From assembly GCA_025062415.1 (NCBI GenBank), contig JANXAH010000144.1:1-38105 (forward strand): DNA of 38,105 nt, given 5' to 3'. The notes beneath the pieces were generated by a model that did not search any database, had not been told where the DNA came from, and worked only from the letters and a program-made list of their open reading frames with translations. A program made the position numbers and the translations under genes. Below, piece after piece: positions 1 through 38,105 of this stretch. Source of the stretch: Anaerolineae bacterium (GTDB lineage: Bacteria > Chloroflexota > Anaerolineae > B4-G1 > DUEL01). Positions within the stretch are counted from its first letter, which is position 1, and each line of letters opens with the position of its first letter.

Positions 1-1772
1 CGCGGCGGAGCGAAAGCCGGGCGAATGACCAGCCAGGGGGTGAGGAGGGAGAGGGAGCAAAGGAGCAGGAGGAGCAGGGGAGCGCCGACTGAAGTCGGCC
101 TCGGTTGGCCTTCGGCCGAAGGTCGGCCTTCGCCGACCACTGCCGCGGCGCAGGATGAATCCCCGTCGGTGCCGACCGAAGTCGGCCTCGGTTGGCCTTC
201 GGCCGAAGGTCGGTCTTCGCCGACCGCTGGCGTGGCGCAGGATGAATCCCTGTCGGCGCCGACTGAAGTCGGCATCAGCAGGCCTTCGGCCGAAGGTCGG
301 CCTTCGCCGACCTGGCTGAGAGCGTCGGCAGAGGTGGATGGCTGATCAGCGCCGAAGGGGATTGACCTCGCCGGGGCCGCCAACCCCTGGTTGGCCTTCA
401 CCGACGCTGGGTTTTGACGTCGGCGCAGGCCGACGCTGGGCACTTTGTGCCCAGGGAAGGCTGATTTCCAATCAGCGCCAAGAGACCAGCCACAGGTCAT
501 CAGGAGGGCCCAGGCGGAAAGGGCGGGGAAGAGGAGCCGCCCGTGGGGGGCCTCCACCTGTCGCATCCACTGAAGGAGGGCCAGGAAGACCAGCCCACAC
601 CAGGCCGCAGCCAGAAGCAGAATCCCGGGGTGGCCTGGAATCCGTCGCCGGAGCAACCCCACCGTCCAGCCAAGAAGAGAGAGAAGGATCAGGCCCCCCA
701 GCAGCGCGTAGACCCAGGCCGGATACTCCACGTGCCCCCAGCCGAAAGCTCCCCAGAAGGAGCGATAGAGGCGGGGCATCTCCCACAGGAGGACCATCAA
801 CGGCGCGGGCTGGGACCGGCCCCAGGGGGTCTGAATGTGGCGGCTAATACCCAGGGGGTCATTGTACAGAAGAAGGTTGCGAATGTACCACCAGCCCCCG
901 ACCGCGAAGGCGAGGCCCAGGGCCAGAATTCCTGCGGGAATCTTCCGGCGCATCGGAGTCGGAGCGAAAAGGAGGGCCACAAGGGCCAGAGGGACCAGGA
1001 GGAGTTCGCTGGTCTTGGTGAGCGCGGCCAGGCCCAGGGCCAGCCCCAGAAGAAAAGAACGGCGGAGGTCTGCGCCGCACCGGAGGACGCGCGCTATCGC
1101 CCAGAGGGCAAAAGTGGCGGTCGCAGCGGCCGCGCTGTCGTTGTTGACGACGCCAGAGATGAAGAGGAACTGGGGATGGAAGGCGACGAGGGCCGCCGCC
1201 CAGAGAGGGATAAGGCCGGTTTGGTCCTGGCACAGGGAAGGCCGGCTTTCCGTCGTCGCCGGGGACCCGACAGTCTCACGGGCCAGGGCCCAGGTCCCCA
1301 GAACCGTCAGCAAGCCAAAGAGGAGGGAGACCAGACGGGTGGCATGGACGGCCAGGGCCGCGCCCCGCCAGGGGAACCGCTCCCGATCGGTATGGATGAG
1401 CATGTTCTTGTTGTCGTTGACGGTCCCTCCGGCCTGGTAGCCGAACTGGGGATTGTGCCACATCAGTTCGGAAAGGTCGTCGTCGGGGAAGAAGCGGCGA
1501 ACGGCGGCGGCGGCCAGGTAGTAGAGGGGCGGTTGGGCGGCCTCCTGGTACGCGCCGCTCCGGTCCTCGTCCAGGGGAGGCAAGCCCTTCCCCTGCGCCA
1601 CCCACCGAACATAGGCGTCGTGCCAGACCTCGTCGGGGGCCTCGTAGAGGGGGGTGACAGCGCTGTAGAGAAAACCGAGAAAGAGAAAAAGAAGCAGCAC
1701 GCAGGGGAGCGCCAGTGGGTGCAGGAAAAGCGCAAACAAACGCCGGTGGAATCCGGATGGCAAGGGGCTCAC
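1..1772 (-). CDS. Multi-TM membrane glycosyltransferase (PMT/DUF2142-like), 3' end outside window
   Basis: Absent from the ORF track because no stop lies in the window. I read the frame from GTG at 1772 to the left edge without a stop (over 585 residues). GTG overlaps the upstream TGA (GTGA), with GGAGGT just before it. The N-terminal half has hydrophobic segments and the motifs EAPDEVWH and QEAAQPPLYY, typical of lipid-linked-sugar membrane glycosyltransferases; their acidic loop residues act outside the membrane. About 430 residues in, after GRLLFPALSAWALL, roughly 130 codons consist of palindromic repeats (three hairpins, then 2.6 copies of a 29-codon unit). A hydrophobic segment ending LVIRPAFAPP then resumes as expected for the family. 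It is probably cotranscribed with the two upstream genes. The acceptor is unknown. The family is fairly sure; whether the repeat-bearing protein is functional is not known. Confidence 0.8.
   Translation of the reverse strand, partial: MSPLPSGFHRRLFALFLHPLALPCVLLLFLFLGFLYSAVTPLYEAPDEVWHDAYVRWVAQGKGLPPLDEDRSGAYQEAAQPPLYYLAAAAVRRFFPDDDLSELMWHNPQFGYQAGGTVNDNKNMLIHTDRERFPWRGAALAVHATRLVSLLFGLLTVLGTWALARETVGSPATTESRPSLCQDQTGLIPLWAAALVAFHPQFLFISGVVNNDSAAAATATFALWAIARVLRCGADLRRSFLLGLALGLAALTKTSELLLVPLALVALLFAPTPMRRKIPAGILALGLAFAVGGWWYIRNLLLYNDPLGISRHIQTPWGRSQPAPLMVLLWEMPRLYRSFWGAFGWGHVEYPAWVYALLGGLILLSLLGWTVGLLRRRIPGHPGILLLAAAWCGLVFLALLQWMRQVEAPHGRLLFPALSAWALLMTCGWSLGADWKSAFPGHKVPSVGLRRRQNPASVKANQGLAAPARSIPFGADQPSTSADALSQVGEGRPSAEGLLMPTSVGADRDSSCATPAVGEDRPSAEGQPRPTSVGTDGDSSCAAAVVGEGRPSAEGQPRPTSVGAPLLLLLLCSLSLLTPWLVIRPAFAPP
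84..312. repeat. 87-bp tandem repeat, about 2.6 copies, inside a CDS
   Basis: Units begin at 84, 171 and 258 with GCCGAC(T/C)GAAGTCGGC and are spaced exactly 87 bp (29 codons). Each contains nested palindromes: GCCGAC..GTCGGC, CTTCGGCCGAAG and GGTCGGC..GCCGACC. Copies 1 and 2 are nearly identical, and copy 3 diverges after its midpoint. The array lies in the open minus-strand frame of the glycosyltransferase and adds an imperfect 29-residue repeat rich in Gly, Pro, Ser and Arg. A GGTCGGCG..CGCCGACC stem of the same type forms the terminator between the two hsp20 genes. Confidence 0.9.
418..476. repeat. Three back-to-back hairpins within the glycosyltransferase CDS
   Basis: Three perfect stems lie almost end to end. 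CGTCGGC/GCCGACG is at 418-435, CTGGGCAC/GTGCCCAG with loop TTT is at 436-454, and GCTGATT/AATCAGC with loop TCC is at 460-476. All are read through by the minus-strand glycosyltransferase frame. Together with the 87-bp tandem repeat they form a composite palindromic block of about 390 bp. Confidence 0.85.
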
Positions 1773-4057
1773 TTTACCTCCACCTCTCCCAGGACGACGA
1801 AGTCTCCCGCAGGCGCGCCGCCTACAATCACCGGAAGCCGGGTCCCGTCGGTCAGCCGGTAGAGGCCGGCGCGAAGTTCGTAGGTGCCCGGCGGAAGCCC
1901 CGGCGGGAGAAAGATGCCGTGCCGGTCTGCCACCACCGTCCCGACGGGCCAAAAGGTCGTCGGAGAAAGGTCGCCACGGGGCTCGGAATCGTGCTGGGCA
2001 ACGAGGTTTCCCCCGCTCTCCATCAGGTGGACGAAGACTTTGTGCCGTTCCGGGAGAGGGGCCTCCGTCTCCCAGAAAAGGGTGACCGGGACGACCTCCC
2101 CCGGTTGGAAGGGGCCCCGTCCCCAGACGTATCCCCGAAGTCGGACCGGGCCAATCTGAACGTTCTCCGGTCGGACGACGCGAGGATCGGCCAGGTCGGG
2201 GGTTTCGGCGACGCCGTAGAGAGCCAGACGGACGCGGCCGTACCACCGGGCAGGGCCCGGATAGGCCCGGTCGGCCAGGAGGTTCTCCAGCCACCGCTGG
2301 GGGTCTGCCTCCAGGTCCCCCCAGTAGAGGACGAAGAGCCGTTGATGGGAGGCCAGGATGGGCTCCAGCCACGGGCCAACGTCCTCCGGGCGGGGGTGGT
2401 AGATGAAGGGGTAGATGGGGAGGTCGCCCTTGTAGTAGTAGGTGAAGACCTCCCACTGATTGGGCGCGTTCAGCAGGATCGCGTCACCGGGGCGGGCCGC
2501 CGAGGCGATGTCGGCAGCGATCCCGCGGTAGTTGTCTCGCGCGTAGGCGGGGTTGAAGTAGAGGTTGCGGAGGGAGGGCAAGAAGGCTTGAGCGGTAAGG
2601 AAGTAGAGCGTGAGCGCATAAAAGGCGAGGGTGTACAGCGTGGAAAGGCGGAAGGACTGGAAGGCACGGGCCAGGTTGTGGATTCCTGCGGCCAGCAGGA
2701 TGTGGAAGGCCGGGAGGACGGCCAGCAGGAACTTAAGGTAGGCCGGTTTGTAGAGGTCAAAGGCGAAGATGAGGACGAGGGGGACCAGTAGCCAGAGGGC
2801 CAGGGTCGCCGCAGCGAAGAGTGCTGATAGGGTGTTGGGGGACCCCTCCCCCCGCCCCTCAACCTTGGCCTTTTGGTCTGTAGCCCTGCTGCACGGGCCT
2901 CCAGCCGGCTCCGCCGCCCTAAAAATATTTACTTTTTGTTCTTTTCGGCCCGCCGGAGGCGACCTTTGGATATTTTCAAACTGCCCACCTGAAAAAGGCC
3001 AAACTTCAGGGGTGTTTTCTCCGAAGGCGGGCCCTTCTACGGGGGGAGTGGGGGACGCAGAGGTTCTGCACCGGGCGCCGACCATCGCCAATGCCCCCGT
3101 CAGAGGCCACAGGCCGAGGGCCAGCAAAACGCCCACGCTGTACAGGACAGGGCGAATCTGGTCCGCCTCCAGGGTAATGCCCACCGCCAGGGCGCGGAAA
3201 ATGTCCAGCAGGGCCGCCCCCAGGGTGTAGTTCCGCCCGGCGGAGGGCCAGCCCGTCGCCCGAAGGGCGGTGGGAAGCCAGGGGAGGTACAGGAGGACGA
3301 TGGACGCCTGCAGGGCGAGCCACTGGAGGGCCTCACCCCACCCCCGACGGCTCCGCCGCCACCCCTTCCCCTCTCCTGACCGAAGGTCAGAAGAGGGGAG
3401 GGAGATGGGGGAGAGGTGAGGCCACAGCCACCATCCCAGGACCAACAGGTTGTGAGCGAGCAGGACGAATGGAAAGGAGTAGTGGGTATAAAGACCGGCG
3501 GCGGCGACGAGGGCGTAAAGGACTCCCGCCCGCAGACGGGGGCGAGAGAGGAAACTCCAAAGGAGATCAGTGGAGGCGACGGCGATCAGGCCCAGCAGGC
3601 CATACATCCGCGCCTCCTGAGAGTAGTAAACGGCCAGAGGAGAGAGGGCAGCCAGGAGCGCGGCCACCAGCCCGACTTCGGCTCCAAACATCCGCCGCCC
3701 CAGCCGTCCGGTCAGCGCGACGGCCAGCAGGCCAATGTAGACGGAGAGGGCGCGGACAGCGAACTCGCTATCCCCTGTGGGGATGCGCCAGAAGTGGAGC
3801 AGGAGGTAGTAGCCCGGGGGGTGGATATCTCCTCGGGCCGCGGCGATAACCAGAGGGATGGGCCGCTCCGCTGCGCGGACGGCGTTCCCCTCGTCGTTCC
3901 AGAAGGACTGGGCATCCAGCCGGTAGAAGCGCAGACCGGCGGCCAGCAGAAGGATCAGGAGGAGCAGGACGCGGACGCGCGCGGACAGGCCCAAAGCGTT
4001 GAACCGCAAAAGGCGCAAGGGAAGATGGAGGCAAAGTCCGCGTTTCTCCGCGTTCAT
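1769..4057 (-). CDS. PMT/ArnT-type (GT39/GT83-like) membrane glycosyltransferase
   Basis: A 762-residue integral membrane protein. The N-terminal TM segment is followed by FWNDEGNAVRAAE and GDIHPPGYYLLLHFWR, the acidic and HPP-YY loop signatures of dolichyl- or undecaprenyl-phosphate-sugar transferases. Multiple TM segments and a soluble C-terminal beta-rich domain follow. The role is inferred: transfer of a sugar from a polyprenyl carrier to a glycan, lipid or protein outside the membrane. The start has AGGGGA 6 nt upstream and lies 13 nt after the DUF885 stop; the stop overlaps the next gene's GTG. Two stretches look inserted: residues about 211-243 (palindromic, LPSS..GEG type) and about 325-395 (with an A/T-rich patch and short inverted repeat). 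The N-terminal NAEKRGLCLHLPLRLLRFNA also comes from repeat-like DNA. Confidence 0.85.
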   Translation of the reverse strand: MNAEKRGLCLHLPLRLLRFNALGLSARVRVLLLLILLLAAGLRFYRLDAQSFWNDEGNAVRAAERPIPLVIAAARGDIHPPGYYLLLHFWRIPTGDSEFAVRALSVYIGLLAVALTGRLGRRMFGAEVGLVAALLAALSPLAVYYSQEARMYGLLGLIAVASTDLLWSFLSRPRLRAGVLYALVAAAGLYTHYSFPFVLLAHNLLVLGWWLWPHLSPISLPSSDLRSGEGKGWRRSRRGWGEALQWLALQASIVLLYLPWLPTALRATGWPSAGRNYTLGAALLDIFRALAVGITLEADQIRPVLYSVGVLLALGLWPLTGALAMVGARCRTSASPTPPVEGPAFGENTPEVWPFSGGQFENIQRSPPAGRKEQKVNIFRAAEPAGGPCSRATDQKAKVEGRGEGSPNTLSALFAAATLALWLLVPLVLIFAFDLYKPAYLKFLLAVLPAFHILLAAGIHNLARAFQSFRLSTLYTLAFYALTLYFLTAQAFLPSLRNLYFNPAYARDNYRGIAADIASAARPGDAILLNAPNQWEVFTYYYKGDLPIYPFIYHPRPEDVGPWLEPILASHQRLFVLYWGDLEADPQRWLENLLADRAYPGPARWYGRVRLALYGVAETPDLADPRVVRPENVQIGPVRLRGYVWGRGPFQPGEVVPVTLFWETEAPLPERHKVFVHLMESGGNLVAQHDSEPRGDLSPTTFWPVGTVVADRHGIFLPPGLPPGTYELRAGLYRLTDGTRLPVIVGGAPAGDFVVLGEVEVK
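2947..3033. repeat. Inverted-repeat-bounded segment inside glycosyltransferase CDS
   Basis: Perfect 8-bp inverted ends GGCCCGCC and GGCGGGCC bound 87 bp. The segment and its left flank hold A/T-rich runs (for example AAAAATATTTACTTTTTG near 2921) that contrast with the GC-rich gene. It lies in frame at codons about 342-371, between hydrophobic segments, so it looks like an insertion tolerated in a loop. Confidence 0.5.
3329..3423. repeat. Palindromic element with 9-bp inverted ends inside glycosyltransferase CDS
   Basis: GGCCTCACC at the left and GGTGAGGCC at the right are perfect inverted repeats. The centre is CTGACC-GAA-GGTCAG, flanked by CCCCTCT and AGAGGGG, so most of the 95 bp can fold as one cruciform. 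It is in frame and adds a charged Ser/Pro/Gly/Arg loop at codons about 212-243. A related C/T-rich sequence is at the start of the 8639-10420 gene. Confidence 0.75.
4001..4036 (-). repeat. CTTTG..CTTTTGCGGTT dispersed sequence at a gene start
   Basis: Read on the minus strand this is CTTTGCCTCC...GCGCCTTTTGCGGTTC. It resembles CTTTGTGTCTTGGTGGTTA at 5784-5802 and CTTTGTGTCC..CTTTTGTGGTTTT at 34895-34923. Here it lies within the first 20 codons of the glycosyltransferase. The similarity was judged by eye. Confidence 0.4.
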
Positions 4058-4070
4058 CCGCGTCCCCTTT

Positions 4071-5711
4071 CTACCCCAGAAGCCGCTGGCGCATCAGCCG
4101 GGGTGGGAGGCTCCCACAACCCAAGATGGCGTCGTGGATTTCCCGCAGTGACGCGTCGGGGTGGGCGCGGCGGTAATCCGCCACCAGTTCCAGAATCGCC
4201 AGTTTGCCCATCAGGTACGACTGAGGTTGGGTGGGACTGGAGGTGTACCGGCGGACCTCCGCCAGCGCGTTGGCGGGCTCCAGTTGGCATTCCCGAACGA
4301 GAAAGTCCACCGCCTCCTCCACCGACATCCCGCGGGTGTGAAGGGAGACATCCAGGATAATCCGCGCGGCCCGCCACAACTGGTCGGAGAGGCGGCCCAG
4401 CCGCTGAATCGGTTCGGCGATGTAGCCCAGTTGCTCCATCAGTTCCTCGCAGTAGAAGGCCCAGCCCTCAATGAAGAGCGTCGCCAGGAAGGAGCCCATC
4501 CGCCGGGGGATCGTCTCCTGGCGGTTGGCCCAGACCAACTGCAGGTGGTGGCCCGGATAGGCCTCGTGGAGCGCCGTGATGGGCAACTTGGCCCAGTTGT
4601 GCCCCTTCAGCGTCTGTTCCTGGACCTCCGGCGGAGCAGTGGGGTCAACCGGGGTGACCAGGAAGATGCCCTCCTGCTTCTCCTCCAGGATGCCAGGGGG
4701 CATGTAGGCGGCATAGGGGATGACGGGCCGCAGGTAGAAGGGCGTCTCCACAACGTGCAGGACCTCTCCCTCCGGGATCGTAGCGATGTTGTGGTCTATC
4801 ACGTACTGGCGGACGGCGGCCATCGCCTCCCGGTAGGCGTCCAGCAACCCCTCCGCCGTCGGATGGTCGTTCTTGGCCTCCTCCAGCAGGTCCTGCACCG
4901 ACTTGCTGGGGTCTATCTGGCGGGCGACCTCCTCCATCTGACGGCGGGTGAGGTGGAACTGCTCCCAGCCGATCTCCAGGAGGCGGTCAGCGTCGTAGTC
5001 CACCATATGCTCTTCCCGCAGCATTTCATTAAAGAGGTCTTTTCCGGCGGCGAAGTCGCCAGCCGCGCGGGGGAGGACGTCGTTCTCTATAAAGGCCGCG
5101 TACTCCTGGACAGCCTGAGCCGCGGCCTGCCCGGCCTCCTGGAGGGGGGCCTGGAGATCGGGAGCGGCCTCGGCGGCGATGGCGGGGAGCAGGCCGAGGA
5201 AGAGGCCCGGAGCCTGTCGGGCCTGTTCCAGGGTCACCTCTGCCCACACACGGGGTACCCGCTCCGGGATGATGTTGTTCATCCCCTCCCGCAGGACGCG
5301 CGGGGTCTCCCGAACCCGTCCCAGGATGGAGCGCAGCCGCTCCGGAAGCGGTGCGAAGTCCCGGATGATGAGCAGAAAGATACCATCCAGGGGCTCTTCC
5401 AGATAGCCCCCTGGGTGCCGGAGATGTCCCTGGAATTTCTCGTGGGAACGGACGAAGGAGCCCAGGATGTGGGTAAGGAGCGTGTGGTCAATGCGAGCAT
5501 CGGGGCGAAAGTCGGAGACGTCCATTGCCCGCAATTCGGCCAGCGCGGCCAGGACCTCCTGGTGGGCCTCCTCCAGCCCCTTCAGAGTCCGATCACCCAG
5601 TCGGTGGTCGTGCTGGTGGATGCCAAGGTAAGTCGCCACAACCGGGTTCAACTCGGCCATCCGGTAGAGCCATTCTTCGGCACGGCGATAGAAGTAGGAT
5701 TCGGTGGTCAT
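4071..5711 (-). CDS. DUF885 family protein, putative zinc-dependent hydrolase
   Basis: A 546-residue soluble protein, the usual size for the DUF885 family of predicted metallopeptidase-like proteins. Signature motifs are HEAYPGHHLQ (about residues 382-391, HExxxGHH metal-binding type) and EGWAFYCEELM (about 415-425). The long helical N-terminal half has an LGIHQHDHRLGD motif. No signal peptide is seen, so it is probably cytoplasmic. I start at ATG 5711, which has AGGAGG 6 nt upstream; the longer TTG start in the ORF track adds a stretch read from repeat DNA. It lies between PsuG and two glycosyltransferases on the same strand. The substrate is unknown; a peptidase or carboxypeptidase-like role is only suggested by the motif. 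Confidence 0.85.
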   Translation of the reverse strand: MTTESYFYRRAEEWLYRMAELNPVVATYLGIHQHDHRLGDRTLKGLEEAHQEVLAALAELRAMDVSDFRPDARIDHTLLTHILGSFVRSHEKFQGHLRHPGGYLEEPLDGIFLLIIRDFAPLPERLRSILGRVRETPRVLREGMNNIIPERVPRVWAEVTLEQARQAPGLFLGLLPAIAAEAAPDLQAPLQEAGQAAAQAVQEYAAFIENDVLPRAAGDFAAGKDLFNEMLREEHMVDYDADRLLEIGWEQFHLTRRQMEEVARQIDPSKSVQDLLEEAKNDHPTAEGLLDAYREAMAAVRQYVIDHNIATIPEGEVLHVVETPFYLRPVIPYAAYMPPGILEEKQEGIFLVTPVDPTAPPEVQEQTLKGHNWAKLPITALHEAYPGHHLQLVWANRQETIPRRMGSFLATLFIEGWAFYCEELMEQLGYIAEPIQRLGRLSDQLWRAARIILDVSLHTRGMSVEEAVDFLVRECQLEPANALAEVRRYTSSPTQPQSYLMGKLAILELVADYRRAHPDASLREIHDAILGCGSLPPRLMRQRLLG

Positions 5712-5762
5712 TGGGCCTCCTGGAAATGAAGGAATGACGAAATGACAGAATGGCAGAATTAA

Positions 5763-5802
5763 CAATTAAAAATTAACAATTAACTTTGTGTCTTGGTGGT
5801 TA
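5763..5802. repeat. A/T-rich direct repeat plus CTTTGTGTC element between genes
   Basis: ATTAACAATTAA occurs twice in close tandem, followed directly by CTTTGTGTCTTGGTGGTTA, whose last bases form the TAA stop of psuG. The patch is far richer in A/T than its surroundings. It looks like remnants of dispersed intergenic repeats in the psuG-DUF885 gap. Confidence 0.55.
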
Positions 5803-6729
5803 TCGCGCGCGGGCGATGCGGGCGGCAAGGCGGGCGTTCTGCAGAAGCAGGGCCCGGTTGGCGTGCAGGGAGCGGCCATCGGTCTGATGGGCCAGGCGGG
5901 AGAGGAGGTAGGGAGTGAGCGCGGGCCCGCGGATGCCTTCCCGTTCCGCCTCTGCCACCGCCGCCTCTATCTCGGCCTCTGCCTCCTCCCAGGGGATGGC
6001 GGCCTCCTGGGGGACGGGAACGGTCACCAGCAGCGCAGCACGTAATCCCAGGTCGTCCCGCGCGCGGGCCATCGCGGCCACCTCCTCCGGGGAGTCGGCG
6101 CGTAGGGGGAGGGGGAGGCCGGAGGTGGGGCTGGTGAAGGCCGGGAAGGTATCCGTCCCGTAGCCCACCACGGGCACTCCCAGCGTCTCCAGCATCTCCA
6201 GCGTGCGGGGAAGGTCCAGAATGGCCTTGGCCCCCGCGCAGACGACGACCATCGGGATGGAGGCCAGGGCAATGAGGTCGGCGGAGACGTCTTCGGGATG
6301 GCCCCGATGGACGCCGCCGATGCCGCCGGTGGCGAAGACCCGCAGGCCGGCCCGATACGCCAGGTGCATCGTCGCAGCGACGGTGGTTCCGCCGGTGGCG
6401 CGCCGGGCCACGGCGGCGGGCAGGTCCCGCAGGCTGATTTTGACCGGCGCAGGCTCCGCGGCCAGGCGCTCCAGTTGTTCCGGGCTCAACCCCACGCAGG
6501 GGCGGCCCTCCAGGACGGCGATGGTTGCAGGGATGGCCCCCTCCTCCCGGACAGTCTCCTCCAGTTCCCGCGCGATCTCCAGGTTGAGGGGCCGGGGGAG
6601 ACCGTGGGTGATGAGGGCCGATTCCAGCGCCACGACAGGGCGGCCTTCCTGAAGGGCCTGGGCGACTTCGGGTTCTACGGAGAAGCGCTGGGGCGCTTCA
6701 GATGCGTCGGAAACGTATGAGCAGGTCAC
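5800..6729 (-). CDS. psuG: Pseudouridine-5'-phosphate glycosidase
   Basis: PsuG reversibly cleaves pseudouridine 5'-phosphate to uracil and ribose 5-phosphate in pseudouridine breakdown. The 309-residue protein matches the family throughout. VALESALITHG carries the catalytic Glu (about 36), VVVCAGAKAILDLPRTLE the Schiff-base Lys (about 168), and EDVSADL an active-site Asp; ATGGIGGVHRG and GYGTDTFPAF are also present. The GTG start at 6729 has GGAGA about 8 nt upstream. No pseudouridine kinase (psuK) neighbour is visible, so the kinase is either elsewhere or the enzyme works alone. The gene is divergent from moaA and heads a minus-strand run with the DUF885 and glycosyltransferase genes. The stop codon lies in a dispersed repeat. 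Confidence 0.93.
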   Translation of the reverse strand: MTCSYVSDASEAPQRFSVEPEVAQALQEGRPVVALESALITHGLPRPLNLEIARELEETVREEGAIPATIAVLEGRPCVGLSPEQLERLAAEPAPVKISLRDLPAAVARRATGGTTVAATMHLAYRAGLRVFATGGIGGVHRGHPEDVSADLIALASIPMVVVCAGAKAILDLPRTLEMLETLGVPVVGYGTDTFPAFTSPTSGLPLPLRADSPEEVAAMARARDDLGLRAALLVTVPVPQEAAIPWEEAEAEIEAAVAEAEREGIRGPALTPYLLSRLAHQTDGRSLHANRALLLQNARLAARIARAR

Positions 6730-6817
6730 TGGGACATTCTCCGAGTTCTCTCAACGTGCCCCTATTTATGCCTCATTTCTGTGGAGAGCGCAAGTTGAGA
6801 AAGCGCAGCGGTGCCTC

Positions 6818-6846
6818 TTGCATTTTGGGGGAAATGGTAGTACACT
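6818..6846 (+). promoter_or_regulatory. Putative moaA promoter
   Basis: TTGCAT and TACACT with a 17-nt spacer, about 45 nt upstream of the moaA ATG, in the psuG-moaA divergent gap. Reasonable but not a perfect sigma-70-type match. Confidence 0.4.
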
Positions 6847-6890
6847 TTTTCCGAAACGACCAACTGGAAGTTCCCAATAGGAGCCCCTCT

Positions 6891-7874
6891 ATGCCCTTTG
6901 ATGCCTACGAACGCCCGATTCAGTACCTCCGCGTGTCGGTCACCGACCGATGTAATCTCCGATGTGTCTACTGTATGCCCGAAGAGGGAGTGCCCCAACT
7001 GGCTCATGAGGACGTCCTGCGCAACGAGGAGATTGTCCGCATTGTGCGGATTGCGGTGGGTTTAGGGTTCCATCATATCCGGCTGACGGGAGGGGAACCG
7101 CTGGTCCGGCGGGGGATTGTGGACCTGGTGGCCAATTTGGCGCGCCTCCCTGGTTTAGACGACCTCTCTATGACCACCAACGGGATTCTCCTGCGGGAAT
7201 ACGCTGTTCCCCTGGCCCGCGCCGGCCTGCACCGGGTCAACATCAGCCTGGATACACTGCGTCCGGAGCGGTTCCGGCAGATGACCCGATGGGGGGATTT
7301 AGAGGACGTGCTGGCAGGACGGGAAGCCGCGCTGGCCGCGGGCCTTCGTCCCGTGAAAGTCAATATGGTGGTCATCCGGGGGCTGAACGACGACGAAGTG
7401 GTGGACATGGCCCGTCTGACCCTGGAGCCCGACTGGCACATCCGGTTCATTGAGGTGATGCCGCTGGGAGCCGGTGTCCACTGGGTCGGCGACGGGGTTG
7501 TCCCGTCGGTGGAGATTCGGGAGCGGATAGAGGCGGCGTTGGGGCCCCTCACCCCTGTCTACGGGGAAGTTGGGGTTGGCCCTGCCCGGTACTACCAGTT
7601 GCCGAAAGCGAAGGGGACGATCGGCTTCATCAGCGCCATCACGGAGCACTTCTGCCAGTACTGCAACCGCCTCCGGCTGACCTCAGACGGCCAATTGCTG
7701 CCCTGTCTGCTCTCCAGCGCAACGATAGACCTGCGGACTCCTCTCCGGAACGGTGCCACCGATGAGGAGTTGCGGGCCCTGTTTTTGCAGGCGGTGGTCG
7801 CCAAACCCCGAGGGCATACCCTTTCTGAGATAGCCTGTCCTTCCGCTCTGCCGATGTCCCATATCGGGGGATAA
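6891..7874 (+). CDS. moaA: GTP 3',8-cyclase MoaA (molybdenum cofactor biosynthesis)
   Basis: A radical SAM enzyme that converts GTP to 3',8-cyclo-7,8-dihydro-GTP, the first step of molybdopterin synthesis. The 327-residue length is typical. The N-terminal SAM cluster motif CNLRCVYC (C21, C25, C28) is followed by LTGGEPL. The C-terminal second cluster is FCQYCNRLR...LLPCL, and the family's C-terminal double glycine is intact (MSHIGG). I start at MPFDAYERP because AGGAG lies 8 nt upstream; the longer ORF-track start adds unrelated residues. No other mo-cofactor genes are in the window. The stop overlaps by one base with the next ATG, so the Cas4-like gene is cotranscribed. Confidence 0.96.
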   Translation: MPFDAYERPIQYLRVSVTDRCNLRCVYCMPEEGVPQLAHEDVLRNEEIVRIVRIAVGLGFHHIRLTGGEPLVRRGIVDLVANLARLPGLDDLSMTTNGILLREYAVPLARAGLHRVNISLDTLRPERFRQMTRWGDLEDVLAGREAALAAGLRPVKVNMVVIRGLNDDEVVDMARLTLEPDWHIRFIEVMPLGAGVHWVGDGVVPSVEIRERIEAALGPLTPVYGEVGVGPARYYQLPKAKGTIGFISAITEHFCQYCNRLRLTSDGQLLPCLLSSATIDLRTPLRNGATDEELRALFLQAVVAKPRGHTLSEIACPSALPMSHIGG

Positions 7875-8386
7875 TGACCGCGGTCGTTCTCCTTCTGGTC
7901 CTGGTCGGGCTGGTGCTGTTGTGGCTGGCCCGACGGCTGCGGGCCCGGACAGGGCTTCCTTCGGGGCGCATTGTCGCCACAGATACGGGACTGTGGCGAC
8001 GGCTGGATCGTCCTCTGTTTTCCCACCGTTACTGCCTGGTCGGTCGGCCCGATTACATCGTTGCCGATGGCGCGGACCTGATCCCGGTGGAAGTCAAGTC
8101 GGCCCGCGCCCCTGCGCGGCCGCACGCTTCCCACATTCTCCAATTGGCCGCATACTGTCTTCTGGTCGCGGAGACCTCCGGGCGCCGTCCTCCCTATGGC
8201 GTGATCCAGTACGCAGACCGAACTTTCCGGATTCCCTATACCCGCGAACTGGAGGAGGAGTTGTTGGCTCTTCTGGAGGAAATGCGGGAGGACCTGGAAG
8301 CGGGCGATGCCCCGCGCCGTCATCAGGACCCTGGCCGCTGCCGGAGGTGCGGCTATCGGGAGGTCTGCGAGCAATCTCTCGTTTGA
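7874..8386 (+). CDS. Membrane-anchored Cas4/Dna2-like PD-(D/E)XK nuclease
   Basis: A 170-residue protein with an N-terminal hydrophobic segment (about residues 4-19) and then a compact PD-(D/E)XK core. Visible elements are GRPDYIV (Asp about 60), VEVKSA (Glu 73, Lys 75) and HILQLAAYCLL with the Gln/Tyr motif of the RecB/Cas4 clade. The C-terminal CRRCGYREVC gives three of the four Fe-S ligands; the fourth could be the Cys in HRYCLVG just before the core, which would be an unusual place. Cas4 proteins are 5'-3' exonucleases working in CRISPR adaptation, but no cas genes or arrays occur here, so this is a stand-alone relative. Coupling with moaA is by overlap (TAATGA). The biological role is unknown. 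Confidence 0.8.
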   Translation: MTAVVLLLVLVGLVLLWLARRLRARTGLPSGRIVATDTGLWRRLDRPLFSHRYCLVGRPDYIVADGADLIPVEVKSARAPARPHASHILQLAAYCLLVAETSGRRPPYGVIQYADRTFRIPYTRELEEELLALLEEMREDLEAGDAPRRHQDPGRCRRCGYREVCEQSLV

Positions 8387-8638
8387 TGGACGCGAAGACG
8401 CCAGGTGCCGGAAAGTGCCTGGCATGTTCGTCCTTCTACAGGGTAAGCACGCAGAATATCTCTGCGAGACCATTTGCGCATCGTCATCTTTTCCTCTCAA
8501 TCGCCCGTGGAATACCGGCAAGGTATAATTTCGCCCAACACGCAGGGAAAAGGCAGGGAAGGGGTGAGGGATTCCGCCATCGGGTAAATGAAGTAATTGA
8601 GTATATCCAGGGCAGGTATAGACAGGGTAGCGGAAGGA
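8387..8638. other. Convergent intergenic region with an orphan TATAAT
   Basis: A 252-bp gap between convergent genes. It holds a weak hairpin (GCCAGG..CCTGGC near 8399-8423) after the nuclease gene and a perfect plus-strand TATAAT at 8524-8529 with no convincing -35. The sequence downstream of the box is A/T-richer than average. No ORF with a ribosome site is seen, and transcription from the box would run antisense to the next gene's 3' end. Confidence 0.4.
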
Positions 8639-10420
8639 TTAAAAATCTCTTCGGGGATAGGTTTGGCGCCAAGGTTCTTCCTTAAAGAAAATAACCACAA
8701 CGGGACGGTCGTAGACGGTGAAACTCTCGTCTAAAGGGGGTAGAGGGAGAAACGGGCGTTTCGGGAGACAGTGAGGATGGGGAACGGGAAGCCCGGCGGC
8801 CCAGAAGGGATTATCGGCCAGCGGGAGTGTGCCCAGAATCAGGGGACGGTGAAAACAGGCTGCGGGAACAAAGCCCAGGTCGCCGGAGAAGAGGCGGCGG
8901 TAGTAGGCGACCGTCCGGGGGAACCGATCGGGCCAGCGCGTTAGGGCACCGTATCCCCGCTGACTGGCGACGATCAGCACATCCGCTTCGGCAAGCATCC
9001 GTTCCATTTTCGCCTCTTTTTCCGGTGTGTCCGGCTCAAAGATCGGGAGGACGCGCACTTCGTAGCCCGTGGGGTCCAGGGGCAGAGGGTGGTCCCAGGC
9101 CTCCACGGCGATGCGGGAGCCCGGCGGGAGATTCTGCCGAATCCAGTCGGACGCCGCAACCCAGGGGTGGGGGAAGCGGTAGGAGGCAACAAGCGCCCCA
9201 GAAAGGGCCCAGGCCGGAAGGAGCGCTGCGAGGGCCAGGGCCACAGCCGGAAGCGCACGAGGTCCCCCCAATCGGGTGACGATCCGGGCACTGTAGACTG
9301 CCAGCACAGGGGTCAGGGGGAGCCAGTACCGGGGAAACTTGACGAACAGGCCGCCGGTAAAAGCGAAGAAGGGAAGCGCCCAGGCCAGCAGAACCCACTC
9401 CGCGCGGGCGGGTGAGCCGCGTGCGGCGCGAACTGTCGCGGCGAACATCCCCCCGAATCCCATCAGCGCCAGCCCAGGACCCATTCCCCAGACCATTTGC
9501 TGGAGGATGGGGTAAAGGTAAGGCAAAGTCCCCCGGTACTGGAGGGTATATGGAACCAGCACAGTTCCCCGGACGAGCGCGCTCTGGGTCTGGAGATTTT
9601 CCCAAAGGTTCGCGAACCGCAGGAGGGCGAAGGGATTGGTGAGGGCAAAAGCGGCTGTTGCGGCGCTCAGAGCGACGGCTCCCAACCGCCACCCGTTCCG
9701 GAGGGTATTCCCCGCAATGCAGGCCATCATCAGTGGCAGGGCCAGCAGGGCGGCACTCGCCTTGCATCCGAGGGCCAGCCCGATCCAGGTCCCTGCCCAA
9801 AGAGCCCATTGCCGTTTCCCGGTCTCCGCCAGGCGAACGGCTCCCAGCAGCGCGCCGGTGGCAAAGAAGGCCAGCCAGGGGTCTACCGTGCCGAAATGGG
9901 CCTGCTGGACGTGGAGCGGCATTCCGGCCAGAAGGGCCGCAGCCAGCCATCCTGCCCGGCGCCCGGCCAGCCGACTGCCCAGCGCGGCGGTCAGGGCGAC
10001 GGTTCCGGTATCCAGAAGGGCCGCCAGCACGCGCGCGGTCCAGAGAGGGTCGCCGGAGTCCTTTGCCAGGGCAACGACATAGACAGGAAGGTGGCCATAG
10101 GGAAACCGGGGGTCCGACGCAAAAGGGTCCAGACGGTCCGGCCAGGCCAGTCGGGCGGCGGTATCCACGATGTGCCGCTCGTCGGGGTGGGCAGCGATCC
10201 CGCCGTCCCATGCCAGCCCGGAAAGCCTCAGGACCAGGGCGGCCCACAGCAACACTGCAGATAAGAGCATCCTTCTCCGCATGCGCAGACCCACTGGAAG
10301 GGGAGAGAGACCGCCCGAAGGGCTGGGGTGGGGTGAGGAAAGGTCCGGAGAGGGGAGGGGGGGCTGCTCATAAACACCCTGTCCCAACGATGTCCGAACC
10401 TCAGTGATCCCACTTGGCAT
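8639..10420 (-). CDS. PMT-type membrane glycosyltransferase
   Basis: A 593-residue multi-TM protein. AAHPDERHIVDTA after the first TM gives the acidic Asp-Glu signature of the protein-mannosyltransferase/ArnT clan. It is followed by FPYGHLPVYVVAL, about ten hydrophobic segments, and a C-terminal domain with GSRIAVEAWDHPLPL. It probably transfers a sugar from a polyprenyl-phosphate donor outside the membrane. The first 45 residues (PPLPSPDLSSPHPSPSGGLSP) are read from C/T-rich repeat DNA and look non-native. An inner start, MRRRMLLSAVLL at 10282, leads straight into the first TM but has no clear ribosome site, whereas the ATG at 10420 has GGGGGA close by. Cellular partner and substrate are unknown. 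Confidence 0.83.
   Translation of the reverse strand: MPSGITEVRTSLGQGVYEQPPLPSPDLSSPHPSPSGGLSPLPVGLRMRRRMLLSAVLLWAALVLRLSGLAWDGGIAAHPDERHIVDTAARLAWPDRLDPFASDPRFPYGHLPVYVVALAKDSGDPLWTARVLAALLDTGTVALTAALGSRLAGRRAGWLAAALLAGMPLHVQQAHFGTVDPWLAFFATGALLGAVRLAETGKRQWALWAGTWIGLALGCKASAALLALPLMMACIAGNTLRNGWRLGAVALSAATAAFALTNPFALLRFANLWENLQTQSALVRGTVLVPYTLQYRGTLPYLYPILQQMVWGMGPGLALMGFGGMFAATVRAARGSPARAEWVLLAWALPFFAFTGGLFVKFPRYWLPLTPVLAVYSARIVTRLGGPRALPAVALALAALLPAWALSGALVASYRFPHPWVAASDWIRQNLPPGSRIAVEAWDHPLPLDPTGYEVRVLPIFEPDTPEKEAKMERMLAEADVLIVASQRGYGALTRWPDRFPRTVAYYRRLFSGDLGFVPAACFHRPLILGTLPLADNPFWAAGLPVPHPHCLPKRPFLPLPPLDESFTVYDRPVVVIFFKEEPWRQTYPRRDF
10283..10372. repeat. C/T-rich repeat forming the N-terminus of a glycosyltransferase ORF
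   Basis: On the minus strand this reads as CCTCCCCTCTCC...CTCACCCCACCCC...CTCTCTCCCCTTCC, similar in words and composition to the palindromic element at 3329-3423. It encodes a Pro/Ser-rich low-complexity leader before the first TM segment. Confidence 0.5.
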
Positions 10421-10429
10421 TTTCCCCCG

Positions 10430-10458
10430 ATTATGCTATCGTTAGAGCGTGCCTGAAA
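10430..10458 (-). promoter_or_regulatory. Putative promoter of the 8639-10420 glycosyltransferase
   Basis: Minus strand TTTCAG, 17 nt, CATAAT. The -10 box ends only about 10 nt from ATG 10420, so a transcript starting here would be almost leaderless for that start or would favour the inner ATG at 10282. The -35 hexamer lies in the end of the inverted-repeat element at 10441-10600. Confidence 0.3.
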
Positions 10459-10600
10459 AATGCTGAAGGCCGTGTAGCGCACGCTGTTAGCCTGTGATGG
10501 GTGGCCTGAAACAGCCTCCTGACGAACGTCCACAGACCTGGCAGTCTGCGCTACAGCGCTGGAGTCCCCGGAGAAACCGAGTTTTCAGACCTGCTCTTAC
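10441..10600. repeat. 160-bp imperfect inverted-repeat element (MITE-like)
   Basis: The outer ends GTTAGAGCGTGCCTGAAAAA and (reverse complement of the right end) GTAAGAGCAGGTCTGAAAAC match at 15 of 20 positions. Inner arms at 10473-10496 and 10531-10555 both begin TGTAGCGCA and end CTGTG. The element fills the divergent gap between the glycosyltransferase and the DNA methyltransferase and carries no ORF. This is the architecture of a non-autonomous palindromic mobile element; no target-site duplication was clear. Confidence 0.6.
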
Positions 10601-10608
10601 AAGGCGCG

Positions 10609-11433
10609 ATGAAGCGGCTCTCCTATTCCGACATTGACCTTTCCCGCTGGCGGGAGTACGGCCACATCTGGACGGACTCCCTCTGGATCATTGAGGCCCG
10701 GGACCGGACCGGGGGACATCAACTGGACTATCACGGCAACTTCGTCCCCCAGATCGCCACCCAGACCTACCTGCGCTACACCCGGGAGAACGACGTCGTC
10801 CTGGACCTCTTTCTGGGCTCGGGGACCAGCGCTGTAGAGGCCGTCCGACTGAACCGTCGTTTCGTGGGCGTGGAACTCCAGCCCGACTTGGTCGCCTATG
10901 TCCAGGCCAAAATCCGGGAACTGGAGAACCACCACGGCGCTCCCCTGTTGGGCCGCCGCGTCCACATCCTCCAGGGAGATAGCACCCAAGAGGAGACTGC
11001 GGAGCGGATACGGGAGGCCCTGACCCGAATGGGGGAGTCCGCCGTCCACCTGCTGGTCCTTCATCCCCCGTACCACGACATCATCCGGTTCTCCGCCGAC
11101 CCGGCGGATCTCTCCAATGCTCCGGACCTCCCGACCTTCCTGGACCGCTTTGAGAAGAGCGTGCGTTTGGGGACGGCACTTCTGGCTCCTGGGCGGTTCG
11201 TCGTCCTGGTCATTGGCGACAAATACAACCGGGGGGAACTGATTCCCCTGGGATTTTACTGCTTCCAGCGGTGTCAGCAAGTCGGGTTGATCCCTAAAGC
11301 CATCGTCGTCAAAAACATCACGGGGAACGAGCGGGGGAAGGGCCGCGCGACCAACCTCTGGCGCTATCGGGCCCTGGCGGGAGGGTACTACATCTTCAAG
11401 CACGAGTACGTCGTCATTTTCCAGAAACGATGA
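10609..11433 (+). CDS. Orphan DNA methyltransferase (N4-cytosine/N6-adenine type)
   Basis: A 274-residue protein of the SAM-dependent N4/N6 DNA methylase fold. VVLDLFLGSGTSAVEA (about residues 63-78) is motif I for SAM binding, with RFVGVEL as the following acidic strand. LLVLHPPYHDII (about 149-160) occupies the catalytic motif IV position but reads HPPY rather than the usual (D/N/S)PPY. VIGDKY and the C-terminal YYIFKHEYVVIFQKR are typical of the family. No restriction endonuclease or specificity subunit is adjacent, so it is likely solitary. It starts 9 bp after the inverted-repeat element, and its stop overlaps the CAP gene by 4 nt (ATGA), so they are cotranscribed. Target sequence and methyl position cannot be told from sequence. 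Confidence 0.83.
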   Translation: MKRLSYSDIDLSRWREYGHIWTDSLWIIEARDRTGGHQLDYHGNFVPQIATQTYLRYTRENDVVLDLFLGSGTSAVEAVRLNRRFVGVELQPDLVAYVQAKIRELENHHGAPLLGRRVHILQGDSTQEETAERIREALTRMGESAVHLLVLHPPYHDIIRFSADPADLSNAPDLPTFLDRFEKSVRLGTALLAPGRFVVLVIGDKYNRGELIPLGFYCFQRCQQVGLIPKAIVVKNITGNERGKGRATNLWRYRALAGGYYIFKHEYVVIFQKR

Positions 11434-12557
11434 GGAACGCGTTCACCGTTTCCCTACTGTTGATTCTTCTGACCGGGCTGATGCTGGCCCCGGCGCCAAT
11501 GGCAGCCCAGGAGGGACCGGCGACCCAACTCTATACTCTTGTCAACAAGGCCCGGCTGGATAACGGTCTGGCGCCATACGGCTGGTCCACTCTGCTGGCA
11601 GCAGCGGCCCAGCGCCACGCCGACGACCTGGCGGCTAACCGTCGGGCCTCTCACACCGGCTCCGACGGCTCCACCCCTGCCCAGCGCATCCTTCAGGCCG
11701 GCTACGTGGCGTGGGGAAACGGGGCCGTTGTGGGAGAGAACTTCTGGACCGGGACAGGCTCTCCGGAGGACGTGCTGGAATGGTTCCTGGGCGACCCGCC
11801 CCACCGGGCGAACATCCTCAGCGAGCGCTACCGGGAAATCGGGATCGGCTTTGCCAGGGATAGTGAAGGTCGGGTCTATTACGTTCTGGACTTCGGCGCG
11901 CGGCCCAATGTGCTCCCCGTATTCATCAACGACGGCGCTGCGACAACAGATTCCCCCCAGGTTGCTGTCCGACTCACCAACGAGGAGGCCTATCCCCAGG
12001 GAGAGGGAAACGCCTACATGGGGCGGGCTGTGGAGGTCCGGCTCAGCAACACCCCCGATTTTTCTGGCGCAGTCTGGCAACTGTGGGAGCCGCTGATTCC
12101 GTGGACGATTCCCGCCGAGCCGGGAGAACACTGGGTCTACGTCCAGTTCCGGGACGCTGCAGGTCGCATGGCGGGGTCTGCCGACAGCATCCTGCTGGTC
12201 CTTGGACCAGGGACGCCGACCGCGCCCGCAGTCCCCCCCACAATTCCTCCCGCGCCGACCGCGACCCCCGTCCCGATGCCGGTGCCGACGGCTGTTCCGA
12301 GTCCCACTCCGTTCCCTACCCCATTGCCGACGGAACTCCCCTCTGCGACGAGGCCCCCTGTTTCTCCGGTCTCAGGACCCATCTCCTCTCCGTCGCCCAT
12401 CGTCGTACGGACGCCTTTTCCCACCTGGACGCCCCTCCCGCCTCTCACTTCCGAAGGGGAACCGGAGACTCGCTCCCCGCTGGGGCTCCTTTTCACCCTT
12501 CAGGGGCTGGCACTCCTTCTGGGCATCTACCTTGCCCTGCGGCGGCGACCGACCTGA
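11430..12557 (+). CDS. Secreted, membrane-anchored CAP (SCP/PR-1) domain protein
   Basis: A 375-residue protein. The N-terminal signal peptide is MRNAFTVSLLLILLTGLMLA, with cleavage likely near PMA-AQ. The CAP domain covers about residues 33-156, with AAAAQRHADDL, GENFW, PPHRANIL and EIGIGFA. A second beta-rich segment (about 160-265) precedes a Pro/Thr/Ala linker of P-T-P-V-P type (about 268-340), and a hydrophobic helix followed by RRRPT forms a C-terminal membrane anchor. It therefore sits outside the cell, tethered to the membrane with its head on a stalk. The function of bacterial CAP domains is mostly unknown. Translation is coupled to the methyltransferase through the ATGA overlap. Confidence 0.9.
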   Translation: MRNAFTVSLLLILLTGLMLAPAPMAAQEGPATQLYTLVNKARLDNGLAPYGWSTLLAAAAQRHADDLAANRRASHTGSDGSTPAQRILQAGYVAWGNGAVVGENFWTGTGSPEDVLEWFLGDPPHRANILSERYREIGIGFARDSEGRVYYVLDFGARPNVLPVFINDGAATTDSPQVAVRLTNEEAYPQGEGNAYMGRAVEVRLSNTPDFSGAVWQLWEPLIPWTIPAEPGEHWVYVQFRDAAGRMAGSADSILLVLGPGTPTAPAVPPTIPPAPTATPVPMPVPTAVPSPTPFPTPLPTELPSATRPPVSPVSGPISSPSPIVVRTPFPTWTPLPPLTSEGEPETRSPLGLLFTLQGLALLLGIYLALRRRPT

Positions 12558-12580
12558 CACCCTCTGCTGGGAGCAGGAGA

Positions 12581-13411
12581 ATGACTGTGCCCTTCCACGA
12601 TTTTGGCGGCGATGGCCCGTTGGTCCACTTTGCCCATGCCAACGGCTTTCCCCCTGCGACCTACCGCCCCTTTATTGCGACGCTGACGGACCGATACCAC
12701 GTGATCGGATTGCCCGCCCGGCCCTTGTGGCCTGGGAGCCGTCCAGAGGAAATTTCGGGCTGGCATCCGATGGCGGAGGACCTAATTCGTGCCCTGGATG
12801 GGCTGAAGGCTCGGGGAATTTTTGGAGTTGGGCACTCTATGGGTGGAGTGCTGACCCTCTGGGCGGCTATCCAGCGATCAGACCTTTTTCGGGCTGTTGT
12901 CCTGATAGACCCGGTCATTCTGCCACCGCATTACCTCTGGGTGGCGCGTGCGATGCGGCGGCTGGGGCTTGTCTATCGGCACTCGCTGATCTGGAGGACC
13001 CTGCGCCGCCGCCGGACCTGGCCCGATCGGAAGGCCTGCTTCCGGTACTTTCGGGAGAAGCCCTTCTTTGCCCGCTGGCCCGACGAGAGCCTCTGGGCCT
13101 ATGTGGAGGCCGGGACGCGGGAGCGTCCGGAGGGCGGGGTGGAACTGGTCTATTCGCCGGAGTGGGAGGCCCGCATTTTTGCCCTGATCCCGACCGACGT
13201 CTGGAGAGCGGTGCCGCGCCTGCGGACTCCGGCGCTGGTTGTTCGGGGCGCGCATTCGGGGACTTTCCGGCCCCAGGCGATGGCGCGGATGCAACGGCTG
13301 TTGCCCGGAGCCCGCTACTGTGTCGTTCCCGACGCAGGCCATATGGTCCCGCTGGAGCGTCCGGTGGAGACAGGGGCCATCGTCCGGGCCTTTCTGGGAG
13401 AGTTTGCGTAG
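12581..13411 (+). CDS. Alpha/beta hydrolase, HANGF subfamily
   Basis: A 276-residue soluble hydrolase-fold protein. FAHANGFPPATYRPF forms the oxyanion region of a subfamily with HANGF in place of HGxG. GHSMGG (about residues 87-92) carries the nucleophile Ser, and DAGHMVPLERP carries the terminal His. The usual catalytic-acid position reads VVRGAHSGTF, with Gly where an Asp is often found, so the acid may be supplied elsewhere or activity may be altered. Start at ATG 12581, preceded by GGGAGCAGGAGA; the ORF track extends it in error through the CAP gene. It lies 23 nt after the CAP gene and 24 nt before a second hydrolase, probably one operon. Substrate unknown. Confidence 0.87.
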   Translation: MTVPFHDFGGDGPLVHFAHANGFPPATYRPFIATLTDRYHVIGLPARPLWPGSRPEEISGWHPMAEDLIRALDGLKARGIFGVGHSMGGVLTLWAAIQRSDLFRAVVLIDPVILPPHYLWVARAMRRLGLVYRHSLIWRTLRRRRTWPDRKACFRYFREKPFFARWPDESLWAYVEAGTRERPEGGVELVYSPEWEARIFALIPTDVWRAVPRLRTPALVVRGAHSGTFRPQAMARMQRLLPGARYCVVPDAGHMVPLERPVETGAIVRAFLGEFA

Positions 13412-13435
13412 CGCTCAAGGTGCAAGGAGGGAACA

Positions 13436-14191
13436 ATGCCGTATGTGGAAGCCCGAGGCACACAGATTTTCTACACCCAGTATGGCCGAGAGGGAAAAGC
13501 CCTGGTCCTGATCCACGGCGCAGGGGGCAGCCACCTGCACTGGCCATCCCCGTTGCGGCGCCTTCCCGGGGCGCGGGTCTACGCCATAGACCTGCCGGGC
13601 CACGGGAGATCCAGTGGCCCGGGACGGACGGCCATTGAGGAATATGCTGCCGACGTGGCCGGATTCCTGGACGGGGTAGGGCTGGCCCAGGCCATTCTGG
13701 TTGGGCATTCTATGGGAGGGGCCATCGCCCAGACCATGGCGCTGCGGTATCCGGAACGGGTCGCCGGACTGGTGCTGGTAGGGACAGGGGCCCGGCTGCG
13801 GGTCTCCCCGCTCCTTCTGGAGGGAATCCTCCAGAACTTCCAGGGTGTCCTGAGCCTGATGGACGATTGGGCCTGGGGGCCGGGAACATCCCCCGAACTG
13901 GTGGAGCGAGGGCGCCGGATGCTGGCGCGCGTAGACCCCCAGGTGCTCTGGGGGGATTTTGCCGCCTGCGACCGATTTGACGTGCGCGATCAGGTCGGAG
14001 AGATCCGCGTTCCAACGCTGGTCATCACCGGTTCCGAGGACCGGATGACGCCGCCCAAGTTTGCCCAGTGGCTCCAGGAGCACATCCCCAACGCCCGCCT
14101 GGTTCTGGTGGAGGGTGCGGGGCACATGGTGATGCTGGAGAAACCAGAGGAGGTCGCAGCCCAGATCCGGGATTGGTTGCAGGCGTTGTAG
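13436..14191 (+). CDS. Alpha/beta hydrolase
   Basis: A 251-residue alpha/beta hydrolase with a complete triad pattern. LIHGAGGSHLHW is the oxyanion loop, GHSMGGAIAQ holds the nucleophile Ser (about residue 87), VITGSEDRMTPP the acid Asp, and EGAGHMVMLEKP the His. No signal peptide, so cytoplasmic. AAGGAGGGAACA gives a strong ribosome site. It is not a close duplicate of the hydrolase just upstream; the two share only the fold. It is the last gene of the methyltransferase-CAP-hydrolase run. Its final codons and TAG lie within a 38-nt perfect palindrome shared with rho on the opposite strand. Esterase, lactonase and C-C hydrolase are all possible. Confidence 0.9.
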   Translation: MPYVEARGTQIFYTQYGREGKALVLIHGAGGSHLHWPSPLRRLPGARVYAIDLPGHGRSSGPGRTAIEEYAADVAGFLDGVGLAQAILVGHSMGGAIAQTMALRYPERVAGLVLVGTGARLRVSPLLLEGILQNFQGVLSLMDDWAWGPGTSPELVERGRRMLARVDPQVLWGDFAACDRFDVRDQVGEIRVPTLVITGSEDRMTPPKFAQWLQEHIPNARLVLVEGAGHMVMLEKPEEVAAQIRDWLQAL

Positions 14192-14220
14192 GACAACTGC
14201 GCGCAGTTGTCCTACAACGC
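14183..14220. terminator. 38-nt perfect palindrome, bidirectional terminator between convergent genes
   Basis: The palindrome is perfect over 38 nt, centred on GCGC, with arms GCGTTGTAGGACAACTGC on each strand. It contains the GCG TTG TAG end of both convergent genes, so both proteins end in Ala-Leu-stop. There is no long T tract on either side, so termination may rely on the hairpin and on Rho. Confidence 0.8.
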
Positions 14221-15558
14221 TTCCTTCAGCGTATCCAGGAACTCCTTGTTGTTCCGGGTGCGGGCGAGGTGCTGGAGCACAGCCTCGGTCACAGTCGTTA
14301 AGTCGTAGCCTGCTCCGGCGGGCGGCGGGGCCAGCATCTGGGAAACCATCTTCCGCATCAGCCACACCTTCTGGAGCGTCTCTGCGTCCAAGAGCAACTC
14401 CTCCCGACGAGTGCCCGACCGCTCTATGTCAATAGCGGGGAAGATGCGCCGTTCCTGGAGCCGCCGGCTGAGGTGGAGTTCCATATTGCCCGTGCCCTTG
14501 AACTCCTCGTAAATCATATCGTCCATCCGACTCCCGGTGTCTATCAGGCACGTGGCGATAATGGTCAGGCTTCCTCCCTCCTCCAGGTTGCGGGCCGCGC
14601 CGAAGAAACTCTTGGGCGGATACAGCGCCGCAGGGTCCAGACCGCCGGAGAGAGTGCGCCCACTGGGCTGGACGACCAGGTTGTAGGCCCGGGCCAGGCG
14701 GGTGATGCTATCCAGCAGGATGACCACGTCTTGCCCGCATTCCACCAGCCGCTTAGCCCGCTCCAGCGCCATCTCTGCGACTTTGGTGTGGTTCTGGACC
14801 GGCTCGTCAAAGGTAGAACTGATGACCTCCGCCTCCACCGACCGATCCATATCGGTGACCTCTTCCGGCCGTTCCCCGATGAGGACAACCATCAGGTGGA
14901 CTTCGGGGTGATTTTTAGTGATGCCGTTGGCGATGTGTTTGAGGACGGTTGTCTTCCCGGCCTTGGGCGGAGAGACGATAAGCCCGCGCTGGCCCTTCCC
15001 GATAGGCGCAATCAGGCTGATCAGCCGGGTGGTCAGGTTGTAGCGGTCGGTCTCAATAATCAGGCGCTTGTTGGGGAAGATGGGCGTTAACCGCTCAAAG
15101 CGGGGCCGCTGCCGGGCCAGTTCCGGGTCCATCCCGTTGACGGCCTCCACCCGCAGCAGGCTATAGTAGCGCTCGTTCTCCTTTGGGGGCCGGACCTGCC
15201 CGACGACCATATCGCCGTTGCGCAGGCCAAACCGACGAATCTGGGAAAGGGAAACGTAAACATCGTCGGGGCCGGGCAGGTAATTCTTCCCACGCAGGAA
15301 TCCCACCCCCTCTTCCGGAACAATCTCCAGCACACCTCCGCGGAAGGTATATCCCTCCCGCTCCGCCTTCGCTTGCAGGATGCGCAGGATCAGGTCGTCC
15401 TTTTTCAGGCGACTGTAGCCAGAAACCCCCATCTCCCGCGCCAGTTCCCGCAATTCGGCGAGGGTCATTTTCTCCAGGTCCCCCAGGTCTAACTCCAGGG
15501 GAGGAGCGTGGACTTCGGTCGTTTCTTCTACGGTTGTGGACGCAATCGGTTCGTCCAT
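14212..15558 (-). CDS. rho: Transcription termination factor Rho
   Basis: A hexameric RNA-dependent ATPase/helicase that ends transcription. The 448-residue protein has an N-terminal Rho_N helical domain ([18 protein letters not shown]), an S1/cold-shock-like RNA-binding domain ([15 protein letters not shown]...[14 protein letters not shown]), and the ATPase core with Walker [10 protein letters not shown], Walker [18 protein letters not shown] and the Q-loop/R-loop region [18 protein letters not shown] start at MDEPIAS (ATG 15558), with GGAGG 7 nt upstream, not at the TTG of the ORF track. It follows fbp by 22 nt on the same strand. The C-terminus is encoded inside the palindrome shared with the convergent hydrolase. 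Confidence 0.97.
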
Positions 15559-15580
15559 CCCAAACCTCCGTAGGAAAGGG

Positions 15581-16597
15581 TTATCCGTATCGGGCAATGA
15601 ACTCTTCAGCCTTTTCTACCAGGTCCCGGTTGCCGATGAAGAGTGCAGTCCGCTGATGGAGGGACTCCGGGACAATCTCCAGGATGGGGCGGCGGCCGTC
15701 GGACGCATACCCTCCAGCGTGATGAGCGATGAAAGCCAGGGGGGCCGCCTCGTAGAGCAGCCGGAGTTTCCCTTTGGGCTTACCGGGGTCCTTATAGTCC
15801 AAAGGATAATAGAAGATTCCGCCCTCCAACAGATTGCGGTGGAAATCGGCGACAAGGGAGCCGATGTAGCGTGCCGAGAGGGGTTTCCGCGGATCTTCTT
15901 CATCCAATCCCTGGAGCCAGCGGGTGTACCGCCGCACCCCTTCGCTCCAGTACCGCTCATTCCCCTGGTTAGCGCTGTAGTATTTGGGCTCGGTGGGAAT
16001 CCGGATATTCGGATGAGAGAGCAGGAACTCCCCTACACTGGGATCCAGCGTGAACCCGTGGACACCGCTCCCGGTGGTGTAGACCAGCATCGTGCTGGAA
16101 CCGTAGATGACGTAGCCTGCGGCGACCAGGTCCCGACCCGGCTGGAGGCAATCCTCCACCGTCCCCGGCCCGCCCGAAGTCTTCCGGCGATAGATGCCGA
16201 AGATGGTCCCAATGCTGGCGTTCACATCAATGTTGGAGGACCCATCCAGAGGGTCAAAGACCAGGACGTAGCGGCCCGTCGGATACCCTTCCGGGATGGG
16301 AATGATGTGCGGCTCCTCCTCTGAGGCCATCACCGCCAAGCGTCCAGTGTAGGAGTTCATCCGGATGATGGTCTGGTTCGCGAAGACGTCCAGTTTCATC
16401 TGGGCCTCGCCCTGAACGTTGACCGTTCCCGCGCGGCCCAGAATCTGGACCAGGCCAGCGCGGGAGACTTCCCGCGCGATGATTTTGGCCGCCAGGGCAA
16501 TATCGTAGAGCAGGTTGGTGAAGACGCCCGTGGCCTCCGGATGGGCTCGTTGTTGTTCCAGAATGTGGCGTTCTATCGTGATGATTTCCCCGTTCAT
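15581..16597 (-). CDS. fbp: Class I fructose-1,6-bisphosphatase
   Basis: Hydrolyses fructose 1,6-bisphosphate to fructose 6-phosphate in gluconeogenesis. The 338-residue length and motifs fit class [21 protein letters not shown] (metal-binding Asp residues), ASEEEPHI (acidic metal site), [16 protein letters not shown], and [20 protein letters not shown] for substrate binding. Near the C-terminus, [20 protein letters not shown] carries the conserved Glu. It starts 3 nt after the CBS-domain gene and runs into rho, forming a likely CBS-fbp-rho transcript. The neighbouring CBS protein could be an adenylate sensor for it, but this is only inference. Confidence 0.96.
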
Positions 16598-16600
16598 AGC

Positions 16601-17005
16601 CTACCCCGTGTACCAGACCCATTTGGAACCGCGCATATCGCGGACAATGTCCGTGGTGGAGAGAATCCCCAGGGGGCGGCCGTCGGTATCCACGACCAGC
16701 AGGCGGTGGATCCGGCTTTCCAGCATTTTCCGGGCCGCCTCGGCGACGGGCGCGTCTTTGGAGATCGTGATCACCCCACGGGTCATTACGTCCGTCGCGC
16801 GCAGACGGCTCAGGTCCTCGCCATAATGGGCGATGACGTCGGTATGGGAGACGACGCCCAGCGGCTGAGTCCCCTCCCCCTCTGCGACGATGATGGCGTG
16901 GATGTCTGTATCCGCCATCACCCGAACCACTTCATCCAGCGGGGTATCCGGCTTACAGAAGATGACGCCTTTGTGGTAGATGTCCCGTACAAATCGCTCG
17001 GTCAT
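16601..17005 (-). CDS. Stand-alone CBS-domain pair protein
   Basis: A 134-residue protein consisting of two CBS motifs (Bateman module). The first covers about residues 15-62 (PDTPLDEVVRVMADTDIHAIIV...GVVSHTD), the second about 72-130 (DVMTRGVITISKDAPVAEAAR...GILSTTDIV). Such modules bind adenine nucleotides and usually control a partner. AGGAGG lies close upstream of the ATG. An A/T-rich stretch in the 100-bp gap to cdsA (17025-17100) may hold a promoter, but no good match was found. It is immediately followed by fbp, so regulation of central carbon metabolism is a guess. It could also be described as an IMPDH-type CBS protein without the catalytic domain. Confidence 0.92.
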   Translation of the reverse strand: MTERFVRDIYHKGVIFCKPDTPLDEVVRVMADTDIHAIIVAEGEGTQPLGVVSHTDVIAHYGEDLSRLRATDVMTRGVITISKDAPVAEAARKMLESRIHRLLVVDTDGRPLGILSTTDIVRDMRGSKWVWYTG

Positions 17006-17105
17006 TCGTGCCTCCTGAAGTTTAAGCCCTTAGGGATGACGATTTCCGCCACCGGGTGAACGCTGGAATAATTTGTTAAACTGCAAAATTGCCAGGCAGC
17101 GATTT

Positions 17106-17954
17106 TCAGTGGGTCCAGAGGATGAAGTAGTATCCCAGGACGGCGGCCCAGAGAAGACTGTCTATCCGGTCCAGGGCGCCACCGTGGCCCGGGAAGAGCG
17201 TGCCGCTATCTTTCACTCCTACCTGGCGCTTGATCATAGAAATCGCCAGGTCTCCCAGGGGGGAGAGGAGGGCGACGATCAGGCCGATGCCGAAGCCGCG
17301 GATGGCCGTGGGACCCTGCGGACCGGCGGCAAGTCCCCAGAGTGCGGCCAGTCCAGTGGTCAGAATCGTCCCCAGGACCACGCCACCTGCGTATCCTTCC
17401 CATGTCTTGCCGGGGCTCAATGCCGGAGCCATCTTGTGCCGGCCCCACTTCCGCCCGACGAGGTACGCGCCACTATCGGCAAACCAGACGGCGGGCAGAA
17501 CGGTCAACACCCACCAGAGCCCCTCCGGAAGGCTGCGCAGACGCAGAATGTGGGATCCACACCATCCCAGATAAAATGCCCCTGCGACCGTCAGGGCCCA
17601 ATCCGCGGTGGGTTTTTCCCGACGGTGAAACATCTGCCATGCGATGGACCCCAGGAGGGCAAAGGAGAGGCCGGGGCCCAGAAGGTTCCAGGCAGGGAAC
17701 TGGGCGTCCAGGAGCAGGACCCATAGGGAGAACACAGCCCAGGGTATCGCGGGGTGGAAGTGGTCCTTTTCCATCAGCCGACAGAACTCCACCACCGCTG
17801 CGGTGAGGATCAGGGCCACAAGGGCAAAGAAGGCCAGCCCACCAATCCGGATCAGTGTGACGACCAGGGGGAGAGCGACGATGGCAGTTAGCAGGCGGGT
17901 GCGGAACACGAGCGAGCGTGCCTCCGGTATGGGATCATCCGGGGACGCGGCCAA
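17106..17954 (-). CDS. cdsA: Phosphatidate cytidylyltransferase
   Basis: Makes CDP-diacylglycerol from CTP and phosphatidate for phospholipid synthesis; an integral membrane enzyme with about eight TM segments. The C-terminal family signature is present: [21 protein letters not shown] followed by [14 protein letters not shown]. The earlier [12 protein letters not shown] is also conserved. The 282-residue frame starts at TTG 17954, overlapping uppS by 20 nt with AGGGA upstream; an inner GTG at 17919 is an alternative, so the first 12 residues are uncertain. The uppS-cdsA pairing is standard in bacteria and couples undecaprenyl phosphate and phospholipid synthesis. Confidence 0.95.
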
Positions 17955-18663
17955 AACGGCGTTCCCTTCGGGCGTATTCGGTCAGGGCTTTGTAGTACTC
18001 GTCTTTGTCAAAATCGGGCCAGTAGACGGGGGTCACGTAATACTCCGCATAGGCTCCCTGCCAGATAAGAAAATTGCTCACGCGCATTTCCCCACTGGTG
18101 CGGATAATCAGGTCCGGGTCTGGCAGGCCCGCGGTATAGAGATACCGGGCAATAAGGGCCTCGTCCACTTGTTCGGCGGAGATGCCGTCCTGGATAATGC
18201 GCCGAACGGCGTCCACGATTTCTGCCCGCCCTCCGTAGTTGAAAGCGACGTTCAGAATCAGCCGCTGATTGTTGCGGGTCAGGTCCAGGGCATATCGGAT
18301 TTTCTCCTGCAGCCGCTCTGGCACCCGCTCCATCCGACCAATATGGCGAATCTGCACGCCCTCTCGGTGGAGTTCGGGAAGTTCCTGATCTATCATTCGC
18401 TCCATAATGTTCATCAGGCCTTCCACTTCTTCCCGTGGGCGCTCCCAGTTTTCCGTGGAGAACGCGTAGATGGTGAGAATACGGATGCCGAACTCCACCG
18501 TAGCGCGTAAGATTCGGCGCAGGTTCTCCGTGCCGGCCTGGTGCCCAGCGATGCGGGGAAGCCCGCGTGCCTGCGCCCAGCGTCCATTCCCGTCCATAAT
18601 GATGCCAACGTGGACAGGGACTTTTGGCAAAGGAGGGTAGGTTTTTTCTTCCGATTGACTCAT
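17935..18663 (-). CDS. uppS: Isoprenyl transferase (undecaprenyl diphosphate synthase family)
   Basis: A cis-prenyltransferase that extends farnesyl diphosphate with isopentenyl diphosphate to give the undecaprenyl carrier for cell-wall and glycan synthesis. At 242 residues it shows all family motifs: [14 protein letters not shown] with the catalytic Asp, [30 protein letters not shown], and the C-terminal [24 protein letters not shown]. The product feeds the polyprenyl-linked glycosyltransferases seen elsewhere in the window. Its own strong promoter lies about 260 nt upstream, leaving an unusually long leader with two short palindromes. Confidence 0.96.
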
Positions 18664-18749
18664 ACCGGATTTTCCCGCTCCTTCTTGAAAAGGGCCTCAG
18701 CCTTGGGAAGGAGGAGATGGGGACAGTAGCCACTCCAGCAATCCAGGGC

Positions 18750-18790
18750 GTTCATTTGGTAAATGAACTCTCGTAACAGCGTTTCGCTGT
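18750..18790. repeat. Paired short palindromes in the uppS leader
   Basis: GTTCATTT-GGT-AAATGAAC (18750-18768) and ACAGCG-TTT-CGCTGT (18776-18790) are two perfect hairpins 7 nt apart. They lie in the 250-nt leader between the uppS promoter and its ATG. They could be a regulatory structure or a dispersed palindromic element; no start-proximal pairing was obvious. Confidence 0.5.
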
Positions 18791-18920
18791 CGCAGCAAAA
18801 CGATCTCCTCCAGGAAACCAGCAGGCTCGGAGAGCCCAGGGGTTTTTTCAGGTTGAAGCGTCGGGGTCACGTGCTCAGCAAACCGATGCTCCCGATGGGG
18901 TAGATTGCGGAGCAAAACAA

Positions 18921-18948
18921 ATTATACCATCATTCTGATTTTTGGCAA
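18921..18948 (-). promoter_or_regulatory. uppS-cdsA promoter
   Basis: Minus strand TTGCCA, 16 nt, TATAAT: near-perfect consensus. Transcription would start near 18914, giving a leader of about 250 nt before uppS. The same hexamers and spacer drive tRNA-Pro. Confidence 0.75.
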
Positions 18949-18995
18949 AAGAGGAGAACTGCCGAGGGAACGGACAGATAGAGGGTTTCCACCAA

Positions 18996-19553
18996 TCAGA
19001 CTTCCATGACTTCTTTGATCTTCCGCTCGCCGATTTCATCCGCTCGGGCGATGTATTTGTCGGTCAGTTCCTGGAGTTCATCTCGCCCCCGGAAGAACTC
19101 GTCTTCGGAAATCATCTTTTCTTTTTCAAATTCCCGCATATCGTCCAGTGCCTCCCGACGGATGTTCCGCAGGGCGACTTTTGCTTCCTCCACCCGTCGG
19201 CTGACGAGGCGAGCCAGTTCGTTGCGCCGTTCCTCCGTCAGGGGCGGGATGACCAGTCGGATAATCCGACCGTCATTGGAAGGGGTCAGGCCCAGGTCCG
19301 ATTTCTGGATGGCGCGCTCTATATCTCCCAGGGAGGACGGGTCGTAGGGCCGGATGGTCAGCAGTTGGGGCTCCGGCGCGCTGATAACGGCCAGTTGGTT
19401 GAGCGGGGTGGGGATGCCGTAGTAGTCCACCATCACCCGTTCCACCAGCGCGGGGCTGGCACGACCAGTGCGAATACCCTTCAGGTCGGCCTCCAGGACT
19501 TCCAGGGTTTTCTTCATCCGGTTTTCGGTTTCGCGCAGGAGATCCCGTATCAC
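18996..19553 (-). CDS. frr: Ribosome recycling factor
   Basis: With EF-G it splits the post-termination ribosome. The 185-residue length is exact for the family. Motifs are LKGIRTGRASPALVE, VDYYGIPTPLNQLA, LTIRPYD, SDLGLTPSNDGRIIRLVIPPLTEERRNE and the C-terminal helix hairpin QELTDKYIARADEIGERKIKEVMEV. The GTG start has GGAGGTGAAAC directly upstream. It follows pyrH in the usual rpsB-tsf-pyrH-frr order, but a very stable hairpin between pyrH and frr suggests lower expression of frr or a separate start. Confidence 0.97.
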   Translation of the reverse strand: MIRDLLRETENRMKKTLEVLEADLKGIRTGRASPALVERVMVDYYGIPTPLNQLAVISAPEPQLLTIRPYDPSSLGDIERAIQKSDLGLTPSNDGRIIRLVIPPLTEERRNELARLVSRRVEEAKVALRNIRREALDDMREFEKEKMISEDEFFRGRDELQELTDKYIARADEIGERKIKEVMEV

Positions 19554-19571
19554 GTTTCACCTCCAGCCAGG

Positions 19572-19631
19572 AAAAAAACGTTCTCCCTGCAGGGCGGTTC
19601 TTGCGGCGGTTCGCCGCCGCAAGAACCGCCC
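19572..19631 (-). terminator. 18-bp perfect stem between pyrH and frr, partial terminator
   Basis: GGGCGGTTCTTGCGGCGG and its exact complement enclose a 4-nt loop (19592-19631). On the minus strand a run of seven T follows after 13 nt (19572-19578). The core TGCGGCGGCGAA..CCGCCGCA recurs in the terminator at 25827-25863, so it may be a dispersed palindrome acting as an attenuator. Confidence 0.65.
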
Positions 19632-19651
19632 CCACCGACGTGGGGGGATTC

Positions 19652-20374
<723 letters not shown>

Positions 20375-20396
20375 CTATCCAGGAAGCAGGATACAG

Positions 20397-20426
20397 CGAT
20401 GCGCCGCCAATCCCGGCGGCGCATCG
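20397..20426 (-). terminator. Hairpin between tsf and pyrH
   Basis: CGATGCGCCGCC and GGCGGCGCATCG form a perfect 12-bp stem with a 6-nt loop just after the tsf stop. There is no T run, so it is more likely a processing or partial-attenuation structure than a full terminator. Confidence 0.5.
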
Positions 20427-20434
20427 TTGGTTCT

Positions 20435-21034
20435 CTACATCCCCTCGCCCAATTCGTACCGGACGAAACGCCGGACGACGATGTTCTCCCCCAGGAGCGC
20501 CGTGTGCTCCTTCAGAATTTGCTCCACCGTCCGTTCCTCGTCCTTCACGAAGGGCTGTTCTAACAGGCACACCGACTGGTAGAATTTCTCCAGTTTTCCC
20601 TGAACGATTCGGTCCACCACGTGCTCAGGCTTCCCTTCCTCCAGGGCCTGGGCGCGGTAGATGCGCCGCTCTTCTTCCACAACCTCCGCGGGCACGTGGT
20701 TGCGGGAGAGATAGCGCGGGGCCGCAAAGGCGATGTGGAGGGCCAGGTCGTGGGCCAGCCGTCGGAACTCCTCCGTGCGGGCGACAAAGTCTGTCTCGCA
20801 GTTGAGTTCCAGAATGACGCCCACCCGGTTTCCCGTATGGACGTAGGCCTCAATTACGCCTTCCTTCGCCAGCCGGTCCATCTTCTTGGCCGCCTCGGCC
20901 AATCCTTTCTCGCGCAGATACGCGACGGCTGCCTCAAAATCCCCTCCGGTGGCCTCCAGGGCTTTCCGGCAATCCAGGACGCCCGCACCAGTGGCCTCCC
21001 GCAGTTCTTTCACCATCGCCGTTGTGATTTCCAC
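20435..21034 (-). CDS. tsf: Translation elongation factor Ts
   Basis: Guanine nucleotide exchange factor for EF-Tu. The 199-residue form is the short type found in many thermophiles and Gram-positive relatives, not the roughly 280-residue E. coli type. Motifs: [27 protein letters not shown] (UBA-like N-terminus), [31 protein letters not shown] (core, with the TDFV EF-Tu contact), and a C-terminal [19 protein letters not shown] start with GGAGGAGAACC upstream. It follows rpsB by about 80 nt. Confidence 0.97.
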
Positions 21035-21113
21035 GGTTCTCCTCCAGTCCTGCCAGAATTCGGGTTTTCAGAGTGCAGGAGTGCGGCGGCCTCGGAGCCT
21101 TCGCAAACCGCTG

Positions 21114-21986
21114 CTACTCCTCCTCGTCTTCAAATTCAAAGTCGGCTTCTTCTTCAAACTCCTCTTCCTCAAACTCCGGCCCGAAATAGGTCTCCTCTTC
21201 CTCCGCCTCTGCCATCTCCAGTTGGCGCATCCGGGCCAGCGTCTCTGCGCTCAGATACCTCTGGTCCTCCTCCGGGATGATTTCCTCCACTGCGTACTCC
21301 TTGCGGAGGGCCAGGCCTTCCAGCACCGCGTCGGCGATCAGGCCCGTGATGAGGCGGATGGACCGGATCGCGTCGTCGTTGCCCGGGATGACATAGTCTA
21401 TCGGGTCCGGATCGCAGTTGGTGTCCACCAGGCCGATGACGGGGATATCCAGAATATTGGCCTCTTTGACCGCTGTGGCCTCTCTCCGGACATCCACGAC
21501 ATACAGGAGGTCCGGCAGCCGTTGCATCTGCTTAATCCCGCTGAGCCGGGCGTTCAGCCGCTCTATTTCCCGCTGGAGTTGAAGGGCTTCCCGTTTGGGC
21601 AGGCGCTCAAAATCGCCCCGATCCCGGCGGGCCTCCAGGTCCAGCAGGTAGTCAATCCGCTTGCGAATGGTGCGGAAGTTGGTGAGCGTGCCGCCCAGCC
21701 AGCGCTGATGGACGTAGGGCATTCCACAGCGCTGGGCCTCCTGAGCGATGACCTCCTGAGCCTGCTGTTTGGTCCCCACAAAGAGGATGATGCCGCCCTC
21801 TGCGACCTTCTGCCGGACGACCCCGACGGCGGTCTCCAGGGCCTGGAGCGTCTGTTGCAGGTCAATAATGTGGACTCCGTTGCGCTCCGTGAAAATGTAG
21901 GGGCGCATTTTCGGGTTCCAGCGCCGGACCCGATGGCCGAAGTGCACGCCCGTTTCCAGGAGCGCGCGCATCGTGGTGACTGCCAT
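21114..21986 (-). CDS. rpsB: 30S ribosomal protein S2
   Basis: The 290-residue S2 contains the family core: [89 protein letters not shown] and [26 protein letters not shown]. The C-terminus carries an acidic tail of more than 30 residues ([29 protein letters not shown]), longer than in E. coli and of unknown role. AGGAGG lies close to the ATG. The gene leads the tsf-pyrH-frr operon from a clear promoter about 120 nt upstream; the GC-rich leader could hold an S2 autoregulatory structure. Confidence 0.97.
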
Positions 21987-22109
21987 TTCGTTTGCCTCCT
22001 TTCTCTGTTTTCTCCTCCGCCTCCATCATCCCGTCCGGGGACCGGGGGACTCCCGGCACAGCCCTTCCGGTCCGGAGGCGTGCGAATTGGCCCAGCCGGG
22101 CCGGGCTTG

Positions 22110-22138
22110 ATTGTACCACAGACTGAAAGATTGAGCAA
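22110..22138 (-). promoter_or_regulatory. rpsB operon promoter
   Basis: Minus strand TTGCTC, 17 nt, TACAAT. Predicted start near 22104, leaving a leader of about 117 nt before rpsB. It is back to back with the promoter of the Trm112-like gene. Confidence 0.65.
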
Positions 22139-22169
22139 GCCAGACCTTTTCCTCTTCTGGCAGCCGTGC

Positions 22170-22175
22170 TATACT
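22170..22175 (+). promoter_or_regulatory. Extended -10 promoter of the Trm112-like operon
   Basis: TGCTATACT is an extended -10 box; no strong -35 is seen. It lies about 55 nt upstream of ATG 22232 and diverges from the rpsB promoter, with only about 35 bp between the two. Confidence 0.45.
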
Positions 22176-22231
22176 GTAAACACGACTTTTCAGCCTCACC
22201 TGAACCAATTCCCGTTGGACGGAGGCATACG

Positions 22232-22477
22232 ATGGTGGACCCCGAACTGCTGGCCATTCTGCGCTGCCCCTACTGTGTGAGCGGGGAGACCCGAAAGCCG
22301 GGGGAAGACCCGGGTCGCCTGGAACTGGTCCACGGCTGCTGGCTGGTCTGCCTGGAGCCGGACTGCGGCCGGAAGTATCCCATCCGGGATGACATTCCAG
22401 TGATGCTAATAGAGGAAGGCGAGAAGTGGATGCATGTTGCAGTGGAGGACCTGCCAGTTCCACCGCCGTCGGAGTGA
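22232..22477 (+). CDS. Trm112/UPF0434-like zinc-ribbon protein
   Basis: An 81-residue protein. MVDPELLAILRCPYC and CLEPDCGRKYPIRDDIPVML give four Cys in a zinc-ribbon arrangement and the IPVML end typical of the Trm112/YcaR family, small proteins that activate or accompany methyltransferases. GGAGG sits 6 nt before ATG 22232; the ORF-track start is too long and would begin inside the promoter. Two bases separate it from the next gene, so it leads a five-gene run ending in the HD phosphodiesterase. Its methyltransferase partner is not in the window, unless it is the distant DNA methylase. Confidence 0.88.
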   Translation: MVDPELLAILRCPYCVSGETRKPGEDPGRLELVHGCWLVCLEPDCGRKYPIRDDIPVMLIEEGEKWMHVAVEDLPVPPPSE

Positions 22478-22479
22478 AG

Positions 22480-22707
22480 ATGGGAAACCCGTGGGTCTAC
22501 ACTCTTGCTGCCCTGGGCTTTTTCTTCCTGCTGGCGGGCCTGGTGGCTCTGGCTCTGCCGGGGCCCTATGAAGGGGTCACGCTGTATACGATGGATGCTT
22601 CCCACGCAGTGCAGGCGATGGACCTGGTGGGATTGGGCCTGCTTCTGCTGGGAAGCGCGTTCGCCCTGAGCGCTGAGGTTATCTGGCGACGATGGATGTC
22701 TCGCTGA
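22480..22707 (+). CDS. Small two-TM membrane protein, unknown
   Basis: A 75-residue protein with two hydrophobic helices (about residues 4-24, ending in ALALPGPYEG, and about 46-66), a short extracytoplasmic loop and a basic C-terminus (WRRWMSR), so both ends are probably cytoplasmic. GGAG lies right before ATG 22480. It overlaps the DUF123 gene by 16 nt. No family was recognised. Tight packing between the Trm112-like and DUF123 genes supports it as real and cotranscribed. Confidence 0.75.
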   Translation: MGNPWVYTLAALGFFFLLAGLVALALPGPYEGVTLYTMDASHAVQAMDLVGLGLLLLGSAFALSAEVIWRRWMSR

Positions 22708-23150
22708 TCCCTTCCCGACTTGGGACCTACATCCTCTGGCTGACGCTGGACCGGAGGACCGAGATAGAGGTTGGGCGGCTGGGCAAGTTTCGCTTTTCAT
22801 CGGGGGTTCTGGCTTACGTGGGGAGCGCACGGGGACCCGGCGGCCTGCGGGCCCGCCTGGCTCGCCACCTCCGCGTCCCAAGACCCCTTGTCTGGCACAT
22901 AGACGCCCTGCAGACCGCAACACGCCCCATCGGCATATGGTTCGCCGAGGGAAAGGATAAAAAGGAATGTGCCTGGGCAACGGCCCTGGCAAGTCTTCCC
23001 GGCGCTTCCTTCCCTGCGCTGAAATTTGGCGCCAGCGACTGCCGATGCCCAGCGCATCTTCTTCACTTCCCCACGCTGCCTGACCGCGCGGACTTTGTAC
23101 AGGCCACAGGAGAAGCCGTACAGGAGGTATTGTGCAACACCCTCTACTAA
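22692..23150 (+). CDS. DUF123 (GIY-YIG-like) domain protein
   Basis: A 152-residue stand-alone DUF123 protein. LGTYILWLTLDR, VGRLGKFRFSSGVLAYVGSARGPGGLRARLARHLR and WHIDALQ are the family hallmarks: a compact relative of GIY-YIG nucleases, with the Arg and His spacing of that fold. In other organisms the domain can be fused to endonuclease III. C-terminal Cys-rich CRCPAHLLHF matches the family's Cys/His end. The enzymatic role is uncertain; no nth gene is nearby. It overlaps both neighbours, so translation is likely coupled. Confidence 0.87.
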   Translation: MDVSLIPSRLGTYILWLTLDRRTEIEVGRLGKFRFSSGVLAYVGSARGPGGLRARLARHLRVPRPLVWHIDALQTATRPIGIWFAEGKDKKECAWATALASLPGASFPALKFGASDCRCPAHLLHFPTLPDRADFVQATGEAVQEVLCNTLY

Positions 23151-23716
23151 CTGCCCTGCAAAAAGCCATCACCGAAAAGGACGACGCACTGGCAGAAGAA
23201 ACCGCCCTTCGGGTGGGTACGGAATTGGGGAACGATGCCCTTCCCACCCTCCGGGATTGGCAGAACTCTCCGGAGCGGGATCGGCGCTGGTGGGCAGTGC
23301 GAACACTGGCCGCAATCGGAACACCGGAGGCAGTGGGCGGCCTGATCGCTGCGCTGGAAGACCCCGATCCGGATGTCCGCGCCTGCGCAGTGGTGGGGTT
23401 GGCCTTCCTGCGTGCTGCAGAGGCGGTGGACCCCCTGGTTGCCCGCCTTTCCGATCCCTCTGCCTACGTGGCTCGTCTGGCGGCCGACGCACTGGCCCGT
23501 ATCGGGGCCCCCGCAGTTCCTGCCCTGATCGCAGCGTTGCAGGAGGGGGACACGGTCACCCGTATCGGTGCTGCCCGTGCCCTATCTGTCATCGGCCCAG
23601 AAGAGGCCGTTCCCGCCCTCTGTGCCGCGCTGGACGACCCCAGTGCACTGGTTACTTACTACGCTGAGGAGGCTTTGGACAAACTGGGCGTGGGAATGCT
23701 CCTTTTTGAGCCATAG
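23132..23716 (+). CDS. HEAT-repeat protein
   Basis: A 194-residue all-helical protein with about five HEAT/PBS-lyase-type repeats, each with a pattern like AVxxLAxIGxPEAVxxLIAALEDPDPDVRxxA. Such scaffolds bind proteins or, in phycobilin-lyase relatives, chromophores, but nothing here points to pigments. GTG 23132 has AGGAGG 6 nt upstream and lies inside the end of the DUF123 gene. No signal peptide or TM segment is seen. It may assist the membrane phosphodiesterase encoded next; that is inference from position only. Confidence 0.88.
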   Translation: MQHPLLTALQKAITEKDDALAEETALRVGTELGNDALPTLRDWQNSPERDRRWWAVRTLAAIGTPEAVGGLIAALEDPDPDVRACAVVGLAFLRAAEAVDPLVARLSDPSAYVARLAADALARIGAPAVPALIAALQEGDTVTRIGAARALSVIGPEEAVPALCAALDDPSALVTYYAEEALDKLGVGMLLFEP

Positions 23717-23730
23717 GGCCTTTTGTGGCT

Positions 23731-25785
23731 ATGAAAGTGGGCTGGTTCTGGGTTCGGCTGATTCTGATAGGGGTTGTCCTGATTGCGTGGACGACGTTTC
23801 TTCTGGCCTTTCCGCTTCTCCCGGCGGTGCGAGTCGTGCTGGAAGAGGGAGATGTAGCCCCGCAGGACATCCGGGCCCCCCGGCGCATCACCTACGAGAG
23901 CGCCATTCGGACCGCTGAGCAACAGCGACAGGCCGAAGCAGCCGTCCCTCCCATCTACACCTCCCCGGATCCGAACATCGCTCGCCAGCAGCGGGAACGG
24001 GTGCGGCAGGTGGTGGATTACCTGAGTGCAGTCCGGGCCGACACCTTCGGTACACCGGCGCAGCGCCGCGCCTGGGTCCTGGCCGTCCCTGAACTTCACG
24101 ACCTTCCCCCCCAGACCGCCGATGCGCTTCTGGCCCTATCGGAGGACTCTTGGAATCGCATACAACTGGAGGTTCAGAGGGTCGTAGAGGAGAAGATGCG
24201 CCAGGGGGTACGAGAGGACACCCTGGATCAGGCCCGGCGAGAAATTTCTACCCTCGTGGGACTGGACCTTTCCCCGGAGGAGGCATCGGTCACCATTGCC
24301 CTTGCCCAGCGATTCATTGCCCCCAATTCCTTCTACGATGAGACAGCGACCCAAGAGGCCCGACGGCGGGCACGGGAATCCGTCCCACCTGTTGTCCGCA
24401 CTTTTGAGGCCAACGAAATCATCGTGCGGGAAGGGCAGCGGGTCACCGCGCTGGACCTGGAAGCCTTGCGGGAACTGGGCCTACAGCAGCCCCACACCCG
24501 CTGGTCCGATGTTGTCGCCAGCGGCATATTTGCTGTCCTGGCGGTTCTCCTCCTCGGCGTTTTCCTCCATCAGTTTCAGCCCGATGTTCTGCAGGAGAGC
24601 CGGAAGTTGCTCCTGGTCGCAATTCTCTGGGCCCTCTTCCTGCTTCTGGCCCGGCTGATGATTCCGGACCGGACTGTTCTGCGCTATCTCTTTCCGGCTC
24701 CAGCCCTGGCGATGCTGGCGACAGTCACCCTGGGCCCTTCCGTCGGCCTGATCCTGAGTTCTCTGATGGGCGGGGTGGTCGGGCTAATTGGGGAGCATTC
24801 TCTGGAACTGGGCCTCTACATGGCCGCGGGTGGGGCTGTGGCAGCGCTCTCTATGCGGCGCGCCGACCGCTTGACCAACTTTTTCTACGCCGCTCTCTTT
24901 GTGAGCGCTGCGCTGATGGGATTGACCACCGCGTTCTTGCTTCCACACGGTCAGACAAACTGGATGGAGATGGGCCTCACTTTAGCCATGGCAGGGATGA
25001 ACGGCCTGATTTCTGCCAGTTTGACCCTGGGCGGTCTGTTTTTTCTCGGTCCTCTTTTTGATCTGATGACCCCTTTCCGGCTTCTGGAACTCAGTCGCCC
25101 GGATCAGCCACTCCTGCAGCGGCTCCTGAGGGAGGCGCCTGGCACATATCACCACTCGCTGGTCGTCGCCAGTCTGGCGGAGCAGGCTGCAGAGCGTATT
25201 GGCCTGAATCCCCTGCTGGTGCGGGTCGGGGCCTACTACCACGACATTGGCAAAATCGCCCGCCCCTATTTCTTTGCAGAGAACCAGTTGGACGGGAACA
25301 ATCCGCACGATAACCTGGACCCCTACAGCAGCGCGCGAGTCATTTTGGGACATGTGCGGGACGGAGTGGAATTGGCCCGGCGATATCGGCTCCCTTCCTG
25401 GATTCGGGCCTTCATCACCGAGCACCACGGGACAAACCGCCTGAGAATCCAGTATCAGCGGGCTGTGGAGCAGGCTGGAAATCCTGATTTGGTGAACGAA
25501 GAGGAATTTCGCCACACTGGCCCCCGGCCCCGGAGCCGGGAGACCGCGCTGGTGATGCTGGCAGATCAATGTGAGGCTACAGTCCGGGCCCGTCGGCCGC
25601 GGACTCCGGAGGAACTGACACAAATTGTGGAGGAGGTCTTCCAACGAGCACTGGAGGAGGGGCAACTGGATCAATGCTCCATCACGTTGCAGGAACTGCG
25701 GGCCGTTCGGGAGTCGTTTATCTCTAACCTGAAAGGGGTTTTCCATCCCCGCCCGCTCTATCCGGAATTTCCCAGGAATCGCTGA
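23731..25785 (+). CDS. 7TM-HD phosphodiesterase, PgpH/YqfF type (cyclic-di-AMP hydrolase)
   Basis: A 684-residue membrane protein. The first TM (about 8-28) is followed by a long extracytoplasmic 7TMR-HDED sensor domain (about 30-250), seven TM helices (about 258-450), and a cytoplasmic HDIG domain: TYHHSLVVASLAEQAA, YYHDIGKIARPYFF, HVRDGVELARRYRLP, ITEHHG, and MLADQCEATVRA. PgpH-family enzymes degrade cyclic-di-AMP, which controls osmolyte and potassium balance; specificity here is by family. The GTG start in the ORF track lies 6 nt upstream of the ATG I chose, and neither has a strong ribosome site. The usual partner ybeY is absent. It ends the Trm112-like operon, before a strong terminator. 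Confidence 0.93.
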   Translation: MKVGWFWVRLILIGVVLIAWTTFLLAFPLLPAVRVVLEEGDVAPQDIRAPRRITYESAIRTAEQQRQAEAAVPPIYTSPDPNIARQQRERVRQVVDYLSAVRADTFGTPAQRRAWVLAVPELHDLPPQTADALLALSEDSWNRIQLEVQRVVEEKMRQGVREDTLDQARREISTLVGLDLSPEEASVTIALAQRFIAPNSFYDETATQEARRRARESVPPVVRTFEANEIIVREGQRVTALDLEALRELGLQQPHTRWSDVVASGIFAVLAVLLLGVFLHQFQPDVLQESRKLLLVAILWALFLLLARLMIPDRTVLRYLFPAPALAMLATVTLGPSVGLILSSLMGGVVGLIGEHSLELGLYMAAGGAVAALSMRRADRLTNFFYAALFVSAALMGLTTAFLLPHGQTNWMEMGLTLAMAGMNGLISASLTLGGLFFLGPLFDLMTPFRLLELSRPDQPLLQRLLREAPGTYHHSLVVASLAEQAAERIGLNPLLVRVGAYYHDIGKIARPYFFAENQLDGNNPHDNLDPYSSARVILGHVRDGVELARRYRLPSWIRAFITEHHGTNRLRIQYQRAVEQAGNPDLVNEEEFRHTGPRPRSRETALVMLADQCEATVRARRPRTPEELTQIVEEVFQRALEEGQLDQCSITLQELRAVRESFISNLKGVFHPRPLYPEFPRNR

Positions 25786-25826
25786 TGATTGTGGGACAAC
25801 AGGGGCACCTCAGCGTCCCTTGAGAT

Positions 25827-25863
25827 TTTTTCGCTGCGGCGGCGAAGCCGCCGCAGCGAAAAA
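25827..25863. terminator. Bidirectional intrinsic terminator after the HD phosphodiesterase gene
   Basis: A 17-bp perfect stem, TTTTTCGCTGCGGCGGC / GCCGCCGCAGCGAAAAA, with loop GAA. The A/T ends give a U tract in both directions. It shares the core TGCGGCGGCGAA with the pyrH-frr hairpin. Confidence 0.8.
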
Positions 25864-25931
25864 TGAACCTATCTGCGCTTCTGGCCAGGACGACCCCGTG
25901 AGAGCGGGGCATACCCAAGATTAACTCTGAC

Positions 25932-25959
25932 TTGCCAAAATGGGCAAAGCGGGTATAAT
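25932..25959 (+). promoter_or_regulatory. tRNA-Pro promoter
   Basis: TTGCCA, 16 nt, TATAAT. The -10 ends 13 nt before the tRNA, giving a leader of only a few bases. Same sequence and spacing as the uppS promoter. Confidence 0.75.
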
Positions 25960-25972
25960 TAAAAGCGCCTGT

Positions 25973-26050
25973 CGGGGCGTAGCGCAGTCCGGTTAGCGCG
26001 CAGCGTTCGGGACGCTGAGGTCCGGGGTCCAAATCCCCGCGCCCCGACCA
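25973..26050 (+). tRNA. tRNA-Pro (anticodon CGG)
   Basis: A full cloverleaf can be drawn. The acceptor is CGGGGCG/CGCCCCG, and the D arm is GCGC...GCGC with GG in the loop. The anticodon stem CAGCG/CGCTG encloses loop TTCGGGA, so the anticodon is CGG, with G at 37 as in all proline tRNAs. The T stem is CGGGG/CCCCG, and CCA is encoded. It decodes CCG. The T loop reads TCCAAAT: position 55, almost always T (pseudouridine), is C. No sibling tRNA follows. Confidence 0.95.
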
Positions 26051-26214
26051 GCCCAAACGGGCCAGGGGCTACCGACGCGCCGGGCACTTTTCGTTTACAG
26101 GGGCACGGCAGGGTTCGGTCTTCACCCGGGCCCGTAGCCCTTCTACATAACCGCAGTCCGAGAAGAACCTCGCCTTTTCGCTCCAGTTTGGACGCGGCTA
26201 AGGTCAATGCGCAC
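26051..26214. other. Intergenic region after tRNA-Pro, possibly structured
   Basis: GGGCTAC at 26066-26072 and GTAGCCC at 26134-26140 are complementary and bracket about 60 nt with shorter internal pairings (CCGGG/CCCGG). This could be the tRNA trailer or terminator, or a small RNA. No ORF with a ribosome site is seen. Confidence 0.3.
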
Positions 26215-26242
26215 TTGACAAATCGGCCAGTTCGGTTATATT
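26215..26242 (+). promoter_or_regulatory. livKHMGF promoter
   Basis: TTGACA, 16 nt, TATATT, with start near 26249 and a leader of about 130 nt before livK. Strong consensus, consistent with a highly expressed substrate-binding protein. Confidence 0.75.
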
Positions 26243-26380
26243 GTAACCAACAGCCACCATCTCTGCTCACTTCGGCCTCAGATTCTGAATCAGAAAGGGG
26301 GGATCATCGCAAAAACGAGTCGTTCTGCATCCACGTCCTGCCTCACGTATCTTTCCCAAGAATCTTGAAGGAGGAGAGCT

Positions 26381-27535
26381 ATGATGAGGAAACTCCTACT
26401 GATCGCCTTCGCTCTTATCCTTATAGTCCCCGTCCTCTCCGGCTGCAAGCGAGAGGCTGGCCCCATCAAGATCGGTGTGCAACTGCCCCTGACAGGTGAC
26501 TTCGCTTATGAGGGCCAGGGGATGCTGAAGTCCATCCAGTTGCTGGTGGACCAGACCAACGCGGCGGGTGGCATCCTGGGTCGCAAGGTGGAAATCTTTG
26601 TGGAGGACGATGCAGGTGACCCCGGCCAGTCTTCCCAGGTCGCCCAGAAACTGGTGGATGCGGGGGTGATTGCCGTCATCGGCGCATATAACTCCAGCGC
26701 AACCGAGCCCGCCTCTGTTATCTACAACGAAGCGGGCATTCTGCATATCACCCCCTCCTCCACCGCGACCCGGCTCACTGAGAAAGGCTTCAAGCGCTTC
26801 TTCCGCGTCTGCTTCCTGGACGACCGCCAGGGGCTCTTCGCGGCGAAGTTTATGAAGGAAGTGATGGGCGTCCAGAAGATCGGCATCCTGCACGACAACT
26901 CCACCTACGCCCAGGGCCTGGCGGAACACACCAAGCGGTACGCCGAGCAACTGGGGCTGACGGTGGCTTTCTATGACGCGATCAACCCGGCCGACAAGGA
27001 CTTCACTCCCATCCTGACCCGTATCGGCGGCGCCGGGCTGGACGCCGTTTACTTCACGGGTTACCACGCCCAGGGCGGCCTGCTCCTGAAACAGACGGGA
27101 GATCTGGGGCTGAAGATTCAGTGGATTATGGGGAACGCCTGCAATAACCCCGAACTCATCCAGATCGCCGGGGTGGAGAACGCGGCAGGCACCTTCGTCA
27201 CCACGGAGCCGCTGCCGAAGGACGTGAACACGCCGGAGGCCCGCAAGTACGTGGAGGACTTCAAGGCCCGCTATGGCGAGGAGCCGGCCAGCGTCTGGTG
27301 GATGATGGCCGCTGAGGCTTTCAACGTCATCCGCTACGCCATTGAACAGACCAAGTCCACCGACCCCGGCGTGCTGGCGGAGTTCCTCCACACTCAGGCC
27401 AAGAACATCCCGGGCATCACTGGCACCATCATCGGCTGGGACGAGAAGGGGGACCGCCTGGGCACCATCCACGTCGCCTACGTCATCAATGAGAAGGGTG
27501 AGTTCATCCTCTACCCGCAGCAGCCCTCTCCGTAA
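26381..27535 (+). CDS. livK: Branched-chain amino-acid ABC transporter, substrate-binding lipoprotein
   Basis: A 384-residue periplasmic-type binding protein. The signal peptide ends in the lipobox VLSGC (Cys about 22), so it is lipid-anchored. The mature part is a Leu/Ile/Val-binding (Peripla_BP_6) domain: IKIGVQLPLTGDFAYEGQGM, AAGGILGRKVEIFVEDDAGDP, VIAVIGAYNSSATEP and ITPSSTATRLTEKGFKRFFRVC. AAGGAGGAGAGCT gives a strong ribosome site. First gene of a five-gene transporter operon with its own consensus promoter; a hairpin after the stop probably lowers expression of the downstream genes. The true ligand could be Leu/Ile/Val, another amino acid, or an amide such as urea; the sequence alone cannot decide. 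Confidence 0.95.
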   Translation: MMRKLLLIAFALILIVPVLSGCKREAGPIKIGVQLPLTGDFAYEGQGMLKSIQLLVDQTNAAGGILGRKVEIFVEDDAGDPGQSSQVAQKLVDAGVIAVIGAYNSSATEPASVIYNEAGILHITPSSTATRLTEKGFKRFFRVCFLDDRQGLFAAKFMKEVMGVQKIGILHDNSTYAQGLAEHTKRYAEQLGLTVAFYDAINPADKDFTPILTRIGGAGLDAVYFTGYHAQGGLLLKQTGDLGLKIQWIMGNACNNPELIQIAGVENAAGTFVTTEPLPKDVNTPEARKYVEDFKARYGEEPASVWWMMAAEAFNVIRYAIEQTKSTDPGVLAEFLHTQAKNIPGITGTIIGWDEKGDRLGTIHVAYVINEKGEFILYPQQPSP

Positions 27536-27552
27536 GGACCGGAGGTCCGGCG

Positions 27553-27589
27553 GGAGGGGAGTTCGGAGCGCTCCTCCGGACTCCCCTCC
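27553..27589 (+). terminator. Intercistronic hairpin between livK and livH
   Basis: GGAGGGGAGT/ACTCCCCTCC stem with further pairing in the loop, followed by TTTGTATT. Likely a partial terminator or mRNA stabiliser giving excess binding protein over permease. Confidence 0.65.
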
Positions 27590-27643
27590 TTTGTATTAAA
27601 TCCCGCCGCAACCCTCCACAGCCTGGTCCCCGAGGAGGTGTGC

Positions 27644-28549
27644 ATGCAGTTTCTTCAGCAGACGATTAACGGCATCACGATTGGCTCCTTCTATGCCTTG
27701 GTCGCCTTGGGCTACACGATGGTCTACGGTGTGCTCAAGATGATCAATTTCGCCCACGGCGGCATGTTTATGTGGGGCGCCTACATCGGGTTGACGGTCA
27801 CCACTGGCCTGGTCGCGCTTGTGGGTTACGCCAGCCCCTGGGCCCTTGTCCCAACGCTGATAGCCGTGATGGTCGCCGTCGCCGGCATCGGAGTCCTGGT
27901 GGAGCGGGTTGCCTACCGCCCCCTGCGAACGGCTGGACGGCTGGCCCCGCTCATCTCCGCCCTGGGTATGGCCTTCATCCTGGAGAGCCTGGCCCGCAAC
28001 GTCTACGGCGCCAGTTGGAAGACGTATCTGCCAGGGCTCGTACCCGGCGGCCGGGTCGCGCTTCTGGGCAATGTCCGTATCAGTGTTATGCAAGTCCTGG
28101 TCCTGTTGGTCTCCTTTCTGCTGATGGCGCTTCTTTACCTTTTTGTCTACCGAACCCGTGTCGGCACGGCGATGCGGGCTGTCGCCCAGGACCACGAAGT
28201 CTCCCGCCTGATGGGGATAGATGTGGATCGGATTATCGCAACGGTTTTCCTCATCGGCCCTGGCCTGGGCGGGATGGCCGGGCTCATCGTGGGCACTTAC
28301 TATGGGTCCTTTGACTTCACCCTGGGCTGGAGTTTTGGCCTGCGGGCCTTTATTGCGGCGATTCTGGGAGGGATCGGAAACATCCCAGGTGCTATGCTGG
28401 GCGGGATGCTGCTGGGCATTGTGGAGACTTTCGCCGCTGGCTACATCTCTCCCCAGTGGAAAGACGTTATTGCCTACGTCATTCTGATCTTCATCCTCAT
28501 TTTCCGCCCCACCGGCCTGCTGGGCGAACGGGTGGCGGAGAAACTGTAG
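27644..28549 (+). CDS. livH: Branched-chain amino-acid ABC transporter permease LivH
   Basis: A 301-residue inner-membrane permease with about eight TM helices. MQFLQQTINGITIGSFYALVALGYTMVYGVLKMINFAHG is the classic LivH N-terminus, and VAYRPLR, GTAMRAVAQD, ASRLMGI-like VSRLMGIDVDR and FRPTGLLGE are conserved. It forms the channel with LivM and couples to LivG/LivF through the EAA-like loop. I start at ATG 27644, with GAGGAGG 6 nt upstream; the GTG two codons earlier overlaps that ribosome site. It is 10 nt before livM. Confidence 0.95.
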   Translation: MQFLQQTINGITIGSFYALVALGYTMVYGVLKMINFAHGGMFMWGAYIGLTVTTGLVALVGYASPWALVPTLIAVMVAVAGIGVLVERVAYRPLRTAGRLAPLISALGMAFILESLARNVYGASWKTYLPGLVPGGRVALLGNVRISVMQVLVLLVSFLLMALLYLFVYRTRVGTAMRAVAQDHEVSRLMGIDVDRIIATVFLIGPGLGGMAGLIVGTYYGSFDFTLGWSFGLRAFIAAILGGIGNIPGAMLGGMLLGIVETFAAGYISPQWKDVIAYVILIFILIFRPTGLLGERVAEKL

Positions 28550-28559
28550 GAGGACAGCG

Positions 28560-29717
28560 ATGAAAAGCCTGCAGGCGCGCCTTGGGAGAATTCCTCCTCT
28601 CTGGTGGCAGGTAGGGCTGCTGGCCCTGGCCGTTCTCCTGCCCCTCCCGATGAGCGACTATTACCGGTCCGTTCTGTGGCGGACGGCCCTCTACGCCATC
28701 CTGGGGCTGAGCCTGAACATTATCGTCGGTTACGCAGGGCTCTTCCAGTTGGGCCACGCAGCGTTCTATGCCCTGGGCGCCTACACTTCGGCGTTGCTGA
28801 ACCTCTATCTGGACGTTCCCCTCATTCTGACTTGGCCCGCCAGCGTCCTGGTAGCCGCGTTCTTTGGCTATCTCATTTCCCGGCCCATCATTCATCTCCG
28901 GGGCGACTATCTCTGTGTGGTAACCATTGCATTTGGGGAGGTGGTCCGACTGGCGCTGGTCAACAACATCTTCGGCATCACGGGCGGGGCCAACGGGCTC
29001 AGCGGTATTGACCGCCCTGTCCTCTTCGGCCTTGTCCTCCGGACTCCTCTCCAGCACTACTATCTGGTTCTCTTCTTCCTGGTTCTGACCCTCTTTGCTG
29101 TCCGGCGGCTGGAGAACTCCCGCCTGGGGCGGGCCTGGGTCTGCATCCGGGAGGACGAGACTGCGGCGGAGGCGATGGGCATAGACACGGTGCGGGCCAA
29201 ACTCCTGGCCTTCGTTGTGGGCTCCGCGTGGGCTGGCCTGGCGGGCGCACTCTACGTGGCCCGCGTCCCCGTCGTCTCCCCCGATCTGGCCCGCTTCATT
29301 GAATCGGTGGTGATGTTCTGTATCGTCGTCTTGGGCGGCACAGGCTCTATCCCCGGCGTCTTTGTCGGTACCCTGGGGATGGTTACCCTGCCGGAACTTC
29401 TCCGCTTTCTTCAGACCTGGCGAGACGCCTGGATGGGTGTGGCGATGGTGGTGATGATGATCGCGCGACCGGAGGGGCTATGGCCCAGCCGTCGCGTCCG
29501 GATGGAGATTCGGGGCGAAGAAGAAGAGGAAGCGGGATTCCCGACGGGAGTGGAGGAAGACCCTCCAGATCCATCGTCGGACAACTCTGGAGAACCCGAT
29601 TTCAGTGGGGAGGTGTACCAACTCTACGACGAAGAGACCTACCTGATCACGCTCCTGGAGGAAGGACCCAGGGGCCTTCCATCGGAGGGTGACCCTTCGG
29701 GGAAAGATGCGGTGTAG
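28560..29717 (+). CDS. livM: Branched-chain amino-acid ABC transporter permease LivM, with C-terminal acidic extension
   Basis: A 385-residue permease. [86 protein letters not shown] and [13 protein letters not shown] are standard LivM elements. After [14 protein letters not shown] the usual end is passed, and about 70 further residues follow, rich in Asp/Glu/Pro/Ser ([18 protein letters not shown]...). This tail is predicted disordered and cytoplasmic and is not part of the family. AGGAGG precedes the ATG. It pairs with LivH. Confidence 0.94.
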
Positions 29718-29726
29718 GGGGAGAAT

Positions 29727-30587
29727 ATGGCGCTTCTGGAACTCCGTGATCTGACGAAGCAGTTCGGCGGCCTGACCGCTGTAGACCATGTCACCTTTGA
29801 CGTCCACGAGGGGGAGATCCTGGGGCTTATTGGCCCCAACGGAGCCGGGAAGACAACCATCTTTAACCTTATCACCGGCATCTATGCCCCGACAGAGGGA
29901 GAGATTTTCTTTGACGGGAAACGGATCGCCCATCCGCCCCTGGGAGCCCGTAAGTTCATAACCCCGGTCTGGTGGGTTCAGTGGCTACCAGTCCGGTCTG
30001 TGCGGGAGCAATGGGACCAACTGCGCACTCTCCGACCCCACGAGATCACCGAAATGGGCATTGCCCGGACGTTTCAAACCATCCGGCTCTTCAAAAATAT
30101 GACGGTCCTGGAGAACGTAATGGCGGGAGTGCACCATCGGACCCGCGCCGGGCTCTGGGGGGCCATCTTCCGGCCACCCTTCCAGCGGCGGGAGGAGGCC
30201 TTTATTGTCTCTGAAGCGGAGCGCTGGATCCGATTTATGGGGCTGGAGGCGTACCGAGACGAACTGGCAAAGAACCTTCCCTATGGGCATCAGCGGCGGC
30301 TGGAGATCGCCCGCGCACTGGCGGCAAACCCTCGTCTCCTGATTCTGGACGAGCCGGCGGCTGGGCTGAACGAGGCGGAGACCCTGGAACTGATGGACGT
30401 CATCCGGCAAATCCGGAACTCCGGCATCACAGTTCTCCTGATTGAGCACGATATGAAGGTCGTGATGGGTATCTGTGAGCGCATTGTTGTTCTGGACTAC
30501 GGGAAGAAAATCGCGGAAGGGACTCCGGAGGAGGTACAGCGGAACCCGCGCGTCATCCAGGCCTATCTGGGTGAGGAGGAGGTGTGA
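29727..30587 (+). CDS. livG: Branched-chain amino-acid ABC transporter ATPase LivG
   Basis: A 286-residue ABC ATPase. Walker [10 protein letters not shown] (about residues 36-44), Q-loop region [21 protein letters not shown], signature [16 protein letters not shown] (where YGxQRR replaces LSGGQ, normal for LivG), Walker [17 protein letters not shown], and H-loop [14 protein letters not shown] roughly 30-residue insert after Walker A ([37 protein letters not shown]) is longer than in most LivG proteins. The end overlaps the livF ribosome site. It hydrolyses ATP with LivF to drive uptake. Confidence 0.95.
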
Positions 30588-30589
30588 GA

Positions 30590-31303
30590 ATGCCGCTCCT
30601 GAAGATAGAGAACCTCCACACGTTCTATGGCCATGTCCATGCCCTTAAGGGAATCAACCTGGAGGTGGAAGAGGGGGAAATTGTCACCCTTATTGGGGCC
30701 AACGGAGCGGGCAAAAGCACGACCCTCCGCACGATCTCTGGCCTGGTCCGCCCGCGCGAGGGAAGGATTGAGTTCAACGGACATCTCCTGAACAACGTCC
30801 CGGCCCACCAGATTGTCCAGATGGGGATCTCCCACGTTCCCGAAGGGCGGCGCATTTTTACCACCCTTACAGTGATGGAGAACCTGATGATGGGGGCTTA
30901 CACGATTCGGGACGAGCGGGTGATTCAGGAAAACCTGGAGCGGGTCTTTACGCTGTTCCCACGGCTGGCAGAACGAAAGAACCAGTTGGGAGGCACTCTT
31001 TCCGGTGGGGAGCAGCAGATGCTGACCATCGGACGGGCCCTGATGGCCCGGCCGCGCCTTCTCTTGCTGGACGAGCCCTCGTTGGGCCTGGCCCCTATGC
31101 TGGTTAGGGCGATCTTTGAGACCATTCGGGAAATCAACGCAGGTGGAACCACCATCCTGTTGGTGGAGCAGAACGCCCGGGCCGCGCTGAAAATCGCCCA
31201 TCGGGCCTATGTCCTGGAGACCGGGCGCGTCGTTCTTTCCGGCCCCGCCCATGAACTGATGCAGGACGAGCGGGTCCGGAAGGCTTACCTGGGAGAGCGG
31301 TGA
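30590..31303 (+). CDS. livF: Branched-chain amino-acid ABC transporter ATPase LivF
   Basis: A 237-residue ABC ATPase: LLKIENLHTFYGHVHALKGINLEV, Walker A GANGAGKST, GISHVPEGRRIFTTLTVMENLMMGAY, signature LSGGEQQMLTIGRALMARPRLLLLDEPSLGLAPMLV, and LLVEQNARAALKIAHRAYVLETGRVVLSG, all diagnostic of LivF. I start at ATG 30590 (MPLLKIENL), since GGAGG lies 6-8 nt upstream and the GTG two codons earlier overlaps livG's stop. It ends the operon, followed by an intrinsic terminator about 60 nt later. Confidence 0.95.
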   Translation: MPLLKIENLHTFYGHVHALKGINLEVEEGEIVTLIGANGAGKSTTLRTISGLVRPREGRIEFNGHLLNNVPAHQIVQMGISHVPEGRRIFTTLTVMENLMMGAYTIRDERVIQENLERVFTLFPRLAERKNQLGGTLSGGEQQMLTIGRALMARPRLLLLDEPSLGLAPMLVRAIFETIREINAGGTTILLVEQNARAALKIAHRAYVLETGRVVLSGPAHELMQDERVRKAYLGER

Positions 31304-31361
31304 AGGCGGTTTTTCGCAAGGGCGGCCTCGCCGCTCCAGCAAAGGGCAAATCCTATCGTAC

Positions 31362-31392
31362 GGGGCAGGCCACGTGCCTGCCCCGCATTTTT
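31362..31392 (+). terminator. Intrinsic terminator of the liv operon
   Basis: GGGGCAGGC-CACGT-GCCTGCCCC stem followed by GCATTTTTCT. A textbook hairpin plus T run. Confidence 0.85.
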
Positions 31393-31402
31393 CTATTGCA
31401 AT

Positions 31403-31462
31403 TCTAATTGTCCTCTTGTGGGATTCTAACGCAAGGATGGCATGATAGTAGGCGCAATTAGA
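31403..31462. promoter_or_regulatory. Inverted TCTAATTG/CAATTAGA pair upstream of hsp20
   Basis: TCTAATTG (31403-31410) and CAATTAGA (31455-31462) are exact inverted 8-mers about 44 bp apart, bracketing the presumed hsp20 promoter. They could be paired operator half-sites. No CIRCE element and no clear -35/-10 pair were recognised, so the promoter itself is not assigned. Confidence 0.35.
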
Positions 31463-31547
31463 TGCAATGGACTCTCCGCAGGCCAAACCCTGCGGGCAAA
31501 CAAAATAGAGATTCCCAAAATCCCTTCGGGGAAAGGAGGTGATGGTT

Positions 31548-31991
31548 ATGTCGCTGATGAGATGGGAGCCCTTCCGGGAACTGCTGAGCCTGCGCGAGGC
31601 GATGAATCGGCTGATGGAGGAGACTTTCCTCCGCCCGTGGGAGCCCTGGACCCGCTGGACGGAAGTTCCGGCGGTGGATATGTATGAGACGGACGAGGCG
31701 GTAGTGGTGAAGGCTGCTATCCCCGGCGTGAAGCCGGAGGATGTGGAGATCAGCGTCACCGGCGATACCCTGACCATCCGGGGTGAAGTCAAGCGGGAGG
31801 AGAAGGTCAAGGAAGAGAACTACGTCCGTCAGGAGCGCTACTACGGCACCTTCTGCCGGTCCCTTCTCCTGCCGACCCGGGTCGTCGCCGATGACGCGGA
31901 GGCCGTCTTTGAGAACGGTGTCCTGACCTTGACCCTCCCCAAGGCGGAGGAGGTCAAGCCCAAGGCTATCAAGGTCAAGGCCAAGAAATAA
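31548..31991 (+). CDS. Hsp20/alpha-crystallin small heat-shock protein (copy 1)
   Basis: A 147-residue small heat-shock protein. The N-terminus MSLMRWEPFRELLSLREAMNRLMEETF is followed by the alpha-crystallin domain from about residue 40 (VPAVDMYETDEAVVVKAAIPGVKPEDVEISVTGDTLTIRGE) to the typical FENGVLTLTLPKAEEVKPKAIKVK. It holds unfolding proteins as an ATP-independent oligomeric chaperone. I chose ATG 31548 because the paralogue begins identically and AGGAGGT is 7 nt away; the GTG of the ORF track lies in the ribosome site. A terminator-like hairpin separates it from the second copy. Confidence 0.94.
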   Translation: MSLMRWEPFRELLSLREAMNRLMEETFLRPWEPWTRWTEVPAVDMYETDEAVVVKAAIPGVKPEDVEISVTGDTLTIRGEVKREEKVKEENYVRQERYYGTFCRSLLLPTRVVADDAEAVFENGVLTLTLPKAEEVKPKAIKVKAKK

Positions 31992-32002
31992 TCCGAACCC
32001 TT

Positions 32003-32037
32003 GGGTGGTCGGCGTTCGGCGCCGACCACCCCCTTTT
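32003..32037 (+). terminator. Terminator/attenuator between the two hsp20 genes
   Basis: A 12-bp stem, GGGTGGTCGGCG / CGCCGACCACCC, with loop TTCGG and then CCTTTT. It separates the paralogues, so the second depends on read-through or a promoter hidden in the 60-bp gap. The stem word GGTCGGCG..CGCCGACC matches the palindromes in the repeat array at the left edge. Confidence 0.75.
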
Positions 32038-32064
32038 CAAATCCCCGAAAAAGGAGGTGAGACT

Positions 32065-32505
32065 ATGTCGCTGATCAGCCCGCTGCGTGAGATTATGACC
32101 CTGCGCGAGGCAATGGATCGGCTGTTTGAGGAACCCTTCTTCCGGCCCTGGAGCCTATGGCGGCGCGGCACGCCGGAGGAGCCGCTGCGGCTGCCCGTGG
32201 ACGTCTACACCACCCCGGAGGAGATCGTTATCGTCGCCTCTGTCCCGGGCCTTCTGCCTGAGGAGGTGGACGTCTCCATCCAGGGGGACACGCTGACCAT
32301 CCGGGGTGAACTCCGCCCGCCGCTGGACAACGTCCAGTACCTCTTCCAGGAGCGGCCCTACGGTCCCTTCACCCGCTCCCTGGTACTGAACGTCCCAGTG
32401 GATGTGGAAAAGGCGGAGGTAACTCTGGAGAACGGCGTGCTGACCATTACGCTGCCCAAGGCCGAGGAGATCAAGCCCAAGACCATCAAAGTGAAGGCCA
32501 AATAA
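32065..32505 (+). CDS. Hsp20/alpha-crystallin small heat-shock protein (copy 2)
   Basis: A 146-residue paralogue of the preceding gene. It starts MSLISPLREIMTLREAMDRLFEEPFFRPW, has an alpha-crystallin domain (LPVDVYTTPEEIVIVASVPGLLPEEVDVSIQGDTLTIRGE) and ends LENGVLTITLPKAEEIKPKTIKVKAK. The C-terminal quarter is nearly identical to copy 1, while the N-terminal arm and the loop after GEL (a deletion of the KREEKVKEEN segment) differ. Such tandem pairs can form hetero-oligomers. AGGAGGTGAGACT precedes the ATG, as in copy 1. A strong terminator follows directly. Confidence 0.94.
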   Translation: MSLISPLREIMTLREAMDRLFEEPFFRPWSLWRRGTPEEPLRLPVDVYTTPEEIVIVASVPGLLPEEVDVSIQGDTLTIRGELRPPLDNVQYLFQERPYGPFTRSLVLNVPVDVEKAEVTLENGVLTITLPKAEEIKPKTIKVKAK

Positions 32506-32514
32506 GAGCAAGGA

Positions 32515-32545
32515 GCGGCGGGGTCAAAACCCCGCCGCTTTTTTT
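32515..32545 (+). terminator. Intrinsic terminator after hsp20 copy 2
   Basis: GCGGCGGGGT-CAAA-ACCCCGCCGC stem followed directly by seven T. Perfect intrinsic terminator. Confidence 0.93.
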
Positions 32546-32713
32546 CAGTCTTCCAGTTCTCCACCACTGCGGAGGTGAAGCCTCTCCACTGCGGAAGATG
32601 AACTTCTTCGGCAGACCCCTCGCGCCTCCGGCCAGGGCGATTCCAACAGGAATGGACACACCAACAATCCCCTTCGTTTGCAGAAATACCCGTTAGGAGT
32701 AGGATAATAAAAG
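32546..32713. other. Intergenic region before birA with dispersed-repeat-like sequence
   Basis: CCACTGCGGA occurs twice (near 32562 and 32586), followed by (A/G)GATGAAC and a GGCCAGG word. A similar string (AAAATGAAC...CTGGCCAGGACG) follows the terminator at 25827-25863, so a dispersed repeat is likely. Near 32678-32700, TTGCAG, 16 nt, TAGGAT may be a birA promoter very close to its ATG. No ORF seen. Confidence 0.4.
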
Positions 32714-33469
32714 ATGGGCAGCGTTCATACTTTCGGAGATCCGTTGATTCGGCTTCTCTCCACCACGTCCACGAACGATGTAGCCCGGGACCTGGCGCGG
32801 CAGGGGGCTCCGGAGGGTACGGTTGTTGTAGCCGACTATCAGACTGCGGGGCGGGGTCGGATGGGGCGCCGCTGGTTGGCGCCGCCGGGGACCTCCCTTC
32901 TCTGCTCCCTTCTGTTCCGGCCCCATCCGGAGCATGCGCGGGATCTGCCTTTCCTCTGTGCGTTGGCCGCGGCCGACGCAGTAGAGAAGGTCGCCGGGCT
33001 TTCTGTTGCTCTGAAGTGGCCCAACGACCTGATCGTAGTACGGGGGGAAGGCTGGAGGAAACTGGGAGGGATACTTGCCGAAACGGAGGTTTCCGGCGGG
33101 CAGGTAGAATTTGTTGTGGTGGGGATCGGGATCAACGTCAATGTGCCTCCTGAGGTTCTGCCCAGCCTCTCTCCGGAGGCGACCAGCATTCTGGCCGAGA
33201 CAGGCCGGGAGACAGACCGGGAGCAACTGCTGATTGCTCTCCTGGAGCAGACCGACCTTCTGTACAGGCAACTGCGCGCAGGTCAGCGTCCCTTTGCCCA
33301 ATGGGTCACCCGTCTGGCGACGCTGGGGCAAGAGGTTCGGCTATCTACGGTGGAAGGGGAATGGTGTGGCATAGCGGAAGCCGTGGACGAAGAGGGTGCG
33401 CTCCTGTTGCGCACTCCTGACGGAGCACTCCGCCGGGTACTGGTCGGAGATGTCCTCCGGGCGCACTGA
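32714..33469 (+). CDS. birA: Biotin-[acetyl-CoA carboxylase] ligase, monofunctional
   Basis: Activates biotin to biotinyl-AMP and attaches it to the carboxyl-carrier protein. The 251-residue protein has STTSTNDVARDLA, ADYQTAGRGRMGRRWLAPPG (the biotinyl-AMP loop), KWPNDLIV with the catalytic Lys, KLGGILAETE, and VGIGINVN, followed by a C-terminal SH3-like domain. There is no N-terminal helix-turn-helix, so unlike the E. coli protein it cannot act as a DNA-binding repressor. No ribosome site at the usual distance was found before ATG 32714; the AGGAG is 15 nt away, and the mRNA may be leaderless or nearly so. Convergent with the MgtC-family gene. Confidence 0.94.
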   Translation: MGSVHTFGDPLIRLLSTTSTNDVARDLARQGAPEGTVVVADYQTAGRGRMGRRWLAPPGTSLLCSLLFRPHPEHARDLPFLCALAAADAVEKVAGLSVALKWPNDLIVVRGEGWRKLGGILAETEVSGGQVEFVVVGIGINVNVPPEVLPSLSPEATSILAETGRETDREQLLIALLEQTDLLYRQLRAGQRPFAQWVTRLATLGQEVRLSTVEGEWCGIAEAVDEEGALLLRTPDGALRRVLVGDVLRAH

Positions 33470-33500
33470 TTCCCTCAGGACGGACGAATCCAGGTTTGTT

Positions 33501-34124
33501 CTAATACTTCACCTCAATCACCTCCGGGTCCTGCAGCAGTGCTTCCACAAGTTTCCGGTGACTTTCCCTCCGACCAGCGGTGCGCAGCGTGAGTGTTAGA
33601 ATGTCCCCTGTTTTAATCTCCCGCTGGTGGTAAATTCGTATTCCGTAGTTCCTGAACATTTCCATCAGACTTCTTCGGCGGGGGGACTGGACAGGTAAAG
33701 AAATCTCATAGGTCACCGTCTCGCGGGTCTGGTCCAACCAGGTCTCCAGGGCTGGGAAGAGCCAGAGAGCGATGAGGGTTAGCCCTGTTGCGACGCCGAC
33801 CAGGGCATATTTCCCAACCCCGATGCCCATTCCCAGCGCAGCGGCCATCCAGATTGTCGCAGCGGTGGTCAGGCCGGTAATCCGATGGCCCTCCCGCAGG
33901 ATGGCACCGGCGCCCAGGAAACCGACACCAGTGACAATGTTGGCCGCGATACGTGTGGGATTGGTCTCAACACCGATATCCAGGGAGAGGATGGTGAAGA
34001 GGGTGGAGCCGACAGTAATGAGCAGGATGGTGCGGAACCCCGCACTCTTATCTCGGTACTCCCGTTCCACCCCGATAATTCCTCCAACCAGCATTGCCAA
34101 GAGGAGTTTCAGGATTTCTTCCAT
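33501..34124 (-). CDS. MgtC/SapB-family membrane protein
   Basis: A 207-residue protein with four or five TM helices, matching the MgtC/SapB/YhiD family: MLVGGIIGVEREYRDKSAGFRTILLITVGSTLFTIL, NPTRIAANIVTGVGFLGAGAIL, GHRITGLTTAATIWMAAALGMGIGVG. The C-terminal soluble part (about 145-207, ending DPEVIEVKY) resembles an ACT-like domain found in YhiD-type members. The role in most bacteria is unclear (magnesium adaptation or phosphate/ATP homeostasis for MgtC). ATG 34124 has GGAG about 9 nt upstream; the longer ORF-track start would read through a terminator hairpin. No Mg2+ transporter is nearby. Confidence 0.9.
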   Translation of the reverse strand: MEEILKLLLAMLVGGIIGVEREYRDKSAGFRTILLITVGSTLFTILSLDIGVETNPTRIAANIVTGVGFLGAGAILREGHRITGLTTAATIWMAAALGMGIGVGKYALVGVATGLTLIALWLFPALETWLDQTRETVTYEISLPVQSPRRRSLMEMFRNYGIRIYHQREIKTGDILTLTLRTAGRRESHRKLVEALLQDPEVIEVKY

Positions 34125-34158
34125 TCGGCCTGCTCCGACAAGGGGATAGAACAAACAA

Positions 34159-34184
34159 CGCCCGACCATCCGCATGATCGGGCG
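34159..34184 (-). terminator. Hairpin terminator after the TPR gene
   Basis: CGCCCGA..TCGGGCG stem (7 bp, 12-nt loop), followed on the minus strand by TTGTTTGTTC. It lies between the TPR gene and the MgtC-family gene. Confidence 0.6.
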
Positions 34185-34211
34185 TATTAGGAAGATTTCA
34201 AAGGAACGCGG

Positions 34212-34826
34212 TTATGGCTGAGATTCTGTGTTGTTCTCTGTTTCCGACTTTTTCTTCTTCAGCGCTTGCCGAGCGCCGTAGGCGTAGATGGAGCCCGGGA
34301 GGGCGTCTATGGCCTCGTTGAAGCGCTGGATGGCCTCCGCCTCTTTTCCCGTGCGACGACATGCCAGGCCCAGGTTGTAGCAGGCCGCTGCCTGATATTT
34401 TGCGCCCAGCCGGATGCTGGTATCCGTGACCACCTCCCGCAGAATCTGGCAGGCCTCCTCGTTCCGACCCAACTTCAGAAGAGCCACTCCCTGGTTAATC
34501 TGGGCCACCCGTCGGGCCACCGGGTCTGCTCCCAACCGGAGGGCCAGGTCGTAAATCTGGAGGGCCCGCTCCGGATTCCCGCGCGCTGCCACAGCGTTCC
34601 CCAGGTCCACCAGTAACCGGACCCGCATTGTGAGCAGGTACAGTAGCAGGAGGAACAGCAGGGGATTCACCGGAACGGTCAGCGCCAGCAGCGCGCCGAT
34701 TCCAGTCAGGAGGAGCCCCTCCACGATGAAGCGGTTAGAGAGCCCCTGATGGCGCAGATAAGAAAGAAGATTAAAGCCCAGGATATACAGGAAGCCGATC
34801 AGCAGGATGAGCAAAGACGGGTGCAC
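34212..34826 (-). CDS. TM + TPR-like membrane protein, unknown
   Basis: About 204 residues. The N-terminal half has two or three hydrophobic helices (SLLILLIGFLYILGFNLLSYL, GLLLTGIGALLALTVPVNPLLFLLLLYLL). The C-terminal half (about residues 75-190) has three TPR-like repeats of A-N-x-G-x-A-L-x-x-G type, and a polar basic tail (KKKKSETENNTESQP). The TPR portion is presumably cytoplasmic and could dock partner proteins. The start is uncertain: the ORF extends to a GTG at 34865, but residues before MHPSLL come from repeat DNA; GTG 34826 has GAGGTGG upstream. It follows the ArsA operon on the same strand, so a link is possible but not shown. No known family. Confidence 0.75.
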   Translation of the reverse strand: MHPSLLILLIGFLYILGFNLLSYLRHQGLSNRFIVEGLLLTGIGALLALTVPVNPLLFLLLLYLLTMRVRLLVDLGNAVAARGNPERALQIYDLALRLGADPVARRVAQINQGVALLKLGRNEEACQILREVVTDTSIRLGAKYQAAACYNLGLACRRTGKEAEAIQRFNEAIDALPGSIYAYGARQALKKKKSETENNTESQP

Positions 34827-34855
34827 GGCCACCTCGGAACCCCGAAATGGGGACA

Positions 34856-34923
34856 CGAAGGACACAAAGAACCGCAGTTATGCAATCTGGTGAACTTTGT
34901 GTCCTTCGCGTCTTTTGTGGTTT
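34856..34923. repeat. Inverted repeat of CTTTGTGTCC element between ArsA and TPR genes
   Basis: CGAAGGACACAAAG (34856-34869) and CTTTGTGTCCTTCG (34895-34908) are perfect 14-bp inverted repeats around a 25-nt loop, followed by CGTCTTTTGTGGTTTT. The last TTTATGCG reads on the minus strand into the end of the ArsA-like gene (stop 34923). It may act as a terminator. Related sequences are at 4001-4036 and 5784-5802. Confidence 0.65.
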
Positions 34924-35897
34924 TATGCGAAAAGATACTTGGCGGTCCGCTCCAGCATGGGCACGCCCTGGACTTCCGTTTCAAAAAGCGGCACCAGGGC
35001 GCGGACGTTGGGGAAGAGCCGCCGGATTTCTTCCATGTACTCCGCCTGCATAGCGATGCGGTTGCGGACGAACTCCGGCGGGTTCTCCCCGACGGCCTTG
35101 GGGTCAATCAGCATATTGACCACGACGCCGCCCACCGGGATGCCGAAGTCCTCAAACCAGTTGATGAAACGGCGGATGACTGCGATGGGCAGAGCCTCCG
35201 GCAGGGTGACGAAGAAGAAGGCCGTCTTCTCCGCGTCCGTCAGCAGCCGCTTGGCCTGGGAAATCCGGTCCCGGAACCGCAGCAGGTACTCCATCAGCGG
35301 GTCCTTCTCCTGCTTCTTCTTGCTGTAGGAGAGGAGTTCCCGCAGGGTCATCGCCTCCTGGCGGCTCTGGACCATCTTGTTGACCCACATAGAATAGACG
35401 CTGGACATCCCCAGGAGTCGGCGGGCATTGGCGGTGGGTGCGGTGTCAAAGACGTAGACCTCGTACTTGTCCTCAAACATAATGTCAATCATGTTCTCAA
35501 ACATCGCCGACTCCTCAAAGGCCGGGTTCATCGTGGCGGATTCCACGAACTCGTCGGTCTTCACCCGGATGTCGGCGTATTTGAGGAACCACTCAATTTT
35601 CTCCCGGATCTCCCGCTTGGACCGTTCAATGGTGTCCTTGGTGTCAATCTCGTAAGCCCAGAGGTTTGGAACACCTTGCACGGGGGTGGGCTTACCGAAG
35701 ACATCCTGGCGCAGGAGGCCGCTGAGGGAGTGGACCGGGTTGGTGGAAGCCAGAAGGGTGCGCCGACCCTGACGGGCGAACCAGAGCGCGGCGGTCCCCG
35801 CCATCACGGTTTTCCCCACGCCGCCCTTGCCGCCGAAAAAGATGTATTTCAGATTGGGGTGCTCCTGGACAAACTGGGTCATGGACTTTTCAATCAT
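34923..35897 (-). CDS. ArsA/GET3-family ATPase, divergent switch I (ArsA-like 1)
   Basis: A 324-residue P-loop ATPase of the ArsA/GET3 (SIMIBI) class. The deviant Walker A FFGGKGGVGKT (about 20-30) carries the signature Lys. The switch I stretch reads STNPVHSLSGLL where the family has S(T/V)DPAHSLSDxF: Asn 53 replaces the catalytic Asp. Switch II reads DTAPTANARRLL, with the Gly-His changed. The protein has no Cys at all, so neither the arsenite-binding cysteines of ArsA nor the zinc CxxC of eukaryotic Get3 is present. Its ATG overlaps the stop of the second ATPase by 4 nt (ATGA), so the two are made together. It may be a poorly hydrolysing partner of ArsA-like 2. It is not an arsenite pump by this evidence. 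Confidence 0.9.
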   Translation of the reverse strand: MIEKSMTQFVQEHPNLKYIFFGGKGGVGKTVMAGTAALWFARQGRRTLLASTNPVHSLSGLLRQDVFGKPTPVQGVPNLWAYEIDTKDTIERSKREIREKIEWFLKYADIRVKTDEFVESATMNPAFEESAMFENMIDIMFEDKYEVYVFDTAPTANARRLLGMSSVYSMWVNKMVQSRQEAMTLRELLSYSKKKQEKDPLMEYLLRFRDRISQAKRLLTDAEKTAFFFVTLPEALPIAVIRRFINWFEDFGIPVGGVVVNMLIDPKAVGENPPEFVRNRIAMQAEYMEEIRRLFPNVRALVPLFETEVQGVPMLERTAKYLFA

Positions 35898-36874
35898 TCC
35901 ACACCTCCAAACATCACCTCCGCCATCCGCCGAATCATATCCAGGCCCGTCACATCCCGCTCAAACTCCGGGACGTAGGCCAGCACCTGGTTGCCGAAGC
36001 GCTGCCGGATTTCGGCCAGGTACTTCTTCTGCATCTGGATGCGGTGGCGCAGGTACTCGGGGATGTCCTGCTGTTCCAGTTCTGGTGGGATAACCCGGTT
36101 GACGATGTAGCCGGAAATCGGGACCTGGAATTTGGCAAAGAGCCCCGCAGCCTTGATCGTATCCAGGATGACCATCTCCTCCGGGATGAGGACGAAGAAG
36201 AAGGCCGTCTTTTCCTTATCGGTCAGTATGCTGGAGGAGGTGTTGATCCGGTAGCGGATATCCTGCAGTTCCGCCAGGATTTTGTCCTCCTCCAATTCCT
36301 CGTCCCGGCGCAGCAGCGCGGCAACCTGGGCGTACTCTTGCATCTCCTCCCGGAGTTTGGTGATTTTCTCAATCCACTGGTCGTAGACGCTGGCCATGCT
36401 CAAATAGTAGAGCGCGTGGCCCAAGGGGACCAGGTCGTAGATATAGTAGTCGTAGCCGCCGCTGACGACGATGTCTACCACCTGGTCAAAGATGGCGCTC
36501 TCTTCCATTGCTGGCTCGGCCGCCGCAGCCTGGATGTAATCCTCAATCTCATCCGGCACCTTCTCCAGGCCGTACATCTTCAGGATTTTCTGGCGGATTT
36601 CTTCCTGGTATTCCCGGATGCGCCGGTCGGCATCTATTTCCTGGGCGAAAAGGCCAGGGATGATCTCCACGGGCCCTTTCCCGAAGATGTCCTGCTGGAA
36701 GATGTCGGAGAGGGAGGCCTGAGGGTCCACGGAGAAGACCAGGACTTTATAGCCCTGTTTCGCCAGCCAGTAGGCCGTGGCGGCGGAGAAGGTGGTCTTC
36801 CCCAGCCCGCCCTTGCCGCCGAACATAATGTAACGGCGCTCAGGATGTTGTTTGAAGACTTCTGCGAGGGACAA
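35894..36874 (-). CDS. ArsA/GET3-family ATPase, divergent switch II (ArsA-like 2)
   Basis: A 326-residue paralogue of the neighbouring ATPase, clearly diverged. Walker A is MFGGKGGLGKTT (about 17-28). Switch I keeps the catalytic Asp (SVDPQASLSDIFQ, Asp about 50) but the His is lost. Switch II reads YDLVPLGHALYYL, where the family has DTAPTGH. Both copies share AMFE/AIFD, TDAEKTAFFF/TDKEKTAFFF and FxxDVTGLDMIRRMA or its equivalent near the C-terminus. No Cys. AGGAGG lies upstream of the ATG, beyond a tandem octamer repeat in the gap to the small gene. The switch changes are complementary to those of ArsA-like 1, which suggests an obligate heterodimer. Cargo is unknown; a tail-anchored or hydrophobic protein is the family precedent. 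Confidence 0.9.
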   Translation of the reverse strand: MSLAEVFKQHPERRYIMFGGKGGLGKTTFSAATAYWLAKQGYKVLVFSVDPQASLSDIFQQDIFGKGPVEIIPGLFAQEIDADRRIREYQEEIRQKILKMYGLEKVPDEIEDYIQAAAAEPAMEESAIFDQVVDIVVSGGYDYYIYDLVPLGHALYYLSMASVYDQWIEKITKLREEMQEYAQVAALLRRDEELEEDKILAELQDIRYRINTSSSILTDKEKTAFFFVLIPEEMVILDTIKAAGLFAKFQVPISGYIVNRVIPPELEQQDIPEYLRHRIQMQKKYLAEIRQRFGNQVLAYVPEFERDVTGLDMIRRMAEVMFGGVE

Positions 36875-36887
36875 GGTGGACCTCCTT

Positions 36888-36919
36888 GAGCGAGTGTGCG
36901 AGTGAGCGAGTGGGCGAGA
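36888..36919. repeat. Four tandem octamers between small protein A and ArsA-like 2
   Basis: GAGCGAGT GTGCGAGT GAGCGAGT GGGCGAGA: four 8-bp units exactly filling the gap between the stop of small protein A (36920) and the AGGAGG of ArsA-like 2. Slippage here would change the intercistronic distance by multiples of 8. Confidence 0.8.
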
Positions 36920-37192
36920 TTATGCCAGGGCGTCGGTCAGATCGCGTTCCCGGAGCATGCGGCGCTTCCATGTGGCGATCTGGGGGACGACGTAGGGAAG
37001 CAGGCGCAGGGAGTAGTAGGGCGGAAGGATGGGAATGCCCAGCAGGTCACCCATAGTGACCAGAATGAAGAGGTGCTCCATGCTCCCACGCGTCTTGAGG
37101 GCAAAGCGGGCCATGTCGTGCCCGGCCATACCGTAGAGGACACTCTTGACACCCTCCCAGAAGTTTTGCCATTTGTTTTTTTGTGCGGACAT
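36920..37192 (-). CDS. Small protein A (GDLLGIPIL family), unknown
   Basis: A 90-residue protein. Hydrophobic stretch EHLFILVTMGDLLGIPILPPYYSLRLLPYVVPQ (about residues 38-70) is followed by a basic WKRRMLRERD end; it may be a hairpin or a peripheral membrane helix rather than a full TM. It aligns clearly with the next gene upstream (small protein B): FYGM/LYGM, GDLLGIPIL-PYY-RL-PY-VP and WKR-MLRERD are shared. ATG 37192 has GGAG 5 nt upstream; the longer frame of the ORF track adds unrelated residues. No known family was recognised. Located between small protein B and the ArsA-like pair in one transcript. Confidence 0.8.
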   Translation of the reverse strand: MSAQKNKWQNFWEGVKSVLYGMAGHDMARFALKTRGSMEHLFILVTMGDLLGIPILPPYYSLRLLPYVVPQIATWKRRMLRERDLTDALA

Positions 37193-37232
37193 TTCGCTCC
37201 AACCTCCTGAAGGATTATAGAGAATTATACCC

Positions 37233-37556
37233 CTACCCAATCTCCTGGTCAAACAACTCACAGATATCCCGCTCCCGGAGCATGCATCGTTTCCAGGATT
37301 CCAGGCGAGGGACCATATACGGAATCAGCCGCATGGTATAGTAGGGGGTCAGGATAGGGATGCCCAGCAGATCGCCAAAGACGATCAAGGTGAAGGCCTG
37401 CTCCACTTCCCCGCGCGCCTTCTGCAGTTCCCGCACCCAGTCGTGGAGGGTCATCCCGTAGAAGATGTCCCGCAGGGTGCAGAGGGCCTGGCTCAGCCGT
37501 TCCCGAATCGCCTCTGGCAGAGAAGGGCGCTCTTCTTCAGGGCATTGGGCAGTCAT
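37233..37556 (-). CDS. Small protein B (GDLLGIPIL family), unknown
   Basis: A 107-residue paralogue of small protein A. It has an acidic/basic N-terminal helix (PEEERPSLPEAIRERLSQAL), then IFYGMTLHDWVRELQKARGEVEQAFTLIVFGDLLGIPILTPYYTMRLIPYMVPRLESWKRCMLRERDI. Strict conservation of GDLLGIPIL, PYY and WKR-MLRERD between two adjacent genes marks a functional core. I start at ATG 37556, with GAGG 8 nt upstream. It begins 14 nt after the thioredoxin-like gene. Function unknown; with two ATPase paralogues alongside, one small protein may serve each subunit. Confidence 0.8.
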   Translation of the reverse strand: MTAQCPEEERPSLPEAIRERLSQALCTLRDIFYGMTLHDWVRELQKARGEVEQAFTLIVFGDLLGIPILTPYYTMRLIPYMVPRLESWKRCMLRERDICELFDQEIG

Positions 37557-37570
37557 TGGAAAACCTCTAT

Positions 37571-37927
37571 TCACCCATAAATTGCTCGTAGTGCCTGCTC
37601 CAGAGCGTCCCAATCCCAGCCCACCACCTTGCGGCCTCCCGGCAGGATAAAGGTGGGATAGCGACGGACACCATGCCGCAGGCATTTCCAGAACCCTTCC
37701 AGGGACTGGGGGTCCACTACTCGCACCTGAAGTGTCGGACCGAAGCGGAGGACCAGTTTGTTGATCCAGTCCATCAGACGGTTAAACTCCTCCAGGAACT
37801 CCGCCGGGTACTCCTGCAGCATCTCCCGGCGGGCCTGGTCTCCCACCGCCTCCGCCGAAAGTACCTCACAGGCCAGGCAGTGACGGAAGGTGGTCGGAAT
37901 GGGCATCAGAATCTGCAATTGCACCAT
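37571..37927 (-). CDS. Thioredoxin-like protein with CxxC
   Basis: A 118-residue cytoplasmic protein. RHCLACEVL (Cys 17, Cys 20) gives a CxxC at the end of the first strand, VRVVDPQSLEGFWKC follows a central helix, and RRYPTFILPGGRKVVGWDWDALEQAL has the cis-Pro loop and the last strand-helix of a thioredoxin fold. Start ATG 37927 has no clear ribosome site; an inner ATG at 37906 is possible. It leads the operon B-A-ArsA2-ArsA1. A redox role on a partner with cysteines is possible, but both ATPases are Cys-free. Confidence 0.78.
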   Translation of the reverse strand: MVQLQILMPIPTTFRHCLACEVLSAEAVGDQARREMLQEYPAEFLEEFNRLMDWINKLVLRFGPTLQVRVVDPQSLEGFWKCLRHGVRRYPTFILPGGRKVVGWDWDALEQALRAIYG

Positions 37928-37956
37928 AGTCGGATGAGAGAGTCCGCGTCCACTTT

Positions 37957-37989
37957 ACAAAAGCAGGGCGGGTGGGGAGCCCGCCCTGC
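37957..37989 (-). terminator. Intrinsic terminator of the upstream membrane-protein gene
   Basis: GCAGGGCGGG..CCCGCCCTGC, a 10-bp stem with 7-nt loop, followed on the minus strand by TTTTGT. It separates the truncated gene at the right edge from the thioredoxin-like gene, so the latter needs its own promoter, which was not identified. Confidence 0.8.
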
Positions 37990-38016
37990 CTCGGCCATTG
38001 ATGCCCGTGGACGATT

Positions 38017-38105
38017 TTACCGGCGGGCCTTCGCCAGTTCGGCCCGGTAGCGACGAATGGAGCCGATGCCGTCCACCACCAGGATGACAGCCAGCACCAC
38101 CAGAA
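38017..38105 (-). CDS. C-terminal end of a membrane protein, 5' part outside window
   Basis: Only the last 28 residues are present: LVVLAVILVVDGIGSIRRYRAELAKARR followed by TAA. The Val/Leu-rich start is the end of a TM helix, and the basic tail implies a cytoplasmic C-terminus. The frame was read from the window edge and its phase fits exactly. The family cannot be told from this fragment. Confidence 0.6.
   Translation of the reverse strand, partial: LVVLAVILVVDGIGSIRRYRAELAKARR

Follow-up and report, generated by a model that had tools for sequence, protein, structure and literature searches.

We found that a genus-restricted, REP/MITE-like palindromic repeat, here called element A, very probably (a probability of roughly 0.83 by our estimate) landed in a GT-C glycosyltransferase gene of an Anaerolineae bacterium and is tolerated there as an in-frame, translated linker within a predicted cytoplasmic loop. 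The stretch of DNA analysed (hereafter the window; 38,105 nt) makes up contig C127 in full; the draft genome to which it belongs totals 2.70 Mb in 264 contigs, and the named relatives closest to it are Chloroflexota MAGs that carry the labels Anaerolineae, Thermoflexales or Thermoflexus. The gene and its insert lie at the start of the window:

3–1772, minus strand: GT-C membrane glycosyltransferase gene (PMT_2/DUF2142), GTG start at 1772; residues 1–590 lie in the window
480–539, minus strand: conserved stretch including TM10, directly before the insert
81–479, minus strand: in-frame palindromic-repeat insert, 399 nt (133 codons), without counterpart in 26 aligned relatives
3–80, minus strand: TM11 with the conserved RPAFAPP motif, directly after the insert
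Contig C155 (L012:2–991): rest of the same glycosyltransferase, sharing a 141-bp identical overlap with the window end

The protein encoded at 3–1772 matches two Pfam families, both above the cut-off (PF13231, E=3.4e-7; PF09913, E=9.2e-9), and Foldseek pairs it with ArnT, OST and PMT at a probability of 1.00; these matches identify the product as a GT-C glycosyltransferase with a predicted ArnT-like fold. The minus-strand frame from GTG 1772 meets no stop across the array and hairpins and stays open up to the contig end, as the initial annotation had described, and the edges given there (84–476) are refined here to 81–479. Base 1 of the window truncates the gene; the window's terminal 141 bases recur as the opening of C155, whose frame completes the protein up to its stop, and the remainder encoded there resembles the C-terminal domain of the relatives' proteins. 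The join is well supported because the 83 bases past the array occur, within this genome, in these two contigs only. Through this overlap the gene looks complete, and its ~870 codons hold no further stop or frameshift. An open frame by itself is weak evidence, since element A is GC-rich and most of its frames are stop-free (42–97% of frames are open among non-genic copies). The strong evidence for an in-frame insertion, at the level of sequence, is that homologous sequence resumes past the insert. There the frame re-enters the conserved last helix of the family (PLLLLLLCSLSLLTPWLVIRPAFAPP), in which P579 and I583 are nearly invariant among 27 aligned sequences, and the gene then continues on C155, bearing out the earlier proposal that a hydrophobic segment typical of the family resumes at this point.

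The insert combines a tandem array with further hairpins:

84–344, no strand assigned: tandem array, three units of exactly 87 bp (TRF)
84–138, plus strand: element A copy 1, 55 bp, two hairpins (stem of 6 with a 4-nt loop; stem of 7 with a 4-nt loop)
171–225, plus strand: element A copy 2, 96% identical to copy 1
258–312, plus strand: element A copy 3, 93% identical to copy 1
380–394, no strand assigned: hairpin CCAACC-CCT-GGTTGG (folding)
418–435, no strand assigned: hairpin with a 7-bp stem and 4-nt loop (folding)
436–454, no strand assigned: hairpin with an 8-bp stem and 3-nt loop (folding)
460–476, no strand assigned: hairpin GCTGATT-TCC-AATCAGC, giving ADWKSA when read on the minus strand; related stems occur among element A copies

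TRF describes the array with a period of 87, 2.7 copies and a score of 385, and units 2 and 3 are 92% and 67% identical to unit 1. The hairpins of the insert fold with z = -4.3, none of 200 shuffles being equally stable, and the stretch at 410–470 has many similar copies across loci of the genus. As to the terminal inverted repeats and target-site duplication of a MITE, GGCGCT stands at both insert edges, where it also fits the repeat's own unit boundary, and the loops of the orthologues have diverged too far for a target to be recognised. An Rfam scan of the window matched a tRNA alone, so no known RNA family or intron accounts for the insert. That tRNA gene (RF00005) lies at 25973–26047 of the window.

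The inserted segment is absent from all 26 aligned relatives, including orthologues outside the genus. Relatives in the genus carry short or unrelated sequence at the TM10–TM11 loop, and those of other genera have none of the insert. The initial annotation had put about 130 added residues between two membrane helices, close to the 133 codons that we place between TM10 and TM11. AlphaFold pLDDT is 33–47 in the insert vs >90 across most of the core, with confident helices (411–438 and 563–587) on either side, and GRAVY is -0.54 in the insert vs 0.53 in the rest of the protein. The model thus predicts a disordered linker of 133 residues between the two last membrane helices. With a predicted topology of 11 helices and an N-terminus starting in the cytoplasm, we infer that the TM10–TM11 insert would lie on the cytoplasmic side, away from the extracytoplasmic active site. 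All inserts of at least 10 residues in the aligned family fall in the TM2–3, 4–5, 6–7, 8–9 or 10–11 loops, which this predicted topology places in the cytoplasm, or at the N-terminus. The orthologue in G003 and G005 has the same repeat peptide (VGEGRPSAEGPGRATSVG) in frame, but in another predicted cytoplasmic loop; over 192 nt, the insert common to these two genomes differs by 2 non-synonymous changes and no synonymous one, too little divergence for the comparison to inform on selection.

The array could instead be a functional domain or tunable linker, altering activity, partners or membrane placement, with its copy number under selection. Steps of 29 codons preserve the frame, the same loops are used repeatedly in relatives, and G003 and G005, two species-level genomes, retain their shared insert, all of which would suit such a role. 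We nevertheless consider it improbable: the insert is predicted to be disordered, at that position other species show either no insert or an unrelated one, and no peptide is conserved apart from the repeat itself.

Element A is an interspersed repeat family of this genus. Searching with the array gave 103 matches in its own genome; the element is present in 6/7 genomes of the genus and in 0/6 genomes from five other genera of the family. A profile search of the fetched stretches from the genus returned 351 hits, nearly all non-coding. About 9 of the 337 scored copies are genic, vs 81% coding in the sampled sequence, with coding called by a simple Markov model trained on the sampled loci rather than by a standard gene caller. 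The genome search and this count agree with the initial view that such repeats are normally intergenic. Of the genic copies, 5 came from the automatic tally; we added the three units of the window and the copy on C96 manually, as their downstream flank is cut by, or lies near, a contig end. The closest relative of the window array is intergenic (L011; G000 C244, 4923–5493), belongs to the same family with 87- or 88-bp units and lies at a contig end. One candidate genic copy (L106) was ruled out, as it sits upstream of the gene start.

Stem positions change in compensating fashion among 242 distinct copies (CG153/TA63, CG175/TA60 and TA212/AT21), and pairing at these positions is kept in 220, 237 and 234 of them vs 180, 193 and 195 expected under independence, which marks the hairpins as a conserved feature of element A. 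These figures come from the full 242-copy alignment, the trimmed-hairpin version being underpowered. Such covariation, along with the stability of the hairpins, is what might be seen if they acted in the mRNA, for example through ribosome pausing or slower decay, and the peptide were a by-product. That account has a small chance of being right: the covariation belongs to a mostly intergenic family, and nothing ties retention of the hairpins to a role in the window gene.

Element A lies within genes in four cases: the window gene, C16, C96 and the G003/G005 orthologue. The C16 gene, in the same genome, encodes a PTPS-related membrane protein in which two units 126 bp apart contribute 92 residues; its insertion site is unoccupied in G001, in G002 and in the genomes from other genera, and the counterparts of its peptide in intergenic arrays (C114 and C237) carry stops. 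On C96, a single copy falls close to a contig end, within an ORF for a membrane protein. The genic copies are read in differing frames and in both orientations. Spacing between copies is a multiple of three in 3/3 genic instances, with intergenic remainders of 59/44/42, a pattern that is only suggestive given just four independent genic events.

Since most element A frames are stop-free by chance, the insertion might have inactivated the enzyme, with the frame still open only because the event is recent; other GT-C paralogues in the genome would make the loss tolerable. The prospect of such a decaying gene is slim, given that no other stop or frameshift interrupts the gene, the family residues are intact, the core is modelled at high confidence and the comparable insert of G003 and G005 persists in two species-level genomes. 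Least probable is a fusion of the gene to an intergenic array by short-read assembly: the contig does end 80 bases past the insert, and many draft contigs end in such repeats (32/129 blocks lie <=150 bp from a contig end), but both gene–array junctions are inside a single contig, the window copy is the sole full-length match (the long matches that rank next reach 89% identity), the 83 unique bases after the array run exactly into C155, the frame is preserved over both junctions and the array, and the separate assemblies of relatives behave likewise.

We therefore favour insertion of a repeat that the protein tolerates. Element A, single or as a short array, would have entered the codons between TM10 and TM11, and we propose that it was retained because its length is a multiple of three, its frame is stop-free and the cytoplasmic loop is variable. 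The array would then have expanded or contracted by 87-bp steps, which never disrupt the frame since each is 29 whole codons, and the enzyme would tolerate the resulting hydrophilic, disordered linker. On a broader scale, REP/MITE-like elements would land genome-wide and most genic insertions would be lost, the survivors being those in frame where extra disordered residues do little harm. The simplest reading is that the insert is near-neutral. We infer translation of the repeat in the cell, tolerance of function and the mechanism of mobilisation.

The phenomenon is known from Rickettsia palindromic elements (RPEs) and intragenic REPs; the element A family and its long array were not found in the open-licence papers covered. 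RPEs are in-frame palindromes in genes that add tens of residues at tolerated places, and nearly half of those first reported lay in ORFs (PMC10969869). The initial annotation had likened the insert to RPEs. As a description the analogy holds, both being palindromic repeats in frame within protein-coding genes, whereas membership does not: element A, unlike RPEs, has no single conserved coding frame. It also comes from another phylum and a host that is not intracellular, has ~3% of its copies in genes, and forms a tandem array in the window where an RPE is a single element. Intragenic GTAG and CGTC REPs have been surveyed with an emphasis on DNA and RNA metabolism genes; their clusters encode 43–82 aa, and tolerance in linkers and loops was already proposed (PMC3733652). 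Like REPs, element A consists of short hairpins, in dimers or clusters, that are mainly intergenic and occasionally in frame in genes, but the window insert is larger (133 aa) and the hosts here are mainly membrane glycosyltransferases. No GTAG stands 5' of the hairpins in the window units or the copy consensus. A CGTC REP has a CGTC tag, an 8–9 bp stem opening with A/T pairs, a 4–5 nt loop and a CCA tail (PMC3733652), whereas element A stems are 6–7 bp and open with G-C pairs; that tag alone is ambiguous, as the window unit does have a CGTC shortly upstream of its first hairpin. We found neither a RAYT gene flanked by element A nor a transposase for it, as the genome's one Y1_Tnp match (C186) is an ORF beside GTAG-tagged hairpins that differ from element A. 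Coxiella QMITE1 and QMITE2, which are likewise small and interspersed palindromes and can overlap ORFs or alter them, are 150–400 bp with direct repeats (PMC5896051), vs 55 bp for element A, and are set apart by description. Because element A fails the tested REP tags and the single-frame feature of RPEs, we place it apart from the REP super-families and RPEs.

The Y1 (RAYT-like) transposase ORF occupies ~210–860 of L161 (G000 C186), with the GTAG-tagged hairpins on both sides (GTAGC ACAGGC TGTTA GCCTGT).

A repeat of another family lies in the neighbouring gene:

1769–4057, minus strand: neighbouring PMT_2 glycosyltransferase gene, carrying a different in-frame palindromic repeat
3331–3420, minus strand: element B, a 90-bp palindromic repeat in frame in that gene, with coding flanks (85 + 174 bits)

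Element B is unrelated to the repeat of the window insert and has 38 non-coding BLAST hits across 25 loci of the genus; further PMT_2 proteins also hold repeat-like inserts. Element B and the other in-frame repeats of relatives go beyond the initial annotation, as do the two hairpins per unit and the predicted cytoplasmic loop. Cytoplasmic loops of GT-C proteins in this genus might be recurrent landing sites that turn several unrelated palindromic families into protein, a tentative idea that we hold with more doubt than belief; if true, one enzyme family would regularly gain new protein sequence from the spread of non-coding repeats.

Several other observations concern repeats in coding sequence. 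The neighbouring gene also encodes a long hydrophilic stretch between membrane segments (2834–3064), with no repeats of the stretch in the sampled loci. In two GT-C paralogues, in L061 (G005) and L062 (G003), the same last loop contains GHWSFRHWSF as a tandem peptide repeat, and the DNA encoding it has a further match in L107, to a tandem repeat that is non-coding. In several GT-C proteins (L051–L054, L057, L060, L064 and L066), either the N-terminus or the TM6-7 loop is made up of palindromic repeats of the DTKTR type (CACCAAGACACGAAG...CTTCGTGTCTTGGTG). Outside this family, both in G006, a GH31 glycoside hydrolase (L119:1951–4479) has repeat-derived residues 111–133 and 160–184, in or next to its N-terminal domain, and HypF (L126:239–2602) has repeat-derived residues 93–111 between its acylphosphatase domain and zinc fingers.

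Together, these findings extend the phenomenon of repeats in bacterial genes to another phylum, with a translated array longer than the surveyed clusters of 43–82 aa (PMC3733652), and link it to one structural setting, the predicted non-catalytic side of membrane glycosyltransferases. They also advise caution, as repeat peptides in metagenome proteins can be genuine inserts rather than annotation errors. With both empty and filled sites among its relatives, this genus provides a natural setting for testing how selfish, non-coding repeats turn into protein sequence.
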